A stretch of 64,000 bases of DNA from Bacteroidota bacterium (GTDB lineage Bacteria; Bacteroidota; Bacteroidia; M30B66), in NCBI GenBank assembly GCA_027490225.1, contig JAIXYK010000026.1, positions 1 through 64,000 on the forward strand, written 5' to 3'. The translations under genes were made by a program, and so were the position numbers. Of the stretch, positions 1 to 64,000 are shown piece after piece (position 1 is the first letter of the stretch; the number at the start of each line of letters is the position of its first letter). The notes beneath the pieces were generated by a model that saw only the letters and a program-made list of their open reading frames with translations, made no database searches and was not told the DNA's origin.

Positions 1-429
1 AAAATGAAATTCTGCTTGCTCGTCTTCGGTCAACAAATCTGGCTCTACTTGTTTTAACCATTGAACAGCCTTCTTATATTTTTTATCACGAAAAAAGAAC
101 TTCCCTAATTGAAACCAGGCTTGTTTTACCAAAGGACTTTCTGGGTGCTGGTAAATAAATTGGGTTAATAAAAACTCGGCGTCTCGATGGAACAATTCTA
201 CAGCACAAATCGCTTGATAGTATTCTGTGTTCTTACGCAATTCAGAATGAGGATCTGAATACAGAGCAGATGTCTTCTTAAAATCACGCTGCGCAGGACC
301 GAATTTTTCTTTGTCGAATAATTCAAAGGCTTGACGAAAGTCATCGTCTTTATCTCGGGGAAGCGAGGATTGTTGAGCTGTTGATGCTAATGGAACCAAC
401 CAAAGCACCGTCAGGACTATTTTTCGCAT
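1..429 (-). CDS. Secreted TPR-type protein, N-terminal part (cut by window edge)
   Basis: Only the first 143 codons lie in the window; the reading frame is open to base 1, so the C-terminus is missing. It begins with a signal peptide (about residues 1-19, ending ASTAQ). A charged helical region follows, with spacing typical of tetratricopeptide repeats: an aromatic/alanine pattern around FELFDKEKFGPAQRDF, then YYQAICAVELF, then AWFQLGKFFF. In Bacteroidetes such periplasmic TPR proteins serve as protein-interaction scaffolds, often in envelope maintenance. The exact role of this one cannot be told from the fragment. The TPR call is by pattern; the signal peptide is clear. Confidence 0.75.
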   Translation of the reverse strand, partial: MRKIVLTVLWLVPLASTAQQSSLPRDKDDDFRQAFELFDKEKFGPAQRDFKKTSALYSDPHSELRKNTEYYQAICAVELFHRDAEFLLTQFIYQHPESPLVKQAWFQLGKFFFRDKKYKKAVQWLKQVEPDLLTEDEQAEFHF

Positions 430-552
430 GTATCTACGGTATGAAACAGTAAAATTAGTCTATGCGATTGGCGTGTGGTTTATTGAGGTTTGAATGTTTG
501 AACAAACGTGTGTTAATGGTGAATATTGCTTTTAGAGATAATAAAAAACTAA

Positions 553-684
553 ATTAACCCCCAATCTGTGACATGAAAATTAAATATTAACCCCCAATAT
601 GTGACAGTAAAATGAAATATTAACCCCCAATCTGTGACATTAAAACCAAATATTAACCCCCAATATGTGACAATTAATAATGAT
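553..684. repeat. Four-copy 33-bp tandem repeat (candidate operator array)
   Basis: Four copies of a 21-bp core start at 553, 586, 619 and 652, exactly 33 bp apart. The core reads ATTAACCCCCAAT, then C or A, then TGTGACA. The variable base alternates C, A, C, A, which gives a higher-order 66-bp period. The 12-bp spacers of copies 1-3 follow the pattern NNAAAANNAAAT. No frame is open across the array, so it is not coding. The last core ends 30 bp before the ATPase start codon and occupies the place where the -33 promoter element should be. Three helical turns per unit would put bound proteins on one face of the DNA, which suggests an operator array; that is inference. Confidence 0.85.
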
Positions 685-689
685 TTTTA

Positions 690-697
690 TATATTTG
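690..697 (+). promoter_or_regulatory. Bacteroidetes -7 box before the DUF4143 ATPase
   Basis: TATATTTG matches TAnnTTTG. Its 3' end is 4 bases before the ATG at 702, so transcription probably starts at or next to the start codon and the mRNA would be leaderless. The -33 position is covered by the fourth repeat unit. Confidence 0.6.
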
Positions 698-701
698 TCA
701 G

Positions 702-2042
702 ATGTTTCAGAGAGATGTATATAACTCGTTAGAAAATTGGAAAAATTCCGATGGAAGAAAACCACTTTTATTAAGAGGTGCTAGGCAGGTAGGAAAAACT
801 ACTGTTGTTAACGATTGGTCAAAAACATTTAAGCAATACATCTACTTGAACTTGGAGATTTTGGAAGATGTTAGCCCATTTGAGAATTTCACCAACATGG
901 AAAACCTTATAAAAGAGATTTTCTTTTTAAAGAAGCAGCAAATACAGCTGAAATCTGAGACCTTATTGTTTATTGATGAAATTCAAGAATCAGAGCGAGC
1001 AATAGGACTTTTGCGCTATTTCTATGAGCAATATCCCGAAATACCAGTTATTGCTGCAGGAAGCTTACTAGAATCTTTATTTGACACACATACCAGTTTT
1101 CCGGTTGGAAGGGTAGAATACATGGCTGTAAAACCCTGTTCGTTCAAAGAATTTTTAGGAGCAATTGGTGAAGAAAGGTTGCAAGAGTTTTTAAAAATCG
1201 CACCATTGCCAAATTATGTGCACGAAGAATTGGTGAAGCATTTCCGCACATTTGCCATAATTGGCGGTATGCCAGAAATAGTAAAAAAGTATGCTGAAAA
1301 AAGAGACTTTACAGTATTAAAACCAAGATTTGATTCCTTAATACAAGGATATTTGGATGATGTAGAAAAATATGCAAGCTCCGAAGCACAGGCGCGTGTT
1401 ATAAGGTATTGCATAGAAAATGTGCTTTTGAATGCAGGCAAACGCATCACTTTTGAAGGATTTGGAAAAGGGAAATACCGCTCACGAGAAATTGGAGAAG
1501 CGCTGCGTGTGCTTGAAAAAGCAATGCTTATTCAGTTGGTTTATCCTCAGCTAAAAAACACATTACCTTTTGAGCAAGATTCAAGAAAATCGCCTCGTTT
1601 GCAATTTTTAGACACTGGAATACTAAGTTATTACAATGGACTACAGTTGAAATTACTGGGAACCAATCAACTCGATAGTGTGTATGAAGGATTAATCGTA
1701 GAGCATTTAGTAGGTCAGGAAATACTTACCACGAGTAAAAGTATTTTGCACAAGTTGCATTTTTGGGTGAGAGAAAAATCAGATACCTCAGCAGAAGTTG
1801 ATTACATATTCGAAAGAAACGGGACACTCTGGCCTGTTGAAGTAAAATCGGGAGCGGTAGGTAAGTTAAGGTCATTGTTCCAGTACATGAAAACCGCCGA
1901 AAACCGCAAAGCCATTCGGTTTTATAACGGTCCATATTCTGAACAAACTGTTGAGATGTTTGGAGATGCGCCTTTTGAATTAATTAATCTTCCCTGGTAT
2001 TTAGCAGGAAGTTTAGGAAACGAATTTTGGGAATTTGACTGA
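702..2042 (+). CDS. AAA+ ATPase with DUF4143 domain
   Basis: A 446-residue P-loop ATPase of the AAA_14/DUF4143 group. The Walker A motif is GARQVGKTT (residues 26-34) and the Walker B motif is LLFIDEIQE (about 88-96). The C-terminal DUF4143 part has VDYIFER followed by WPVEVKSG, the D...ExK arrangement of the PD-(D/E)xK nuclease-like fold. The family is very common in Bacteroidetes, often as single genes, and its cellular role is not established. The start at 702 is supported by a -7 box just upstream. The length is full for the family. It is a lone gene, preceded by the 33-bp repeat array, and converges with the DedA gene 17 bp downstream. The repeat array suggests dedicated regulation. Confidence 0.9.
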   Translation: MFQRDVYNSLENWKNSDGRKPLLLRGARQVGKTTVVNDWSKTFKQYIYLNLEILEDVSPFENFTNMENLIKEIFFLKKQQIQLKSETLLFIDEIQESERAIGLLRYFYEQYPEIPVIAAGSLLESLFDTHTSFPVGRVEYMAVKPCSFKEFLGAIGEERLQEFLKIAPLPNYVHEELVKHFRTFAIIGGMPEIVKKYAEKRDFTVLKPRFDSLIQGYLDDVEKYASSEAQARVIRYCIENVLLNAGKRITFEGFGKGKYRSREIGEALRVLEKAMLIQLVYPQLKNTLPFEQDSRKSPRLQFLDTGILSYYNGLQLKLLGTNQLDSVYEGLIVEHLVGQEILTTSKSILHKLHFWVREKSDTSAEVDYIFERNGTLWPVEVKSGAVGKLRSLFQYMKTAENRKAIRFYNGPYSEQTVEMFGDAPFELINLPWYLAGSLGNEFWEFD

Positions 2043-2045
2043 AAA

Positions 2046-2070
2046 AATCACTGCAACAGTTAAACGTTGC
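2046..2070 (-). terminator. Weak terminator-like hairpin after the DedA gene
   Basis: GCAAC (2053-2057) can pair with GTTGC (2066-2070), and on the minus strand a T-run follows after a few bases. The stem is only 5 bp and overlaps the last codons of the DedA gene, so this is a tentative call. Confidence 0.3.
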
Positions 2071-2710
2071 TTGTAGGTTTATTCTTCTTTTGATTCAGAA
2101 AAGTTCTAACAACTGGAATTGCTGTTATTACCACCAATAGAATAATAATATAGCCTAAATAATGCTCCGCTTCGGGCCAAACATTTCCCAAAAAATATCC
2201 AATAGTGACCAAAGAACCTACCCATGCAGCTGCACCAAGAATATTTGCAAACATAAACTTAGGAAATGTCATGTTAATTGCTCCTGCAACTATAGGAGCA
2301 AATGTCCTGATTACTGGCAAAAAACGTCCAATAATCAAAGTTTTGGTTCCATATTTTAGGTAAAATTCTTCAGCTGCTTTTAAGTGACTTTTCCTGAAAA
2401 AGAAACTATCTTTTCTATTATACAAAGAACTTCCCGCCCTTTTTCCAAACCAATAACCAACAATGTTACCTACAACTGCTGTCGCAAAAACGGAAGTAAT
2501 TACCAAAACAAAAGGCTGGGGTAAAATTCCTGTTGCACAGAGTAAACCAGCAGTAAACAAAAGTGAATCACCCGGGAGGAAAAAACCAAAGAACAAACCA
2601 TTTTCTATGAATACCACAAGCAGCAGTAAAATTAAACCTCCATTTTCTATGATGTACTTCGGTTGAAAAAGGCTAAAAAAATGTACAATGCTATCCCAAA
2701 TTTCAGTCAC
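2060..2710 (-). CDS. DedA family membrane protein
   Basis: A 216-residue integral membrane protein of the DedA/SNARE-associated (VTT) family, inner membrane. The family signature is visible as GRFLPVIRTFAPIVAGAI (about residues 122-139), and FFGFFLPGDSLLF near residues 40-52 is the other conserved re-entrant segment. DedA proteins include lipid flippases/scramblases that recycle undecaprenyl phosphate or phosphatidylethanolamine; the substrate here is unknown. The start codon is GTG, 4 bp after the metallophosphoesterase stop, so the two genes are probably one transcript with DedA second. Its length is usual for the family. Confidence 0.93.
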   Translation of the reverse strand: MTEIWDSIVHFFSLFQPKYIIENGGLILLLLVVFIENGLFFGFFLPGDSLLFTAGLLCATGILPQPFVLVITSVFATAVVGNIVGYWFGKRAGSSLYNRKDSFFFRKSHLKAAEEFYLKYGTKTLIIGRFLPVIRTFAPIVAGAINMTFPKFMFANILGAAAWVGSLVTIGYFLGNVWPEAEHYLGYIIILLVVITAIPVVRTFLNQKKNKPTSNV

Positions 2711-2714
2711 TTTT

Positions 2715-3848
2715 TTATGGTTTTGGTTGCTGTGAATTTAAAGAATCAGTATTTTTCAATTGTAGGATATTTGTTTTCCAGAATTCGCCTCTTTCACCTA
2801 CACCATATGCTGTAAGCTTAATGTTTCCAGAAGCCATCAAAGAAAGTTTAAAAAATCCGTTTTGCACATCATTCATAAATTTTGCAGGAAAAATATATCT
2901 ATCTAACTTCTTTAAGTGAGCAGATGCGCCGCTAACAATGAAATGATTGCCATTCTTTTCAAAATATTCTAAAGCATGCTCGTGACCTGCAACATAAACG
3001 CAAGTTGGGTGAGTTTTCATAATTTCTGACACCCGTCTTCTATATTTTTTATAACGAGGTTGCATGATATCTTGTTTAAACAACCTGTTTAACCCCATTA
3101 AACCAAAGATTTGAAAGGGTGTTTTATTCATCAAAAACCGAAAAGGCTGCCTTAAATGTGCATGAGAACCATTTGTTAATATTGGATGATGCGCTGCAAT
3201 TATCAGTAATTCATTTTTCATTGCAGATGCTTTTACAATACTATCTAATTGATTAAAAGCCGCTTCTGATGTTTCTTTCCTGCTTTTCCCCTTTAATTTA
3301 TCTACTTTGTGGAATAAATCACCTTGCAACCACCATTGAGAATCTAATAAAACTAAATTTATTCTTGGGTGAATCTGCTGAGATACAGGCCCAGGCAAAC
3401 CTACATTTTTGAAATAAACACCAGTTTTGGCATTTTTTACGATGCTATTTTTTAAAAACCAATTATCTGATATTTGTTGCTGGTCTTTTACAGACTTTAA
3501 TCCACCTCGAAGCCCATTTCTCCAATCATGGTTTCCCGGAATAACATAAAATTGTCCTCGGTAAGTGCTAAACAATTCAAATTGTGCCGTTAGAATTCTT
3601 TCAGAAATTTTGCTCTTTTCGTTTGATTTCCAAGAGGAATTTCCTTTGGGATAAACGTTATCACCCAAAAAAATAGTGGTACTGCCTACATCATCAAAAT
3701 TTTCGAAAGCCATTAATTGAAGCGCTGCCGAAGGAACTGTGTCTTTCCCTCCGTCTCCAATTAAATACACAGAATATAATACACTATCAATCTGCGCGAT
3801 ACAACTTGAAAAAGAAAATAAATAAAATATTGAAATAAGTAATTTCAT
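2715..3848 (-). CDS. Secreted calcineurin-like metallophosphoesterase
   Basis: A 377-residue phosphoesterase with a signal peptide (about 1-19, ending SSCIAQ). The binuclear-metal motifs appear in order: LIGDGG, LGDNVYP, PGNHDW, AHHP and AGHEHALE. That fits exported tartrate-resistant acid phosphatase-like enzymes, probably periplasmic or cell-surface; the substrate is unknown. An in-frame start 33 codons upstream exists, but I chose 3848 because the signal peptide begins there and a consensus promoter lies 6-13 bases upstream. It is the first gene of a pair with DedA and is divergent from the EEP gene. SSC could also be a weak lipobox. Confidence 0.88.
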   Translation of the reverse strand: MKLLISIFYLFSFSSCIAQIDSVLYSVYLIGDGGKDTVPSAALQLMAFENFDDVGSTTIFLGDNVYPKGNSSWKSNEKSKISERILTAQFELFSTYRGQFYVIPGNHDWRNGLRGGLKSVKDQQQISDNWFLKNSIVKNAKTGVYFKNVGLPGPVSQQIHPRINLVLLDSQWWLQGDLFHKVDKLKGKSRKETSEAAFNQLDSIVKASAMKNELLIIAAHHPILTNGSHAHLRQPFRFLMNKTPFQIFGLMGLNRLFKQDIMQPRYKKYRRRVSEIMKTHPTCVYVAGHEHALEYFEKNGNHFIVSGASAHLKKLDRYIFPAKFMNDVQNGFFKLSLMASGNIKLTAYGVGERGEFWKTNILQLKNTDSLNSQQPKP

Positions 3849-3853
3849 TTTGA

Positions 3854-3886
3854 CAAATGTAAAGTAGTTATACAAAGTATTGCAAA
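3854..3886 (-). promoter_or_regulatory. Promoter of metallophosphoesterase-DedA
   Basis: On the minus strand TTTG (3886-3883), a 21-base spacer and TACATTTG (3861-3854) match the Bacteroidetes -33/-7 consensus. The ATG at 3848 lies just downstream, which implies a very short or absent leader. Confidence 0.7.
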
Positions 3887-3910
3887 ACATTATTTGCTGC
3901 TTTTTATCAC

Positions 3911-3918
3911 TATTTTTG
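3911..3918 (+). promoter_or_regulatory. -7 box before the EEP-family gene
   Basis: TATTTTTG matches TAnnTTTG and ends 13 bases before the ATG at 3932. It is divergent from the metallophosphoesterase promoter, with about 50 bp between the two -7 boxes. Confidence 0.6.
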
Positions 3919-3931
3919 CGCGAATCTACCC

Positions 3932-5059
3932 ATGAAGAAAACTTCACTTATTCAGCGTATCTTATTTATCTTAAATATGTTAGCAGTAATTGCTATCTGT
4001 TTATCGTATTTAAGTATGTTTGTGAGTCCTGAGTATTTTTGGATGCTGGCATTTATGGGTCTTGCACACCCAATTCTGCTAATTATCAACTCTCTTTTTG
4101 TTGTTTACTGGTTATTTGTAAGAAAAAAAACAGCGCTGTTTTCTCTTTTTATCATCCTTATCGGTTGGGGAAAAATTGGAGATGTTTATCAAATTAGCAA
4201 CAATTCTATTAATGAGAATATTTCTAAAGACTCTTTGCTAAAGGTTATGTCTTATAATGTGAGACTTTTCGATTTATACAACTGGACTGAAAATAAAAAC
4301 ACCCGAAACAACATTCTAGAATTAATTAGAAACCAACATTCCGACATCATCTGTTTTCAGGAATTCTTTCATGAAGACACTGGCATTTTTAACACCTTAG
4401 ATACACTCAAAGAAATTCAGGAAGCCAAAAACGTGCACATAGATTATTCTGCTCATGTTAAAAATGTAAACCACTGGGGAATTGCCACTTATACTAAATT
4501 TCCAATTGTTGAAAAGGGCTTGATTCATTTTAAAGACAGTTCCGATAATATTTCCATTTTCACTGATGTGCTTTTTCATAAAGACACCATTAGAATCTAC
4601 AACTTGCATTTAGAATCTATCCGTTTTAGAAGAGCAGATTACGAAACACTCAAAAAAATTACCGGAAAAGAAGACGAAACAAATCTAGATGGGCCGCAAC
4701 GCATCATTTCCAGAATGCGCCGAGCTTACATCAGAAGAGCCCGTCAAACTAACGTAATTCGTGAGCACATAGAAGCAAGTCCGCATCCCGTAATTGTTTG
4801 CGGCGATTTTAACGATACGCCTACTTCTTACGCTTACCATCAAATTGCAAAAAATCTTGATGATTCTTACCGCGAAAAAGGAAATGGCATCGGTTCAACT
4901 TATGTCGGTATGATTCCTTTTTTAAGAATAGATTATGTATTGTACGACCCAATTTATTTCGAAGCCTTAGATTTAAAAGTTATTAAAAAGAAATATTCCG
5001 ACCATTATCCAGTTGTTTCTACACTGAAATTAAACCCAGCAACCGAAAAAAATAATTAA
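3932..5059 (+). CDS. Membrane-anchored endonuclease/exonuclease/phosphatase family protein
   Basis: A 375-residue protein with three hydrophobic segments (about 11-30, 36-62 and 68-85), followed from about residue 104 by an EEP domain. Domain motifs visible are SYNVRLFD, CFQEFF, CGDFNDTP and the C-terminal SDHYPV, which supply the catalytic Asp, Asn and His and the metal-binding Glu. The family covers DNase I-like nucleases, sphingomyelinases and phosphoinositide phosphatases. Bacteroidetes commonly carry this membrane-anchored form, whose substrate is unknown; the catalytic domain would face the periplasm or cytoplasm depending on topology. It has its own promoter and sits head to head with the metallophosphoesterase. 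Confidence 0.88.
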   Translation: MKKTSLIQRILFILNMLAVIAICLSYLSMFVSPEYFWMLAFMGLAHPILLIINSLFVVYWLFVRKKTALFSLFIILIGWGKIGDVYQISNNSINENISKDSLLKVMSYNVRLFDLYNWTENKNTRNNILELIRNQHSDIICFQEFFHEDTGIFNTLDTLKEIQEAKNVHIDYSAHVKNVNHWGIATYTKFPIVEKGLIHFKDSSDNISIFTDVLFHKDTIRIYNLHLESIRFRRADYETLKKITGKEDETNLDGPQRIISRMRRAYIRRARQTNVIREHIEASPHPVIVCGDFNDTPTSYAYHQIAKNLDDSYREKGNGIGSTYVGMIPFLRIDYVLYDPIYFEALDLKVIKKKYSDHYPVVSTLKLNPATEKNN

Positions 5060-5112
5060 TTAAAATCTGCACAAAGTATTGACTCATTTGTTAGTTGTAG
5101 TTACTGTAAAAT

Positions 5113-6954
5113 ATGGGATATAAAAGTTTAGCAGATTGCGTAAATGATTTAGAAAAACACAATCATTTAATTAGAATTTCTCAAGAAGTAGACCCGCATT
5201 TAGAAATGGCGGCCATACAACTAAGAGTATATGAAAACAATGGGCCTGCAATTCTTTTCGAAAATGTAAAAGGCACAAAATTTCGCGCAGTTTCTAATCT
5301 TTTTGGCAGCATTGAAAGAAGCAAATTTATGTTTCGCGACCGTTACGAAGACATAAAAAAACTCATTGCATTAAAATCCGACCCTTTATCAGCCCTCAAA
5401 AAACCATTAGATAACTGGAAAATTCCATTTGTTGCTTTGGGCGCTTTACCTTTAAAGAAATCTTTCAATAAAACGCTTTTAAATAATATTTGTAAGATCA
5501 GTGATTTGCCTTTAATTCAACACTGGCCTAACGATGGCGGCGCATTTGTAACCTTACCAGCGGTTTACACCGAAGACATCGACAAACCCGGAATTATGAA
5601 AAGTAATCTGGGAATGTACCGCATTCAGTTAAATGGAAATACCTACGAAAAAGATACTGAAATTGGTCTTCATTATCAGTTGCACCGAGGCATTGGCGTG
5701 CATCAAACAAAAAGCAACGCCAAAGGACTTCCATTAAAAGTGAGCATTTTTGTGGGTGGTCCGCCAGCGCACATGTTGAGCGCTGTAATGCCCTTGCCCG
5801 AAGGAATTCCCGAATTAACATTTGCAGGAGCGCTCAATAACCGAAGATTCCGATATTACTACGACAATGATGGATTTTGCATCAACGCCGATGCAGATTT
5901 TGTAATAACTGGCGAAGTTTACCCCAACGAAAACAAACCCGAAGGTCCATTTGGCGACCACTTAGGTTATTACAGCCTGCAACACGATTTTCCGTTGATG
6001 CGTGTAAGAAATGTGTACCATAAAAAAGATGCGATTTGGCCATTTACAGTTGTGGGCCGTCCGCCGCAAGAAGATACGAGTTTCGGCGCGCTCATTCACG
6101 ACATGACAGGCCATGCAATTAAAGATGAATTGCCCGGAGTGCACGATGTACATGCTGTAGATGCTGCTGGTGTGCATCCTTTGCTGCTTGCTATTGGCAG
6201 CGAAAGGTACACGCCGTATATTCAAGAAGACCGAAGGCCTGCTGAATTACTCACCATTTCCAATCATATTTTAGGAACAGGTCAGTTGAGCCTGGCGAAA
6301 TTCCTTTTCATCATTGCCAAAGAAGACAATCCTGCAATTAGCACGCACCACGAAAAAGAATTTTTCACCCATTTACTGGAGCGCATCGATTTAAAAAGAG
6401 ACATTCATTTTTACACCAAAACCTCTATCGATACTTTAGATTACAGCGGCGATGGACTCAATACCGGTTCTAAAGTAGTAATTGCAGCTGCTGGAAGTAA
6501 AAAAAGAGAACTGGGCAAAGAAATTCCTGCTGAATTTAAACTCAACGACAATTTTAGGAATCCAAAAATTGTATTTCCAGGAATCATTGCCATTGAAGGA
6601 AATAAATTCAATAATTATACTACAGCTCAAACAGAAATTACTGCTTTAAATAATTACATAGACAATAATATTGCAGACACTTTCCCATTCATTATTATTT
6701 GCGACGATGCCAATTTTGTAGCCTCAACAATAGGAAACTGGCTCTGGGTAACCTTTACACGCGCCAATCCTTCGCACGATATTTATGGAATTAACAGCTA
6801 TTTCGAAAATAAACACTGGTGTTCGGCAGGACCATTAATTATTGATTCCCGCATTAAACCTCACCACGCACCAGTGCTAGAACGTGACCCAACAATCGAG
6901 AAAAAGGTAGACGAAATGGGCAAAAAAGGTGGAGTTTTGCACGGAATTATTTAA
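5113..6954 (+). CDS. UbiD-family decarboxylase (probable menaquinone-pathway type)
   Basis: A 613-residue protein of the UbiD family, which decarboxylates aromatic or unsaturated acids with prenylated FMN. Recognisable blocks are the N-terminal LADCVNDLEKHNHLIRI, the cofactor-binding stretch around HYQLHRGIGVHQ, and PQEDTSFGALIHDM. About 610 residues, with a C-terminal extension beyond the roughly 490 of E. coli UbiD, is the form usually annotated as menaquinone biosynthesis decarboxylase in Bacteroidetes. That pathway assignment rests on family resemblance. The gene stands alone, 53 bp after the EEP gene on the same strand. A structured repeat lies about 55-115 bp beyond its stop. Confidence 0.92.
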   Translation: MGYKSLADCVNDLEKHNHLIRISQEVDPHLEMAAIQLRVYENNGPAILFENVKGTKFRAVSNLFGSIERSKFMFRDRYEDIKKLIALKSDPLSALKKPLDNWKIPFVALGALPLKKSFNKTLLNNICKISDLPLIQHWPNDGGAFVTLPAVYTEDIDKPGIMKSNLGMYRIQLNGNTYEKDTEIGLHYQLHRGIGVHQTKSNAKGLPLKVSIFVGGPPAHMLSAVMPLPEGIPELTFAGALNNRRFRYYYDNDGFCINADADFVITGEVYPNENKPEGPFGDHLGYYSLQHDFPLMRVRNVYHKKDAIWPFTVVGRPPQEDTSFGALIHDMTGHAIKDELPGVHDVHAVDAAGVHPLLLAIGSERYTPYIQEDRRPAELLTISNHILGTGQLSLAKFLFIIAKEDNPAISTHHEKEFFTHLLERIDLKRDIHFYTKTSIDTLDYSGDGLNTGSKVVIAAAGSKKRELGKEIPAEFKLNDNFRNPKIVFPGIIAIEGNKFNNYTTAQTEITALNNYIDNNIADTFPFIIICDDANFVASTIGNWLWVTFTRANPSHDIYGINSYFENKHWCSAGPLIIDSRIKPHHAPVLERDPTIEKKVDEMGKKGGVLHGII

Positions 6955-7008
6955 TTGATTTTTTTGGGCACTTCCCGCGTTTACATTTCGATAATTTAAT
7001 TTGCATTT

Positions 7009-7071
7009 CGGGCGGGCCGTGTCTTCGGCTATAGTTGCTTCCTTCGTCAGCAAGCTATTTGCCTCAACCAC
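7009..7071 (-). repeat. Structured intergenic repeat, copy A (minus orientation)
   Basis: Read on the minus strand, GTG (7071-7069) pairs with CAC (7021-7019), GGC (7063-7061) with GCC (7029-7027), TAG (7057-7055) with CTA (7034-7032), and the apical TTGCT (7053-7049) with AGCAA (7039-7035) around the loop GACGAAGGA. A C at 7054 is bulged. The mismatched segment GTTGA/GAAGA next to the GGC/GCC stem keeps tandem G-A oppositions. The outermost stem seen in copies B and C is lost here, but the terminal CGCCC is kept. The copy lies 80 bp downstream of the ORF6N stop, on the same strand. Confidence 0.75.
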
Positions 7072-7150
7072 TAGTGCTGGGTTGAGTTTTTTAAGCTACA
7101 TACAGCCTATAAAATAGACATGGGTTTTAACACATCGAAAACTCTTATTT

Positions 7151-7708
7151 TTACTTTTTGCTACTATTTGTTTTATAACCTACCACATTTCTAGGCTTTT
7201 CGGGAGGATTTAAAAGCTGTTTTAAAGCATTAAATATCAGTTGAATTTCATCTTCGTGTTTGTTAGTTTTTTCGTCTTGTTGAAGTATCTTCTTCTCTAG
7301 TTGCTCCATCTTTAGTAAAACATCTTTATGTGTTAAAAGAACCTCACGAATGCGCGTAAAAATGCGGATGATTTGTATGTTAACTTCTATAGCAGTTTCA
7401 CTATTCAAAACACTCGATAACATTGCAACTCCTTGTTCTGTAAATGCATTGGGCAATTTTCTTAATCCCATCCTTTCTTTATTGGATGTCGCATTTTGCG
7501 ACATCCAATCTTCTAATTCTTGTTCTGTCAATTGGAACATAAAATCAGCTGGAAAGCGCTTTTCATTTCGTTTTACTTGTTCGTTTAATCGCCTTGTTTC
7601 AACACCATACATTTCGGCTAAGTCTCTATCTAACATAACCTTCTTACCTCTAATATGATAGATTCTATTAATTACAGTTTCGTCTGTTATTGCTAATATT
7701 TTACTCAT
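7151..7708 (-). CDS. ORF6N domain protein (phage antirepressor-like)
   Basis: A 185-residue protein with an N-terminal ORF6N domain, seen in IYHIRGKKVMLDRDLAEMYG, then RRLNEQVKRN, FPADFMFQLT and AFTEQGVAML. ORF6N (KilA-N related) domains are DNA-binding modules found in phage antirepressors and large DNA viruses, and are also spread as solitary genes in Bacteroidetes. The C-terminal third (about 125-165) is a predicted coiled coil (KMEQLEKKILQQDEKTNKHEDE). No phage genes surround it. It is bracketed by structured repeats A and B in inverted orientation, which hints that it arrived as a small mobile cassette. Confidence 0.9.
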   Translation of the reverse strand: MSKILAITDETVINRIYHIRGKKVMLDRDLAEMYGVETRRLNEQVKRNEKRFPADFMFQLTEQELEDWMSQNATSNKERMGLRKLPNAFTEQGVAMLSSVLNSETAIEVNIQIIRIFTRIREVLLTHKDVLLKMEQLEKKILQQDEKTNKHEDEIQLIFNALKQLLNPPEKPRNVVGYKTNSSKK

Positions 7709-7731
7709 ATAACTTTAATAAATATAATTAT

Positions 7732-7739
7732 CAAAAATA
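7732..7739 (-). promoter_or_regulatory. -7 box before the ORF6N gene
   Basis: The minus strand reads TATTTTTG, matching TAnnTTTG, 24 bases before the ATG at 7708. A TTTG further upstream is too far away (28 bases) to be a convincing -33 element. Confidence 0.5.
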
Positions 7740-7903
7740 AAAATAGAAGTGAATAATTTTTAGTTTACAAAGAATAAATTAAAGGGATTAGTATTCCTTG
7801 TTGAATGAAATCGTAGTAAAATATTGCCTTGTACATTTTGCCAAAGCTATGTTTTGACGTAAAGAATAATAAAATTGTGCACTATATTTCCTTCGAAATG
7901 CTT

Positions 7904-7976
7904 GCGGTCTCGATTGAGGCAAGTAGCCTGCGTATGCAAGGAGCAGCTACAGCCGAAAGCGAGAAAAACCGCCCAA
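7904..7976 (+). repeat. Structured intergenic repeat, copy B
   Basis: GCGGT (7904-7908) pairs with ACCGC (7968-7972) and CTCG (7909-7912) with CGAG (7960-7963), with AAAA bulged between the two 3' strands. GGC (7918-7920) pairs with GCC (7952-7954 region), GTAG (7923-7926) with CTAC (7947-7950), and CTGC (7928-7931) with GCAG (7943-7946). C7927 is bulged. The apical loop is GTATGCAAGGA, and the internal loop is ATTGA opposite GAAAG. Nothing else was recognised in the 384-bp gap between ORF6N and the helicase, apart from the two promoters. No T-run follows, so it does not look like an intrinsic terminator. Confidence 0.8.
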
Positions 7977-8068
7977 ATAAAATCCTAAATTGTAGTAATT
8001 AAAGCACTTACATTGTTAACTTATTGGTAAAAAAGCAAATGCCCCCTAAAAGCTATCAATAAAAAGTG

Positions 8069-8076
8069 TACTTTTG
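8069..8076 (+). promoter_or_regulatory. -7 box before the DEAD-box helicase
   Basis: TACTTTTG matches TAnnTTTG and ends 16 bases before the ATG at 8093. It overlaps an upstream in-frame GTG at 8066, which therefore should not be translated. Confidence 0.65.
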
Positions 8077-8092
8077 CCGCTCAAATAAATAC

Positions 8093-9874
8093 ATGAAACT
8101 TTTTTCTGAACTGGGGCTTAGGGCGGAGCTCCAAACTGCGATAGCCGAGATGGGCTTCGAAAATCCAACGCCAATCCAAGAACAAACAATACCACTTTTA
8201 ACCGAATCTGCTACTGACCTAGTTGCTTTGGCGCAAACTGGTACAGGTAAAACTGCAGCATTTGGACTGCCTTTGTTAAATATTCTTGATGAAACTAGAA
8301 AAGCCCCTCAGGCTTTGATACTTTGTCCAACACGTGAATTGTGTATGCAAATCTCGAAAGATTTGCAAGCCTATGCCAGCAAAATGCCTGGTGTTAAGAT
8401 TGTACCAGTATATGGCGGTGCAGCAATATCTACTCAAATTACTCAAATAAAAAGAGGTGCACACATTATTGTTGCAACTCCGGGTCGTTTGAAAGATATG
8501 ATTGATAGAAAAGCATTAAACCTTGGTGAAGTTGATACTGTTGTATTAGACGAGGCCGATGAAATGCTGAACATGGGTTTTAGAGAAGATATTGATTACA
8601 TATTAGCTACAACGCCTAAAGAAAAACAAACCTGGTTATTTTCTGCTACAATGCCACCTGAAGTTGCTGCTATTTCTCGCAACTATATGGATCATCCGCA
8701 TGAAATTGCGGTTGGTAAAAAGAACTCAGGCGCAACTAACATTAAGCATCTGTATTACATGGTTTCTAACCATAACAGATACAGCGCTTTAAAACGAATT
8801 GCAGATTATCAGCCGGATATTTACGGAATTATTTTCTGCAGAACTAAGATTGAAACTCAGCAAGTTGCAGAAAACCTCATTCGCGATGGTTACAATGCAG
8901 ATTCTTTGCACGGCGATTTAAGTCAGGCACAACGTGATGCAGTTATGCGTAAATTCCGCAGTAAACATTTACAAATGTTGGTTGCTACAGACGTTGCTGC
9001 ACGTGGAATTGATGTAACCGATATTACGCACGTAGTACACTACAATCTTCCGGAAGATATTGAAAGCTATACCCACAGAAGCGGAAGAACTGCTCGTGCT
9101 GGTAAGCATGGTATTTCATTGGCAATTGTAACTCCGCGTGAAGTAGATAAAATTCGACAGATTGAAAGAAAAATCGGAACGCAATTCGTTCAAACACCTG
9201 TTCCAACTGGAATAGAAGTGTGCGAACAACAATTATTATCGTTGGCTAACAAAGCGCACGATGTAGAATTAAATCCAGATATTGAAGGTTACTTAAGTGT
9301 AATTTTAGAGAAATTCGAAGATTTAAGCAAAGACGAGGTCATTAAGCATTTCCTTTCTTTAGAGTTCAATAGATTCTTAGAATATTATAGAAATGCACCA
9401 GATTTGAACGAATCTGCAAGAGGCGCAAAACCAAGCGGAGAGCGTGCAAGCGGAGTTCCAATGACACGTTATTTTATTAGTGTAGGTGAATTAGATGGTG
9501 TAGATAAATCGAGTATGGTTCGTTTACTATGCGATACTACTGGAATTCAGAATTCTAAAATTGGTAAAATTGAGTTAAGAAGAAGCTTCTCTTTCTTTGA
9601 AGTGCCTGAACAGTTTAACCATATAGTAGAAACTAAGTTTGAAGACATAACTGTAAACGGTCGTGCGATTAGAATAGAAAAAACTGAAGGCGGCGGTGGC
9701 GGTGGTCGTTGGGAAAAAGACAGACCAGCAAAAAGTCATTTCCGTGAAAATTCCGGAGGTGGCGGAGGCTACAGAAAATCTTCTGGTGGTGAAGGTGGAT
9801 ATAGAAAACCTTCGGGTGGAGACAGAAATAGCAGCGGAGGCGGAGGTTTTAAAGGTAAAAAGAAGCCTTGGTAA
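8093..9874 (+). CDS. DEAD-box ATP-dependent RNA helicase
   Basis: A 593-residue cytoplasmic RNA helicase. Motifs appear in order: Q motif (PTPIQEQTIPL), AQTGTGKT, PTRELC, DEAD, SAT, and HRSGRTARAG. A DbpA-like RNA-binding domain follows (about 460-535; MTRYFISVGELDG to GRAIRIEKTE), then a glycine-rich tail with repeated GGGGGYRK-type segments ending KGKKKPW, typical of low-specificity RNA binding. This layout matches DeaD/CsdA-like helicases of ribosome assembly and cold adaptation. A GTG nine codons earlier is rejected because it lies before the promoter's expected start point. The gene is monocistronic and closed by a strong terminator 8 bp after the stop. Confidence 0.95.
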   Translation: MKLFSELGLRAELQTAIAEMGFENPTPIQEQTIPLLTESATDLVALAQTGTGKTAAFGLPLLNILDETRKAPQALILCPTRELCMQISKDLQAYASKMPGVKIVPVYGGAAISTQITQIKRGAHIIVATPGRLKDMIDRKALNLGEVDTVVLDEADEMLNMGFREDIDYILATTPKEKQTWLFSATMPPEVAAISRNYMDHPHEIAVGKKNSGATNIKHLYYMVSNHNRYSALKRIADYQPDIYGIIFCRTKIETQQVAENLIRDGYNADSLHGDLSQAQRDAVMRKFRSKHLQMLVATDVAARGIDVTDITHVVHYNLPEDIESYTHRSGRTARAGKHGISLAIVTPREVDKIRQIERKIGTQFVQTPVPTGIEVCEQQLLSLANKAHDVELNPDIEGYLSVILEKFEDLSKDEVIKHFLSLEFNRFLEYYRNAPDLNESARGAKPSGERASGVPMTRYFISVGELDGVDKSSMVRLLCDTTGIQNSKIGKIELRRSFSFFEVPEQFNHIVETKFEDITVNGRAIRIEKTEGGGGGGRWEKDRPAKSHFRENSGGGGGYRKSSGGEGGYRKPSGGDRNSSGGGGFKGKKKPW

Positions 9875-9881
9875 AATCATA

Positions 9882-9927
9882 TTGAAACAAAAAAGCCTCT
9901 GAGATTTCAGGGGCTTTTTTGTTTCAA
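9882..9927. terminator. Bidirectional intrinsic terminator
   Basis: A long hairpin: TTGAAACAAAAAAGCC.CTGA pairs with TCAG.GGCTTTTTTGTTTCAA around the loop GATT, with an A-run before and a T-run after. It serves the helicase on the plus strand and the converging minus-strand gene ending at 9952. Confidence 0.9.
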
Positions 9928-9951
9928 TAATCCTTGTTTTTTTATTAAATT

Positions 9952-10476
9952 TTAGTCTCTCAGACTATATACTATTTTCTGAAAATCGGCTTTAAATTTA
10001 TCTTTATTGGCAACTGTGCTCCATGAAAGCACTTTATAGAATGATGTTTTAGTTTCAACGATTCCAACTAAATAATAAATTTCGGTATCGGCTTCTTTAT
10101 CAAAATAGCTTGCATCAGCTTCTGCAAAATTTATTTCCCCATTTTTAGAATAAATAGGTTTAGTAATTTGTCTTTTCTTTTCATCTAATAAGAAGTCCTT
10201 AATAAAATCCTCATAAAACTCACCAATTGAAGTATAAACAATATCCACCAAGGCCATTTCTTCTTTGTTGTCTTCAATTATAAAACCATACACATCTTTC
10301 ACTTCACTTTTAAATTGAACAGCAGATGAGCTATTTAAGCCTGATGTCTTTATCATATAATCAGGCAAACTCACAAAAAACTCATGACCAACTTTCAACT
10401 CTTTCATATTGGTTTGGGCATTCATTTTATTTCCAGCTAATACAATAAAGGCAAGTAGGTATAAGTATTTTTTCAT
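9952..10476 (-). CDS. Small secreted protein of unknown function
   Basis: A 174-residue protein I cannot assign to a family. It has a clear signal peptide (about 1-20, MKKYLYLLAFIVLAG then NKMNAQ). The rest is mixed alpha/beta with no transmembrane segment and no recognisable catalytic motif. The visible pattern GHEFFVSLPDYMIKT and later ETKTSFYKVLSWSTVANKDKF suggests a compact, exported globular domain. It is the last gene of a closely spaced minus-strand group (methyltransferase, L,D-transpeptidase-like, MtfA-like), 40 bp after its neighbour, and shares the bidirectional terminator with the helicase. Confidence 0.75.
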   Translation of the reverse strand: MKKYLYLLAFIVLAGNKMNAQTNMKELKVGHEFFVSLPDYMIKTSGLNSSSAVQFKSEVKDVYGFIIEDNKEEMALVDIVYTSIGEFYEDFIKDFLLDEKKRQITKPIYSKNGEINFAEADASYFDKEADTEIYYLVGIVETKTSFYKVLSWSTVANKDKFKADFQKIVYSLRD

Positions 10477-10516
10477 TTCGTTTTTTTAGCAATAGTAATA
10501 AAATTATTAGAAATAC

Positions 10517-11290
10517 TTATTTCGAATTTTTATTTATTGACTTTCTGCTCGACATATCTTGATTTAACAAATTGGCTGTTGCCACATACAACTCAACATA
10601 TTCTAATTCAAAATTTACAGGGTCCTCAAAAAAATATTCTACACAAACCGCCCAAAATTCATTGATATTATGCAAGGCGTATTTCCTAAAATAATTGTGA
10701 TTTAATTCTTCCTTTATTTCCTTAAATACAACAATTGCAATTCTTTCCCATGTATTCCATTCCAAGTTTACCGTGCTATGAAACCTGTCAATATATAGTG
10801 CATGTGCCATTTCATGTATTGCAAGATTTATTTTATCATCATCATGAATGTATCCTTTTATAAAATCTTCCCATGAAAAATAAATAAAACCAGCACCAAC
10901 AGTAAGTCCTTTTACATGATTTTCTGCTAAACGCGAATAAAATGTACCCGGGTGAATGATAATTCCTTTGAAAGAATTCAAATGATAATTTTTAAATCCG
11001 AAAGTAATTTGAGCAAATGCAGCACAAACAAGTAATTCTACTTCTTTATGATTGGTATTAATTTCAGGACTAATTTTAAAATGCTTTCTTTTTCTAATTC
11101 GAATCACTCTTTTAACAAATTTCCGTTTCTCTTTTTCATTTAATAAATTAAAAAAATGAAATGTTTTATTATAGAAATTGATGTGATTATTAACTTCTGA
11201 TTTATCTAAGGTGAAGCCATTAACTAAATATTTATCTAAAACAAAATAATAAAAGCCAATTAAACCTAGAAAAATAAAAAATAGGAACAT
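10517..11290 (-). CDS. MtfA-like zinc metallopeptidase (M90 family)
   Basis: A 257-residue protein with one N-terminal hydrophobic segment (about 1-16) and a zinc-peptidase core. The HExxH motif is HEMAH (in LAIHEMAHALYID, about residue 163), and the downstream glutamate region is INEFWAVCVEYFFEDP, as in MtfA (Mlc titration factor), whose core is HEFAH...EFFAV..EYFF. In enterobacteria MtfA is a cytosolic aminopeptidase that binds Mlc. Bacteroidetes members are usually membrane-anchored and their targets are unknown. The gene lies 12 bp after the L,D-transpeptidase-like gene, so the two are probably co-transcribed. Confidence 0.88.
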   Translation of the reverse strand: MFLFFIFLGLIGFYYFVLDKYLVNGFTLDKSEVNNHINFYNKTFHFFNLLNEKEKRKFVKRVIRIRKRKHFKISPEINTNHKEVELLVCAAFAQITFGFKNYHLNSFKGIIIHPGTFYSRLAENHVKGLTVGAGFIYFSWEDFIKGYIHDDDKINLAIHEMAHALYIDRFHSTVNLEWNTWERIAIVVFKEIKEELNHNYFRKYALHNINEFWAVCVEYFFEDPVNFELEYVELYVATANLLNQDMSSRKSINKNSK

Positions 11291-11302
11291 GCAGTATTAC
11301 AC

Positions 11303-11968
11303 TTAATTGTAAATCCACATTAATACCGGCGATTTGGAAGCTTTCAGTTTTTTATCAATTAAAAGCATTTTTGCATTTGAAATTGCTGGACAGCCCCAGC
11401 CTTCGGGTGTTCCATCGGGATAAACCTCTGTATCTGAAACTCTTTCCCAAGAGTGAAAAACTACTTGTCTTGCCAAAGCATTGCTATTGCTTTCTTCCAA
11501 ACCATGCATTAAGTATTTAACATGAATTCCCCAATCGCTATAACCTCTTATACCAATTTTATATTTGCCTAGCGATGTGCAATGGCTTCCATCTTTGTTG
11601 CTAAAACTTGGGTTTTCTTTGGTAAAATCGTTGTTCCAAGGATAGTTTCCAGTACCATGTGCAACTAAAAGTGAATCTTCAATTTTCGCCTCCAAGAAAT
11701 TCCAAATAAAAAAACGATTTACTCCGGAATGTAAGCTCATATCTATTAAAAAACAAAAGTTTGAATTGTATCCCTTTTTTTTACAGAAATCTAGGGCTTC
11801 TTTAGCTTTTAACTGTAGTTTAGTTTTATTTACAGATGGTTTTTCTGAAATTTCTGTTCCTTCTTTTGCAATTTCCAGCTTACTTGAAATAAAATTACCT
11901 TCACAACTCAAAAATAAAATTGAAGTAATTAGAATTAAATTCAATTTTAAAATAGCTTTCATTTTCAT
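11303..11968 (-). CDS. Lipoprotein with L,D-transpeptidase-like (YkuD_2) domain
   Basis: A 221-residue putative lipoprotein: the N-terminal signal ends in the lipobox LFLSC (about residues 18-22). The C-terminal domain resembles the murein L,D-transpeptidase catalytic-domain-like family (PF13645). It has HGTGNYPW, the segment SLGKYKIG, a likely active-site His in VVFHSW, and the nucleophile region GWGCPAIS with its Cys. The expected role is peptidoglycan cross-linking or modification in the periplasm; this is inferred from family. It follows the methyltransferase by 9 bp and precedes the MtfA-like gene by 12 bp. Translation may start at Met1 or Met3. Confidence 0.88.
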   Translation of the reverse strand: MKMKAILKLNLILITSILFLSCEGNFISSKLEIAKEGTEISEKPSVNKTKLQLKAKEALDFCKKKGYNSNFCFLIDMSLHSGVNRFFIWNFLEAKIEDSLLVAHGTGNYPWNNDFTKENPSFSNKDGSHCTSLGKYKIGIRGYSDWGIHVKYLMHGLEESNSNALARQVVFHSWERVSDTEVYPDGTPEGWGCPAISNAKMLLIDKKLKASKSPVLMWIYN

Positions 11969-11977
11969 TCTGATATT

Positions 11978-12667
11978 CTATTTAATTGCAATTCCGTAAA
12001 TGATGTATTTCCAACTTTCTGGAAATAACCAATTAAATAAATAACGGTCAAAATATGAAAAAAATGCCCTTTGGCTTTCACTTCTTCCAAATGCTGCTAA
12101 AAATCCATTTGTTTTAATTTGTGCCCCTTTAAATTCTTTGAGAAATTCAACAGTTTCACTTTTATTAATGTACCGCCATGAATTTCCCCATTTGATAAAT
12201 TTATTTCTAAAGTAAGCATGGAAAGGAGAAGCAACTAAATTCTCAGCAAACAATAATCTTCCACCAGGTTTTAAAGCTTTATAAATTTGATTAAAAACTA
12301 ATTTCTGGGCTTCCAAATTATTGTTGTATCCAATTCCACCAATAATTGATTTAAATACAATTACATCAAAATGATTTTCAAAAGGAATGTTGGTTGCATC
12401 AATATCCATGTATTGAATTTGTTCTTCCAAATTGTATTTCAAATGTAGTTTTTGAGCTGTTTCTTTTGTATGCTCGTAATCAGAACAAACTACTTCTTTT
12501 CCCTTTAATGCCATCCAAAGAGAAAGTCCTCCTTCCCTACCTCCCAGCTCCAAACATTTATTTACTTCTTTCCAAGGAACATTTCTTTCCCAAAAATCAA
12601 GGGCTTTTGACCATGATTTAATATCCCATTGAATTATATCCTTATTAATTTCAGAGGAATTTTTCAC
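11978..12667 (-). CDS. Class I SAM-dependent methyltransferase
   Basis: A 229-residue Rossmann-type methyltransferase. The SAM-binding motif I is CLELGGREGGLSLWMA (about residues 39-54), followed by the acidic ribose-binding residue in VVCSDYEHT, YMDIDATNIPF, and a motif IV/post region VIVFKSIIGGIG. LKPGGRLLFAENLV is the typical post-motif strand. There is no signal peptide, so it is cytoplasmic. The substrate cannot be told; similar proteins act on lipids, quinones or small molecules. It is the first gene of the four-gene minus-strand group, with 90 bp of non-coding sequence upstream in which I see no consensus promoter. Confidence 0.85.
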   Translation of the reverse strand: MKNSSEINKDIIQWDIKSWSKALDFWERNVPWKEVNKCLELGGREGGLSLWMALKGKEVVCSDYEHTKETAQKLHLKYNLEEQIQYMDIDATNIPFENHFDVIVFKSIIGGIGYNNNLEAQKLVFNQIYKALKPGGRLLFAENLVASPFHAYFRNKFIKWGNSWRYINKSETVEFLKEFKGAQIKTNGFLAAFGRSESQRAFFSYFDRYLFNWLFPESWKYIIYGIAIK

Positions 12668-12757
12668 TTCTAACTATCTGATTTTCTTTAGCGAAAATGA
12701 GCAATAATTCAATAGTACAAACATTTAAAACAACTTTTAACTAAAGAAAAGAACTTA

Positions 12758-14452
12758 CTAGTTCTTAACTACTTTTCTCGTAAATGTTTTCTGTGGTGTT
12801 TGAATTGTAATGTTGTAAATGCCTGCACCAAGTTTTTTTACATGATCTAAATGGATGGTATTATTTGCATGTGGATATACCACATGTGACTCTTCCTCTA
12901 CCCTTTTGCCATTTAATTTAAAAATAGAAACTTTTATATTTTGTTCTACAGTTGAGTAAAACTCTAATGTTACACCTTCAATGAACGGATTTGGATAAAC
13001 ATTTATAATACTATCCGTTTCACTTCCAGTTAACTTAGATTGAGCAAGGATTTCATGTGCACGCAAAAAATCAGGAATTCCAAAACCTTTTTTATCGTCT
13101 GGTGAATCGAACTGACTGGCACTTTGTTCTATTGCTTTAAAAATTTGCATTGCACTTGATTCGGGATGAGCCTGCCATAAACATGCAGCCATTCCGCAAA
13201 CGATTGGAGCCGAAAAAGATGTACCATTTGATGGAGCTACCGTTCCTCCTGAACTAACAATCTGTGCCCTTTCGCCCATTGCTGTAACGTTTGGCTTTAT
13301 TCTTCCATCTGCAGAAGGACCAATTGAACTAAAAGAAGCATAAACTCCTAGGCTATCAGTTGCACCAATAGTTAATACACTATCAGCATCTGCTGGAGCG
13401 CCTATATGCAGCCAAGCATCATTACCGGAATTTCCGGCACTATTTACAATCAACATTCCTTTGCTGGCTGCAATGTCGGCTGCAATTGTAATTCGTGTGG
13501 TTTTGCCATCTAATTGACTATAATTATGACTTGTGTTAACATCATCAAAAACAGTGTAACCTAAAGATGAGTTAATAATATCCACCCCAACACTATCAGC
13601 AAATTCTGCTGCTCTTGCCCAATTATCTTCTTCATTAATGTATTCTGTCGCTGCATTTTCTGACCTTAATAACCAGTAGTTTGCTGCCGGAGCGGTTCCA
13701 ACAAAATCTCCCACTTTATAACTTGCCATTGTTGATAGTACTGATAAACCATGAGAATTATCTTCAAACACAGCATTTCCGCCATCTACAAAATCTCTTG
13801 TTCCCAATAATCTTCCCTCATTTCTCAATTTTTCGAAATATGAAAATTCATTCACCCTATAAAATCCAGCATCTAATACAGCAATTGTAATTCCCTGACC
13901 TTGAAATCCTAATGCATGTAATTTTTGGCCTGCCAACATTGTAATTTGTTTCTGGCCTTTCCCATAATAATTACCCTCATCTGGTTTTTCTAGTTTAGCA
14001 GCATCTTTTGCTTGAGCTTCTGTAATGAGTTTTGACAAGTCATTCAAAAAATAATCTGAATTAGTAGGCATTTTTCTTCTGCCTGTTTGTTTACTCTGCA
14101 AAACAAATGGGAGATTGCTCACAGCCACAGCTGCCAAAGAATCTGAAGTTTGAATTGTAATAGCATTAAACCATTTACTTCTATTTAAAACCTCTACTCC
14201 AGTAATAGCGGCCACTTGAGCCACATAATTTGGATTTACTGGCAAGTCATTTTCCACAATCGCAATTCCTTGTTTACTTCTTCTTTCTAAAGCTTTTGCA
14301 GAGAGAAACTGAGAGGGCTCTGTAATAGAATAAGGACTTTCGGCCTTGTCTCTGAATTGAATCCAATATCTTTTAGAAATAGCAGTTGATTGGGAGAATG
14401 CATTTGAAAAAACTACAAATACTAAAACCAAATTAATAAGAATTACTTTCAT
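12758..14452 (-). CDS. T9SS-exported S8 family serine peptidase (subtilase)
   Basis: A 564-residue secreted protease with a signal peptide (about 1-20, ending NAFSQ). The subtilisin triad is visible: Asp in IAVLDAGFY, His in NSHGLSVLST, and Ser in NGTSFSAPIVCG, plus the oxyanion Asn region VNSAGNSGN. From about residue 485 a type A T9SS sorting domain follows (VYPNPFIEGVTLEF to GAGIYNITIQ and the basic end RKVVKN). This predicts passage through the outer membrane by the type IX system and attachment to, or release from, the cell surface. It is the last gene of the group that starts at the M23 peptidase, 9 bp after the lipoprotein gene. Confidence 0.94.
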   Translation of the reverse strand: MKVILINLVLVFVVFSNAFSQSTAISKRYWIQFRDKAESPYSITEPSQFLSAKALERRSKQGIAIVENDLPVNPNYVAQVAAITGVEVLNRSKWFNAITIQTSDSLAAVAVSNLPFVLQSKQTGRRKMPTNSDYFLNDLSKLITEAQAKDAAKLEKPDEGNYYGKGQKQITMLAGQKLHALGFQGQGITIAVLDAGFYRVNEFSYFEKLRNEGRLLGTRDFVDGGNAVFEDNSHGLSVLSTMASYKVGDFVGTAPAANYWLLRSENAATEYINEEDNWARAAEFADSVGVDIINSSLGYTVFDDVNTSHNYSQLDGKTTRITIAADIAASKGMLIVNSAGNSGNDAWLHIGAPADADSVLTIGATDSLGVYASFSSIGPSADGRIKPNVTAMGERAQIVSSGGTVAPSNGTSFSAPIVCGMAACLWQAHPESSAMQIFKAIEQSASQFDSPDDKKGFGIPDFLRAHEILAQSKLTGSETDSIINVYPNPFIEGVTLEFYSTVEQNIKVSIFKLNGKRVEEESHVVYPHANNTIHLDHVKKLGAGIYNITIQTPQKTFTRKVVKN

Positions 14453-14461
14453 AGTTCTAGT

Positions 14462-15142
14462 TTATTCAACACCAAATTCTATTGCACTCATTGTAAAAAC
14501 TACGCCTTTTTTAATTTCCGGCGTTGGAACAACATAATCTACATCTACAAATCTTTTATACACTAAGCCAACATTCATTGCAAAAACCTCCGTGTTTCTA
14601 AATTCAGAAATTAAATTAACAGGGTCAGTATTAACTACTGTAATTGTAGAATCAAAACTCAATGTTCCCGTAGAAAATGGTTTATGAACTTCTTGATATT
14701 CTACTTCTTGTTCTCCTAAAGAATTCAATGCATTTACATTCCAGACTTTACCTGATTTCACTGGAAAATTCAGCTTTATAAACCTCACATCTTCCTCTAC
14801 TTTTTCAACTTGTTTGCTAGTTTTTACCAGAGACCAAACATCTTTTAAAAACCATGAAGTAGTATCATCTCTTTTCTTTCTTTCAATTCTAATGGCCTTC
14901 CTGCCTGAATTATCTGTAAATTCAGATTCATAATATTCCTTAATTTGAAACCTGAAAGTATCAACTGTCCCGTTAAAATCATCATAAACTATCGAATCGC
15001 AGTTGTAGAGTATGTAGCTTCCAACTTTATCCTGGAAATACTGTGTATAGGCCAATTCAGGCGCTATGATAGCATCTTCTTTGCAGCCTGTCATATAAAT
15101 TGCACCAAAGCAAAACATTAAAAATAAGTATCCTTTTTTCAT
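14462..15142 (-). CDS. Putative lipoprotein of unknown function
   Basis: A 226-residue protein with a lipoprotein signal (MKKGYLFLMFCFGAIY then the lipobox MTGC, Cys at about 20). The remainder is beta-rich with many Asp/Thr and hydrophobic alternations. It resembles the broad class of Bacteroidetes lipoproteins whose mature part begins with a short acidic linker (KEDAIIAPEL). I recognise no catalytic motif. The start codon overlaps the mnmA stop by 4 bases, so it is translationally coupled to mnmA. The gene is followed 9 bp later by the subtilase, so it may be linked to envelope export, but this is only suggested by position. Confidence 0.75.
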   Translation of the reverse strand: MKKGYLFLMFCFGAIYMTGCKEDAIIAPELAYTQYFQDKVGSYILYNCDSIVYDDFNGTVDTFRFQIKEYYESEFTDNSGRKAIRIERKKRDDTTSWFLKDVWSLVKTSKQVEKVEEDVRFIKLNFPVKSGKVWNVNALNSLGEQEVEYQEVHKPFSTGTLSFDSTITVVNTDPVNLISEFRNTEVFAMNVGLVYKRFVDVDYVVPTPEIKKGVVFTMSAIEFGVE

Positions 15143-16245
15143 TTTATAACTTCTTGTTTTTTAATAAATCCACCACCAAGTAAATCTTCACCTTCATAAA
15201 ATACTGCAGATTGTCCAGGAGCTACTCCAGAAACAGCTTCCATAAAATCTACCTGCATTTCATTATTGGGTAAATGATTGAGTAAACTCATTGTACCTTC
15301 ATGTTTATATCGAATCTTAGTTAATGAAGGCATATCTTCTGGTAATTCAGCATATTTTTGAAGATTAACGCCTCTTACCTGCATTGAAAACTTGCTCAAT
15401 TCTTCCTTCTCACCTAACACTACAGTATTGGTATCTGGTTGAATATCCAACACGAAAAATGGTTTGCCCATGGCTATTTCCAAACCTTTGCGCTGGCCAA
15501 TGGTATAAAATGGATAACCACGATGTGTCCCAACTTTTGTCCCATCAGAAAGCACAAAATCACCACCATCTACTTGTGCTTCTAACTCTGGTACACGCCT
15601 TTTTAAAAAACCACGGTAATCGTTGTCGGGCACAAAGCAAATTTCATAGCTCTCGCTTTTATTGGCTAAATCTACGAAACCACTTTCAGCAGCCATGTTC
15701 CGAATATCAGCTTTTCTAAATCCCCCAAGCGGAAATCTTGTTCTTGCTAAGCTATCTTGAGTTAATCCCCAAAGCACATAAGATTGGTCTTTAGAATGAT
15801 CTAAACCTCTTGAAATCACGTATCGTTCGTTTTCCAAACGATGTTGGGCATAATGTCCTGTTGCAATAAATTCACAATCTAATTTATCAGCCCTTTTCAA
15901 AAGTGCTTCCCATTTTATATGCGTATTGCAGAGCACGCAAGGATTTGGTGTTCTTCCTGCAATGTATTCATCCACAAAATTATTGATAATGAAATCGCCG
16001 AATTCATTCCTAATGTCTAGAATAAAATGTGGGAATCCGAATTTCACTGCCAAACCTCTTGCATCATTAATAGAATCTAAACTACAGCAACCGGTTTCCT
16101 TTTTACTTCCACCAGAAGCGGCGTAATCCCATGTTTTCATGGTGATTCCAATTACTTCATATCCTTCTTCGTGCAACATCATAGCTGCAACGGAGCTATC
16201 TACTCCCCCACTCATAGCAACCAGCACTCTACCGTTTTTACTCAT
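15139..16245 (-). CDS. mnmA: tRNA-specific 2-thiouridylase MnmA
   Basis: A 368-residue cytoplasmic enzyme that thiolates U34 of tRNA(Lys, Glu, Gln). The PP-loop is AMSGGVDSSVAAMM (residues 10-23). The first catalytic Cys lies in NPCVLCNTHIKW and the second in ESYEICFVPD. ATGHYAQ and SKDQSYVLWGL are the tRNA- and ATP-binding landmarks, and the C-terminal beta barrel is complete (PGQSAVFYEGEDLLGGG). Length is normal. The start overlaps the upstream YwqK-like gene by 8 bp and the stop overlaps the lipoprotein start by 4 bp, so the gene is embedded in an operon of envelope genes. Confidence 0.97.
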   Translation of the reverse strand: MSKNGRVLVAMSGGVDSSVAAMMLHEEGYEVIGITMKTWDYAASGGSKKETGCCSLDSINDARGLAVKFGFPHFILDIRNEFGDFIINNFVDEYIAGRTPNPCVLCNTHIKWEALLKRADKLDCEFIATGHYAQHRLENERYVISRGLDHSKDQSYVLWGLTQDSLARTRFPLGGFRKADIRNMAAESGFVDLANKSESYEICFVPDNDYRGFLKRRVPELEAQVDGGDFVLSDGTKVGTHRGYPFYTIGQRKGLEIAMGKPFFVLDIQPDTNTVVLGEKEELSKFSMQVRGVNLQKYAELPEDMPSLTKIRYKHEGTMSLLNHLPNNEMQVDFMEAVSGVAPGQSAVFYEGEDLLGGGFIKKQEVIK

Positions 16246-16993
16246 TGTTTTGTCTTAATATTTCGCTTTCTGGCTTATCTATTTTTTCAAATTTCTTTAA
16301 ATCGGGCCTGTCTGAAATGCCATTCTTATAAATTTCCTGATCTTTCAAATTCCCGTTTTCTTCAAAGTAATACCAAATTCCATCTCGTACATCATCTTTA
16401 TACTTTCCTACTAGTTTATCTTTTCCATTGTTATAAAAATAATTCACTTTTCCCTGAAGCTTATCTTTTGAATATGTAGCGGTTAAACTAGGCTTACCAT
16501 CTTCATAAAATTGCTTCCAAGGACCTTCTCTTTTGCCATTTTTCCAAGGAACTTCTTCCGAAATTTGCCCATTTTCGTAGTAAATATGCCAAAATCCTGA
16601 TTTAACACCCTTAATATAAGATTCCCTTGCCAGCACCAAATTTTTCTCATTGTAATACGTCCAAACACTATCCTTTTGTTTGTCGAAATAATTGCCCTCC
16701 GAAATTAGTCTGCCCTTTTGGTCATATGCCTTACACTGAGATTTCTTTCCTTTATCCGAATAGAAACAAACCATTTTTAATTCACCCGTTTCTAAATAAT
16801 ATTTAAAAATTCCGGTAGGCTGGTCATCTTTAAAACTACCCTCGTATTTTAGTTTTCCATCAGGAAATTTCTTTTTCCAAAAACCTTGTTTCTTACCTTT
16901 TGCATCTACGAAATTATCAGAAGTTTGCGCATTTAAATATGCAAACTGAGCAAATGATAATGCAAGAAAAAGGAGAAAACGAATTACATTCAT
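16238..16993 (-). CDS. Secreted MORN-repeat (YwqK-like) protein
   Basis: A 251-residue exported protein: signal peptide about 1-22 (ending AYLNAQ), then about eight tandem MORN-variant repeats with the recurring pattern G-x-W-x-x-Y/F-x-x-x-G (GFWKKKFPDGKLKYEG, GFWHIYYENGQISEE, GPWKQFYEDGKPSLT, GIWYYFEENGNLKD). Such proteins are annotated as YwqK-family antitoxin components, but in Bacteroidetes they mostly appear as envelope proteins of unknown role. I moved the start from a TTG at 17002 to the ATG at 16993, because the TTG lies inside the promoter -7 box. It is co-transcribed with mnmA. Confidence 0.88.
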   Translation of the reverse strand: MNVIRFLLFLALSFAQFAYLNAQTSDNFVDAKGKKQGFWKKKFPDGKLKYEGSFKDDQPTGIFKYYLETGELKMVCFYSDKGKKSQCKAYDQKGRLISEGNYFDKQKDSVWTYYNEKNLVLARESYIKGVKSGFWHIYYENGQISEEVPWKNGKREGPWKQFYEDGKPSLTATYSKDKLQGKVNYFYNNGKDKLVGKYKDDVRDGIWYYFEENGNLKDQEIYKNGISDRPDLKKFEKIDKPESEILRQNNE

Positions 16994-16999
16994 AAGGCG

Positions 17000-17007
17000 C
17001 AAAATTA
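17000..17007 (-). promoter_or_regulatory. -7 box before the YwqK-like gene
   Basis: The minus strand reads TAATTTTG, matching TAnnTTTG, and ends 6 bases before the ATG at 16993. The transcript would be leaderless or nearly so. It drives the YwqK-mnmA-lipoprotein-subtilase run. Confidence 0.6.
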
Positions 17008-17012
17008 AGAAA

Positions 17013-18800
17013 TTAAGGTGATAATGTTGTTACTGTTTTTTCAGGACAAAATTGCATAAACCTGCTATTTTCACTTTTATCAATTGCTTCAATTTGAAAG
17101 GTATGCTCCCCTTCAGCTAGGTTTTCGGGGAATTTAAACTTCCATTCATTAGCTCCAGCTCCAGGTTCAAGCAAAACCCATTCATCATCTAACCAAGCAT
17201 TTATTTGATTTACACCGGACAATGCATCGGTAATTTTAAACTTTATAAAACCTTCGGCTTTTAAAGGCAACTGTACCACAACAGTTTTCTTTTTTTTCTT
17301 CCCCTTCTTCTTTTTAACTGTGCTAACTTTTGAAACACTCGCTACTCTTGAAATTGACGGTGCTATTGTATCTACCTGAATTGTAAAATCTCCAAATTCA
17401 TCCGAAAATGAAGTCAACCAGTTTTCCGAAATCTCAGTTGGTAATGCCTCTTTTGATTTCCCACTTAACCTAACAATAGTGTATTTTTCTATTGGTAAAA
17501 GTGCAGAAGAATTCAACCGAATTTTAATTTTAAATGCCTGATTAACTGGTGTATAAATACTTCCAACTTCATACAAATCTGATAAATTTGCTGGCTGCAG
17601 TCTTCTAATAAATTTTACTTTGGTGGTATCAAACAAAGATTCTTCAAAAAAAGTGACTTCAGCGCCTTCGCGTTCCAAGACTACTTCTTGTGAAGGTGAA
17701 ATTGTGCTAAAATTTTGATTCAATTCTTGGTTAGATGTCAAACCTAAAAAAGTTTTGCCCTTTACTTTTACCGATTGAATGGTAACATTTCCGCTTATAT
17801 CGGTTAATGTGTACGTAATGGAGTAAACTTTATCTTCATTAAAATAAAAATAGCCTTGATCTTGGTGTTGCTTAAAAATTCCAATCATCTGATTTTGAGG
17901 AACAACACAGTGATTAATTGTCCTTTTCAATTTAACTTTAGTAGCATAATCAATAAAAGCGTTCACATTTCTTGTTTCACTAAAAGAAAATTGATCTAAT
18001 CTGCTTTTGTAAACGAGTTGACTATCAACGGCAATTTTTATCTCGTAAATTCCAGATAAATGACTCTTTTTCTCAATTACATCACCACCTTGAAAACCAA
18101 ATGAAACCCAACCACTTAAAACAGGCATTTTCACTTTGGTAGAAAGTCCTTTTTTCTTCGTTTTTTTATTTAAAACTAAAGGAAGAAATAGTTTTGAATT
18201 CAACATATTTACTGTCCCTTCATTTTCTTTAGGATAAAAAGCAACGCTTCTGATTACAGGTGGTGTAATATCATTTTTACTAAAATTAAAAAGTAATGGA
18301 TTGATTGTGTTTTCAAACTGCTGGTCTCTTACTTCAAAATGTAAATGTGGAGCACTTGAGGAGCCTGAGTTTCCAGACATCGCAATAAATTCACCTGATT
18401 TAACCCGAAACATAGCCTCGTTCAGGATAGTATCAAACTCAAACCTTTTATTCTTTAATTGAGCTTGTTTTACAAAATTCTCCAGAGGCTCTGTAAAGCT
18501 TTCTAAATGGGCATATACAGTAGTTATTCCAGATGGATGATCAATATAAATTACATTTCCATAGCCTTGCGCCGATTTGCGCACCCTTGAGATGTAGCCT
18601 TCTGCTGCTGCAATTACCCGTTGAGATTTTCCGAAAGTGCTTAAATCTATTCCTGAATGAAAATGATTGGGTCTAATTTCACCGTAAGCTGAAACGATAT
18701 TTATGGGTACTTCTAATGGAGATGAGATAACAGCTTTAGAAGAAGTCTGACCTTGAACATTAAAAAAAATGAAAAATAAAGCTAACTGTAAAAGGCGCAT
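17013..18800 (-). CDS. M23 family metallopeptidase (LytM-type)
   Basis: A 595-residue exported protein with a signal peptide (about 1-17, ending NVQGQ). The N-terminal peptidase domain keeps the zinc ligands: His48 and Asp52 in HSGIDL, and HLHF with His152/His154 (about residues 145-158, in SSSAPHLHFEVRD). M23 domains cleave peptide cross-links in peptidoglycan; some are inactive regulators, but the motif here is intact. The long C-terminal part (about 180-590) is beta-rich, has a lysine-rich segment (KKKKGKKKKK, near 495-505), and ends with an Ig-like domain (VTTLSP end). The gene starts a minus-strand group and is 19 bp upstream of the YwqK-like gene. Confidence 0.92.
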   Translation of the reverse strand: MRLLQLALFFIFFNVQGQTSSKAVISSPLEVPINIVSAYGEIRPNHFHSGIDLSTFGKSQRVIAAAEGYISRVRKSAQGYGNVIYIDHPSGITTVYAHLESFTEPLENFVKQAQLKNKRFEFDTILNEAMFRVKSGEFIAMSGNSGSSSAPHLHFEVRDQQFENTINPLLFNFSKNDITPPVIRSVAFYPKENEGTVNMLNSKLFLPLVLNKKTKKKGLSTKVKMPVLSGWVSFGFQGGDVIEKKSHLSGIYEIKIAVDSQLVYKSRLDQFSFSETRNVNAFIDYATKVKLKRTINHCVVPQNQMIGIFKQHQDQGYFYFNEDKVYSITYTLTDISGNVTIQSVKVKGKTFLGLTSNQELNQNFSTISPSQEVVLEREGAEVTFFEESLFDTTKVKFIRRLQPANLSDLYEVGSIYTPVNQAFKIKIRLNSSALLPIEKYTIVRLSGKSKEALPTEISENWLTSFSDEFGDFTIQVDTIAPSISRVASVSKVSTVKKKKGKKKKKTVVVQLPLKAEGFIKFKITDALSGVNQINAWLDDEWVLLEPGAGANEWKFKFPENLAEGEHTFQIEAIDKSENSRFMQFCPEKTVTTLSP

Positions 18801-18910
18801 ATCTAGTGCTCAACGTTTTTTTTGCCAAATTATTTAATCATTTGCCTGTTAATATAAATGAAATAAATACTTTTAAGCCCCTTAATCAACATATTGAAAT
18901 TCCTAAGAAG

Positions 18911-19207
18911 ATGTCTGAATTACAGTTAAAAACTGGAAACATAGAAGCAAAACTCAAAAAATTGATAACTTTGCACGCAGCATCGAAGGCAAAAAATGTT
19001 GCTTTAGAAGCAGAAAAACAAGAATTAACACTAAAAATTCGCCAACACGAGGAGCAAATCCGACAGTTAGATGAAGTAAATAGTGCTTTAAAACTTGCTA
19101 AAGCCTTGCAAAATGATTCGAAAGATGAAAATAATGCAGGGTTAAAAATAAAAATGAATGAAATGATCCGAGACATTGATAAATGCTTGGCTTTACTGAA
19201 TAAATAA
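18911..19207 (+). CDS. Small coiled-coil protein upstream of zapA
   Basis: A 98-residue protein that is almost entirely helical coiled coil (KLKKLITLHAASKAKNVALE, QELTLKIRQHEEQIRQLDEV). It has no signal peptide or membrane segment. The start at 18911 is chosen over an in-frame codon at 18806 because the upstream segment is AT-rich, non-coding in character and near the divergent M23 gene. The same order (small coiled-coil gene, zapA, rny) occurs in many Bacteroidetes, so a role near cell division is plausible but unproven. The gap to zapA is 9 bp. Confidence 0.8.
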   Translation: MSELQLKTGNIEAKLKKLITLHAASKAKNVALEAEKQELTLKIRQHEEQIRQLDEVNSALKLAKALQNDSKDENNAGLKIKMNEMIRDIDKCLALLNK

Positions 19208-19216
19208 AAGAATTGG

Positions 19217-19522
19217 ATGCAAGAAGTTTCAATAGAATTGGAATTGTTTAATAGAAAATATCCTTTAAGGTTGCAGCCAGGGGAAGTTGATGCAGTAAGA
19301 AAAGCCGCCGCTTTAATCAATGAAAAGATAAAAGAATATGAAGTTAATTATGGAGTTAAAGATGTTCAGGATTTGTTTGCAATGACAGCCCTACATATTA
19401 GTACTCAACTTATTAATTCTGAAAATCATTCAGCTAGTTTTTATACGCAAGTAAATTCAACACTTAATGAATTCGAGCAATTACTCGATGAAGTGTTGAT
19501 AAATAAAGCAGAAGACTTCTAA
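19217..19522 (+). CDS. zapA: Cell division protein ZapA
   Basis: A 101-residue cytoplasmic protein. ZapA binds FtsZ filaments and stabilises the Z ring. The N-terminal beta-hairpin (VSIELELFNRKYPLRLQPGE) and the following helices (AVRKAAALINEKIKEYE, then QDLFAMTALHISTQLI) match the family, including its dimerising coiled-coil end. It lies between the small coiled-coil gene and rny, the usual Bacteroidetes arrangement, with 42 bp to rny. Confidence 0.9.
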   Translation: MQEVSIELELFNRKYPLRLQPGEVDAVRKAAALINEKIKEYEVNYGVKDVQDLFAMTALHISTQLINSENHSASFYTQVNSTLNEFEQLLDEVLINKAEDF

Positions 19523-19564
19523 AAATGTAAATTTGTTTCCGTTGTTTGCTCAAAACAAAGTAAA

Positions 19565-21106
19565 ATGGAAGTAATAATTTATTTAATAGTTGCATTGGCA
19601 AGCGCAGGAGGCGGATACGCTTTTGCAACTACGGTTATCCGAAAAAATATTGAAAAGAAAAGTGAAGACCTGCTCAAAGATGCTGAAGCAAAAGCTGAAA
19701 TAATGAAAAATGAGCGCATGCTTCAGGCAAAAGAAAAATTCATTCAATTGAAATCTGAACACGAAAAAACGATAATCGCCAGAAATCAAGAGGTTATTGT
19801 AGGTGAAAATAGAATAAAACAAAAAGAAAGCACACTCGGTCAAAAACTTGAAGAAACCAAAAGAAAACAAGCTGAGTTAGATACTATTAAAGAAAATATT
19901 ACAATTCAACTAGAATTAGTAAATAAAAAACAGTCAGAGCTCGATAAAATGCACCGTGTGCAAGTTGAAAAATTAGAAGCACTTTCTAACCTTTCTGCTG
20001 AAGCTGCAAAAAATCAATTGATGGAAGCCTTGAAAAATGAGGCAAGTTCAGAAGCAGCCGCTCACATCAAAGATATTATTGAAGAATCAAGACTTACGGC
20101 AAGTAAAGAAGCTAAAAAAGTGGTTATTCAAACTATTCAGAGAGTTGCCACCGAGCATGCGATTGAAAATTCAGTTTCAGTTTTCAATATTGAAAATGAT
20201 GAAATAAAAGGAAGGATTATCGGAAGAGAAGGTCGTAATATCAGAGCGATAGAAGCAGCAACAGGAGTTGAAATAATTGTAGATGACACTCCGGAAGCAA
20301 TTATTCTTTCGTGTTTCGACCCAATTAGAAGAGAAGTAGCGCGCCTTTCATTGCACCAATTGGTTACAGATGGAAGAATTCACCCTGCGCGTGTAGAAGA
20401 GGTTGTTGCGAAGGTTAAAAAACAAATTGAAGAAGAAATTGTAGAAACTGGAAAAAGAACTTGTATTGACTTAGGCATACATGGCTTACATCCGGAATTA
20501 ACAAGAATGGTTGGAAGAATGAAATACCGTTCTTCTTATGGTCAAAATTTATTACAACATTCGCGTGAAGTAGCAAATCTATGTGCAATTATGGCTGCTG
20601 AATTAGGATTGAATGTAAAACTTGCAAAAAGAGCCGGCCTTCTCCACGATATTGGTAAAGTTCCTGATGATGAACCAGAATTGCCACATGCAATTTTGGG
20701 TATGAAGCTGGCTGAAAAATATAAGGAAAAACCAGAGGTTGTTAATGCAATCGGGGCTCACCATGATGAAATTGAGATGACCAGCGTTATTTCACCTATT
20801 ATCCAAGTTTGTGATGCAATTTCAGGAGCAAGACCAGGTGCAAGAAGAGAAGTTGTTGAATCGTATATTAAACGATTAAAAGACATGGAATCATTGGCAC
20901 TTTCTTATCCAGGCGTTTCCAATACTTTTGCTATTCAAGCAGGAAGAGAATTACGTGTAATAGTTGAAAGTGAAAAAGTTACAGATAAAGATGCAGAAAT
21001 GCTTTCATTTAATATTTCACAAAAAATACAAAATGAAATGACATACCCTGGACAAGTAAAGGTAACTGTGATTCGTGAAACACGCTCTGTGGCTTATGCC
21101 AAATAG
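19565..21106 (+). CDS. rny: Ribonuclease Y
   Basis: A 513-residue membrane-anchored endoribonuclease that initiates mRNA decay. One N-terminal transmembrane helix (about 3-22) leads into a long coiled coil (about 25-190), a KH domain ([20 protein letters not shown], about 217-236) and an HD domain with HSREV and LLHDIGK (about 335-370) carrying the metal-binding His/Asp. The length is standard. It follows zapA, and its stop is 19 bp before the polysaccharide cluster. No terminator is visible between them, so read-through into the cluster is possible. Confidence 0.97.
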
Positions 21107-21125
21107 ATATTCAATTTTTTGATAT

Positions 21126-22538
21126 ATGAATAGCTTTATACAAAAATCATTTCAGTGGTTCAGTATAAAGCTATTTTCAAATCTTTTTGTTCTATGGTTT
21201 GTTTTAATTCCATTTGACGCTTATTTACTGCCGATTGATTTAGGGCCTGTTACTATTTACCCTCAATTAATTTTAACATTCATACTTTTATTGGGTAGTT
21301 TTCTTTTAGTTGAAAATCGAAAGTTATCTCGTTCCTCCAATCTTTTTCAGCTTTTCTATTTCATTTGGATTGTATATGCTGTGTGTTATTATCCATTCGT
21401 AAAAGGAAAATATGAAGCAATTCATGAAATAAGAAGCTTATTTTTAATGGGGGCGACAATTACAATTTTATTGAGAGCTCTTGAAATAATTGGCCGAAAT
21501 AAATTTAGGGAAATTGTAAATCAACTGAGCTATCTCCTTTTCATTTTTTTAGTTTTTGTTGGATTTCTAGAGTTTTTTACTGGAATTCATTTTAAAGGAT
21601 ATTTCACAGAAAAACTAATTAATCTTTCACCTGGACCTGTAACATATGCCCCAGTTTTTCTATATGACAATCCCAATAATTATTTGGTATACCTATTTTC
21701 GTTTGGAAGCATTTTTTTGCTAACGAAACAAAAAATAAATTCTTACCTGGTATTTTCAAATTTGTTGATTTTACTTTTTTTCTCAGTAGCAGGAGATTCA
21801 AAATTTGGAAAAATAACAGTATTGTTTCTATTCATAGCTATTTTTATCCCAAAACTCTGGATAAAATTTAGAAATACAAGTGCTACATTAAAAAGAGCTG
21901 TATTAATATTGATTGCAATTCTTGCCCAGTTTATAGTATCTAAACCTCTTTATTTTGGCCCTATTTGGAAAGACAACCCAAACTACTTACTAGCACCAAT
22001 AACACCATTGTTAATCAATGAAAACAAATTAACATTTATTAATAAAGACAGCCTTATTAATGTTATTGGTAAAGACAGTTTGCATAAAACACTTGTTGAA
22101 TATAGGACCAAAAATACAATTCAAAGCACTGATTTGCGCAGAAACCTTATTCTAAATGGAATCTATTTGACTCAAATTTCTAATTATTTTGGTGTTGGTC
22201 CCGGGCAATTTCAATGGTATCATTCACATAACTTAGTTCCAAATAATTCCAATAAAATTACAAATCCACATGAATCAAACATAGAGATTGTAAGTCAATA
22301 TGGTATTATTGTACTTCTGTTATTTGCTTTTTTTATATTACATAAATTAAATATTGTATTAAAATCTTCCTTAGATATAAAAAATAAAGCAGCATATATT
22401 GCGATTTGTTTTACCTATGTATTTATTTCAGATATGCCTTCTTCTTGGCTTGTGTTAAACATAGCGTGGGTATTTACTGCAGTTATATTTCTATTTCCCG
22501 ATTTAATTTTAAATACAAGCAATGAAGTTGCTGAGTAA
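21126..22538 (+). CDS. O-antigen ligase/polymerase-like membrane protein
   Basis: A 470-residue polytopic inner-membrane protein with about ten to twelve hydrophobic segments and a large soluble loop (about 280-345). The sequence after the loop, YFGVGPGQFQWYH followed by NPHESNIEIVSQYGI, is the conserved periplasmic region of Wzy_C/WaaL proteins (Gly-Gly ... His-Asn type). It should either polymerise polysaccharide repeat units or ligate them to a lipid carrier in the periplasm. It begins the cluster and its 3' end overlaps the flippase gene by 17 bp. A second protein of this class is at 26889. Confidence 0.8.
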   Translation: MNSFIQKSFQWFSIKLFSNLFVLWFVLIPFDAYLLPIDLGPVTIYPQLILTFILLLGSFLLVENRKLSRSSNLFQLFYFIWIVYAVCYYPFVKGKYEAIHEIRSLFLMGATITILLRALEIIGRNKFREIVNQLSYLLFIFLVFVGFLEFFTGIHFKGYFTEKLINLSPGPVTYAPVFLYDNPNNYLVYLFSFGSIFLLTKQKINSYLVFSNLLILLFFSVAGDSKFGKITVLFLFIAIFIPKLWIKFRNTSATLKRAVLILIAILAQFIVSKPLYFGPIWKDNPNYLLAPITPLLINENKLTFINKDSLINVIGKDSLHKTLVEYRTKNTIQSTDLRRNLILNGIYLTQISNYFGVGPGQFQWYHSHNLVPNNSNKITNPHESNIEIVSQYGIIVLLLFAFFILHKLNIVLKSSLDIKNKAAYIAICFTYVFISDMPSSWLVLNIAWVFTAVIFLFPDLILNTSNEVAE

Positions 22539-23787
22539 TCCGTTCAATAAAAATTTTGCCCTTCTATTTACGGGGAATTCAATTGGACAGCTTATTCCAT
22601 TTTTATTGGCTCCTTTTATAGCCAGGATTTATTCTCCAGAGAATTTCGCGACACAAGAAAACTTCCTTTCTATTGTTTCAATGATTGCAATTGTTAGTGC
22701 CGGTCGTTATGATTTAGCTTTGCTATTGCCCGCAAAAAATGATGATGCGAAACAATTACTTTCTGTATCTGCAATTATACTTTGCATTATTTTTTTTATA
22801 TCATTATTTATCCCGCTTTTTTCCGAAGAAATAAATAATTTTTACAGAAATAATTTATTAGATAATGTAATAATTTATATAGCGCCAGCAATTCTATTCT
22901 TAACTTTAAACTCAATTCTTTCACAATGGTTACTGAGAAACAACAAAATTAAAACACTCAGCATCAGTAGAATATTTCAGAATTTAATACAAAATGGCTC
23001 CTATTTGCTTTTAGGCTATTTAGGCTGGAAAGAGAGCGGACTAATTTATGGCTGGTTAATCGGAATTATTTTACCGACAATTTATATTTTTATTGTTTCA
23101 GGAAATAATATTTTCCCATTAAATTTTAATAAAAAATCAGCGCTCTTACAAGCTAAGGAACATATAGATTTTCCTTTAATAAATTCAATACACGCTTTTA
23201 CTGATATTTTCGCCACTCAATTTTTAATTTACTGGTTAATTACAAAAAATTATGGTGCATTGTATTTAGGATTGTTTGCATTAATGAACAGATATTTAAG
23301 GGCTCCAATCAATATAATTAGTTCAGCTTTAGGTCAATTGTACTACAAAGAAGCCAGTGCTAATAAATCAAATCAACAAGAAGTTTTATATTTATTTAAA
23401 AAAGTGCTCAAAATAATAGCACTTGTTTCCGCATTTCTTCTTGGAATTATTTTGCTTTGGGGACCAGATTTATTTGCAATTTATCTAGGCGAAAAATGGA
23501 GAGAAGCTGGAGTTTATGCACAAATAATGGTTCCTGCAATATTTATGAATTTTCTTGCTTCAGTGGTATCAACAAGTACTTTAATTTTTAATAAACAAAA
23601 AAAAGCATATTTATTCAGTATTATTGGGTACGTTCTAAGTTTTTGTGTCTTCATTGCTGGAAACTATTTAAATTATGATTTTAAAGCAACTTTGCTTGCA
23701 TACTCGCTTTGTTTGGCAATCTATTATGGCTGCTTAATTATATGGTATAAACACATCATAAAATTGAATTATGAAAGTAATAATTAG
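22522..23787 (+). CDS. Polysaccharide flippase (Wzx-type, MATE/PST superfamily)
   Basis: A 421-residue polytopic membrane protein with about twelve predicted helices. The N-terminal part (FALLFTGNSIGQLIPFLLAP to IYSPENFATQENFLSI) is typical of RfbX/Wzx and PST exporters that flip undecaprenyl-linked repeat units to the periplasmic side. No soluble domain is present. It overlaps the preceding O-antigen ligase-like gene by 17 bp and the next glycosyltransferase by 17 bp, which supports translational coupling. Substrate specificity cannot be read from the sequence. Confidence 0.87.
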   Translation: MKLLSNPFNKNFALLFTGNSIGQLIPFLLAPFIARIYSPENFATQENFLSIVSMIAIVSAGRYDLALLLPAKNDDAKQLLSVSAIILCIIFFISLFIPLFSEEINNFYRNNLLDNVIIYIAPAILFLTLNSILSQWLLRNNKIKTLSISRIFQNLIQNGSYLLLGYLGWKESGLIYGWLIGIILPTIYIFIVSGNNIFPLNFNKKSALLQAKEHIDFPLINSIHAFTDIFATQFLIYWLITKNYGALYLGLFALMNRYLRAPINIISSALGQLYYKEASANKSNQQEVLYLFKKVLKIIALVSAFLLGIILLWGPDLFAIYLGEKWREAGVYAQIMVPAIFMNFLASVVSTSTLIFNKQKKAYLFSIIGYVLSFCVFIAGNYLNYDFKATLLAYSLCLAIYYGCLIIWYKHIIKLNYESNN

Positions 23788-24685
23788 TGGTTTACCTTAT
23801 TTTAGTAAAAAACTCGCTGCCGATTTAAATAGTACTAAGTCTCAACATTCTTTTATTTTTTTAAATACATATGAATCGTTTATTGATAAAATAAAATTTT
23901 TTCTTTCAGTTCCTTTTGCAGATGTCGTAATTTCAATGAATGGCGTTTCTGACAAAAGCGGTTCTCTAGATTGGGCGATTCTATTAAAGAAGAAGATTTG
24001 GATGCAGTGGCAAGGGTCAGATGTATTAAATGCTATTAAAAGAAAAAATAATAATACTTTAAACTTAAAATATATTAAAAATTCTTATCAAAGCACCGAT
24101 GCTACTTGGCTTTTTAAAGAGTTAAAAACTATCGATATTAACTGTGAAATTAACCAGTTTAAATGGACGGAATTCAAAAAATTAAGTAATAATTATTCTG
24201 ATATCTCAGTATATTCGTACTTGTTAGAAGGAAAAGAAGACTTTTATGGGTGGAAAAGAATAGAAAATCTGGCGATTAATAATCCTAAAATAGAATTCAA
24301 AATCGCAGGAACTTCTGGGAATCAATTAAAAAAACTTCCAAACGTTCATTTCTTGGGTTGGCTAAGCAAAGATAAATTTGAGCAACTTAGAATTGACTCC
24401 CCCATTTTTTTAAGATTGCCAGAACATGATGGATATTCACTTTCTGTAATAGATGCTTTAGCCGCAGGTAATGAAGTACTTTGGAGCACCATACACCCCA
24501 AATGCTATTTCTCTAAAAAAGAAGATGACCAAAAAGTATTTACTGAAATAATTTCTAAATTAGAAAGAAACGGATTAAAAAGAAACATAGAAAATATTGA
24601 ATTTGCTTATGTAAACTTTTCTAAAGAAAGCAATTTAAGTACACTTGTTAGAAACCTTGAGCAATTCAATGAAAGAAAAAGTTAA
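23771..24685 (+). CDS. Glycosyltransferase, GT-B type (short)
   Basis: A 304-residue cytoplasmic protein, shorter than usual GT4 enzymes. The C-terminal half keeps the GT-B donor-binding pattern: NVHFLGWLSKDKFEQL, then RLPEHDGYSLSVIDALAAGNEVLW, which is the E-x7-E-like region with a His-Asp in place of the first Glu. The N-terminal half is divergent (WMQWQGSDVLNAI marks the acceptor domain). It probably adds one sugar to the lipid-linked repeat unit. It overlaps the flippase by 17 bp and the next glycosyltransferase by 17 bp. Confidence 0.78.
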   Translation: MKVIISGLPYFSKKLAADLNSTKSQHSFIFLNTYESFIDKIKFFLSVPFADVVISMNGVSDKSGSLDWAILLKKKIWMQWQGSDVLNAIKRKNNNTLNLKYIKNSYQSTDATWLFKELKTIDINCEINQFKWTEFKKLSNNYSDISVYSYLLEGKEDFYGWKRIENLAINNPKIEFKIAGTSGNQLKKLPNVHFLGWLSKDKFEQLRIDSPIFLRLPEHDGYSLSVIDALAAGNEVLWSTIHPKCYFSKKEDDQKVFTEIISKLERNGLKRNIENIEFAYVNFSKESNLSTLVRNLEQFNERKS

Positions 24686-25880
24686 AATAGGTTTAATTGC
24701 TTACTGGTTTCCGCCAGAAAATGGTGTTGCTGTTTTGCGAATGAATGCATTTGCAAAATATTTTGATAAAGATAAGTTTGATTTAACAGTATTCACAGTT
24801 AACAATGGTGATGAAAAAACAGAAGAAATTATCGAAAATGTTAAAGTAGTAAGAATTCCTAATACTAAAAACAAATTTGTATTAAATGAAAAATTAAATG
24901 ATTACAGATTTGTACATATTCTTAAAGTGGCATGGAATGTTTTGTTATCAAATTTCATTAAAAATAAACATCAAAAATGGTTAAACCTCCTTTCAGATAA
25001 TTTAAACCAATATAAGTTTGAAGTTTTAATAAGTTCTTACGCACCTAAAGAAGCTCATTTAGCAGGCTTAGCCTATAAAATTCGAAATTCAAAAACACTT
25101 TGGATTGCAGATATGCGTGATGAAATGTCAAAAAATTTGCATCTAAAATTAAAAGATAGAAAAGAACTTTCTAAAATTGAAAATGAAATTAATAAATATG
25201 CCAATGCAATAATTTCTGTTAGCAAACCTATACTTGATGATTTTAGAAAAATAATGCCATCTATAAAACATTTTGCAGAAATAAGAAATGGGTTTGACCA
25301 TGAATTAACAGCAACTGAAAATTACAATGAGATATTCACCATAAACTATGCTGGAATATTTTATGGAAGCATTAAACCCGATACATTTTTTAACGGACTT
25401 TTATTGTTTCTTGAAAAGAATAAAATAAATATTAAATTACAATTTATAGGAACTAATAAAAATTTCAATATCCCAATTCAACTAAGAAATAAAATCGTTT
25501 TTCTGCCTAAACTTGAAAATAAAGAAGCTGTTAGATATATAATAAAAGCGGATTGCAATTTATTAATCTTACCTAAAATTCAAAGAAAAGGGGTTTACTC
25601 TGGTAAAATTTTCGATTACCTCTCGGCAAGGAAACCAATAATTGCTGTAGTTGATACTGAGGATGTTGCGGCCGATTTAATCAGAAATCTAAATGCTGGA
25701 TTTGTTGCTGAATTTGATGATATTAACATGATTGCCGAAACAATCGAGAAAGCATATTATTGGTGGAAAGAAAAAAAAGGTCTTTGTAATAATAAGTCTG
25801 AAATAGAGAAATTACACAGAAAATATCAAGTTGAGAAATTAAATAATTTAATTGAGAAATTGAGAAATGAAAATAATTGA
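24669..25880 (+). CDS. Glycosyltransferase family 4-like protein
   Basis: A 403-residue GT-B glycosyltransferase. The N-terminal acceptor domain starts IGLIAYWFPPENGVAVLRM, and the domain boundary holds LWIADMRDEMSKN. The donor domain has YAGIFYGSIKPD, and a C-terminal GVYSGKIFDYLSARKPIIAVV, the usual nucleotide-sugar site. I use the ATG at 24669; an in-frame codon at 24645 would extend far into the preceding gene without gain. Its start overlaps the previous gene by 17 bp and its end overlaps the next by 14 bp. Donor and acceptor sugars are unknown. Confidence 0.85.
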   Translation: MKEKVKIGLIAYWFPPENGVAVLRMNAFAKYFDKDKFDLTVFTVNNGDEKTEEIIENVKVVRIPNTKNKFVLNEKLNDYRFVHILKVAWNVLLSNFIKNKHQKWLNLLSDNLNQYKFEVLISSYAPKEAHLAGLAYKIRNSKTLWIADMRDEMSKNLHLKLKDRKELSKIENEINKYANAIISVSKPILDDFRKIMPSIKHFAEIRNGFDHELTATENYNEIFTINYAGIFYGSIKPDTFFNGLLLFLEKNKINIKLQFIGTNKNFNIPIQLRNKIVFLPKLENKEAVRYIIKADCNLLILPKIQRKGVYSGKIFDYLSARKPIIAVVDTEDVAADLIRNLNAGFVAEFDDINMIAETIEKAYYWWKEKKGLCNNKSEIEKLHRKYQVEKLNNLIEKLRNENN

Positions 25881-26892
25881 AGTAGGATCTGAATCTGTAC
25901 ATTTCATTAAATATTGTAAAGCATTAGATGAAAGGCTCATAGATTATGAAATTATTGCAGAAAATACTATTAAAGGTCTCGTGTACAAAAATCAAAATCT
26001 ATATAATTTTAGAGGCATAAATATCTTATCATTAATAAAATCATTTTTTAAATTAAAAAGGGAAATAAAATTTTTGAATCCGAATTTAATTCATATTCAC
26101 CAAATAAATAGATTAGCATTCTTTGTTTGCATAGCTGCCAGACAATTAAGAATACCCATAATTTCTACAGCATGGGGAAGCGATGTTTTAATTATTCCAA
26201 AGAAAAATATCTTTTTTAGATTTATTACTAAGTATGTTATTAAAAAATCGAAATATGTAACTGCTGACTCAAAAGAAATGATTGAAGCGATGTACAGGAT
26301 GCATAAAAATGATATTAAATACCAATGGATTCAATATGGAATTGATTCAATAGACACATTAAAAAAAGAAAATTTTATTTTCTCAAACAGAATACACCGC
26401 GGATTATACAGAATTGATTTGATTATTGAAGAATTTAAAACATTTGTCGATGCACACCCAGATTGGAAATTGATAATTGCTGCAGAAGGCGAAGAGACCG
26501 AAAACTTAAAAAAAATGGCAGAGAGGTTATTAAAACCGGAAAATTACGAATTTATAGGCTGGTTAGACGCTTCGAAAAATGCTGAATGGTATGGAAAATC
26601 CAAAATTTATATATCAATTCCTTCAAGTGATGGAACTTCTGTAAGTTTGTTAGAAGCTATGTTAGCTGGTTGCATTCCAATTGTATCTGACATTAGTGTT
26701 AGTTATGAATGGATTAATGACAACGAAAATGGAATCATATTTAAACCTAAACAAAATATACTTGAAAAGGCATTAAAAATAAATTACGAATATTGCGCAA
26801 ATTATAATAAAAACTTAATAAAGAAAATGGCATTACGCAAAAATACCATGACTCAATTTATGAATCTTTACTCCAAAAGTTTAGTAAAATGA
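25867..26892 (+). CDS. Glycosyltransferase family 4 protein
   Basis: A 341-residue GT-B enzyme. Landmarks are the acceptor-domain NPNLIHIHQINRLAFFVC and ISTAWGSDVLIIPKKN, the linker VTADSKEMIEAM, and the donor-site block IPSSDGTSVSLLEAMLAGCIPIV, which holds the E-x7-E-type motif. It should act at the cytoplasmic face on the lipid-linked glycan. It overlaps the genes on both sides (14 bp upstream, 4 bp downstream). The acceptor and linkage are unknown. Confidence 0.87.
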   Translation: MKIIEVGSESVHFIKYCKALDERLIDYEIIAENTIKGLVYKNQNLYNFRGINILSLIKSFFKLKREIKFLNPNLIHIHQINRLAFFVCIAARQLRIPIISTAWGSDVLIIPKKNIFFRFITKYVIKKSKYVTADSKEMIEAMYRMHKNDIKYQWIQYGIDSIDTLKKENFIFSNRIHRGLYRIDLIIEEFKTFVDAHPDWKLIIAAEGEETENLKKMAERLLKPENYEFIGWLDASKNAEWYGKSKIYISIPSSDGTSVSLLEAMLAGCIPIVSDISVSYEWINDNENGIIFKPKQNILEKALKINYEYCANYNKNLIKKMALRKNTMTQFMNLYSKSLVK

Positions 26893-28103
26893 ATGTTATC
26901 AGCGAAATAAATACAAAGTTGCTATATTATAATTTATTGGCTTTGTGTTTTGCATTTCCTGTTGCACCTAAGCTTGTTCCGTTCTTTTTAATTGTAATTT
27001 CTATTATTTCTGTTTTCAATTTCAGAATCGAAGCAAATAATAAATTCACATCTTACTTTCCATTCTTACTTTCAATTGCATTTTATACAGTTTGTATTCT
27101 AGGTCTATTTTGGACTTCAGATTTAACATCCGGTTTTAAACATTTGGAGATAAAGCTCTCATTTCTGGTAATCCCAATAATTTTCCTCAATAAAAATCTA
27201 ATTCAACAAATCAAAATAAACGGATTATTCCAAGCATTTATTAGTGGAAATATAATCGCTGCCATTTATGCACTTTTAATTGCAGCTTTTACTTATTTTC
27301 AAGAAGGTTTGAATCATTTTACTTACACTTTGCTAAGTCCCAACTTCCATCCAACATATCTATCAATTTATGCTTTGTTTTGTTTGAGTCTTCTGTTTTA
27401 TCTCGATGAATCGTTAGTTAAAAATAAAATATTAAAAAATGTAGCAATTTTATTACTTATTTTTTGGATATTATTATTATCTTCTAAAGTCAATATTATA
27501 CTTCTTTTTATTATTTTAGTACTTCATTTAATCAGTGCTTTCAGAATATCACTTAACAAAACAAAATTGTTTGGTTATAGCACTTTGATTATTATTGGTT
27601 TAGGAACATTTCTTTTCTTAAATACTTCCATAACAGAACGCTTTAAAACTAGCTTAACAGTATTAAAATCCCCTAATAATATATTAAACAATGAAACTGA
27701 AAGCAATAGTGCGAGAATATTAATCTGGAATTCAGCGTTTGATTTAGTAGTACAGCACCCATTAATTGGTGTAGGAACTGGCGATGTTAACAATGAATTA
27801 GTTAAAGAATATGAAATCCGCTCGTATACAGGCATTCAAGAAAAAAGACTAAATGCGCACAATCAATACCTTCAAACAGCAATATCTACGGGAATTCCAT
27901 CTGTAATGTTGTTAATTTTCTTTTTGGTATTTCCATTAATTAAATATCATTTTTCAGATAATAATATTTTTCAATATTTTATAAGTGTATTCTGTATAAA
28001 TGCACTTGTAGAATCAACCCTAGAAAACCAAGCTGGCGTAGTATTTTTCATCTTTTTCTATTTTTTACTTTTAAGGTCAAAAAAAACAATAAAACAGAAT
28101 TAA
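26889..28103 (+). CDS. O-antigen ligase family protein (Wzy_C)
   Basis: A 404-residue polytopic inner-membrane protein with about ten helices. The conserved periplasmic loop is clear: ARILIWNSAFDLVVQHPLIG, GVGTGDVNNEL, then NAHNQYLQTAISTGIPS, where the Arg and His-Asn are the residues expected in WaaL/Wzy enzymes. It is a better match to the family than the protein at 21126. One of the two is probably the polymerase and the other the ligase, but sequence alone does not settle which. It overlaps its upstream neighbour by 4 bp. Confidence 0.88.
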   Translation: MNVISEINTKLLYYNLLALCFAFPVAPKLVPFFLIVISIISVFNFRIEANNKFTSYFPFLLSIAFYTVCILGLFWTSDLTSGFKHLEIKLSFLVIPIIFLNKNLIQQIKINGLFQAFISGNIIAAIYALLIAAFTYFQEGLNHFTYTLLSPNFHPTYLSIYALFCLSLLFYLDESLVKNKILKNVAILLLIFWILLLSSKVNIILLFIILVLHLISAFRISLNKTKLFGYSTLIIIGLGTFLFLNTSITERFKTSLTVLKSPNNILNNETESNSARILIWNSAFDLVVQHPLIGVGTGDVNNELVKEYEIRSYTGIQEKRLNAHNQYLQTAISTGIPSVMLLIFFLVFPLIKYHFSDNNIFQYFISVFCINALVESTLENQAGVVFFIFFYFLLLRSKKTIKQN

Positions 28104-28116
28104 ATTACAGTATTAA

Positions 28117-29361
28117 ATGAGGGCATTAAAAATCTTAATTCTAACACAATATTATCCTCCTGAAGTTGGTGCACCTCAAAATCGTTTGCATGAACTTGCT
28201 TTAAGGTTAATAAAAAAAGGATTCGAAATAGAAGTAATAACAGCAATGCCTAATTATCCAGAAATGGAAATTCATTCAGGATATAAAAACAAACGCTATA
28301 TTTTCGAGCATATAGACGGAATCCCTATTCATCGAACATTCATTTATGTTAGTAAAAGCAAAAAAATAATTCCTCGTTTATTGAATTATTTTTCATTTGT
28401 TTTCTCCTCTCTTTGGTACGGTTTAATAAAATTAAATAAAAATGATATTCTTTTGTGTGAAAGTCCTCCTTTGTTTTTGGGCATTTCTGCGTATTTATTA
28501 AGCAGATTTAAAAAAGCAAAGTTAATTATGAATATTTCGGATTTATGGCCCGAAAGTGCTGAGAAATTAGGATTAGTAAAAAACAAGTTTCTTTTAAAGT
28601 CTACAGAAAAATTAGAACTTTTCTTGTATCGAAAATCTTGGATTGTTACAGGACAAACTAATGGAATTGTAGAGAATATTAAAGCGAGAGTCCGAAATGT
28701 TAATGCTTTTTGGCTTCCCAATGGTGTAGACTTAGATTATTATAATCCGCAAAACATACTTGGCCAGTGGAGGAAAATAAATGGTTTTGATGAAACCGAT
28801 TTTATCGCTCTTTATGCTGGCATTTTAGGGCATGCACAAGGATTAGAGATAATTATAAATGCAGCTAATTCTTTAAAAGATAACACTAATATAAAATGGG
28901 TAATTGTTGGAACTGGACCAGAAAAGCAGAAATTAATTGATTATAAAGCCGAATTAAAACTTGAAAATGTTTTCTTTTTTGACGCTGTATCAAAAATTGA
29001 AATGCCTGCAATAATAGCTGCAGCAGATGTTGCAGTAATTCCTCTCAAACGACTAGAGCTGTTTAAAGGTGCTATTCCAAGTAAAATTTTCGAATCACTT
29101 GCTATGAAAAAACCAATTCTTCTAGGTGTTGAAGGTGAGGCAAAAGAAATATTTATAAGTAAAGGGAAATGCGGATTAGCATTTATTCCAGAAGATGCGC
29201 AATCGCTGGCTGATGCAGCTTACTCATTATCTATTCAACCAGATTTGCTAGAACAACTGGGATTGCAAGCAAGAAAATATGTTTCTGAAGTTTTTGATAG
29301 AGACAAAATTGCAACAAGATTAGCAGTCTTTTTAAATGAAGAATGGAACAAGAAAAAATAA
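28117..29361 (+). CDS. Glycosyltransferase family 4 protein (WbuB-like)
   Basis: A 414-residue GT-B enzyme resembling WbuB-type fucosamine transferases. The start KILILTQYYPPEVGAPQNRLHEL, read in parts as YYPPEVGAPQNR, is typical of that subgroup. The acceptor domain ends with NISDLWPESAEKLGLV, and the donor site has AIPSKIFESLAMKKPILLGV. The WbuB likeness comes from these blocks, and sugar specificity is inference. The gap to the previous gene is 13 bp. A 153-bp AT-rich gap with no recognised element separates it from the aminotransferase gene. Confidence 0.87.
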   Translation: MRALKILILTQYYPPEVGAPQNRLHELALRLIKKGFEIEVITAMPNYPEMEIHSGYKNKRYIFEHIDGIPIHRTFIYVSKSKKIIPRLLNYFSFVFSSLWYGLIKLNKNDILLCESPPLFLGISAYLLSRFKKAKLIMNISDLWPESAEKLGLVKNKFLLKSTEKLELFLYRKSWIVTGQTNGIVENIKARVRNVNAFWLPNGVDLDYYNPQNILGQWRKINGFDETDFIALYAGILGHAQGLEIIINAANSLKDNTNIKWVIVGTGPEKQKLIDYKAELKLENVFFFDAVSKIEMPAIIAAADVAVIPLKRLELFKGAIPSKIFESLAMKKPILLGVEGEAKEIFISKGKCGLAFIPEDAQSLADAAYSLSIQPDLLEQLGLQARKYVSEVFDRDKIATRLAVFLNEEWNKKK

Positions 29362-29514
29362 TGTTATTTAAAAATTTGAAAATAAATTTTAAACCACTTA
29401 CAGGGTAGATTCATTGTAAGATGTAATACATTTACACTTTAAATTAAAACAAATTTTAAAATAACGTTTTTGAAGATTATACTTTAATAAAATCAAATAT
29501 ATTAACCATTTCAA

Positions 29515-30735
29515 ATGCTTCCATTTTCCCCTCCACATATTGACCAAGCAATTATTGATGAAGTAGTTGCAGCCCTTAAATCAGGTTGGATAACTACAGG
29601 GCCTCGCACCAAAAAATTTGAACAGCTTTTAAGTGATTATAATGGAAATCCAAATACACTTTGCTTAAATTCAGCGACTGCCGGTTTAGAAATAATTCTA
29701 AGATGGTTTGGTGTTGGTCCGGGTGATGAAGTAATTGTTCCAGCCTACACATATTCTGCAACAGCAAATGTAGTAATGCACACAGGAGCAACTCCTGTAT
29801 TTTGCGACACCAATCTTACAGATTTTAATATAAATCCCAGTTGTATAAATCATCTGATTAATGCAAAAACGAAGGTAATCATGCCTGTTGATTTTGGCGG
29901 TTTTCCTTGCGATTACGATGCAATCAACCAATTAGTAAATTCAGATAAAAATAAAAAGCTATTCAAACCTAATAGCGAAAATCAAGAAAAACTAGGACGA
30001 ATTCTTGTGCTTTCTGATGCTGCACATTCAATAGGAGCTCGATATAAGGGGAAAATGACTGGAACACTTACTGATGTTTCCGTTTTCTCTTTTCATGCTG
30101 TTAAGAATTTAACTACTGCTGAAGGTGGAGCTATAGCATTAAATCTTCCAGCTCCATTTGATAATAAAGCGGTTTATGATTATTTATGTATTGCAACATT
30201 ACATGGTCAAAATAAAGATGCCCTTGCAAAAATGCAGAAAGGAAACTGGAAATATGATATAATTGAGCCAGGTTATAAGTGCAACATGACTGATATTATG
30301 GCTGCTATAGGACTTGTTGAATTAGATAGATATGAATCTTTTACATTAAAACTCAGAAAAGAAATATTCGACTTGTATACCATTCGTTTAAAAGATTTTG
30401 ATTGGGCTGAAATTCCTCCATATGAAACCGAAGAAAAGACTTCTTCTTATCATTTATATCCGCTTAGGATAAATGGAATAACTGAACCTGAAAGAGATGC
30501 AATAATGAAAATGATTTTTGATAAAGATGTTTCTGTGAATGTCCATTTTATTCCTGTTCCTATGATGAAGTTCTACAAAGAACAAGGATATTCTATTGAT
30601 AAATACCCAATTACTTATTACAATTATAGTAGAGAAATCTCACTACCTGTATATGTTGATTTAAGCAATGAACAAATAAATGAGGTATTAAATGCAGTGA
30701 TAGAAGCTGTAACTAAAATGAAAGAAAAGAAATAG
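29515..30735 (+). CDS. DegT/DnrJ/EryC1/StrS family aminotransferase
   Basis: A 406-residue PLP-dependent sugar aminotransferase of the ArnB/PglE fold. The N-terminus FSPPHIDQAIIDEVVAAL with GWITTGPRTKKFE is typical, the cofactor-binding segment is ALSDAAHSIGARY (here VLSDAAHSIGARYKGK), and the Schiff-base lysine lies in SFHAVKNLTTAEGG (about residue 200). It should transaminate a UDP-4-keto sugar to an amino sugar for the polysaccharide, as PglE does. No dehydratase or acetyltransferase partner is in the cluster. Its stop codon overlaps the sugar transferase start by 1 base (TAGTG). Confidence 0.94.
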   Translation: MLPFSPPHIDQAIIDEVVAALKSGWITTGPRTKKFEQLLSDYNGNPNTLCLNSATAGLEIILRWFGVGPGDEVIVPAYTYSATANVVMHTGATPVFCDTNLTDFNINPSCINHLINAKTKVIMPVDFGGFPCDYDAINQLVNSDKNKKLFKPNSENQEKLGRILVLSDAAHSIGARYKGKMTGTLTDVSVFSFHAVKNLTTAEGGAIALNLPAPFDNKAVYDYLCIATLHGQNKDALAKMQKGNWKYDIIEPGYKCNMTDIMAAIGLVELDRYESFTLKLRKEIFDLYTIRLKDFDWAEIPPYETEEKTSSYHLYPLRINGITEPERDAIMKMIFDKDVSVNVHFIPVPMMKFYKEQGYSIDKYPITYYNYSREISLPVYVDLSNEQINEVLNAVIEAVTKMKEKK

Positions 30736-31325
30736 TGGAAAAAAGAATTTTCGATTTATTATTCACAATTCCTGGTGTAATAGTGTTGAGTCCTTTGCTT
30801 TTAATTCTTTACATTTTGGTGATATTAGATTCAAAGGGAGGAGGATTTTATTTACAAAAAAGAGTAGGAAAAAATAATAAAGATTTTTCTCTATTTAAGT
30901 TCCGAACAATGAAATTAGGTTCTGATGCTAAAGGATTATTAACAGTTGGCGGAAATGATAGCAGGATTACTAAAGTTGGAATTATATTAAGAAAATATAA
31001 ATTAGATGAACTACCTCAACTTTTTAACGTAATTAACGGCACAATGAGTTTAGTGGGCCCTAGGCCCGAAGTGAGGAAATACGTTTCTTTGTATAATCAA
31101 GAACAATTGTCTATTCTTAATATAAAGCCAGGAATTACTGATTATGCGAGTTTGCAATTTTTTTCAGAAAATGAATTACTGGCAAAATCCAATAATCCCG
31201 AAAAGACATACATAAACGAGATATTGCCCGAAAAGTTGAGGCTTAATCTTTTATATCTGAAAAACAGAAATATTAAAACTGATTTCCTAATTATATTAAA
31301 AACAATAAGCAGAATATTTAAATAG
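30735..31325 (+). CDS. Initiating sugar transferase (PglC/WcaJ type)
   Basis: A 196-residue monotopic phosphoglycosyl transferase that moves a sugar-phosphate onto undecaprenyl phosphate, the first step of repeat-unit assembly. It has the short PglC-like form: one N-terminal re-entrant hydrophobic segment (about 8-30), then FKFRTMKLGSDA, and the catalytic-domain signature LDELPQLFNVINGTMSLVGP with RPE following. The start is GTG, overlapping the aminotransferase stop by 1 base. It is the last gene of the cluster and runs into a strong terminator. Confidence 0.93.
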   Translation: MEKRIFDLLFTIPGVIVLSPLLLILYILVILDSKGGGFYLQKRVGKNNKDFSLFKFRTMKLGSDAKGLLTVGGNDSRITKVGIILRKYKLDELPQLFNVINGTMSLVGPRPEVRKYVSLYNQEQLSILNIKPGITDYASLQFFSENELLAKSNNPEKTYINEILPEKLRLNLLYLKNRNIKTDFLIILKTISRIFK

Positions 31326-31364
31326 AAAAAGCCAATTTGAGAAATCAAGTTGGCTTTTTCTATT
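31321..31364. terminator. Bidirectional intrinsic terminator
   Basis: AATAGAAAAAGCCAA pairs with TTGGCTTTTTCTATT around a short interior containing GAGAAATC. There is an A-run on one side and a T-run on the other. It separates the plus-strand polysaccharide cluster from the converging DUF4476 gene. Confidence 0.9.
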
Positions 31365-31382
31365 TATTGAATTTCTTTAAAA

Positions 31383-32438
31383 TTATCTTCCGCCCCTTAT
31401 GTATGCGTTCAATTCATCAACGGATGAAGAAAACTCAAATGCATTATTCACTAAGAAGTAGTTTCCTAAATCAAAAGTATGTCCATATGCGAATTTTGCG
31501 AAATCTAATCTCGAATCTTCAAAATCAAAAGATTTTAATAATTGGGCTACTTGTGCTGAAGTCATACAATTGGTTGTAAAAACTTGCTTAGCTACTTGCA
31601 ATTTGTTGTCTTCAAATGATTGATTGTTGATTGTAGTCACCGCATTATTAAATGTTGTATTATCCATTGGCCAAGGACAACCAACTGGACCATTGTAACC
31701 CGGCATTACATAAGTTTGTTGTTGTTGTTGAACAACTTGAGGTTGTGTTGAACCATAAGTTGTAGTTGTAGTAGTTTGTTGAACAGTTCCGTTAGTTACA
31801 ACAGTTCCTGGTACGCCCACATTCATATTAAAATTAACGCCTAAATCTGGGTCATTAACACCTACAGACATTGTTGCTCCACCTACGGGGGCTACACCCG
31901 TTCCACGTGTAGTTGTGGTGGTGGTTTGTGTTACAGTTCCTGGTTGCTGAACAACAACAGGTTGTGTATTGTAAACTGGCTGTTGTTGAGGAGCCCTTTG
32001 CATTTGAGGTTGTCCATATGGAACTTCAGATAATAAACGAATAACATATTTCTCTTTGTCATCAGTTTTAACGTCTGAAGAATCTCTCAAATTTGCATCT
32101 CTTGCAACTTGATTTCCCATTTTATTGAGTGTTTTTCCAACTCCAGTTTGCTTTTTAGGTCGAATGTTGAATGTACGTTCCAGATAAGGTTCTAAAACAA
32201 TAGTAGAAGTAACAACTCCTAAAGTTGGGTCTTCGAAGATTGCTTTCATTTTGTAATTACCTGGAGCTAAGTCGGTTAATTTAACATTAGTCGCTGGCGC
32301 TTCATTATACTTTAAGCCATTCATCACTACTGTAAATTTTTCACCATTCTCAGCGAAGAAGATTAAATTAGAATTCTGCGCAAAGGTGTTTGAGATAAAC
32401 AAAAAAGATGCGATAATTAAAAGTACTGTTTTTTTCAT
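31383..32438 (-). CDS. Secreted DUF4476 domain protein
   Basis: A 351-residue protein with a signal peptide (about 1-20, ending NTFAQ), an N-terminal beta domain (about 21-130) and a low-complexity Gln/Thr/Pro/Val-rich linker (about 145-245, with QTTTTTTRG and QQQQQTYVMPGYNG). The C-terminal DUF4476 domain (about 250-350) carries the family pattern FEDNKLQVAKQ, FDFEDSRLDFAKFAY, and LVNNAFEFSSSVDELNAYI. The domain is common in Bacteroidetes and of unknown role. The protein is likely periplasmic or surface-exposed. It has its own promoter with a leader of about 40 bases and is separated from the M42 peptidase gene by 95 bp. Confidence 0.93.
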   Translation of the reverse strand: MKKTVLLIIASFLFISNTFAQNSNLIFFAENGEKFTVVMNGLKYNEAPATNVKLTDLAPGNYKMKAIFEDPTLGVVTSTIVLEPYLERTFNIRPKKQTGVGKTLNKMGNQVARDANLRDSSDVKTDDKEKYVIRLLSEVPYGQPQMQRAPQQQPVYNTQPVVVQQPGTVTQTTTTTTRGTGVAPVGGATMSVGVNDPDLGVNFNMNVGVPGTVVTNGTVQQTTTTTTYGSTQPQVVQQQQQTYVMPGYNGPVGCPWPMDNTTFNNAVTTINNQSFEDNKLQVAKQVFTTNCMTSAQVAQLLKSFDFEDSRLDFAKFAYGHTFDLGNYFLVNNAFEFSSSVDELNAYIRGGR

Positions 32439-32479
32439 AATTTTTTTTTAATGGCGACGGCCGATTTCAAATGGTGTGC

Positions 32480-32487
32480 CAAATGTA
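32480..32487 (-). promoter_or_regulatory. -7 box before the DUF4476 gene
   Basis: The minus strand reads TACATTTG, matching TAnnTTTG, 41 bases before the ATG at 32438. No clear TTTG is present at the -33 position. It lies in the 95-bp gap after the M42 peptidase gene start region. Confidence 0.55.
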
Positions 32488-32533
32488 ATAGAAAAATAAA
32501 TTAGGTAAAAATTTTGAATTTGAGTTTAATGCC

Positions 32534-33574
32534 TTAAAAATGAGCCCAATCAAATTGATCTAACTCTTCTATGCAATGCTTTAAAAGATTTATTGAATCC
32601 TCTACATCTTGTTTGTTAACCATTTCTATAACTTGATGTATATGTCTTGTAGGAATGCTAACTGCACCTGTGATTGCTCCACCAGCTGTCATTCGTTGAA
32701 TACCAGAAGTATCAGTTCCTCCACCAGTTAAAATCTCAGCTTGCCACGAAATGGTATTTTTATCTGCAACTGTTTTCATGTATTTTACCATTCTAGAATC
32801 GCAAATCACAGAGCTATCCATAATTTTTATTCCTGCGCCCTTTCCTAGTCTGGTTACTTGTTCATGTTCCTTTGAGCCAGGAACATCATAAGCAATTGTA
32901 GTATCTAAGCCAAAACCAAAATCAGGTTTAATTCCTAAAGTAGCAACCTGAGCTCCTCTTATTCCAACTTCTTCTTGCACTGTAAAAACGGCATAAAGAT
33001 CATACGGAATATCTCTTAATCTTTTTAACGTTTCAATCAAGATATATACAGAGATTCTATTATCAAGAGATTTACAGTTAATACAGTCGCCCATTTCAAT
33101 CAACTGACGTTCTCTTGTTATAGTATTTCCAATTTGAACAATCTCTTTTACTTCTGAAGGCTTCATTCCGGTATCTATAAAAAAATCGGAAATTTTTGGT
33201 GGCTTTTCCCTTTCTTCAGGTGACATTAAATGAATTGGTTTTGAGCCCATAACACCAACGATATCGGTTTTACCGTGTATTAAAACCCTTTGGGCCGTTA
33301 ACGTTTTGGGATCAAATCCACCTAAAGTAGTGAATCGGATAAATCCATTATCATCAATATGTGTGACCATGAAACCGATTTCATCCATGTGTGCAGCAAC
33401 CATTACTTTTTTGTTGCTCTTCCCCTTTTTAAAAACGGTAACATTTCCCATGTTATCGACTGAAACATTATCACCTAAATTGATAGTTTCTTGGAGTATT
33501 AATTTTCTAATTGGATGCTCATACCCTGGAGCTCCGGGAGTTTCACAAATTTCTTTAAGCAGAGAAATATTCAT
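32534..33574 (-). CDS. M42 family metallopeptidase (glutamyl aminopeptidase-like)
   Basis: A 346-residue cytosolic aminopeptidase of the M42/FrvX group, which forms large tetrahedral complexes that trim peptides. Metal-binding and catalytic blocks are visible: MVAAHMDEIGFMV (His, about 61-73), NCKSLDNRIS (Asp), VQEEVGIRGA (the catalytic Glu pair), GLDTTIAYDVPG, and GGGTDTSGIQ with the C-terminal IPTRHIHQVIE (His). The metal-site residues seem intact. It is the last gene of the acpP-fabF-rnc-IPE-pyk run, 13 bp after pyk. Confidence 0.95.
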   Translation of the reverse strand: MNISLLKEICETPGAPGYEHPIRKLILQETINLGDNVSVDNMGNVTVFKKGKSNKKVMVAAHMDEIGFMVTHIDDNGFIRFTTLGGFDPKTLTAQRVLIHGKTDIVGVMGSKPIHLMSPEEREKPPKISDFFIDTGMKPSEVKEIVQIGNTITRERQLIEMGDCINCKSLDNRISVYILIETLKRLRDIPYDLYAVFTVQEEVGIRGAQVATLGIKPDFGFGLDTTIAYDVPGSKEHEQVTRLGKGAGIKIMDSSVICDSRMVKYMKTVADKNTISWQAEILTGGGTDTSGIQRMTAGGAITGAVSIPTRHIHQVIEMVNKQDVEDSINLLKHCIEELDQFDWAHF

Positions 33575-33587
33575 TTTTACTTTTCGA

Positions 33588-35018
33588 TTATTCTACAAAA
33601 CTAACCTTTAACATGTTTGCTTTTCCAAACTCATGCATTGGAATACTTGCAACATTTATTATTACTTCATCAGTACTAATGAAACCTTGTTTTTTAAGAA
33701 TGTTCTTAATATCAGAAATTGTATGGTCTGTGCTTACTAGTTTATCATAATAAAAACCTTTAACTCCCCAAATAAGGCTTAAAGTATTTAACAACGATCT
33801 ATTACTTGTAAAAATAAAGATGTTTGCTTTGGGTCTATAGCTTGATATTCTAAAAGCTGTATATCCAGAATGCGTCATTCCAATAATTGCTGATGCACTT
33901 GTTTGTTCTGCCATAGTGCATGCATTATAGCATATCGCATCGCTTATCATTCTTACTTTTGAAGAGCTTGCCTTATGCTCCTTATGATAAATGCCTTCAA
34001 ACCCTTCAACTCTTGAAATAATTTTTTGAACTGTTTCTATAACTCTTACAGGAAAAGCTCCAACAGAAGTTTCACCGCTCAACATCACTGCATCCGCCCC
34101 ATCCATCACAGAATTTGCGACATCATTTACCTCTGCTCTGGTTGCGTTATAATTTGTAATCATGCTTTCCATCATTTGAGTGGCAATGATAATCGGAATA
34201 GAAGCTTCTAAACACTTCTTAACCAGCATTTTCTGAATAAGTGGAAGATTCTCCATAGGAATTTCTACTCCAAGATCTCCCCTTGCTACCATTAAAGCAT
34301 CGGTATTCTTAATAATTTCATCAATCTCATCAATTGCTTCAGGTTTTTCAATTTTTGCTACAACTCTTGCATTTTTATTGTTTTTTTGAATGATATGTTT
34401 CAATTCTAAAATATCACTTGCTCTCCTTACGAATGAAAGCCCAATCCATTCTATATCATTTTCGAGCGCAAACTTTAAATCTTCCAAGTCTTTTTTAGTC
34501 AAACAAGGCAATGAAACTTTGGTGTTTGGAAGATTTACACCCTTTTTTGAAGACAAAATCCCTCCGTGTAAAATTGTAGCAATAACTTCATCATCCTTGT
34601 TTGTTTCTTTAACCTGTAATACAATTTTACCATCGTCAACGAGAATTGTTTCTCCGGCTTTTACATCTTGTGGAAATTGAGGGTAAGTTATGTAAACCTT
34701 TTCTGCAGTGCCTACTAACTTATGGGTTGTAAAAATAATATCATTCCCTTTAATCAACTCTACACCATTATTTTCAACTTCGCCAATTCTTAGTTTTGGA
34801 CCTTGTAAATCTGCTAAAATCGCTGTATTAAATCCATGTTCTTCGTTTATCTCTCTAATAAAACGAATAACTCGACCATGATCTTCATAAGAACCATGGC
34901 TAAAATTAACACGACATACATCAACCCCTGCTGAAATTAATTGAGTTAGGACTTCTTTTGTTGAAGTTGCAGGACCAAGTGTTGCAATTACTTTTGTTTT
35001 ACTTTGTACTTTTGACAT
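33588..35018 (-). CDS. pyk: Pyruvate kinase
   Basis: A 476-residue glycolytic enzyme that makes ATP and pyruvate from phosphoenolpyruvate and ADP. The N-terminus TKVIATLGPAT and CRVNFSHG are the family opening, the active-site block is ARVVAKIEKPEAID with VARGDLGVEIP, and AEVNDVANSVMDGADAVMLS completes the barrel. The C-terminal domain is present and of normal length. The start is 2 bp from the IPExxxVDY gene's stop. Its place directly after that gene and before M42 matches the common Bacteroidetes order. Confidence 0.97.
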   Translation of the reverse strand: MSKVQSKTKVIATLGPATSTKEVLTQLISAGVDVCRVNFSHGSYEDHGRVIRFIREINEEHGFNTAILADLQGPKLRIGEVENNGVELIKGNDIIFTTHKLVGTAEKVYITYPQFPQDVKAGETILVDDGKIVLQVKETNKDDEVIATILHGGILSSKKGVNLPNTKVSLPCLTKKDLEDLKFALENDIEWIGLSFVRRASDILELKHIIQKNNKNARVVAKIEKPEAIDEIDEIIKNTDALMVARGDLGVEIPMENLPLIQKMLVKKCLEASIPIIIATQMMESMITNYNATRAEVNDVANSVMDGADAVMLSGETSVGAFPVRVIETVQKIISRVEGFEGIYHKEHKASSSKVRMISDAICYNACTMAEQTSASAIIGMTHSGYTAFRISSYRPKANIFIFTSNRSLLNTLSLIWGVKGFYYDKLVSTDHTISDIKNILKKQGFISTDEVIINVASIPMHEFGKANMLKVSFVE

Positions 35019-35020
35019 AA

Positions 35021-35446
35021 TTAAAAAATGATGTTATCTTTTGATTTTAAGGAACTTATATCAATTGAAAATGCAGTAATAACATTTTCAATTTGCTTTA
35101 TTTTTTTTACAATTTCTGATTGATCTATTAAATCAATTTCACCCACGATTTTAAGAAAATAGTCAGTTTGTTTTTGTTCTGGAATTAAGTTAACGGATAA
35201 ACTTTTATTTGAAATGATTGAATAATGCAAATCGTTTTCAGGATCGATGTGATTGAAAAGCGAGAAGAAGATATCAACTTTCTTTTTTTGGTGCACACTT
35301 GAAATATCATTAACATCTCTAATCAAGTCAATATCTAATTGTTTATTGAGATGCCAACAAAGTTTAAAATCATCTAACTGTGAGCATATTCCTATCAGAA
35401 CAAACTCATAATCAATATAATCTGTTAATGTTATTTTTTTTATCAC
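35021..35446 (-). CDS. IPExxxVDY family protein
   Basis: A 141-residue protein of unknown function belonging to the IPExxxVDY family, named for a motif that appears here as LIPEQKQTDYFLKI (about residues 88-101). It is a small alpha/beta cytoplasmic protein without signal or membrane segment. The start codon is GTG. The family is restricted to Bacteroidetes and sits beside pyk and rnc, as here (2 bp before pyk, 44 bp after rnc). No biochemical role is known to me. Confidence 0.9.
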   Translation of the reverse strand: MIKKITLTDYIDYEFVLIGICSQLDDFKLCWHLNKQLDIDLIRDVNDISSVHQKKKVDIFFSLFNHIDPENDLHYSIISNKSLSVNLIPEQKQTDYFLKIVGEIDLIDQSEIVKKIKQIENVITAFSIDISSLKSKDNIIF

Positions 35447-35490
35447 TGCGCACTAATATAAGGCACATTGTTGAATAAACACTAAGAGAA

Positions 35491-36204
35491 TTAAATGTCA
35501 GAAAAAATTGCTGTGCAGGCATTTTCAGCAGCTGCTTGTTCTGCATATTTTTTTGAAAATCCAATTCCTTCACCTTTTGGAACGTCGTCTACCAAGACAG
35601 TAACATAGTACAATTTCTGTTTTTCTCCGTCTAATTCTTCTCTGGCATCAAATAGTATTGTTTTTCTTGATCGTTGCCCCCAATTAATCAATTTAGATTT
35701 AAAATTTAGGTCTTGGGTTTCTAAATCCTCAATATCAACATGAAATTTAATGATTCGAGAATAGACAATTTTCTCAGTAAACTTAAATCCTTTGTCCAAA
35801 TAAATTGCGCCAATTAAAGCTTCAAACGTATCGCCACAAATAGACTTATAGAGTCTATTTGAAGAATCATATTGGATTAATTTATCCAATCCAATTTTCA
35901 ATGCTAATTTGTTTAAATATGCTCTACTAACCATTTTAGAGCGCATTTCAGTTAAAAAGCCCTCATCTTTATATGGAAATTTTTTAAACAAATAGTCAGT
36001 TATGATGGCACCGAGCACAGAGTCACCTAAAAATTCAAGCCTTTCATTTGAATCTTTCACACCGTCTTTTATTTCTTTTGCAATTGAACGATGTCTGAAA
36101 GCTAGTTCATATAGCCTGATATTATTTGGCCAAAAACCTAACAAGTTTTTAATAGAATGATGGGTAGCTGTTTTAGGTGTAAACCTTTTTAAAACAGAAA
36201 GCAT
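35491..36204 (-). CDS. rnc: Ribonuclease III
   Basis: A 237-residue double-strand-specific endoribonuclease for rRNA and mRNA processing. The catalytic signature is NERLEFLGDSVLGAII (about 52-67), the second acidic cluster lies in GDTFEALIGAIYLDKG, and the C-terminal dsRNA-binding domain (about 165-235) ends with KKYAEQAAAENACTAIF. The gene begins 3 bp after the fabF stop, so it is part of the acpP-fabF-rnc operon, the standard arrangement in many bacteria. Confidence 0.97.
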   Translation of the reverse strand: MLSVLKRFTPKTATHHSIKNLLGFWPNNIRLYELAFRHRSIAKEIKDGVKDSNERLEFLGDSVLGAIITDYLFKKFPYKDEGFLTEMRSKMVSRAYLNKLALKIGLDKLIQYDSSNRLYKSICGDTFEALIGAIYLDKGFKFTEKIVYSRIIKFHVDIEDLETQDLNFKSKLINWGQRSRKTILFDAREELDGEKQKLYYVTVLVDDVPKGEGIGFSKKYAEQAAAENACTAIFSDI

Positions 36205-36207
36205 TGC

Positions 36208-37455
36208 TTAAGGAACAAATTTGCGCACAATAACAGATGCATTGTGGCCTCCAAAACCAAATGTATTGCTCAAAGCAGCGTTGACAGTTCTTTTTTGTGC
36301 TTTGTTAAATGTAAAATTCAATTTTGGGTCCAAAGCCGGGTCAATATTCTCCTGATTTATTGTTGGAGGAACAATATCATTTTTCACTGATAGAATGCAA
36401 GTAATTGCCTCTATAGCTCCAGCAGCACCTAACAAATGACCTGTCATTGACTTAGTTGAGCTGATATTGAGTTTATAAGCATGATCTCCAAAAACTCCTA
36501 ATATTGCTTTTGTTTCTGCAATATCTCCTAAAGGAGTTGAAGTTCCATGAACATTTATATAATCTATTTCTTCGGGTTTCATTCCCGCATCATTTAACGT
36601 ACTCTTTATTACGTTTAAAGCCCCTAAACCTTCGGGATGAGGAGCGGTAATATGGTGGGCGTCTGCACTACATCCTCCACCAACTATTTCTGCATAAATT
36701 TTTGCTCCTCTTGCTAGCGCATGTTCCAATTCCTCAAGAACTAAAGCTCCGCCGCCTTCTCCCATAACAAAACCATCCCTTGAAACATCAAATGGACGCG
36801 AAGCTGTTTTAGGAGAATCATTCCTTTCAGAAAGTGCATGCATTGCATTGAAACCTCCCATAGCAGGTTCATTTACAGCTGCCTCAGAACCACCTGTTAT
36901 CATTACATCGGCCTTTCCCATGCGAATATAAAACATGGAATCGATAATAGAATTTGTAGAAGAGGCGCAAGCGGAAACAGTTGTAAAATTTGGTCCTCTA
37001 AAGCCAAATCTCATTGAAATATGCCCTGAAGCGATATCGGCTATCATCTTTGGGATAAAGAAAGGACTAAAACGAGGAGTGCCGTCACCTTTAGAAAAGG
37101 CATCAACTTCTTTGTAAAAAGTCTCTAATCCGCCAATTCCTGAACCCCAAATTACACCAGAGCGATCTGGATCAAAAGTTTCTTCAGTTAAACCAGCGTC
37201 TTTATATGCTTCATCAGCTGCATAAAGTGCATATTGAGCATATAGATCGAGTCGACGCACTTCCTTTTTATCAATCACTGTTAAAGGGTCAAAGTTTTTA
37301 ACCTCACATGCAAAGCGGGTTTTAAATTTCGAACAATCAAAGTGAGTAATAAAGTCTGCCCCACTCACTCCATTAATAAGCCCATTCCAGAAATCTGGAA
37401 TGTTATTACCAAGTGGTGTTACAGCACCAAGGCCAGTTACGACGACTCGTCTCAA
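36208..37455 (-). CDS. fabF: 3-oxoacyl-ACP synthase II (FabF)
   Basis: A 415-residue condensing enzyme of fatty-acid elongation. The N-terminus is RRVVVTGLGAVTPLGN; the catalytic Cys lies in TVSACASSTNS (about residue 163), the two His in VHGTSTPLGD and GHLLGAAGAIE, and the C-terminus has NTFGFGGHNAS. The start codon is TTG: the ATG-free region upstream and the family alignment leave no better start. It is 21 bp after acpP and 3 bp before rnc. Confidence 0.97.
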   Translation of the reverse strand: MRRVVVTGLGAVTPLGNNIPDFWNGLINGVSGADFITHFDCSKFKTRFACEVKNFDPLTVIDKKEVRRLDLYAQYALYAADEAYKDAGLTEETFDPDRSGVIWGSGIGGLETFYKEVDAFSKGDGTPRFSPFFIPKMIADIASGHISMRFGFRGPNFTTVSACASSTNSIIDSMFYIRMGKADVMITGGSEAAVNEPAMGGFNAMHALSERNDSPKTASRPFDVSRDGFVMGEGGGALVLEELEHALARGAKIYAEIVGGGCSADAHHITAPHPEGLGALNVIKSTLNDAGMKPEEIDYINVHGTSTPLGDIAETKAILGVFGDHAYKLNISSTKSMTGHLLGAAGAIEAITCILSVKNDIVPPTINQENIDPALDPKLNFTFNKAQKRTVNAALSNTFGFGGHNASVIVRKFVP

Positions 37456-37476
37456 ATTATATGCTTAATTAAATAA

Positions 37477-37713
37477 TTACTTCGAATTTTTTTCGATGTA
37501 GGTAACTGCATCACCTACTGTTCCGATATTTTCGGCTTGATCATCAGGTATTGCAATATTGAATTCTTTTTCAAATTCCATAATTAATTCAACGGTATCG
37601 AGAGAATCGGCACCTAAATCATTTGTAAAAGAAGCTTCCGGGGTTACTTCGCTTTCGTCTACACCAAGTTTATCTACGATAATGGCTTTAACGCGGGCAG
37701 AAATGTCTGACAT
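37477..37713 (-). CDS. acpP: Acyl carrier protein
   Basis: A 78-residue carrier that holds growing acyl chains on a 4'-phosphopantetheine arm attached to Ser37, in the motif GADSLDTVE. The protein is acidic and four-helical as expected. I start it at the second Met ([10 protein letters not shown], 37713), because an upstream in-frame ATG at 37740 lies at the transcription start of the consensus promoter. It is the first gene of the acpP-fabF-rnc-IPE-pyk-M42 operon. Confidence 0.96.
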
Positions 37714-37737
37714 TTGTTTTGTATCTAAAATTTTGTG

Positions 37738-37768
37738 CAAAGAAACATCTTACAGAAATATAAACAAA
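37738..37768 (-). promoter_or_regulatory. Promoter of the acpP operon
   Basis: On the minus strand TTTG (37768-37765), a 19-base spacer and TTTCTTTG (37745-37738) form a near-consensus Bacteroidetes promoter; the -7 box has T in place of A at its second position. The leader before the ATG at 37713 is about 20 bases. Confidence 0.7.
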
Positions 37769-37894
37769 ATATTTTTTTACATCTCTTTATTAATGCGGCT
37801 TTCAAATAGTTTTTGGGATGTTAATAGAATCTTAATAAAACTTCTGCAAATTGGTTGAAATGCCCTATTTTCGCACCTTAACATAGGTTTTTCA

Positions 37895-38467
37895 ATGCAA
37901 AAATTAGTCATCTTTGGTTCAGGAAAAGGCAGCAACGCCCGAAGAATAATTGAATATTTTAATCAACGAAATGATATTGAGGTTGTTGCATTAGTAAGTA
38001 ACAAACCTAGAAGAGGATTTTTAGACATTTCTTACGACTTTCGAATCAATTTAGAAATCATAAAAGGAGAAGAATTAAGTGACCCGAAGTGGTTAGCTCA
38101 TTTCAAAATGATATATCGACCAGACTTAATAGTTTTAGCTGGATTTTTAAAAAAGATACCTGCAACTTTTATTGAAACTTTTCAAGGTAAAATTATTAAT
38201 CTTCACCCTTCACTTCTCCCAAAATTTGGTGGTAAAGGAATGTACGGGAGCAATGTACATGATGCTGTTATTGCTTCTAAAGAAAAGTATAGTGGAATAA
38301 CAATTCATCAAATAAATGAAAAGTATGATGAAGGGAATATTCTTTTTCAGGAAAAAGTTCTTTTAGATAATCATGAAACAAGTGAAAGCTTGGCTGAAAA
38401 AATTCATAAGTTAGAGCTTGAACATTTGCCAATATTTATTGAAAAATATTTGTACGATAAAAAGTAA
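37895..38467 (+). CDS. purN: Phosphoribosylglycinamide formyltransferase
   Basis: A 190-residue enzyme of purine synthesis that transfers a formyl group from 10-formyl-tetrahydrofolate to GAR. The N-terminal GSGKGSNARRI binds the phosphate, the catalytic His lies in NLHPSLLPKFGGKGMYG and the Asp in NEKYDEGNILFQE. The length is typical. It has 181 bp of intergenic DNA upstream that it shares with the divergent acpP operon; a TATTTTCG near 37869 is a possible, one-mismatch -7 box. rnhA follows after 34 bp. Confidence 0.94.
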   Translation: MQKLVIFGSGKGSNARRIIEYFNQRNDIEVVALVSNKPRRGFLDISYDFRINLEIIKGEELSDPKWLAHFKMIYRPDLIVLAGFLKKIPATFIETFQGKIINLHPSLLPKFGGKGMYGSNVHDAVIASKEKYSGITIHQINEKYDEGNILFQEKVLLDNHETSESLAEKIHKLELEHLPIFIEKYLYDKK

Positions 38468-38501
38468 AAAAGTCTATAATAACTGAATTAAAATAAGCAA
38501 A

Positions 38502-38957
38502 TTGACGATTGAAATTTATACAGATGGCTCCTCAAGAGGTAATCCTGGCCCAGGTGGCTTTGGTACAATTCTGAGAATGGGAGAACACTACAAGGAGCTT
38601 AGCGGAGGATTTAGACTTACAACCAATAATAGAATGGAACTACTAGGGGTTATTAAAGGCTTAGAGGCGCTAAAAAAACCGATGAGTGAAGTTGTTGTTT
38701 ATTCAGACTCTAAATATGTTGTTGATGCAATTAATTTAAAGTGGGTTTTTGGTTGGGTGAAAAAGGATTTTAAAGATAAGAAGAACAAAGATCTTTGGGT
38801 TAGATTCCTAGAGATTTATAAAAAACACCATGTTAAGTTTATTTGGATTAAAGGTCACAATGCACATCCAGAAAATGAGAGATGTGATTTTCTTGCTGTA
38901 ACCGCAGCCACAGGATCCAATTTAAAGATAGATGAAGGTTATGAGGATTCTATATGA
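38502..38957 (+). CDS. rnhA: Ribonuclease HI
   Basis: A 151-residue endonuclease that degrades RNA in RNA-DNA hybrids. All four catalytic residues are in place: Asp8 in IYTDGSSRGNPGPGG, Glu46 in NNRMELLG, Asp69 in VYSDSKYV, and Asp in ENERCDFLA. The start codon is TTG; the alignment of the first strand (TIEIYTDGS) leaves no room for an upstream ATG. It converges with the large T9SS protein gene: only one base separates the two stops. Confidence 0.95.
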   Translation: MTIEIYTDGSSRGNPGPGGFGTILRMGEHYKELSGGFRLTTNNRMELLGVIKGLEALKKPMSEVVVYSDSKYVVDAINLKWVFGWVKKDFKDKKNKDLWVRFLEIYKKHHVKFIWIKGHNAHPENERCDFLAVTAATGSNLKIDEGYEDSI

Positions 38958-38958
38958 A

Positions 38959-41529
38959 TTAGTTCTTTACAATGAAAGGTAGGACGTAATTTGATGAATA
39001 TGTTTCCACTTTAATAAAATATAATCCACTTGAGAGATTTTGAACTGGAATTTGAACAAAGGAATTTAGATTTTCGTTTTTAACAGCCACGATTCTTCCT
39101 GTTGCATCATACAAAGTTATAGCGGAGTTATCAGGAATATTGCGAATATTTAATACTTCTTCTGCAGGATTTGGGAACAAATTTATTTTATTGTTTTCAG
39201 CAAGCTCATTTCCGGTAACTGTTATATTCCGATTTGTGGTATCGTTCCCGCATTCATTTCCAACAATTAACTCTATTAAAGTTGATGCATTAGTGAGCTC
39301 AATTACAACTTCAAAGTCACTGTCAACTAAACTTCCATTAACAATCCACTGAAAGGAATCAACGTTGTTAGTATTAGCAATTGCTGTTAAAGAGTTACCC
39401 AAAAGTTCTGTCGAAAACTCAGCTATTGGTTTCTCTTTAACAAACACACTATCAACTGTTTCTAAGCCAGAAAAAACGTTAACAAGTGTTTTGTACTTTA
39501 CCCAAGTATTGATTGTATTTGGAGGAATTGGAAACCCAAATGATTGATTATTAGTTAATGTAATAGATTCAGAATAAAATGGTTGATTGGAGTTTTCGGC
39601 ATAACAAACAACAGTTGCTGAAGAATTTAATAGATTATCAGTTAAATTATATGATATACTTATTGAGTTATTGATTTCGCAAATAATACTTGAGCTTATT
39701 GCAGAAGAAATGGATGCTGTGGAGTTAAATTCTGCAAAAATTCCAGGACTTAAATTGTAGTAGCTTCCGCTTCCTGTAGTGCATAATGCTCTTGCTCTAA
39801 CCATGTAAACATTTAAACCAGCAAGAGGAGCTGAATCTAAAAAACTAGTTTGATTTGGAGTTGTAGCACCAATTTGTACAAAATCTCCATTATAGCTATT
39901 AGCCCTGAAAACTAAATAATTTGCTGAATCATCTCCATTTGATTGCCAGGAAATATTTGCAGAAAAAGAATTTTGAATCGCTGTAGCTACAACATTTACA
40001 GGAGGTTTTTCATAAATCAATCTGAGGGTTGGATCTCCCATCATACATATATGAGTTCTTCTGTAATAATTATCAGCTGTAGGATTTGATAGGTTATGAT
40101 AGTTTTGGTTGCTATTCCATTGATTTTCTAGTAACGTTTCTCCAATAGTTCTATCTAAGCCAAACATATGAAAATAATGGGAAGGGTTAGCGGCTGCTAT
40201 CTGCGTAAGTGAGGTTCCTGGAGCTGCAATACACATTCTTAGGAAATTACATTCATTGTCCCAGTCTGGAAAATAGTGACCATATGTCCAATTAAAAACA
40301 GCATTGAAAGCAACCATATTTCCAATTTGACCTGCTGATGAAATGTTATCAATGTTGGTATATCCGGATGAACCGCCAAGAAATGACATTTTATATGAAT
40401 TACTACTTATACCATTATGGAAATTTTGGAAACCCGAAAAATACCAGCCGAAATAGGGGTAAGTTGTATATGCAGAATCTGTTAAGGCTGGGAAGTTATT
40501 TCCATAAATTTTTCCATAATATTCAGTAAATCCTAATGCTTGAGGATTTGTGCCGTAAATGAAAGGTAATAAATCATAAATATATGCACCACCATTTGTT
40601 TCAAAAAATGTATTTCTAAATGCATGATCTTTTGCTAAATATCTTCTTGTTAATCCAATTTCATTAATGTTAGAGAAACATGAAAGATTAGATAAATCTA
40701 CTCTGCCTATTGCAAATTCTGGTTTTGAGGAAATTAAGTTTCTATCAAATTTTCCATCACCCGGAACATTATGATTTTCGACCCTAGCAGCGTTGGTCCA
40801 ATTCATAGTAGAATCTGTCCAGATTCCATCCATATCAGCATAATATACGTCGGAAGGCCAAGCTCCGCGATGCTCCCATCTATCATCATTCATCATAACG
40901 CCACTGTAGGGTACTGGAACGTTACCTATTAAATAAATATAAGCTTTTTCTGTAGCATTTAATGACTCATAAATAGTTTGTATGCTACTTTTAACTTCAA
41001 CAGGTGAGGCTGTTTCGCTGACATCAAATCTATTAACTTTATAACCATCGGCGATCAAATCTCTTCTCATATTTTCCAGCTCAGTTCCCAAACTGTCGGC
41101 AATATGATTCGTAACAACCATAATTACATTTCCTCTGTTAACAACTTCGGGCAATTCACAACCAGCCATAATATAACCGCTGTATGTTCCGCCACCAACA
41201 AACCTAGTAAACCTGTACTCGTAAGTAGTACCGGGAAGTTGATCTGCAGCTAAATAATAATTCTGGATTAGAGAACCTCCAACAAGAACTGGAGCTCCCC
41301 AATAATTTGGATACAAAGGAGCACCCCAAACTGTATCGCCTGGTGAACGACGGTAAACATCATGCGCTACCCATTGTTCTTGAGTCCAATGAATCTTTAC
41401 GCCTGCATTACCTAAGCATTCTACCCGATTACTAAACATGAAAAAGTTGGGAACACATTGAGAAAATACATTTTGCGAAAATGTAACCAATAAAACCACA
41501 ACTGCATTAAGGAGTAAATTTCTTCTCAT
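38959..41529 (-). CDS. Large T9SS-exported protein with gingipain-like (C25) N-terminal half
   Basis: An approximately 856-residue secreted protein with a signal peptide (MRRNLLLNAVVVLLVTF ending VFSQ). The region from about residue 150 to 470 resembles peptidase C25: VIMVVTNHIADSLGTELENM opens it, then IYLIGNVPVPYSG, WPSDVYYADMDGIWTDS and FAIGRVDLSN. I could not find the His-Cys pair expected in active gingipains, so it may be a non-catalytic relative. Fibronectin III-like segments follow, and a T9SS sorting domain (NLFPNPAEEVLNIRNI to SSGLYFIKV) ends it. The start is set at the Met before the signal peptide, 16 codons inside the longest frame. Confidence 0.85.
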   Translation of the reverse strand: MRRNLLLNAVVVLLVTFSQNVFSQCVPNFFMFSNRVECLGNAGVKIHWTQEQWVAHDVYRRSPGDTVWGAPLYPNYWGAPVLVGGSLIQNYYLAADQLPGTTYEYRFTRFVGGGTYSGYIMAGCELPEVVNRGNVIMVVTNHIADSLGTELENMRRDLIADGYKVNRFDVSETASPVEVKSSIQTIYESLNATEKAYIYLIGNVPVPYSGVMMNDDRWEHRGAWPSDVYYADMDGIWTDSTMNWTNAARVENHNVPGDGKFDRNLISSKPEFAIGRVDLSNLSCFSNINEIGLTRRYLAKDHAFRNTFFETNGGAYIYDLLPFIYGTNPQALGFTEYYGKIYGNNFPALTDSAYTTYPYFGWYFSGFQNFHNGISSNSYKMSFLGGSSGYTNIDNISSAGQIGNMVAFNAVFNWTYGHYFPDWDNECNFLRMCIAAPGTSLTQIAAANPSHYFHMFGLDRTIGETLLENQWNSNQNYHNLSNPTADNYYRRTHICMMGDPTLRLIYEKPPVNVVATAIQNSFSANISWQSNGDDSANYLVFRANSYNGDFVQIGATTPNQTSFLDSAPLAGLNVYMVRARALCTTGSGSYYNLSPGIFAEFNSTASISSAISSSIICEINNSISISYNLTDNLLNSSATVVCYAENSNQPFYSESITLTNNQSFGFPIPPNTINTWVKYKTLVNVFSGLETVDSVFVKEKPIAEFSTELLGNSLTAIANTNNVDSFQWIVNGSLVDSDFEVVIELTNASTLIELIVGNECGNDTTNRNITVTGNELAENNKINLFPNPAEEVLNIRNIPDNSAITLYDATGRIVAVKNENLNSFVQIPVQNLSSGLYFIKVETYSSNYVLPFIVKN

Positions 41530-41701
41530 AATTTCTAATGTTTTAGTTTCATGTAAATGTAAGTACAAAAGATGCATATAAGTTCTTCCAAATTTGACAA
41601 AATGGGCAATAAACTTTCATATCGTTAGCGATTTACAAAAAAAGGGTAATTAAAATTCGGAAATTTTGAAAAACCAGAATGATAAAGATTGGCACAGAAC
41701 C

Positions 41702-41730
41702 AAAAAAAGCCCATTTATTTTAAATGGGCT
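41702..41730 (-). terminator. Intrinsic terminator on the minus strand, left of the IS
   Basis: AGCCCATTTA (41708-41717) pairs with TAAATGGGCT (41721-41730), with an A-run at 41702-41708 that becomes a T-run on the minus strand. It stops transcription coming from the right, where the nearest minus-strand genes are sdhCAB, now about 1.4 kb away beyond the IS. Confidence 0.85.
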
Positions 41731-41789
41731 CAATATTCTAAAATTTTGTATAGTCCTAAAATAAGTTGACATAAAAAGCGACTTATATA

Positions 41790-42191
41790 ATGAAATCAAG
41801 CAACAGAGACTTTTTAAAACGGACTCAAAAAGATTACAGTTTAGCCTTCAAACTTCAAATAATTGACGATGTTGAAAAAGGGCATTTAACTTACAAACAA
41901 GCTCAACTTAAGTATGGCATCCAAGGCAGAAGCACAGTTTTGGTATGGTTAAGAAAACATGGTAAATTGGACTGGCAAAATAAAGTTCCAATGAAAAAGA
42001 AGGCTCCCCCCAAAACATATATTTCTCAGCTAGAGGCTAAGATAAAGCGATTGGAAGAAGAGAAAGAAATCTTGAACGTAGCTATAGATGTAGCAGATAA
42101 GTTATTAAAGACTGATATTAGAAAAAAGTATTTGCCCCTGTCGTTGAATACTATAAAACAACAGGGGCAAGACGAAAAACCAATAGAATAG
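41790..42191 (+). CDS. IS3-family transposase OrfA (helix-turn-helix)
   Basis: A 133-residue protein. The N-terminal helix-turn-helix recognises the IS ends: YSLAFKLQIIDDVEKGHLTY and AQLKYGIQGRSTVLVWLRKHG (residues about 15-57). A C-terminal leucine-zipper helix follows (YISQLEAKIKRLEEEKEILNVA, about 77-98) for dimerisation. Normal translation ends at 42191, but ribosomes can shift to the -1 frame at 42122-42128 to make the OrfAB transposase. The start at 41790 follows the left inverted repeat by 19 bp. Confidence 0.93.
   Translation: MKSSNRDFLKRTQKDYSLAFKLQIIDDVEKGHLTYKQAQLKYGIQGRSTVLVWLRKHGKLDWQNKVPMKKKAPPKTYISQLEAKIKRLEEEKEILNVAIDVADKLLKTDIRKKYLPLSLNTIKQQGQDEKPIE
42122..42170 (+). promoter_or_regulatory. 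Programmed -1 frameshift site (slippery heptamer plus stem-loop)
   Basis: A_AAA_AAG at 42122-42128 is in the orfA frame in the phase needed for tandem -1 slippage. The orfB frame has a TAG at 42119-42121, so that frame opens exactly at the heptamer. Three bases downstream, TTGCCCCTGT (42132-42141) pairs perfectly with ACAGGGGCAA (42161-42170) around a 19-base loop, the expected stimulatory stem-loop. Confidence 0.88.
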
Positions 42192-43036
42192 CTATATGCT
42201 TAGGGTATAGTCGGCAATATTATTATAAGCTGAAACAAGAAACTATTGCACAGTTAAATAAGGAATCAAAAGTATTATCAATGGTAAAAAGCCAACGGAA
42301 AGTAATGCACAGATTAGGTACGCGCAAGCTTCATCATATCATAAAGGATGAGCTGGCAAGCCTACAACTTAAATGTGGCAGAGATAAATTATTCGCTTAT
42401 TTAAGAAATAATGGTATGCTGATAACACCAAAAAGGCGATATGTTCAAACAACTAATTCTAAGCATTGGCTATATAAATATCCAAATCTAATTAAGGATA
42501 AACCAATCACAAGGCCAGACCAAGTATGGGTAACTGATATTACATATATAAAGACAGAGCAAGGCAATTGTTATATAAATATGATTACAGATGCCTATAG
42601 TAAAAAAATAGTAGGTTATGCATTTGCAGATAACATGGAAACTAAAAGTATGATAGAAGCGTATAGGATGGCATTAAAAGAAAAAAAAGATACAAGACTA
42701 CAAACTATCCATCACTCTGATAGAGGATTACAATACTGCAGCAAGGACTATATAAATTTATCATTAGAAAATAACTGTTTAATCAGCATGACAGAGAATG
42801 GAGATCCTTATGAAAATGCCTTGGCAGAGAGGATGAATAGAACAATAAAAGAAGAATTTGGATTAGGTGAGATATTAAAAACTAAAGAACATGGCAAACA
42901 ACTTATAAAAGAGGCTGTTTACGTTTATAACAATTATAGGCCACACTTATCCCTAAATTATAATACACCAAATGAAATGCATAAAAAAATCCCTGACAAT
43001 TTTTTGGATTATCAGGGATTAAATCAATATTTGTAA
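42122..43036 (+). CDS. IS3-family transposase OrfB (DDE integrase core)
   Basis: The catalytic half of the transposase, expressed as an OrfAB fusion of about 415 residues through the -1 frameshift; its first in-frame ATG is at 42281. An HTH_21-type region (RKVMHRLGTRKLHHII, CGRDKLFAYLRNNGML) precedes the rve integrase core. The DDE residues are in VWVTDITYIKT (Asp), IHHSDRGLQYCS (Asp) and ENALAERMNRTIKEEFG (Glu). The C-terminus has YNNYRPHLSLNYNTPNEM, typical of IS3. No frame breaks are seen, so it appears functional. Confidence 0.93.
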   Translation, partial: KKVFAPVVEYYKTTGARRKTNRIAICLGYSRQYYYKLKQETIAQLNKESKVLSMVKSQRKVMHRLGTRKLHHIIKDELASLQLKCGRDKLFAYLRNNGMLITPKRRYVQTTNSKHWLYKYPNLIKDKPITRPDQVWVTDITYIKTEQGNCYINMITDAYSKKIVGYAFADNMETKSMIEAYRMALKEKKDTRLQTIHHSDRGLQYCSKDYINLSLENNCLISMTENGDPYENALAERMNRTIKEEFGLGEILKTKEHGKQLIKEAVYVYNNYRPHLSLNYNTPNEMHKKIPDNFLDYQGLNQYL

Positions 43037-43084
43037 ACCGTCAACTTATTTTAGGACGATAGATTTTGAAAAAGGTTTGATGCT

Positions 43085-43172
43085 GCGGCCACGATTGAGG
43101 CAAATAGCTCTTTATTAATTGCGGTAGCAAAATTAATAAAGACTATGGCCGAAAGCGTGAATTGCCGCCCAA
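43085..43172 (+). repeat. Structured intergenic repeat, copy C
   Basis: GCGGC (43085-43089) pairs with GCCGC (43164-43168) and CACG (43090-43093) with CGTG (43156-43159), with AATT bulged between the 3' strands. GGC (43099-43101) pairs with GCC (43148-43150), TAG (43105-43107) with CTA (43143-43145), and TCTTTATTAATT (43109-43120) with AATTAATAAAGA (43131-43142). C43108 is bulged, and the internal loop is ATTGA opposite GAAAG. The copy sits 26 bp beyond the IS right end and 7 bp from the sdhB stop. Compared with copy B, the two outer stems show base changes that keep pairing. Confidence 0.85.
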
Positions 43173-43178
43173 GAAAAT

Positions 43179-43922
43179 TTAATCTACAACATTTGCAACT
43201 AAGAAGTCGCGATTCATTCGGGCAATATTTTCTAGGCTAATTCCTTTTGGACATTCTACTTCGCAAGCGCCAGTATTGGTGCAATTTCCAAAACCTTCCG
43301 CATCCATAATTTCGACCATTTTCTTTACACGTTGGTGCCTTTCTGGTTGACCTTGTGGTAACAGCGCTAATTGAGAAACTTTTGCTGAAACAAATAACAT
43401 GGCAGACGCATTTTTACAAGTTGCAACGCAAGCCCCGCAACCAATACAAGAAGCTGCATCGAATGCTTTGTCTGCATCTAATTTAGGAATGGGAGTTGAA
43501 TTGGCATCAACAGCATTACCAGTATTAATAGAAATATAACCTCCAGCTTGAATGATTCTGTCGAAAGCCGAACGGTCTACCATTAAATCTTTGATGATAG
43601 GAAAAGCAGTTGCACGCCAAGGCTCTACGGTTATGGTTTCTCCATCTTTAAAGTGTCGCATGTGTAGCTGACAAGTGGTTGTTCCTTTCAATGGGCCATG
43701 AGGACGGCCATTGATGTACATAGAACACATTCCACAAATACCTTCTCTACAATCGTGATCGAAAGCTACAGTATCTTCACCTTTACGCACTAAATCGTCA
43801 TTTAAAACATCAAACATTTCTAGGAAAGACATGTCTTCTGACACGTGATCCATTTGATATGTTTTGAACTCGCCTTTATTTTCTGCGTTTTTTTGACGCC
43901 AAACTTTTAATGTTAATTTCAT
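43179..43922 (-). CDS. sdhB: Succinate dehydrogenase/fumarate reductase iron-sulfur subunit
   Basis: A 247-residue membrane-associated electron-transfer subunit of complex II. The N-terminal ferredoxin domain has the [2Fe-2S] cysteines 58, 63, 66 and 84 ([14 protein letters not shown] and TTCQLH). The C-terminal domain has [11 protein letters not shown] and [12 protein letters not shown] for the [4Fe-4S] and [3Fe-4S] centres. It is the last gene of the sdhCAB operon, 18 bp after sdhA. Its stop is followed at once by structured repeat C and the IS, so the native 3' untranslated region is interrupted. Confidence 0.96.
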
Positions 43923-43940
43923 AGCCTTGTTGATACTTTA

Positions 43941-45857
43941 TTATTTATAACTGCGCTGAACTAATTTAATATTGTCGAAAACCAATTGCTCTTTGTGCAA
44001 TACTTCAGGTTGATTGTCGCCTGTGTATTCCCAGGCAGCAACATAAGCATAGTTGTTATCGTCGCGAAGGGCTTCTCCTTCGGGAGTTTGGTATTCTTCA
44101 CGGAAATGTCCTCCGCAACTTTCATTGCGATTGAGGGCGTCATCAATCATTAATTCTCCTAGTTCGATAAAATCTGCAACGCGCAATGCTTTTTCTAATT
44201 CAGGATTGGTTTCGTTTGGCGCACCTGGAATTCTAACATTTGACCAAAAATCCTTTTTTATTTCTTGTACTATTTTCTTCGCTTTAGCAAGTCCTTCAGC
44301 ATTTCTTCCCATTCCGCAATATTCCCACATAGTTAATCCCAATTTCTTATGGAAATAATCAACAGGTTCTGAGCCTTGAATAGACATTAATTTTTTAATA
44401 CGTTCTGTTACAGCATTTTCTGCTTCTTCGAAAGCTGGATGATTTGTAGGAATTGCTTTTGTACCAATTTCTTTTGAAAGGAAATCTCCGATTGTAATAG
44501 GAAGTACAAAATAACCATCAGCTAAACCTTGCATGAGTGCAGAAGCACCTAAGCGATTAGCTCCATGGTCTGAGAAATTACATTCACCAGTTGCATATAA
44601 ACCAGGAATAGTTGTCATTAAATTATAATCAACCCAAAGACCGCCCATTGTGTAATGCACAGCTGGATAAATGCGCATTGCATTGGTATAAGGGTCTTCA
44701 CCGGTAATTTTATCGTAGATTTCGAATAAGTTTCCGTAACGGGCTTCTATTGTATCTTTTCCTAATCTATTAATGGCGTCGCTAAAATCTAAATAAACAG
44801 CCATTTTTGAAGTTCCAACTCCATAACCTGCATCGCATCTTTCTTTAGCAGCTCTAGAAGCAATATCGCGCGGTACTAAATTTCCAAAAGCAGGATAACG
44901 GCGTTCCAAGTAGTAATCTCTTTCATCTTCTGGAATTTCAGAAGGTTTGCGATTATCTCCTTTTGCTTTTGGCACCCAAATTCTTCCATCGTTCCTTAGA
45001 GATTCGGACATCAAAGTAAGCTTTGATTGGTGATCGCCAGAAACAGGAATACATGTTGGGTGAATTTGAGTAAAGCAAGGATTTCCGAAAAATGCACCTT
45101 TTTTATGTGCTCTCCAGATTGCTGTTACATTGCAACCCATAGCATTTGTTGAAAGAAAGAATACGTTTCCATAACCACCTGTAGCCATAACCACAGCATG
45201 ACCAAAATAGCGTTCTATTTTACCATTAGTAAGATTTCTGGCAATAATACCTCGTGCTTTTCCATCAATTATAACTACGTCCAACATTTCATGGCGAGTA
45301 TACATTTCAGCTTGCTTGCGGCCTATTTGACGGCTTAATGCGGAATAAGCTCCTAGTAACAATTGCTGCCCTGTTTGACCTTTTGCGTAAAAAGTTCTTG
45401 AAACTTGAACACCACCAAAAGAACGATTATCTAATAAGCCTCCGTATTCGCGTGCAAAAGGAACACCTTGAGCAACACATTGGTCAATAATTGAAGTGCT
45501 AACCTCAGCCAAACGGTGAACATTTCCCTCACGAGAGCGGTAATCGCCTCCTTTTATGGTATCATAAAAGAGACGGTGAACACTGTCGCCATCATTAGAA
45601 TAATTTTTAGCTGCATTGATACCACCTTGTGCGGCAATACTGTGCGCTCTTCTTGGGCTATCCTGAAAACAGAAAACCTTTACTTTATAACCCATTTCTG
45701 CAAGAGAAGCAGCTGCAGAAGAACCTGCGAGACCTGAGCCTACTACAATAATTTCGATGTGGCGTTTATTAGCAGGATTTACAAGCGGAATAGTTGCTTT
45801 GTATTTTGTCCATTTCTCAGCGATAGGTCCTTCAGGTATTTTAGCATCCAATTTCAT
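43941..45857 (-). CDS. sdhA: Succinate dehydrogenase/fumarate reductase flavoprotein subunit
   Basis: A 638-residue catalytic subunit that oxidises succinate to fumarate. The FAD-binding Rossmann motif is [19 protein letters not shown] (about 38-56), the covalent FAD attachment His is His72 in [13 protein letters not shown], and [13 protein letters not shown] and [19 protein letters not shown] are the later family blocks. The catalytic Arg/His region is [18 protein letters not shown]. The length matches the Bacteroidetes SdhA of about 640 residues. It is flanked by sdhC (14 bp) and sdhB (18 bp) and shares their promoter. Confidence 0.97.
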
Positions 45858-45871
45858 GGCTAGAGATATAT

Positions 45872-46567
45872 TTAAAGGTTTAGAATTAAAAAGTAAAGAG
45901 GCATTGCAGCAAATAAAGCTGGAATAATTACAGCAAAAAGTATCATCCCAATATTTTTAATGATTGGGGTATATTTATGGTGATTAATTCCCAAGGTTTG
46001 GAAACCACTTTGGAATCCATGGTACAAGTGAAATGCAATGGCAAACATAGATACAACATACAATGCAACGTACCAAACTTGAGAAAATGCCTCAGCAACA
46101 ACACTATACATATCTTTTAAAACCATGTCATTTCCATCGTATTGTATAGTTGGCATTGTTCCAAATTTCATTTCGAACCAAAAAGTGCGCATGTGAACGA
46201 TTAAGAAAATAAGAATAACACTTCCCAATATGCCCATATTTCTAGAAGACCAAGTAGCACTTTTTGATTGATTTACTAATGCATAAGATTCAGGTCGAGC
46301 TTTTCTGTTGTAAATAGTAAGGGTTAATGAGTAAAAAATATGAAGTAAAATAAACGCGTAATTTACATAAGCAATAATTTTTATCAAAGGATTATGAGTC
46401 ATAAAATAAGTGTACTCATTGAATGCTTGTCCTCCATCATCTTTAAAAAGTGCCAGATTACCAAGCATGTGAACGATTAAAAAGGTGCAAAGAAACAAAC
46501 CGGATAATGCCATTAAATATTTGCGTCCGATGGATGATTGAATAATTCCTGCCGTAACAGTTGCCAT
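45872..46567 (-). CDS. sdhC: Succinate dehydrogenase cytochrome b subunit
   Basis: A 231-residue fused membrane anchor with about five hydrophobic helices, the single-subunit diheme type of Bacteroidetes and Wolinella complex II. His residues in helices 1, 2 and 4 ([36 protein letters not shown]) are candidate heme ligands. It anchors SdhAB and passes electrons to or from menaquinone. It is the first gene of the operon and carries a textbook promoter just upstream of its ATG. Confidence 0.95.
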
Positions 46568-46589
46568 ATTAAATATTTTTAAGTGCGTG

Positions 46590-46620
46590 CAAATGTAATT
46601 ATTGAATTGCAGCTGTCAAA
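46590..46620 (-). promoter_or_regulatory. Consensus promoter of sdhCAB
   Basis: On the minus strand TTTG (46620-46617), exactly 19 bases, then TACATTTG (46597-46590): a perfect Bacteroidetes -33/-7 pair. The ATG at 46567 lies 23 bases further on, so a short leader is expected. Confidence 0.85.
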
Positions 46621-46833
46621 CTTTAAAGTGACCAAACAAACAAAATCTAAAAATTGTTTTGATTAAAAAATGATTGAATACCGTAAAACACGTAATTCAA
46701 CTACCCTTTAAAAGGTATTTATTTAACATCAGGAAACCTATTAAAGGATATATGTATTTAATAATAAACAAATTACAAATTCAATATATAATCATTATAA
46801 ATAAGGTATTTTTTAAGGAATACTGAAACAATC

Positions 46834-46841
46834 TATTTTTG
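46834..46841 (+). promoter_or_regulatory. -7 box before the lipoprotein gene at 46860
   Basis: TATTTTTG matches TAnnTTTG and ends 18 bases before the ATG at 46860. No good TTTG is found at -33. The 292-bp gap between sdhC and this gene holds only the two divergent promoters and AT-rich sequence. Confidence 0.6.
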
Positions 46842-46859
46842 CAACGTAAAAACTAACCT

Positions 46860-47630
46860 ATGAAAACAAATCTATTTATAAAAATTGCTATTGTATCAGC
46901 TGTGATGACATTAGCATCATGCGACAAGAAAGAAGAAGAAACTCCAACTCCTGTAACTCCTCCAGCAGCAAGTGCTCCTGCAACAATTAACCCTGCAGGA
47001 TCGGATGCATTTGGAGCTTTGATTGCACTTCAAACAGCGAATTATATAGCAGTTCCATTTTTAGGTGAAATAAATCAACCTGTAAATACTGGAGTTGCTG
47101 TATTTGGTAATTTATCTGGAGGAACTTATGTTGACGCTGGAAATATTACGATAAATACAAAGGCGTTAACAAAACAAACAAACAATTATTACATCTACAC
47201 TCCAGCTGGAACAGATCCATTAGGTCCAGATTTGAGTGACAATGTTACCTGGAACGTTACCGGAAATTCAGCAAACTCAGTTCCGGCATTGAATAACGTA
47301 ATTCCATCACAATCTTTTCCTGTAGCTCCAAAATATGATGGAGTAACGAGTATTCCAAGAAATGCTGCTTTTACAGTATCTTCTACCATCTTAATAACTG
47401 GTGCAGATACAACCTACTTCTCTTTATTTTCACCGACAACATTTTTGCAGAAAAGAGTTGCGGGAGATATACAATCTGTAACTTTCACCGCAGATGAAAT
47501 GGCTACATTAGGCGCAGGAACTGGATATGTTCAAATAGCACCGTATTCAATGAGCAGTCAAACTTTTGATGGTAAGAAAATATATTTTGTAAACGAATCG
47601 GTAGTTACTAAATCAGTAACTTTCAATTAA
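46860..47630 (+). CDS. Putative lipoprotein of unknown function
   Basis: A 256-residue protein with a lipoprotein signal (lipobox LASC, Cys at about 21), then an acidic and proline-rich spacer (DKKEEETPTPVTPPAASAPA) and a beta-rich domain of about 200 residues with no recognised motif. The mature domain contains repeated AVFGNLSGGTY-like and GTGYVQIAPYSMSS strands and may form a beta-sandwich. It is probably an outer-membrane or periplasmic lipoprotein. It is monocistronic, with its own promoter and a terminator 24 bp after the stop. Confidence 0.85.
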   Translation: MKTNLFIKIAIVSAVMTLASCDKKEEETPTPVTPPAASAPATINPAGSDAFGALIALQTANYIAVPFLGEINQPVNTGVAVFGNLSGGTYVDAGNITINTKALTKQTNNYYIYTPAGTDPLGPDLSDNVTWNVTGNSANSVPALNNVIPSQSFPVAPKYDGVTSIPRNAAFTVSSTILITGADTTYFSLFSPTTFLQKRVAGDIQSVTFTADEMATLGAGTGYVQIAPYSMSSQTFDGKKIYFVNESVVTKSVTFN

Positions 47631-47653
47631 GCAATTCAACTAACCTAAATTGG

Positions 47654-47681
47654 AAAGCTGCCCTACAAGGCGGCTTTTTTT
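47654..47681 (+). terminator. Intrinsic terminator after the lipoprotein gene
   Basis: AGCTGCC (47656-47662) pairs with GGCGGCT (47669-47675, one T-G pair) and is followed by a T-run to 47681. Confidence 0.9.
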
Positions 47682-47772
47682 ATATGAAATAGTTTGTAAT
47701 GTTTGCTTGTATAACAATTATATGTTCTTGCAATACTTAAATATATTTCAGCGTTTTGCTTTTTTGTGCGCT

Positions 47773-48288
47773 ATGTATAAGCAAAGAGATGATGATGAAT
47801 TAATTGAACTCCCTTTATTTAAACAGATAAGAATTGTAGCATTTTTTTGCGCCATTTTTTCATTAGTTTTATTAGTTGATTATTTACTTCCTCCAAAAAC
47901 AAAAATTGAAAATGTGCGATTTAGGCTATTTGAAAAAGAGAGCAGCCGATTTGGAGATACAAATTATAATTTAAAGGTAAAAACAAAAAGTTTTGAGATA
48001 AAAGCAGAAACAGATTTATTTGATGACGCCAAAGAAAAAACAAGAATAGAAATTCGTTATTCACCAATTTTCAATTTCATTAAAATGGTAAAAGGTAAAA
48101 GAATTGATAACAAAAAAGAGTTTAATCACAAACCTATTGAACCATTATTTAGGGGATTTGCTTCTTTTCCATTAGTACTTTTGTTTTTGGGATTATTCGC
48201 TTTCTTTTACAAAGGAGAAGAAACTATAGCTTATGTAAGTGGCATTTTATCAATAATAGTATTAACAACAATGTTAATGGTCTTTTAG
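47773..48288 (+). CDS. Membrane protein of unknown function
   Basis: A 171-residue protein with a hydrophobic segment near the N-terminus (about 22-40, IRIVAFFCAIFSLVLLVDYLL) and a C-terminal pair (about 128-170). Between them lies a charged soluble domain of about 80 residues (ENVRFRLFEKESSRFGDTNY, TKSFEIKAETDLFDDAKE). I do not recognise the family. I start it at the ATG at 47773, because the longer frame begins inside the preceding terminator. It lies 25 bp before the next membrane-protein gene and may be co-transcribed with it. Confidence 0.7.
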   Translation: MYKQRDDDELIELPLFKQIRIVAFFCAIFSLVLLVDYLLPPKTKIENVRFRLFEKESSRFGDTNYNLKVKTKSFEIKAETDLFDDAKEKTRIEIRYSPIFNFIKMVKGKRIDNKKEFNHKPIEPLFRGFASFPLVLLFLGLFAFFYKGEETIAYVSGILSIIVLTTMLMVF

Positions 48289-48313
48289 CAAGTAAATTGA
48301 TTATAATTGCAGC

Positions 48314-48940
48314 GTGATAAAGCAAGCTGCTATAATAATTTCATGGGTTTTCCAACCTATACTGATGCCTTTTTATGGCACTTTGTTACTGTTTAATCTG
48401 CCATATTATGGCTTCAATTTGTTGCATCCAAACATTATTTATTTTGTGCTTGTTAGCACTTTTCTTTTCACTGTGGCATTGCCGGGAAGCATGATTTTAA
48501 TGCTAAAGAAAATGAATTTCATTTCAAGTATACATTTGAATGAGAGAAGCGAAAGAAAATACCCAATAATTTTTACAATACTGTTTCATGTTGCAAATTA
48601 TTATTTTCTCACAAAGATTCATCTTCCTTTTATTTATTATGTATTTCTACTTTCTGGTATTTTCTCTTTGATTGTAACTTTTTTAGTAAGCTACTTTTGG
48701 AAAATAAGCATGCACACTACTGGAATTGGAGGACTTTGCGGGGTTTTCTTTGCTTGTTTATTGATTTGGGGGATTGATACAAGACTTTTATTTGGTTTTA
48801 TGTTTTTAATTGCTGGAATGATTGGTTCTGCAAGACTTATTCTAAAAGCCCATACTTCAGGCCAAGTTTATATGGGTTTTATAGCTGGCTTTATTCCTCA
48901 GACACTTCCATTGTTTTTATACATGCTAAGCATAAAGTAA
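48314..48940 (+). CDS. PAP2-like membrane protein
   Basis: A 208-residue polytopic membrane protein with about six hydrophobic helices. The C-terminal part has KISMHTTGIGG and SARLILKAHTSGQVYMGFIAG, which resemble phosphatase motifs 2 and 3 of PAP2-type lipid phosphatases (S..H and SR..H...QV..G). The likeness is partial, because motif 1 is not visible, so it may be an inactive or divergent relative. The start codon is GTG. It follows the 47773 gene by 25 bp; a tRNA gene follows after 78 bp. Confidence 0.72.
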   Translation: MIKQAAIIISWVFQPILMPFYGTLLLFNLPYYGFNLLHPNIIYFVLVSTFLFTVALPGSMILMLKKMNFISSIHLNERSERKYPIIFTILFHVANYYFLTKIHLPFIYYVFLLSGIFSLIVTFLVSYFWKISMHTTGIGGLCGVFFACLLIWGIDTRLLFGFMFLIAGMIGSARLILKAHTSGQVYMGFIAGFIPQTLPLFLYMLSIK

Positions 48941-48972
48941 TAAACAGAATTAAAAAATTGAATAAATTATAC

Positions 48973-49002
48973 TTGCAAATTACCACAAAGCAATTACTTT
49001 TG
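48973..49002 (+). promoter_or_regulatory. Promoter of the CAU-anticodon tRNA
   Basis: TTG (48973-48975), 19 bases, then TACTTTTG (48995-49002) fit the Bacteroidetes consensus. The tRNA begins 17 bases downstream of the -7 box. Confidence 0.75.
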
Positions 49003-49018
49003 CATTCCCAAAAAATTG

Positions 49019-49091
49019 GGGCTTGTAGCTCAGGGGTTAGAGCGCCGGACTCATAATCCGTTGGTCGTAGGTTCGATTCCTACCAGGCCCA
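49019..49091 (+). tRNA. tRNA with CAU anticodon (Met, or Ile2)
   Basis: A 73-base cloverleaf. The acceptor stem GGGCTTG pairs with CAGGCCC (one T-G pair), the D arm is AGCTCAGGGGTTAGAGC, the anticodon stem GCCGGACTCATAATCCGT carries the anticodon CAT, and the T arm holds GTAGGTTCGATTCCTAC. CCA is not encoded. CAU is read as Met by elongator tRNA, but as Ile when C34 is changed to lysidine. The acceptor pairs do not look like initiator tRNA, which lacks a 1-72 Watson-Crick pair. Sequence alone leaves Met versus Ile2 open. Confidence 0.93.
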
Positions 49092-49100
49092 CACAAATAA

Positions 49101-49139
49101 AAAGGCGAGACATTTAATAGTGTGTCGCCTTTATTTTTT
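49101..49139 (+). terminator. Intrinsic terminator after the tRNA
   Basis: AAAGGCGA (49101-49108) pairs with TCGCCTTT (49125-49132), extended by GACA opposite TGTG, and followed by a T-rich run to 49139. The HAD gene starts 7 bases later. Confidence 0.85.
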
Positions 49140-49145
49140 AACCAT

Positions 49146-49778
49146 ATGATTTACGAAAATCAAACAATAGATGCCATTATCTTCGATTTGGGAGGAGTAA
49201 TTTTAAATATTGATTATCAATTACCGGTAAAGGCTTTTAAAAAACTAGGGATTGAAAACTTTAACGAATTGTTTTCTCAAGCTTCACAAGGTAATCTCTT
49301 TAACGATTATGAAACAGGAAATATCTCATCATATGATTTTGTAAACGAAATAAAAAAATACCTTCCTCAAAATACAAGTGATGTAGCAATTATTAATGCA
49401 TGGAATTCTATTTTGCTGGATTTACCTGAAGAGCGGTTATTTTCATTAGAAAAAGCAGCAGAGAACCACCGTATTTTTCTGCTTTCGAATACAAATGCTC
49501 TTCACATTGAGAGTTTTAATCAATACTTACTAAATAATTTACAATTACCTTCATTGGAGCCTTTTTTTGAAACATTATATCTTTCATATGAAGTTGGTTT
49601 AAGAAAACCTGATTTGAGAATATTTGAATATGTGCTTCAAGATGCAGGCTTAGTGCCAGAAAGAACTTTGTTTATTGATGATTCTATACAGCACATTCAA
49701 GCGGCATCTGAATTGGGTATCTTAACAAAACACTTGGTAAATGAAGATATCACAACTTTCTTAGAAGGTAAAATTTAA
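49146..49778 (+). CDS. HAD family hydrolase (HAD-IA)
   Basis: A 210-residue cytoplasmic phosphatase-like protein. The HAD motifs are IIFDLGGVIL (Asp14, with Gly in place of the second Asp, as in YihX-like enzymes), LLSNTNALH (motif II), GLRKPDLRIFEYVL (motif III Lys) and LFIDDSIQHIQAA (motif IV). A helical cap domain lies between motifs I and II. Likely substrates are sugar phosphates or nucleotides. I use the ATG at 49146 because an upstream in-frame ATG lies in the tRNA terminator. ettA follows after 54 bp. Confidence 0.9.
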   Translation: MIYENQTIDAIIFDLGGVILNIDYQLPVKAFKKLGIENFNELFSQASQGNLFNDYETGNISSYDFVNEIKKYLPQNTSDVAIINAWNSILLDLPEERLFSLEKAAENHRIFLLSNTNALHIESFNQYLLNNLQLPSLEPFFETLYLSYEVGLRKPDLRIFEYVLQDAGLVPERTLFIDDSIQHIQAASELGILTKHLVNEDITTFLEGKI

Positions 49779-49804
49779 TACTTCAAATAGCGCCTGGCTT
49801 TTCC

Positions 49805-49812
49805 TAATTTTG
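49805..49812 (+). promoter_or_regulatory. -7 box before ettA
   Basis: TAATTTTG matches TAnnTTTG and ends 20 bases before the ATG at 49833. No clear TTTG is found at -33. Confidence 0.5.
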
Positions 49813-49832
49813 ACAACAATAATTGATTCATT

Positions 49833-51521
49833 ATGAGCGACGATAAAAAAATAATTTTTTCAATGGTAAAGGTTTCTAAAACCTTTCCTCCTCAAAAACA
49901 AGTTTTGAAAGATATTTATCTATCATTTTACTATGGTGCTAAAATCGGAATTATAGGTTTAAACGGCTCGGGTAAATCAACATTGCTTAAAATTATTGCA
50001 GGTGTAGAGAAATCTTTTAATGGTGACGTTGTATTTTCTCCTGGCTATAATGTTGGGTATTTAGAGCAAGATCCAAAACTAGATGATACAAAAACTGTAA
50101 TAGATATTGTAAGAGAGGGTGTAAAACCTATCATGGATTTGTTGGCAGAATATAATGAGGTAAATGAAAAAATGGGGCTGGAAGAATATTATTCTGATGG
50201 TGATAAGATGGACAAGTTGCTCACACGTCAAGGAGTTCTTCAAGATGAAATTGATGCGAAAAACGCATGGGAAATTGACAATACACTCGAAAGAGCAATG
50301 GATGCTTTAAGATGTCCTGATTCTGATAGAATTATTGGAACACTTTCGGGAGGTGAAAGAAGAAGAGTTGCATTGTGCAGATTACTTTTACAGCAACCCG
50401 AGATTCTATTACTAGATGAGCCTACAAACCATTTAGACGCTGAATCGATTGATTGGTTAGAACAGCACTTGCAAAACTATTCAGGAACTGTAATAGCGAT
50501 AACGCACGACAGGTATTTCTTAGATAATGTTGCTGGCTGGATTTTAGAATTAGACCGTGGCGAGGGTATTCCTTGGAAAGGTAATTACAGTAGTTGGTTA
50601 GAGCAAAAAGGAAAACGATTACAACAAGAAGAAAAAACCGAATCAAAACGTCAGAAATCTCTTGCAAGAGAATTAGAATGGGTAAGACAAGGTGCGAAAG
50701 GAAGACAAACAAAACAAAAAGCCCGCTTGCAAGCTTATGATAAAATGATGGGTGAGGATGTAAAAGAAAAAGAAGAAAAGCTTGAAATATTTATTCCAAA
50801 TGGACCTCGCCTTGGAAATGAAGTAATTGAAGCAATTGATGTTTCGAAAGGATTTGGAGACAGATTACTTTATGAACATTTAAATTTCAGACTTCCTCCA
50901 GCTGGAATTGTTGGTATAATTGGTCCAAATGGCGCTGGAAAAACTACACTTTTCAAAATGATAATGAAGCAGTTAGAACCGAATGAAGGCTCATTCAAAA
51001 TTGGTGAAACTGTAAAAGTAGGATATGTAGACCAAACTCATGAGGAGTTAAATCCTGAAAAATCTGTTTGGGAAGTAATTACTGGAGGTAATGAAATTAT
51101 TGAAATAGGAGGAAGAACGATGAATTCCAGGGCTTATGTTAGTCGTTTTAACTTTAATGGTGCTGACCAAGGTAAAAAAGTTGGAATATTATCTGGTGGA
51201 GAAAGAAACAGACTTCATTTGGCTATGGCATTAAAATCTGAAGCCAATGTTCTATTGCTCGATGAGCCTACCAATGATATTGATATTAATACTTTGAGAG
51301 CCTTAGAAGAAGGTTTAGAAAACTATGCTGGTTGTGCTGTTGTAATTAGTCACGACAGGTGGTTTTTAGATAGAATTTGTACACATATTTTAGCTTTTGA
51401 AGGTGATTCGAGTGTTTACTATTTTGAAGGTGGTTACACTGAATATGAAGAAAATAAGAAAAAGCGACTTGGTGATGTTGAGCCCAAAAGGATTCGTTAT
51501 AAAAAACTTATAAATAACTAG
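49833..51521 (+). CDS. ettA: Energy-dependent translational throttle protein EttA (ABC-F)
   Basis: A 562-residue cytoplasmic ABC-F ATPase with two nucleotide-binding domains. It gates entry of the ribosome into elongation through its E-site position. The first domain has GLNGSGKST and LSGGERRRVALCRLLLQQPEILLLDEPTNHLD (in parts); the second has GPNGAGKTT, LSGGERNRLHLAMALKS and LLLDEPTNDID. The linker between them (about 245-310) is basic and helical, like the EttA P-site tRNA-interaction motif. The length and family order fit EttA rather than other ABC-F proteins. Confidence 0.95.
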   Translation: MSDDKKIIFSMVKVSKTFPPQKQVLKDIYLSFYYGAKIGIIGLNGSGKSTLLKIIAGVEKSFNGDVVFSPGYNVGYLEQDPKLDDTKTVIDIVREGVKPIMDLLAEYNEVNEKMGLEEYYSDGDKMDKLLTRQGVLQDEIDAKNAWEIDNTLERAMDALRCPDSDRIIGTLSGGERRRVALCRLLLQQPEILLLDEPTNHLDAESIDWLEQHLQNYSGTVIAITHDRYFLDNVAGWILELDRGEGIPWKGNYSSWLEQKGKRLQQEEKTESKRQKSLARELEWVRQGAKGRQTKQKARLQAYDKMMGEDVKEKEEKLEIFIPNGPRLGNEVIEAIDVSKGFGDRLLYEHLNFRLPPAGIVGIIGPNGAGKTTLFKMIMKQLEPNEGSFKIGETVKVGYVDQTHEELNPEKSVWEVITGGNEIIEIGGRTMNSRAYVSRFNFNGADQGKKVGILSGGERNRLHLAMALKSEANVLLLDEPTNDIDINTLRALEEGLENYAGCAVVISHDRWFLDRICTHILAFEGDSSVYYFEGGYTEYEENKKKRLGDVEPKRIRYKKLINN

Positions 51522-51562
51522 TTTTTTTTGATATTGGATGTAATTCGTACGTAATGATTTTT

Positions 51563-51570
51563 TATTTTTG
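51563..51570 (+). promoter_or_regulatory. -7 box before the DUF6364/PIN toxin-antitoxin genes
   Basis: TATTTTTG matches TAnnTTTG and ends 17 bases before the ATG at 51588. The palindromic core CGTACG (51546-51551), 11 bases upstream, is a possible operator for the antitoxin; that is inference. Confidence 0.55.
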
Positions 51571-51587
51571 TGGTATAAATTATTGTT

Positions 51588-51857
51588 ATGTACTACAATT
51601 CGAAAGTTACGCTTAGCTTTAACGCACAAGTTATAGAAAAGGCAAAGGCTTATGCAGAACAAAACGGCATCAGTCTTAGTAGGCTTACAGAAATTTTATT
51701 GCGCAGACTTACCTCAAATCCAAGCTACAACATTGAAGATTTTCCTGTTTCAGATTGGGTAAACCATGTTTCTGAAGGTAAAGCAGAATACGTAGCAACT
51801 CCGCCAGATTCTAAAAAAAGAAGAGATGTAATGAGGTCTAAAAAGGCTTCAAAATAA
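51588..51857 (+). CDS. DUF6364 family antitoxin (ribbon-helix-helix-like)
   Basis: An 89-residue small basic protein. The N-terminus has NSKVTLSFNAQVIEKAKAYAEQNGISLSRLTEILLRRL, seen in parts as KVTLSFN and GISLSRLTEILLR, which is a ribbon-helix-helix pattern typical of DUF6364 antitoxins. The C-terminal tail (SDWVNHVSEGKAEYVATPP) should wrap the toxin. The gene is directly upstream of a PIN-domain gene, one base apart, the standard type II toxin-antitoxin order. The antitoxin probably represses its own promoter. Confidence 0.85.
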   Translation: MYYNSKVTLSFNAQVIEKAKAYAEQNGISLSRLTEILLRRLTSNPSYNIEDFPVSDWVNHVSEGKAEYVATPPDSKKRRDVMRSKKASK

Positions 51858-51858
51858 G

Positions 51859-52296
51859 ATGCGCATTTTTGTAGATGCCAATATCTTGATTGCGGTAATA
51901 AATAAAGAGTTGCCTTATTATGATGCTTGTGCAAGGGTGTTGAGTCTTAAAAATTTTCCAAAAATTGAGATTTTTTCTTCGGCTTTAAGTTTTAGCATCA
52001 CAGCTTATTTTGCAGAAAAAAAACATGGTGAGAAGGAAACGCGCAAACGAATGGTGTTATTGATGGAAAACATAAAAATCTGCAATTGCGGACAAACTGA
52101 AGTACAACAAGCACTTGAAAACAAGAAAATTGGAGATTTGGAAGATGGCGTTCAGTATTACGCTGCCAAGAATTCTTCGTGTGAATATATTGTAACCTAT
52201 AATCAAAAAGATTTCTTCTTTTCTCAACTCGAAGTATTGCTACCTGAAGAAATGCTAGGAAAATATTTACATCTTATAAAAAATAAGAGAAATTAA
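51859..52296 (+). CDS. PIN-domain toxin (VapC-like RNase)
   Basis: A 145-residue PIN-domain protein. The opening MRIFVDANILIAVINKE carries the first acidic residue (Asp6), a Glu lies in the middle helices, DLEDGVQYYAAKN gives further acidic residues, and IVTYNQKDFFFS provides the last Asp with Thr-Tyr-Asn in place of the usual Thr-Arg-Asn. PIN toxins cleave tRNA or rRNA to arrest growth when the antitoxin is lost. It is one base after the DUF6364 antitoxin. The residue set is near complete, so activity is likely but not certain. Confidence 0.85.
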   Translation: MRIFVDANILIAVINKELPYYDACARVLSLKNFPKIEIFSSALSFSITAYFAEKKHGEKETRKRMVLLMENIKICNCGQTEVQQALENKKIGDLEDGVQYYAAKNSSCEYIVTYNQKDFFFSQLEVLLPEEMLGKYLHLIKNKRN

Positions 52297-52315
52297 GGCT
52301 AAGTTTCGAAGCGTA

Positions 52316-52323
52316 TTGTTTTG
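52316..52323 (+). promoter_or_regulatory. Probable -7 box before the nuclease gene
   Basis: TTGTTTTG is a one-mismatch form of TAnnTTTG, 25 bases before the GTG at 52348. It covers an in-frame TTG at 52321, which argues against that codon as the start. Confidence 0.4.
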
Positions 52324-52347
52324 CACCTTTACAAAAATTATTATGCT

Positions 52348-53601
52348 GTGAAATCAATCATATTTCTTCTTCTAACATCATTCTTTCTACAAGTAAATGC
52401 ACAAGTATCGCTTACCGAGCAGATAAACGCGAAACAAAAAGAAGTAGAGCAATTAAAAGATAATGAAAAGCGGTTAAAAGTTGAATTGGAACAACTAAAA
52501 CTCGCTCGGATTAGAGTTGATTTAGAAAAAGAAGTTTTGCCAGAAATTCTTGTAGGTGAAGAAGTGGTAATGCATGCTGCAATGGCATTGGTTTACAGCG
52601 AAAAAGACGAGCAAGCTAAATGGGTTGCACATATCATTACTCCAGATGTGTCTTCAGGTTTAATAGGTAGAAGTAATGATTTCAGACCTGATAGTTTGAT
52701 TAAAACCGGTTCTGCAACTGAAGAAGATTACTTTCTAAAAGAATTGCTAGCAGATGGAACATACAAATACGACGGATTTGGATTTGATCGCGGACATTTG
52801 GCACCATCGGCAGATTTTAGATGGTCGGCAAAGGCATTGTCTGAGAGTTTTTATTATTCTAACATGTCACCTCAACGGCCTGAATTTAACAGAGTTAGCT
52901 GGGCAAAATTAGAAGACCTATTTAGATCGTACGTTGATAAAAACAAAACAGAATTGTATGTGGTAACTGGGCCATTATTAAGAGATGGTTTGCCTAAAGT
53001 AGAAAGGGCTAAAAACAAACCAACAATTCCTGTCTATTATTTTAAAGTTGTAATAGACAAAGCAAATAAACGAGGAATTGGTTTTTTAATGCCAAATAAA
53101 TTATGTGAAGGACCTACAGAAAGTTATTCTGTTTCGATTGACAGTATTGAAACATTAACAGGAATCAATTTTTTTGTTGCACTCCCCGACGAACTTGAAA
53201 ATACAATTGAGCAACAAAAAGATGTAAAACCTTGGATGTCACCTAAGGAGCAAAATGATGTGAAACCATTAGACCCTACTGAACTTCCTAAAAAACATTT
53301 TAATACAGTTCAAGCCAAACTTTACAAAGGATTAAATGAAACTATAACTGTTTGCGGAACGGTGGTAAGTACGAAGCTTTCATCCAAAGGAAATATATTC
53401 CTAAACTTAGATAAAGGATTTCCTAATCAGATTTTTACTGTAACGATATTCAAAGATAAAGTCATTAATTTTTCTTATTTACCAAATGAAGAATTATTCG
53501 GTAAAACAATTTGTATAGAAGGCAAAGTTGCTGATTTTAATGGAACACCATCAATGGTTGTGGACGATGAACATGCAATTAAATTTTTTGAAAATGAATA
53601 G
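52348..53601 (+). CDS. Secreted DNA/RNA non-specific endonuclease with C-terminal OB-like domain
   Basis: A 417-residue protein. The signal peptide (about 1-19, KSIIFLLLTSFFLQVNAQ) is followed by a coiled coil (about 25-60, QKEVEQLKDNEKRLKVELEQL). The nuclease domain carries the DRGH-type catalytic motif FDRGHLAPSADFRWS with the catalytic His and the Asn region SNMSPQRPEFNRVSW. From about residue 330 a beta-rich OB-fold-like domain (ETITVCGTVVSTKLSSKGN) ends the protein. It should be exported and degrade nucleic acids outside the cell or in the periplasm. The start is GTG. It overlaps tspO by 8 bp. Confidence 0.88.
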   Translation: MKSIIFLLLTSFFLQVNAQVSLTEQINAKQKEVEQLKDNEKRLKVELEQLKLARIRVDLEKEVLPEILVGEEVVMHAAMALVYSEKDEQAKWVAHIITPDVSSGLIGRSNDFRPDSLIKTGSATEEDYFLKELLADGTYKYDGFGFDRGHLAPSADFRWSAKALSESFYYSNMSPQRPEFNRVSWAKLEDLFRSYVDKNKTELYVVTGPLLRDGLPKVERAKNKPTIPVYYFKVVIDKANKRGIGFLMPNKLCEGPTESYSVSIDSIETLTGINFFVALPDELENTIEQQKDVKPWMSPKEQNDVKPLDPTELPKKHFNTVQAKLYKGLNETITVCGTVVSTKLSSKGNIFLNLDKGFPNQIFTVTIFKDKVINFSYLPNEELFGKTICIEGKVADFNGTPSMVVDDEHAIKFFENE

Positions 53602-54067
53602 ATTTTTGAAGATTATAATTTGCCTTTTACTGCCATTAATAATTGGAGGATTCTCTGGATATTTCACTGTTGATGGCGTGAGAGAATGGTATTTTACAAT
53701 TAATAAACCTTCATTTAATCCTCCAAATGGAATTTTCGGACCAGTATGGACGTTTCTTTATATTTTAATGGGTATTTCTTTATTTAGAATAAGTGATTTA
53801 AAAGCCAGTAAAGAAAGAAATTATGCACTGTTGCTTTTTGGTATTCAACTTATTCTGAATTTTTTTTGGAGCTTGATATTTTTTAAATTTCATTTTATTG
53901 GATTAGCTCTTTTAGATATTTTAATTCTATGGATTTTAATATTTATGATGATTTTAAAATTCAAGAAATTAGATACTACCGCAAGCTTCCTTCAAATACC
54001 TTATTTAATCTGGGTAAGTTTTGCAAGTATTCTCAATATTTCAATCCTCTATTTAAATTCAAATTAA
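53594..54067 (+). CDS. tspO: TspO/MBR family tryptophan-rich sensory protein
   Basis: A 157-residue integral membrane protein with five helices. The family signature is visible in YFTINKPSFNPPNGIFGPVW and FLYILMGISLF, and the later WSLIFFKFHFIGLALLDI is typical. TspO proteins bind porphyrins and have been linked to tetrapyrrole transport and stress responses. I use the ATG at 53594, which overlaps the nuclease stop by 8 bp; a longer frame upstream is inside the nuclease gene. It is followed with a 1-base overlap (TAATG) by the Gre-like gene. Confidence 0.9.
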   Translation: MNRFLKIIICLLLPLIIGGFSGYFTVDGVREWYFTINKPSFNPPNGIFGPVWTFLYILMGISLFRISDLKASKERNYALLLFGIQLILNFFWSLIFFKFHFIGLALLDILILWILIFMMILKFKKLDTTASFLQIPYLIWVSFASILNISILYLNSN

Positions 54068-54513
54068 TGAATAAAGTTGAGATACATGCGAAATGCTTTG
54101 ATTTAATTGATTTAAAATTAAATGAGTTACAAAAAGAAATTTCTGAATTGAATAGTTCTGTACAAAATGAAACAAAAAGCAGTGCCGGAGATAAACATGA
54201 GACTTCAAGGGCAATGATTCAACAGGAAATAGATTTTGCAAATCAACGGCTAAAAGAACTGCAAATAGCAAAAAGTGATTTAAATAAAATTAATCCTTTA
54301 CTTGTAAATAAATCTATAAATACAGGAAGTTTAATCGAAACAAATATTGGTAATATTTATTTTGCACTTGCATTGGGGAAAATAAAATATCAAAATTTAG
54401 ACTTTAACGTACTCAGCATTCAATCGCCAATAGGCTTATTATTAAAAGAGAAAAATAAAGGAGATAAAATAATTTTAAACGGAAAAGAAGTAATTATTCA
54501 TTCAATTTATTAA
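54067..54513 (+). CDS. Gre-like transcription factor (coiled coil plus GreA C-terminal domain)
   Basis: A 148-residue protein. An N-terminal coiled coil (LKLNELQKEISELNSSVQNE, then QQEIDFANQRLKELQIAKSD) is joined to a C-terminal domain with SPIGLLLKEKNKGDKIILNG, the GreA/GreB C-terminal signature. In Bacteroidetes, similar proteins are often mislabelled 3-oxoacyl-ACP synthase, but nothing here resembles a condensing enzyme. The family architecture suggests binding to RNA polymerase near its secondary channel; this is inference. Its start overlaps the tspO stop by 1 base. Its stop overlaps the converging gene's by 4 bp. Confidence 0.8.
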   Translation: MNKVEIHAKCFDLIDLKLNELQKEISELNSSVQNETKSSAGDKHETSRAMIQQEIDFANQRLKELQIAKSDLNKINPLLVNKSINTGSLIETNIGNIYFALALGKIKYQNLDFNVLSIQSPIGLLLKEKNKGDKIILNGKEVIIHSIY

Positions 54514-56825
54514 TAATCTTTATTCTTAATACATACTGGATTTCCTGGAGAATTATAAGTACAAAAATACCCACATTGCGCAATAACCTCTTTGTAATAT
54601 TTTGAATCTTTAAAATCAACATTCATCATTTTAAAGTAAACACCTGCCTGAAAATCTCCACTTCCTTCTCCCCAGGAATCTTCCAACCAAGCATTGTGTT
54701 CGCATTTGGCAAGCATCCAAGCGCATTTTGCTCTGAATTCTTTATTTGTTGAAAGCGACATAGCCAATAAATAATTCTTTTCGGCTTCTTTCATACTATA
54801 ATATACACCTACTTCCTGATTTTTTTTGAATGAATAACCATTAAATCTATTTGATTCTTGATAATTCCAATTTATAGCAGTGGCAGAAAACACCCTTGCA
54901 TTTCCATACCAAGTCATATTATACAAACCGTTTGCATATAAAAAATAATTATTAGCCCGTTCCTGATTATCTTTTTCCGATGCAGCTTTTTTAGAAAGCT
55001 CTATCATTTTTTCTACAAATTTCAGCTTAGTATACACTACTTTCTGAGGCATTGCATGGTCGCAATCATGACAATCTTGAATTCTTATATTGAAAGGATT
55101 TCCCAAAAGCTCTCCAGCACCCGAAGCTTCATTCTTTCTAAAAATTTCAGCAGCTCCAACAAAATCATAATTCATTGCCTTTTGCACTGCTTGAATTTCA
55201 TACAATTCTGATATTTTCAAAAAGTATTTAGAAATAATATAGATGTCCCATTCCGTTTTATTAGGTTGATTCATAAAATCAATCATTTTCTGGATATTAT
55301 CTTCATCTTTATAAAATTCATCTGCATTGGTTTTACACAATTCAGCCCTAATTGGATCATTCTTAGAATACAGCATTGACAAATGTGTTTTTATCCATCT
55401 AATCGTATTTTCAGGCCTAAGATTTAGAGAGTTGTAAGAAGTAATTCTGGTAATTAAATCTAATAAATATGACTCATCCGCTTTTTGAATTTCTGTCAAT
55501 TTACTAGCAAATACAATTGATTTAATTAAATTTAATTGTGCTGAACATATTTCACTTTTTCCCGAAAATGTTTGTCCTGTTTTTATCCACTCTTCACTTC
55601 TTTTATTGTTTCCTATCAACCAGTTTAAATAAGCAGCTGATGCATACCAAACTCCATTTTCTTTAAAGTGAAGTGTTGTATTTTCTTCAACAAAATTTAC
55701 AAGTTCCTTCACATTTGCACTATCAATAGATTTCCATGAATAAAATGGATTTCCAATATAAGATGAATAATCTCTTTCGTCTTCAGAAGACCTATCATAC
55801 ATTTCATCCTGACCTTCATAAACAGGATTATGGAGTAATTTATTTTCTGCAATATTGATTGAACGTACCAATAATAATTCAATAAACTCAGATGTAGGAT
55901 TTAATTGAACTATCTCTCTCATTGCTCTTAATGGATCAAGATAAACTCCAAATAAATGCCAGAGCGATTCTTTATCACGAATTGTTTTAGCATTTAAAAT
56001 TGTTAATTTCCATTCTTCTTCAGATTGTGGATGAAAGCTTTCGAAAGCTGAAACGCGTTGTTGCTTGCATTCATCATAAATTTTTGCATAAATTAAATTG
56101 GATGCTGCATATTGTTTCAATTTATATAAACAGGCGGCTTTATATCCTAATATCCTGTAATACATTGAACCTATAGTTGCATTTCCCTTGAAATCTTTAT
56201 CAAAAAAATCTATTCCTTTTTGAAATTGACCTAATAAATAATATGCCCTAATTTCCTGAAATATCCACCTAATTTTTATAAAATCATTTTTCTCATTTTT
56301 TCGAAAGGCAACAATTTTCTCTACATTCTTCAATAATTCTGTCCGATCAAAACTAGTAGGAGTCCAATCATCGTAACTAACTCTGGTGTAGGTTTCTAAT
56401 TCTTTAGCATATTCCAAATATGCAAGTCCGGCATTGATTTTTTCTGTTGTTAAACTATTATTAAACGCGTTTTTTTCCGTTTGTTTTTTAAATTTAAACA
56501 AAGAAGCTTTAAACTGTTTTAAGTCTGAATTGTAAAAGCTGTAAACTAAGTAAAAAATAGAATCAGCATTATTTTCATTTCCAAAATATTCTTTCCATTC
56601 ATCAATACTAATTTGAAATCCGTAAGGTTCGCCAACTTCAGCATAATAATCATTATAAGAAAGAAAAAAAGGAGTGAATTTTTCTTGCTGAATAATTTCA
56701 GGGGCGAAAATACTCATATCTCGAATATCGTACATTCCAGAATCGGCGCACCCATTTACCCTTTGCAGTGAAAGAGGACTTAACAAAATACTAATTAAAA
56801 GTACTAACGATATTTTTAATTTCAT
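54510..56825 (-). CDS. Large secreted protein of unknown function (TPR-like helical)
   Basis: A 771-residue protein with a signal peptide (about 1-25, ending RVNGC or so). The mature start CADSGMYDIRDMSIFAPEIIQ is followed by a long helical region with aromatic/alanine spacing like TPR/SEL1 solenoids (YRILGYKAACLYKLKQYAASNLIYAKIYDE). The C-terminal third has cysteines (CHDCD, AKCEHNA, CGYFCTY). I cannot name the family. The 5' end overlaps the lipoprotein gene's 3' end by 35 bp, so the two are translated together. Its stop overlaps the Gre-like stop. Confidence 0.7.
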   Translation of the reverse strand: MKLKISLVLLISILLSPLSLQRVNGCADSGMYDIRDMSIFAPEIIQQEKFTPFFLSYNDYYAEVGEPYGFQISIDEWKEYFGNENNADSIFYLVYSFYNSDLKQFKASLFKFKKQTEKNAFNNSLTTEKINAGLAYLEYAKELETYTRVSYDDWTPTSFDRTELLKNVEKIVAFRKNEKNDFIKIRWIFQEIRAYYLLGQFQKGIDFFDKDFKGNATIGSMYYRILGYKAACLYKLKQYAASNLIYAKIYDECKQQRVSAFESFHPQSEEEWKLTILNAKTIRDKESLWHLFGVYLDPLRAMREIVQLNPTSEFIELLLVRSINIAENKLLHNPVYEGQDEMYDRSSEDERDYSSYIGNPFYSWKSIDSANVKELVNFVEENTTLHFKENGVWYASAAYLNWLIGNNKRSEEWIKTGQTFSGKSEICSAQLNLIKSIVFASKLTEIQKADESYLLDLITRITSYNSLNLRPENTIRWIKTHLSMLYSKNDPIRAELCKTNADEFYKDEDNIQKMIDFMNQPNKTEWDIYIISKYFLKISELYEIQAVQKAMNYDFVGAAEIFRKNEASGAGELLGNPFNIRIQDCHDCDHAMPQKVVYTKLKFVEKMIELSKKAASEKDNQERANNYFLYANGLYNMTWYGNARVFSATAINWNYQESNRFNGYSFKKNQEVGVYYSMKEAEKNYLLAMSLSTNKEFRAKCAWMLAKCEHNAWLEDSWGEGSGDFQAGVYFKMMNVDFKDSKYYKEVIAQCGYFCTYNSPGNPVCIKNKDY

Positions 56826-57900
56826 TGGGTGGGAAAATTGATATAATGGTCGAATCTAAATGATAAAATGCAACAGTAAAGCTGGCTGAATTTAAGTTTT
56901 CACTCAGTTGTAAAGCTGCTTTTTTGCAAACTTCGGGAGATATTTCTTCTACTCTTACTCTGTCTCCTTTATCAAAATAAACTCCTCTAAATAAATTTGA
57001 TTGCTCAGCAATATAAATATTATCGTTGATCAATTTAAAGTTTGGATTTAATTTGATTTCTTTAATTGTTAGTTGATTAATGATTTTAAAAACACTTCCA
57101 GATTTAAAGCATATTCCCCAAGAAAATAGAGGTAAAGCAACATCTAAGCGCAGCGGATATTGTTTAACGTAGGAAACATATTTTCCAGCATCATTCTCAT
57201 TATAAATAGAGTTTTTACAATTATAATCTGTTAATTTTCCCATATTATAAAACATCAGCATTCCTTTGTCTACAGGGGGAATTCCTGTAATATCAAAGTA
57301 CTTTACTTGGTGTAGCCTGATTGTAGCTGAAATTAAATTTTTGTTTTCTGAAAGCCTTATAATTTCTAAAAGGAACTGAAAATATCTATCCTTCGTTTTT
57401 TCTGTCCAATCGCAATCAAACTGTAATTCTTGAAAATCAAATTTTCTATTGCTAAAAATACCATTGATTAATGTATAGCAGTTTTTAGCTAATGAATTAA
57501 TTGAGTCAGTTTTGATATTCACAAAAACTTGATTCTCAATAAAAACGACAGGAATGACATCTGTTTTTAATGTATCAAGGGTATCCAGTAATAACTTAGC
57601 ATTTGGTATAGGCTTTTTATTTTCATTGTCCCATTTCACATCAAAACACCTGATATAAAGAAGAGACGATTTGCATTCTTCAAGGTAATTAAATTCTCTT
57701 TTGCCTAGACTTAATTCTGATTTCCAATGGTAAAAAGCTGTTGTGATTTCTTTCTTCTCATTTTTACCACATCCAAAAATCAAAATTGTCAGTAGCAAAA
57801 AACAATAGAATGCCTGTAGTTTAATAGCTTGTATTAAATGGTAGGAATTCAAATGCTGTAGATGTAAAAATAAGGTGTAAAATAACAACATTTTGAGCAC
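56791..57900 (-). CDS. Putative lipoprotein with DUF3142-like TIM-barrel pattern
   Basis: A protein of up to 369 residues with a lipobox (ILIFGC, Cys about 44) after a long hydrophobic lead. The mature part contains FQELQFDCDWTEKTKDRYFQ, then ATIRLHQVKYFDITGIPPVD and MLMFYNMG, a pattern reminiscent of DUF3142-type TIM-barrel proteins (QxDxDxT ... LS.TIRLHQ). The function is unknown to me. The true start is uncertain: the first in-frame codons are GTG at 57900 and ATG at 57891, and a start nearer the lipobox is possible. It overlaps the downstream TPR-like gene by 35 bp. The pair may act together. Confidence 0.65.
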   Translation of the reverse strand: MLKMLLFYTLFLHLQHLNSYHLIQAIKLQAFYCFLLLTILIFGCGKNEKKEITTAFYHWKSELSLGKREFNYLEECKSSLLYIRCFDVKWDNENKKPIPNAKLLLDTLDTLKTDVIPVVFIENQVFVNIKTDSINSLAKNCYTLINGIFSNRKFDFQELQFDCDWTEKTKDRYFQFLLEIIRLSENKNLISATIRLHQVKYFDITGIPPVDKGMLMFYNMGKLTDYNCKNSIYNENDAGKYVSYVKQYPLRLDVALPLFSWGICFKSGSVFKIINQLTIKEIKLNPNFKLINDNIYIAEQSNLFRGVYFDKGDRVRVEEISPEVCKKAALQLSENLNSASFTVAFYHLDSTIISIFPPNEIKNIVSTFN

Positions 57901-57924
57901 ATGAAGTGTTTCGTGTTACCTTTG
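57892..57924 (+). promoter_or_regulatory. Promoter of the Nfu-type gene
   Basis: TTTG (57892-57895), a 21-base spacer and TACCTTTG (57917-57924) match the Bacteroidetes consensus. The ATG at 57942 is 17 bases downstream. Confidence 0.75.
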
Positions 57925-57941
57925 CAAAAATTAAATTAAGT

Positions 57942-58535
57942 ATGTCTATTACACCAACAATTGTTTACGCTGAAGCAACACCCAATCCAAATACAATGAA
58001 ATTTGTTGCAAACCGATTAATAATTGAGCCCAATAAAATTGTTGAATATTTAAATGAAAGCGAGTGCGAAGGCGCTCCTTTGGCAAAAGAGTTATTTAAA
58101 GGAGGTTATGTTAAATCGCTATTTTTTAATAATAACTTTATTTCTATCACTAAAACAGATGTGCAGGAATGGAATAGATTGGTTAGTCCAGTAAGAGAAT
58201 TTTTACAAGATTATTTCACGAAAGCTCTCCCGGTAATTGAAGTTTATCCAGAACCAAAAGAAAAAAGTCAAGAAAGTAATACTGTTTTGATACCAACTGA
58301 AGGGAGTGTAGAAGAAGCAATTATTAACATTTTAGAAGAATACATAAAACCAGCTGTGGAGCAAGATGGCGGTGCTATAAGTTTTAGGTCCTTCAATGAA
58401 GGAATTGTTACAGTTGCTTTGCAGGGTTCATGTTCTGGCTGTCCTTCATCGAAAGTTACGTTGAAATCTGGAATTGAGAACTTGCTCAAAAGAATGCTTC
58501 CGGAAGTGAAAGAAGTAGTTGCAGAAGAGCTTTAA
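57942..58535 (+). CDS. NifU/Nfu family iron-sulfur carrier
   Basis: A 197-residue cytoplasmic iron-sulfur cluster carrier. The N-terminal scaffold-like domain starts IVYAEATPNPNTMKFVANR, the form found in eukaryotic and Bacteroidetes Nfu proteins. The C-terminal NifU domain (about 120-195) carries the CxxC pair in QGSCSGCPSSKVTL that holds the [4Fe-4S] cluster. I start the gene at the ATG at 57942, because the longer frame begins upstream of the promoter's -7 box. It stands divergent from the unknown lipoprotein and 107 bp before the DUF177 gene. Confidence 0.93.
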   Translation: MSITPTIVYAEATPNPNTMKFVANRLIIEPNKIVEYLNESECEGAPLAKELFKGGYVKSLFFNNNFISITKTDVQEWNRLVSPVREFLQDYFTKALPVIEVYPEPKEKSQESNTVLIPTEGSVEEAIINILEEYIKPAVEQDGGAISFRSFNEGIVTVALQGSCSGCPSSKVTLKSGIENLLKRMLPEVKEVVAEEL

Positions 58536-58588
58536 CGTCTGACTTCCTAAGAGTTTTCATACAAAAGAATGTTTATTTAAAATTCTTG

Positions 58589-58618
58589 TTTGATGAATTC
58601 GAAAAAAATGTATCTTTG
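58589..58618 (+). promoter_or_regulatory. Promoter of the DUF177-rpmF-plsX-fabH-acc run
   Basis: TTTG (58589-58592), an 18-base spacer and TATCTTTG (58611-58618) match the Bacteroidetes consensus. The ATG at 58643 is 24 bases downstream. This is among the best promoters in the window. Confidence 0.8.
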
Positions 58619-58642
58619 CGTCCCTTTTTCTAAAGAGCACTG

Positions 58643-59185
58643 ATGTTGGACTATTTCGAACAATTTGTAATTCAATTTTCTGGCTTATCAACAGGGAATC
58701 ATGAATATGAATTTCATATTAATGATGCGTTCTTTAAAAACTTAGAAAATGGCTTGATTCAAAAAGGTGATGTTGAAGTAAAAGTTTTGCTTGACAAGAC
58801 TCCAACTTTAATGACATTTGACATTGAATTTAAAGGAAAGGTTGAAGTGGAATGTGACAGATGCGCGTCTTTTTCTGACATGCCTGTTGAAGGAGAGCAC
58901 AGGTTATTGGTTCAACTAGGCGATGCTTACGTTGAAGAAGATGACATGATTATTATTCCAAGAACAGATTATCAATTTAATCTTTTTCAACATATATACG
59001 ATTGCATAGCATTAGCATTGCCATTGAGGATAGTTCCTTGTGAGATAACTTTAGATAAAAGCAATTGCGACCAAACTGTTATTTCAAGGCTAGAAGCAAT
59101 AAGTCAAGAACAAATAATTATTGCTCAAGAAACGGTTGACCCTCGTTGGGACAAACTACGTAACTTGGGCAAAGACAATATATAA
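58643..59185 (+). CDS. DUF177 (YceD-like) protein
   Basis: A 180-residue protein of the DUF177/YceD family, with the conserved VEVECDRCASF cysteine pair (about 70-80) and the C-terminal CNCDQT-type pattern (DKSNCDQTVI). In most bacteria this gene lies beside rpmF, as here, and its product is needed for proper large ribosomal RNA processing in some species. The precise role is not settled. It is the first gene of the run, 23 bp before rpmF. Confidence 0.9.
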   Translation: MLDYFEQFVIQFSGLSTGNHEYEFHINDAFFKNLENGLIQKGDVEVKVLLDKTPTLMTFDIEFKGKVEVECDRCASFSDMPVEGEHRLLVQLGDAYVEEDDMIIIPRTDYQFNLFQHIYDCIALALPLRIVPCEITLDKSNCDQTVISRLEAISQEQIIIAQETVDPRWDKLRNLGKDNI

Positions 59186-59208
59186 ACCGAATACAAAAAC
59201 GATAAACT

Positions 59209-59400
59209 ATGGCACATCCGAAACGGAAAATTTCGAAGACACGCCGCGATAAACGCAGAACTCATTATAAAGCTGAAGCTCCAACTTTAGCTAAGTGTTC
59301 AACAACAGGTACTATACACTTGTTTCACAGAGCTTATTATGTAGAGGGAGCCCTTTACTACAAAGGCAAAGTGGTAGTTCCGGCAAAAGTTACTGCCTAA
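59209..59400 (+). CDS. rpmF: 50S ribosomal protein L32
   Basis: A 63-residue large-subunit ribosomal protein. The N-terminus [20 protein letters not shown] is the family hallmark. Unlike the zinc-ribbon form, this copy has a single Cys ([17 protein letters not shown]), so it is the zinc-independent type common in Bacteroidetes. It is 23 bp after DUF177 and 38 bp before plsX. Confidence 0.96.
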
Positions 59401-59438
59401 TTGTACAGCGAAATAACTGCTCAAATAGCGGAATTTCG

Positions 59439-60383
59439 ATGCACATAGGAATAGATATTATGGGGGGAGATTATGCTCCTCTCGCTACTGTCAACGGAGC
59501 AATTCTGGCGGCAAACGTACTACCTACGTCTTGCCGTTTGGTGCTTATTGGAGACGAAAATAAAATAAAATCAATCTTAAAAGATCAAAACTACGATACT
59601 TCTAAATTTGATTTCGTTCACAGTGATTCTGTAATAGAAATGGGTGAACATCCAGCAAGAGCTTTTACTCAAAAACAAAACTCCAGTATTTCCATTGGTT
59701 TTAATCTTTTAAAAGAAGGCAAAATAGATGCTTTTGTTGGAGCTGGGAATACAGGAGCTATGCTAGTTGGTGCTGTTTTAAGTGTAAAACCTATTGAAGG
59801 AATACAAAGACCTTGTATTATGTCGTTGATTCCAAAAGAGAATGGTGGATTCGGAATTCTATTAGATGTTGGTTCCAATGCTGATTGCAAACCAGAAACT
59901 TTATTACAATTTGCATTGCTAGGTTCAACATATGCTTCGAGTGTGCTCAATATAAACTTGCCTAAAATAGGATTGATTAATATTGGAGAAGAGCCTGAAA
60001 AAGGGAATGCCCTTGCTCAGGCCGCATATCTGTTACTAAAAGAAAATACTTCCTTAAATTTCATTGGAAATATTGAAGGTCGTGATTTGTTTAATGATAA
60101 GGCAGATGTAATGGTTTGCGATGGTTTTACTGGAAATGTGGTTTTAAAATTAGCTGAAGCATTCTATAGAATTATTCAAAAAAGAGATATTCAAGATGAA
60201 TATCTGAATCGCTTCAACTACGAAGACTATGGTGGAACACCAATTTTAGGTATAAATTCAACAGTAATTGTTGGACATGGAATTTCAAACGCAAAAGCAA
60301 TCAAAAATATGATTACACTTGCGCAAGATGTAGTGCAAGCACAATTAAAAGAAAAAATAAAATTAGTACTTCAACATGAGTAA
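59439..60383 (+). CDS. plsX: Phosphate acyltransferase PlsX
   Basis: A 314-residue cytoplasmic/peripheral enzyme that makes acyl-phosphate from acyl-ACP at the start of phospholipid synthesis. Family blocks are [66 protein letters not shown] and [16 protein letters not shown] use the ATG at 59439; a longer frame upstream overlaps rpmF in another frame. The fabH gene overlaps its 3' end by 8 bp. Confidence 0.96.
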
Positions 60384-61371
60384 AATTCACGCAGCAATCA
60401 CTGGTGTTAACGGATATGTTCCAGAATATATCTTGAGTAATAAAGAACTTGAAACAACAGTAGAAACAACAGATGAGTGGATTACAAGTAGAACTGGAAT
60501 TTCTGAAAGACGAATTTTAAAAGGCGAAAACAAAGGTATGTCCGATATGGCAGCAGAAGCTGTTAGAGGATTACTAGAAAAAACAGGCACAAAAGCTGAA
60601 GAAATTGATTTGCTAATTTGCACAACCATTACACCCGATATGGTTTTTCCAGCAACAGCAAATATTATTTGTGATAAAATTGGTGCAAAAAACGCTTGGG
60701 GATTTGATTTAGGCGCTGCTTGTAGCGGATTTTTATACGGATTAACTACTGGCTCAAAGTTTATCGAGACAGGTGCTCATAAAAAAGTTGTGGTTGTTGG
60801 TGGAGATAAAATGTCTTCAATTATTGATTACACCGACCGAACTACTTGCGTAATTTTTGGAGATGGTTGTGCTGCAGTGCTATTGGAACCAACAACTGAA
60901 GATTTAGGTGTAATGGACACTATTTTGAGGTCAGACGGGGCGGGAAGACACCATTTACATCAAAAAGCGGGAGGTTCTTTGAAGCCAGCGAGCCATGCTA
61001 CTGTCGACGCTCGCGAACATTACGTATATCAGGAAGGACAGCAAGTGTATAAATTTGCTGTTACAAATATGGCTGAAGTTGCCGCTGAAATTTTAGAAAA
61101 AAACAATTTGGTATCAGATGATATTAATTGGTTAGTACCACATCAAGCCAACCTGCGAATAATTGATGCAACTGCGAATAGAATTGGAATTGGAAGAGAA
61201 AAAGTAATGATCAATATTCAACGTTACGGTAATACTACAAATGGTACTATTCCTCTTTGTTTATGGGAATGGGAGAAACAGCTTAAAAAAGGAGATAATC
61301 TCATTTTAGCTGCATTTGGAGGAGGATTTACCTGGGGGGCAATTTGGCTCAAATGGGCCTACAATTCATAA
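60376..61371 (+). CDS. fabH: 3-oxoacyl-ACP synthase III (FabH)
   Basis: A 331-residue enzyme that starts fatty-acid synthesis from acetyl-CoA and malonyl-ACP. The catalytic Cys116 is in [13 protein letters not shown], the His in VPHQANLRI and the Asn in [11 protein letters not shown]. Its start overlaps the plsX stop by 8 bp. accB follows after 51 bp, so plsX-fabH-accB-accC may form one transcription unit. Confidence 0.97.
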
Positions 61372-61422
61372 GTAAGACAAAATCATATTTTCATATATTT
61401 ACCCACTTAAAAAAAATATTTT

Positions 61423-61905
61423 ATGGATATTCGTGAAATCCAAGATCTCATTAAATTCGTTGCAAAATCAGGTGTTAGTGAAGTTAGTCTTGAAACAGAT
61501 GACTTCAAATTAACTGTTAAAACTGAGTCTAATTCGAAGCCTAAAGAGAACATTGTTTATCAAGTTGCAGCTGAACCTGCACCCATTGTTATACCAACAG
61601 TTCCAGCAGCTCCTGCGCCTGTTTCTGCAGCGCCCGCAGCACCAGCGCCTGTAGCAGCGAGCAATACAGTTACAATTAAATCACCTATGATTGGTACGTT
61701 CTACCGCTCTTCAGGACCAGATAAACCTTTATTTGTAAATGTTGGCGATGAAGTAAGCCCAGGAAAAGTTATATGCATCATTGAAGCAATGAAATTGTTT
61801 AATGAAATTGAATGTGATGTGAAAGGCAAAATCGTTAAGGTTTTGGTTGATGACGCCACACCAGTTGAATATGATCAACCTTTATTCTTGGTTGAACCTG
61901 CATAA
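61423..61905 (+). CDS. accB: Biotin carboxyl carrier protein of acetyl-CoA carboxylase
   Basis: A 160-residue carrier. The C-terminal biotinyl domain holds the biotinylated Lys124 in IIEAMKLFNEIE. An N-terminal helical region is joined by an Ala/Pro-rich linker (about 49-80, APAPVSAAPAAPAPV) that lets the arm swing between carboxylase sites. It lies 31 bp before accC, with which it works. Confidence 0.96.
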   Translation: MDIREIQDLIKFVAKSGVSEVSLETDDFKLTVKTESNSKPKENIVYQVAAEPAPIVIPTVPAAPAPVSAAPAAPAPVAASNTVTIKSPMIGTFYRSSGPDKPLFVNVGDEVSPGKVICIIEAMKLFNEIECDVKGKIVKVLVDDATPVEYDQPLFLVEPA

Positions 61906-61936
61906 TTATTTGTTCCACGTTTAAAACTAATAATAC

Positions 61937-63283
61937 GTGTTTAAAAAAATATTAATTGCCAATCGTGGCGAAATAGCTTTGCGTGTCATAAGAACAGCGC
62001 ATGAAATGGGCATTAAAACAGTGGCTGTTTATTCAACTGCTGATAAAGAAAGTTTGCATGTTAGATTTGCAAATGAAGCAGTTTGTATAGGACCACCGCC
62101 AAGCAAAGATTCCTATTTGAATATTGCTAACATTATTTCTGCTGCTGAAATAACAAATGCAGACGCCATTCATCCTGGTTATGGCTTTCTTTCAGAAAAT
62201 TCGAAATTCTCGAAAATCTGTAAAGAACACGGAATAAAATTTATTGGTGCAACTCCCGATCAAATTGACCGAATGGGTGACAAATCAATGGCCAAAGAAA
62301 CCATGAGAAATGCTGGCGTACCAACAATTCCTGGTTCTGAAGGCTTATTAGAAAGTGTTACTGAAGCTAAAAAAATCGCTAAAAAAATAAAATATCCTGT
62401 AATACTAAAAGCAACTGCAGGAGGTGGCGGAAGAGGAATGCGGATTGTATGGAAAGAAGAAGAAATTGAAAATGCCTGGGATTCTGCACGACAAGAGGCT
62501 GGTGCAGCATTCGGAAACGATGGAATGTACCTTGAAAAGTACATCGAAGAACCAAGACACATTGAAATTCAAGTTATTGGCGACCAATATGGAAAAGTAG
62601 TACATTTAAGTGAGAGAGATTGCTCTATTCAAAGACGTCATCAAAAGTTAATGGAAGAAACACCTTCTCCATTTATGACGCAAGAACTACGAGATGAAAT
62701 GGGTGAAGCGGCAATTAAAGCAGCTATGGCAGTAAACTATGAAGGTTGCGGTACTGTTGAATTTTTGGTAGACAAGCACCGCAATTTTTACTTCATGGAA
62801 ATGAATACACGTATTCAAGTGGAGCACCCAATTACAGAAGAAGTTATTGACTATGATTTAATTCGCGAACAAATAAAAGTAGCTGCGGGAATTCCTATTT
62901 CAGGAAAAAATTACTATCCCCAAATGCACGCAATTGAATGCAGAATTAATGCAGAAGATATCTACAATAATTTCCGTCCATCACCAGGAACAATCACTAC
63001 TTTTCACGCACCAGGCGGGCACGGGGTAAGATTAGATACGCATGCATATGCAGGTTATACTATTCCTCCGAATTATGATTCAATGATTGCTAAATTGATA
63101 ACAATTGCCCAAAGCAGAGAAGAAGCAATTGCTAAAATGAAAAGAGCATTGGCGGAATTTGTAATTGATGGAATTAAAACAACCATTCCTTTCCACAGAA
63201 AACTCATGGAAGACCCTGATTTTAATGCTGGAAATTATACTACAAAATTCCTCGAAACTTTCGATTATAGCTCAAAAGATTAA
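61937..63283 (+). CDS. accC: Biotin carboxylase subunit of acetyl-CoA carboxylase
   Basis: A 448-residue ATP-grasp enzyme that carboxylates biotin on AccB. Family blocks are [18 protein letters not shown], the ATP-binding glycine loop [14 protein letters not shown] (about 154-167), [14 protein letters not shown], and [20 protein letters not shown] with the catalytic Glu/Arg. The start codon is GTG. A strong terminator lies 6 bp after the stop and closes the run. Confidence 0.97.
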
Positions 63284-63288
63284 AAATT

Positions 63289-63314
63289 AAACCGGAGTAA
63301 TTTCCGGTTTTTTT
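63289..63314 (+). terminator. Intrinsic terminator after accC
   Basis: AAACCGGA (63289-63296) pairs with TCCGGTTT (63303-63310) around a 6-base loop, followed by a T-run to 63314. Confidence 0.9.
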
Positions 63315-63347
63315 ATACAATTAACCTTAACAAGAAGAAAACTAAAA

Positions 63348-64000
63348 TTAATTCTTAATTACTTTTTGTTGAAATCGGGCTCCACTGCTGTTGTAAACCT
63401 GAATAATGTAAACACCTGCCTTTAAATGGCTGGTATTTATTCTGTGTACAGTGCTCACAATGCTATCTTCTGCAATTACAGTTTTACCTGAAATATCATT
63501 TATTCTATAATTATATCTTTCAAAATCAGAAAAATACACTTCCAATTGCTCACTAAACGGACTAGGTTGTATTTTAACAAAAAACTGATTTACTGATGAA
63601 ATAGAAGTTGTTGAATTTTCACTTCTAAATAACCATTTATACAAATCGGGGAACTCTCTTCTCCAAAACCATTCGCTGTGTTGACCGTCTGTTTTGGGTA
63701 TTACACGCAAATTGGTATCATTTATTCCTTTTTGAATCAAGATATTTTTAACTTCATTAATGTTAGAAATCATAGTAGAACTTTCAGTTGTGCCTGCCAC
63801 AAAATAAGAGCGAATTTGTGAGGGAAAAGTTTGACCATTTAGCCAAGTGTCTAATGAATCGCTGAACCAAAATGCGGGCGATAATATTCCTGCTTTTCCA
63901 AAAGTTTCAGGATACCTTGCTGCTGCATACATCGAAATCAATCCACCCATAGAACTTCCAACAATGGCAGTATTTAATCTATCTGGTAATGTCCTAAAAT
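63348..64000 (-). CDS. T9SS-exported esterase (alpha/beta hydrolase), C-terminal part
   Basis: The frame is open to the window edge, so the N-terminus is missing. The nucleophile elbow is GSSMGG (Ser in AIVGSSMGGLISMYAA), and the likely His lies in PKTDGQHSEWFWRREFPDLY, the arrangement of the esterase D/PF00756 family. From about residue 140 of the visible part a T9SS sorting domain follows (KIQPSPFSEQLEVYFSDFE to KAGVYIIQVYNSSGARFQQ and the basic end KVIKN). This predicts export through the type IX system. It converges with accC, 33 bp beyond the accC terminator. Confidence 0.88.
   Translation of the reverse strand, partial: FRTLPDRLNTAIVGSSMGGLISMYAAARYPETFGKAGILSPAFWFSDSLDTWLNGQTFPSQIRSYFVAGTTESSTMISNINEVKNILIQKGINDTNLRVIPKTDGQHSEWFWRREFPDLYKWLFRSENSTTSISSVNQFFVKIQPSPFSEQLEVYFSDFERYNYRINDISGKTVIAEDSIVSTVHRINTSHLKAGVYIIQVYNSSGARFQQKVIKN

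Follow-up and report, generated by a model that had tools for sequence, protein, structure and literature searches.

A lipoprotein gene and the gene of an exported helical partner, found side by side on the minus strand of the 64,000-nucleotide stretch of Bacteroidota DNA analyzed here (the window), form a real two-gene unit. P2 (56791–57900, minus strand) encodes 369 amino acids from a GTG codon, with an in-frame ATG at 57891 as the alternative probable start; its sequence, predicted model and profile comparison describe a lipoprotein with a TIM barrel similar to glycoside hydrolase family 18 (GH18) and related to DUF3142. P1 (54510–56825, minus strand; 771 amino acids from ATG) encodes an exported, TPR-like helical solenoid, as indicated by its sequence, its predicted model and domain hits in its homologues. 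The 3' end of P2 and the 5' end of P1 share 35 nt (56791–56825, minus strand), as the original prediction had said, and the export that it ascribed to both products is readable from signals in both sequences. The overlap is not a chance event: with start codons picked by a simple signal-peptide rule, it is present in 64 of the 73 P2-P1 pairs measured in 80 homologous loci, and in 56 of these 64 it spans at most 60 nt, the commonest values being 44 and 38. It is proposed that the two proteins make up an envelope system not described so far, with a scaffold serving a GH18-like lipoprotein that binds or cleaves glycans; this interpretation appears about equally likely to be right or wrong.

The distribution of the two genes argues for a unit beyond mere adjacency. 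Among 198 genomes of the window's phylum, P2 occurs in 19, all of which also hold P1 (hypergeometric P = 1.4e-25, a value that ignores relatedness), and the genes are adjacent in 17. Niastella and Spirosoma are examples of cultivable Bacteroidota that carry the pair. In the P2 loci analyzed (the best 80 of 135), P1 was detected by profile in 73 and is the next gene in 68; BLAST clustering of the 740 ORFs in these loci recovered P2 in 79 and P1 in 72. Moreover, all six genomes whose P2 locus had flanking sequence but no P1 carry P1 elsewhere. This co-occurrence persists when the two genes are separated, is the reason for predicting a complex of the two proteins, and supports the idea of a single unit more strongly than was originally claimed; in the genomes examined, the genes are not separate in most cases but nearly always occur together. 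In genome G002, one contig carries a P2 that looks intact, and the sole P1 matches are stop-riddled fragments beside a second, broken P2; G024 and G040 contain P2 matches (29% and 25% identity, respectively) without P1, and a weak A2 match in G234 (E = 6.9e-4) was left aside. No further neighbor is conserved across many loci: the family that ranks next occurs in 12 of the 80, and polysaccharide gene families such as synthases or porins are not among the recurrent neighbors. The next families, which by eye we take to be RecQ (12 loci) and a sugar-phosphate isomerase (11 loci), look like lineage neighbors and were not used as functional clues. Likewise, a mirror-tree correlation of 0.82 over 57 loci was given no weight, since common descent and linkage would lead one to expect it.

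P2 was aligned with 79 homologues (80 sequences), which remained from 94 full-length, plus-strand homologues after redundancy removal. These homologues are only some 27–41% identical to P2, yet they show the type of conservation expected of a pocket. The motifs QFDCDWT, TIRLHQ and PPVD, which had been singled out in the original prediction, are all present in P2 and conserved. In particular, D162, D164, W165, T193, R195, L196, Q198, G206, P208 and P209 are invariant; with D87, the polar residues D162, D164, R195 and Q198 occur in all 80 sequences, and D253, D313 and E318 are near-invariant (75–79 of 80). Asp162-Cys163-Asp164 (57409–57417, minus strand) lies at the end of strand 4, in the place of the GH18 catalytic strand, and the strand-5 motif TIRLHQ (57307–57324, minus strand) also includes H197, kept in 77 of 80. 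The lipobox cysteine, Cys44 (FGC; 57769–57771, minus strand), is a cysteine in 74 of 80 sequences, and acidic residues are scarce after it (a mean of 0.65 in the next five positions of the alignment).

The AlphaFold2 model of P2 is a TIM barrel (mean pLDDT 94.8), in agreement with the barrel pattern originally read from the sequence. All 50 Foldseek matches listed for this model are chitinases, chitinase-like proteins or the spore cortex-lytic enzyme SleL, and a VIA-align comparison with the PDB gave a best Z of 19.6, with 280–286 residues aligned over the model range 50–369. P2 thus has, in its predicted model, the TIM-barrel fold of GH18 (PF00704), and it shares with chitinases, SleL and chi-lectins a beta-rich insertion following strand 7, an Asp on strand 4 and a Tyr on strand 6. 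Sequence searches were less informative: a Pfam scan of P2 returned no family at E <= 1, single-protein Pfam/NCBIfam scans of P1 and P2 yielded nothing useful, PDB sequence-profile searches with both proteins gave no significant match, and P2 had no match in plasmid records. Neither protein, therefore, has a strong profile match to a family of known function, and P2 does match the GH18 fold in structure. P2 itself has no GH18 sequence-profile match; weak Pfam GH18 matches occur in 2 of the 80 aligned sequences (best E = 3.5e-4), and hhalign comparisons of the P2 family with GH18 profiles built here gave 0.1–3.8%, which is not significant. DUF3142 compared with pooled GH18 reached 59–69%. The suggested kinship of P2 with GH18 is based on the structural matches, the weak Pfam matches (2/80) and DUF3142 as a link.

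P2 differs from GH18 in lacking the catalytic Glu of DxxDxDxE, in carrying Asn where the aligned chitinases have their strand-6 Asp, and in having an invariant Arg and Gln on strand 5. No Glu occupies the acid/base position in either register: depending on the register, this position holds Asp164 (80/80) or Thr/Ser166 (77/80). As judged from the alignment, Asp-x-Asp of P2 probably replaces Asp-x-Glu of GH18, and such an Asp-x-Asp pair is chemically like that of GH84. The statement that the lipoprotein has no recognized catalytic site was too pessimistic, since QFDCDWT occupies the strand place of DxxDxDxE and an Asp is probably at the acid position. The alternative register, obtained against a chitinase-type GH18 set, puts Thr/Ser at the acid position; if it is true, P2 would be inactive. 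Another possibility is that P2 is a chi-lectin-like pseudoenzyme: P1 would be the scaffold of a GH18 barrel that has lost catalysis and either binds glycans or is purely structural, as part of a sensor or receptor. The lack of the Glu in both registers agrees with this possibility, as do the non-catalytic lectins known within GH18 (PMC3662789); however, the invariance or near-invariance of the polar residues in P2 exceeds, in our judgement, what simple sugar stacking usually needs, and a pseudoenzyme appears somewhat unlikely.

The top Foldseek match among those listed is SleL (E = 2.2e-12), which raises the question of whether the pair remodels or senses peptidoglycan by a SleL-type action on the cell wall. 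The solenoid would then be a regulator akin to LpoA. SleL is also among three sub-significant PDB profile matches of P2, but its E of 0.21 is no evidence by itself; moreover, the patchy distribution (19/198 genomes) speaks against a core wall function, and the loci contain no gene family that is widely recurrent beside the pair. A role in peptidoglycan is improbable.

P1 was aligned with 64 homologues (65 sequences), reduced from 75 full-length, plus-strand homologues. Its AlphaFold2 model is an all-helical solenoid (mean pLDDT 86.1). TPR domain models did not match P1 itself; TPR_14 had hits in 11 of the 65 sequences of the alignment, and further TPR models in 2–9 (best E = 6.3e-8). Together, the helical model and these hits identify P1 as an array of tandem helix-turn-helix repeats of the TPR superfamily, and the TPR-like nature predicted for the partner holds. 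P1 starts with an apparent signal peptide that extends to Cys26 (56748–56750, minus strand), the expected mature N-terminus, which is invariant (65/65). The cysteine-rich end described in the original prediction is also present. C585 and C588 of the Cys585-His-Asp-Cys588 motif (55062–55073, minus strand) each occur in 46 of 65 sequences and are kept or lost together (phi 1.0 over 65 rows); Cys708 occurs in 64 of 65, and Cys751 (54573–54575, minus strand) is invariant. A redox-family match to P1 (E = 0.042) is far below that family's cut-off and was ignored. The model contains helices only, with no strand of three or more residues, and thus no C-terminal outer-membrane beta-barrel of the PgaA/PelB type. 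The top VIA match of P1 is chain I of 8gl8, the extended translocon of the type IX secretion system (T9SS; Z = 12.7, 372 residues aligned), an entry that contains the TPR protein SprE, which chain I may or may not be. P1 might accordingly belong to a secretion or motility apparatus, with P2 as an accessory. However, a Z of 12.7 with an rmsd of 16.2 is within the range for which the tool warns about helical repeats, and DUF3142 pairs occur in Pseudomonadota, whereas T9SS is a system of Bacteroidota; such a role is highly improbable.

DUF3142 (PF11340) is the nearest named family of P2 by profile comparison. A search of the 198 genomes of the window's phylum for PF11340 gave no match, and neither did that search's controls; the DUF3142 sequences for comparison were therefore drawn from Pseudomonadota. 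In hhalign, the 79 P2 homologues matched eight long-form DUF3142 sequences with a probability of 93.1%, an E of 3.2e-7 and 227 collinear columns, and short-form DUF3142 at 49%. Pfam matches to DUF3142 at E <= 0.1 occur in 7 of the 80 aligned sequences (best 5.4e-4), and the best score among nine P2-bearing genomes was 16.4 bits, below the gathering cut-off of 30 bits. Hence, the label "DUF3142-like" is justified, and P2 itself is not a member by the Pfam cut-off. Both are exported barrel-type proteins with the collinear motifs YxW, DxD, LSxT, vD..vL and ALP; in the profile alignment, DUF3142 lacks counterparts of the strand-5 Arg and the strand-6 Tyr/Asn found in P2.

DUF3142 is also paired with a large exported solenoid, a pairing common to P2 and absent from Pfam's definition. 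An exported solenoid of ~720 residues, labelled "hypothetical protein", is found in 21 of 25 DUF3142 genomes of Pseudomonadota, a strong match being missing in 4. Among 398 genomes, strong short-form solenoid matches fall in exactly the 13 with short-form DUF3142, and the long-form solenoid is present in all eight long-form genomes, neighboring in six and elsewhere in two. The DUF3142 matches in G309, G317, G427 and G579 (those of G427 and G579 being below cut-off) were accompanied by nothing from the short-form solenoid search. Eight genomes with weak A3 matches (E = 3.6e-5 to 7e-4) were left aside, as were three weak A4 matches (E = 2e-4 to 1e-3). Of these three, the match in G616, a genome without DUF3142, turned out to be a true long-form solenoid. 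In both systems, the partner is TPR-like and exported, has a Cys at or near the mature N-terminus and is usually the next or previous gene; the gene order of the short-form pair is reversed relative to P2-P1. The DUF3142 partners differ from P1 in having no significant sequence similarity to it (hhalign 0.6–2.4%). The best short-form match pairs both C-terminal ends, and reversed controls were worse (E = 0.41–0.76 vs 0.06–0.07); nothing was significant and homology is not claimed. P1 and the short-form solenoids share an F..LK..Y..T pattern, which is common in TPR-like repeats. DUF3142 was found on six plasmid records and no phage. An annotated Xanthomonas plasmid encodes a sigma factor, a FecR-domain protein, a TonB-dependent receptor and a TPR protein, followed by DUF3142 and a 721-residue protein. 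In the portions of the literature searched, a mention of DUF3142 was found only in a table of one paper, and the accessible parts of work on DUF3142, on GH18-like lipoprotein pseudoenzymes, on sugar enzymes paired with TPR proteins and on the chemistry of GH18 or GH84 yielded no description of the pair.

In the proposed two-component system, P2 and P1 would act together in the cell envelope of Gram-negative bacteria. The GH18-like barrel of P2 would bind, and probably cut, a glycan chain in a groove of invariant Trp, Tyr, Asp and Arg residues, with Asp164 and Asp162 taking the place of the acid/base pair Asp-x-Glu. A periplasmic site is inferred from sequence features, because few acidic residues follow the lipid Cys of P2 and the long-form Pseudomonadota solenoids end in a C-terminal hydrophobic segment plus a basic tail. 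The P1 superhelix would hold P2 or the polymer and tune P2 action, much as PgaB is served by the TPR region of PgaA and PelA by that of PelB, and its translation may be coupled to that of P2 via the conserved gene overlap. The TPR region of PgaA binds to PgaB, whose hydrolase and deacetylase activities it increases (PMC9384988), and the TPRs of PelB act on PelA (PMC12022489). All three pairs place a (putative) sugar-acting protein alongside a TPR superhelix within the envelope; in contrast to the PgaB-PgaA and PelA-PelB pairs, P2 has no deacetylase domain, P1 has no porin domain, and the two genes stand alone, with no synthase gene recurring nearby. A bolder proposal, tentative and possible rather than probable, is that P2 founds a new glycoside-hydrolase family with Asp-x-Asp for Asp-x-Glu and, with DUF3142, defines a phylum-crossing envelope system, not described so far, whose sugar-cutting lipoprotein acts under the control of a dedicated solenoid on a polymer that is negatively charged or acetylated.

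These findings allow two protein families without an assigned function to be treated as one testable system. The invariant pocket of P2 provides a short list of residues for mutation, and the same logic extends to DUF3142. If P2 is active, it would reveal the way in which a GH18 barrel can do without its glutamate.

The two reverse-strand open reading frames described in the original prediction were recovered with the same coordinates and sizes: one encodes the lipoprotein P2 (56791-57900 (-), 369 amino acids), the other its exported partner P1 (54510-56825 (-), 771 amino acids), and they overlap by 35 nt. P2, which starts at either GTG 57900 or ATG 57891, carries a lipoprotein-type signal ending in FGC, while reading of the P1 sequence reveals an apparent signal peptide up to Cys26. 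Neither protein matched Pfam at E<=1, and the sole NCBIfam match, to P1, was sub-threshold. Divergent from the pair lies a fatty-acid gene block (57906-63283 (+)) encoding an Nfu-type Fe-S scaffold, YceD, and then PlsX, FabH, AccB, and AccC, the last four assigned by eye. Other neighbours include genes laid out like a type II toxin-antitoxin pair (51588-52296 (+)), encoding an 89-amino-acid DUF6364 protein (E 2e-15) and a 145-amino-acid PIN-domain protein (E 3.1e-9); a DNA/RNA non-specific endonuclease (52321-53601 (+), E 8.2e-49) that seems to carry a signal peptide and may have an OB fold at its C-terminus, the tRNA_anti-codon match being below cut-off (E 0.0039); and a TspO/MBR gene (53528-54067 (+), E 1.4e-48). 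The next frame downstream, at 53929-54513 (+), which has only a weak GreA/GreB C-terminal match (E 0.057) that may be due to chance, terminates where P1 terminates on the opposite strand.

A scan of genome contigs with P2 yielded 135 confirmed relatives, the best 80 of which were used. These 80 loci and those of 60 genomes related to that of the window were pooled and redundancy-filtered, giving alignments of P2 with 79 homologues (27-41% identical to P2) and of P1 with 64 homologues (16-40% identical to P1). As proposed, the two genes behave as one unit and mostly do not occur separately: P1 is present at 73 of the 80 P2 loci and is the immediately next gene in 68, and 64 of the 73 pairs measured retain the overlap. 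At one of the seven loci lacking P1 the contig ends just past P2, and for the other six P1 lies elsewhere in the genome (6/6). Among 198 genomes of the window's phylum, assigned as Bacteroidota on the basis of the closest named matches, the P2 alignment matches 19 and the P1 alignment 20, with all 19 P2 genomes shared (hypergeometric chance 1.4e-25, ignoring relatedness of the genomes); the genes are adjacent in 17 of these 19, and the lone P1-only match is weak (E 6.9e-4). The 60 relatives contain P2 in 16 genomes, P1 in 14, and both in 13. Unshared matches in G001 and G009 sit at contig starts, and P2 matches without P1 occur in G024 (29% identity) and G040 (25%, partial). G002, counted among the 13, departs from the pattern. 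It has an intact-looking P2 (contig 67, locus L003) that adjoins an Nfu-like gene, like the P2 of the window, but no P1. On contig 4 (34003-37225 (-)) it has a degenerate pair, in which a second, broken P2 is accompanied by the genome's only P1 matches, fragments interrupted by many stop codons. Additional P1 copies also occur: a second P1, split over two frames, follows the first at L041:5253-9993 (+); G053 has one P1 adjoining P2 and two in tandem on contig 43; and G210 has three in succession on contig 11, which is not P2's contig. Beyond P1 and P2 themselves, no gene family recurs widely in the neighbourhood at the 80 loci. Apart from the exceptions given, the pairing is near-obligate. Over 57 loci, mean pairwise identity is 27% for P1 vs 36% for P2, and we interpret the quicker divergence of P1 as fitting a scaffold with variable partners.

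Fold prediction was confident. The AlphaFold2 model of P2 (pLDDT 94.8) bears out a TIM-barrel-like lipoprotein, with barrel strands and a beta-rich stretch after strand 7. At E<=0.001, Foldseek matched the model to 81 PDB chains, and the 50 of these that were listed are chitinases, chitinase-like proteins, or SleL, with SleL at the top (2.2e-12), and VIA-align gave Z 19.6 over 280-286 aligned residues (model range 50-369). The P1 model (pLDDT 86.1) consists of helices only, in agreement with the proposed helical solenoid. Its PDB matches are varied helical-repeat proteins; the top one, a T9SS translocon chain (Z 12.7), falls inside the tool's stated helical-repeat range, and some P1 homologues match TPR models.

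Residues invariant in 80/80 P2 sequences include W59, F86, D87, D162, D164, W165, F174, T193, R195, L196, Q198, G206, P208, P209, Y218, Y241, and W261; Q160 (78), N219 (78), H197 (77), D253 (77), D313 (75), and E318 (79) are nearly so. In hhalign comparisons of long-form DUF3142 with the GH18 sets shown, the second Asp of the DxD motif falls on the catalytic Glu. Aligning P2 with the pooled GH18 set gives the same placement at a weak score; when only the chitinase-type set is used, Thr166 of P2 takes this position instead, also weakly. All P2-GH18 scores are weak (0.1-3.8%), and those of DUF3142 against the pooled set reach 59-69%. From these profiles we infer that the second Asp of the P2 DxD probably takes the place of the GH18 Glu; in either register P2 lacks the catalytic Glu. 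The window's genome also encodes a conventional GH18 protein with DGIDIDIE (contig 62:112982-113734, locus L173).

The description of P2 as DUF3142-like holds at the level of profiles; P2 alone has no Pfam match. The P2 profile matched that of eight long-form DUF3142 proteins at 93.1% (E 3.2e-7, 227 columns, lipobox to strand 7) and the short form at 49%; control comparisons (P1-P2, P1-DUF3142, P2-solenoid) gave 0.1-0.4%. PF11340 itself is weakly matched by 7 of the 80 aligned P2 sequences and by nothing in the 198 phylum genomes.

A parallel arrangement is found in Pseudomonadota, the phylum of the genome (G252) with the Rhizobacter locus, in which 25 of 398 genomes match PF11340 at E<=0.001 (23 above the cut-off): eight long-form, 13 short-form, and four others. 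The family adjoining the short form, A4, has strong matches in exactly those 13 genomes (open frames of 709-746 amino acids in 12 and 840 in one) and weak matches in three. A solenoid adjoins long-form DUF3142 in six of eight genomes and otherwise lies on another contig (G411) or ~14 kb off (G299). Solenoids are therefore present in 21 of the 25 genomes; searches of the remaining four gave no strong match. In the converse case, G616 has a long-form solenoid and no PF11340 match. A long-form solenoid relative at L225:6025-8418 (-) (hmmsearch 4.4e-119) has no DUF3142 neighbour within 15 kb, and its genome gave no PF11340 match. At L158:1841-5377 (-), a divergent DUF3142-like protein (268 amino acids) stands beside a 910-residue frame with an apparent signal peptide and no match to the solenoid profiles, perhaps a different partner. 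Short-form solenoids are relatives of the long-form ones (hmmsearch 1.7e-15; hhalign 50%, or 85% with more sequences). By eye, the six aligned long-form solenoids have a hydrophobic stretch at their ends with Arg/Lys after it, which suggests anchoring with the solenoid part in the periplasm. DUF3142 also occurs on named plasmids of Xanthomonas, Burkholderia, and Novosphingobium. In Xanthomonas sacchari, sigma factor, FecR-domain, TonB-dependent receptor, and TPR genes precede the pair, and in Burkholderia pyrrocinia a 'hypothetical protein' gene lies ahead of DUF3142. P1 shows no significant similarity to the Pseudomonadota solenoids.

In the literature searched, DUF3142 appears in one paper, as a row in a halotolerance table, beside a 'hypothetical protein' cluster of equal score, and the search returned no described system matching the pair. 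The pair is real and kept in distant genomes; within the scope of these searches it is unstudied. The P2 fold, its aromatic and acidic invariants, and its kinship with SleL and chitinases point to a linear sugar polymer as the putative ligand, in which Arg195 possibly reads a negative group. The TPR region of PgaA binds PgaB and raises its activities (PMC9384988), and the TPRs of PelB modulate PelA (PMC12022489). Because such TPR regions bind and tune sugar-acting envelope enzymes, P2 is taken by analogy as a putative sugar-polymer enzyme or binder and P1 as its putative scaffold, and the two would function together as an enzyme-or-binder and scaffold pair.
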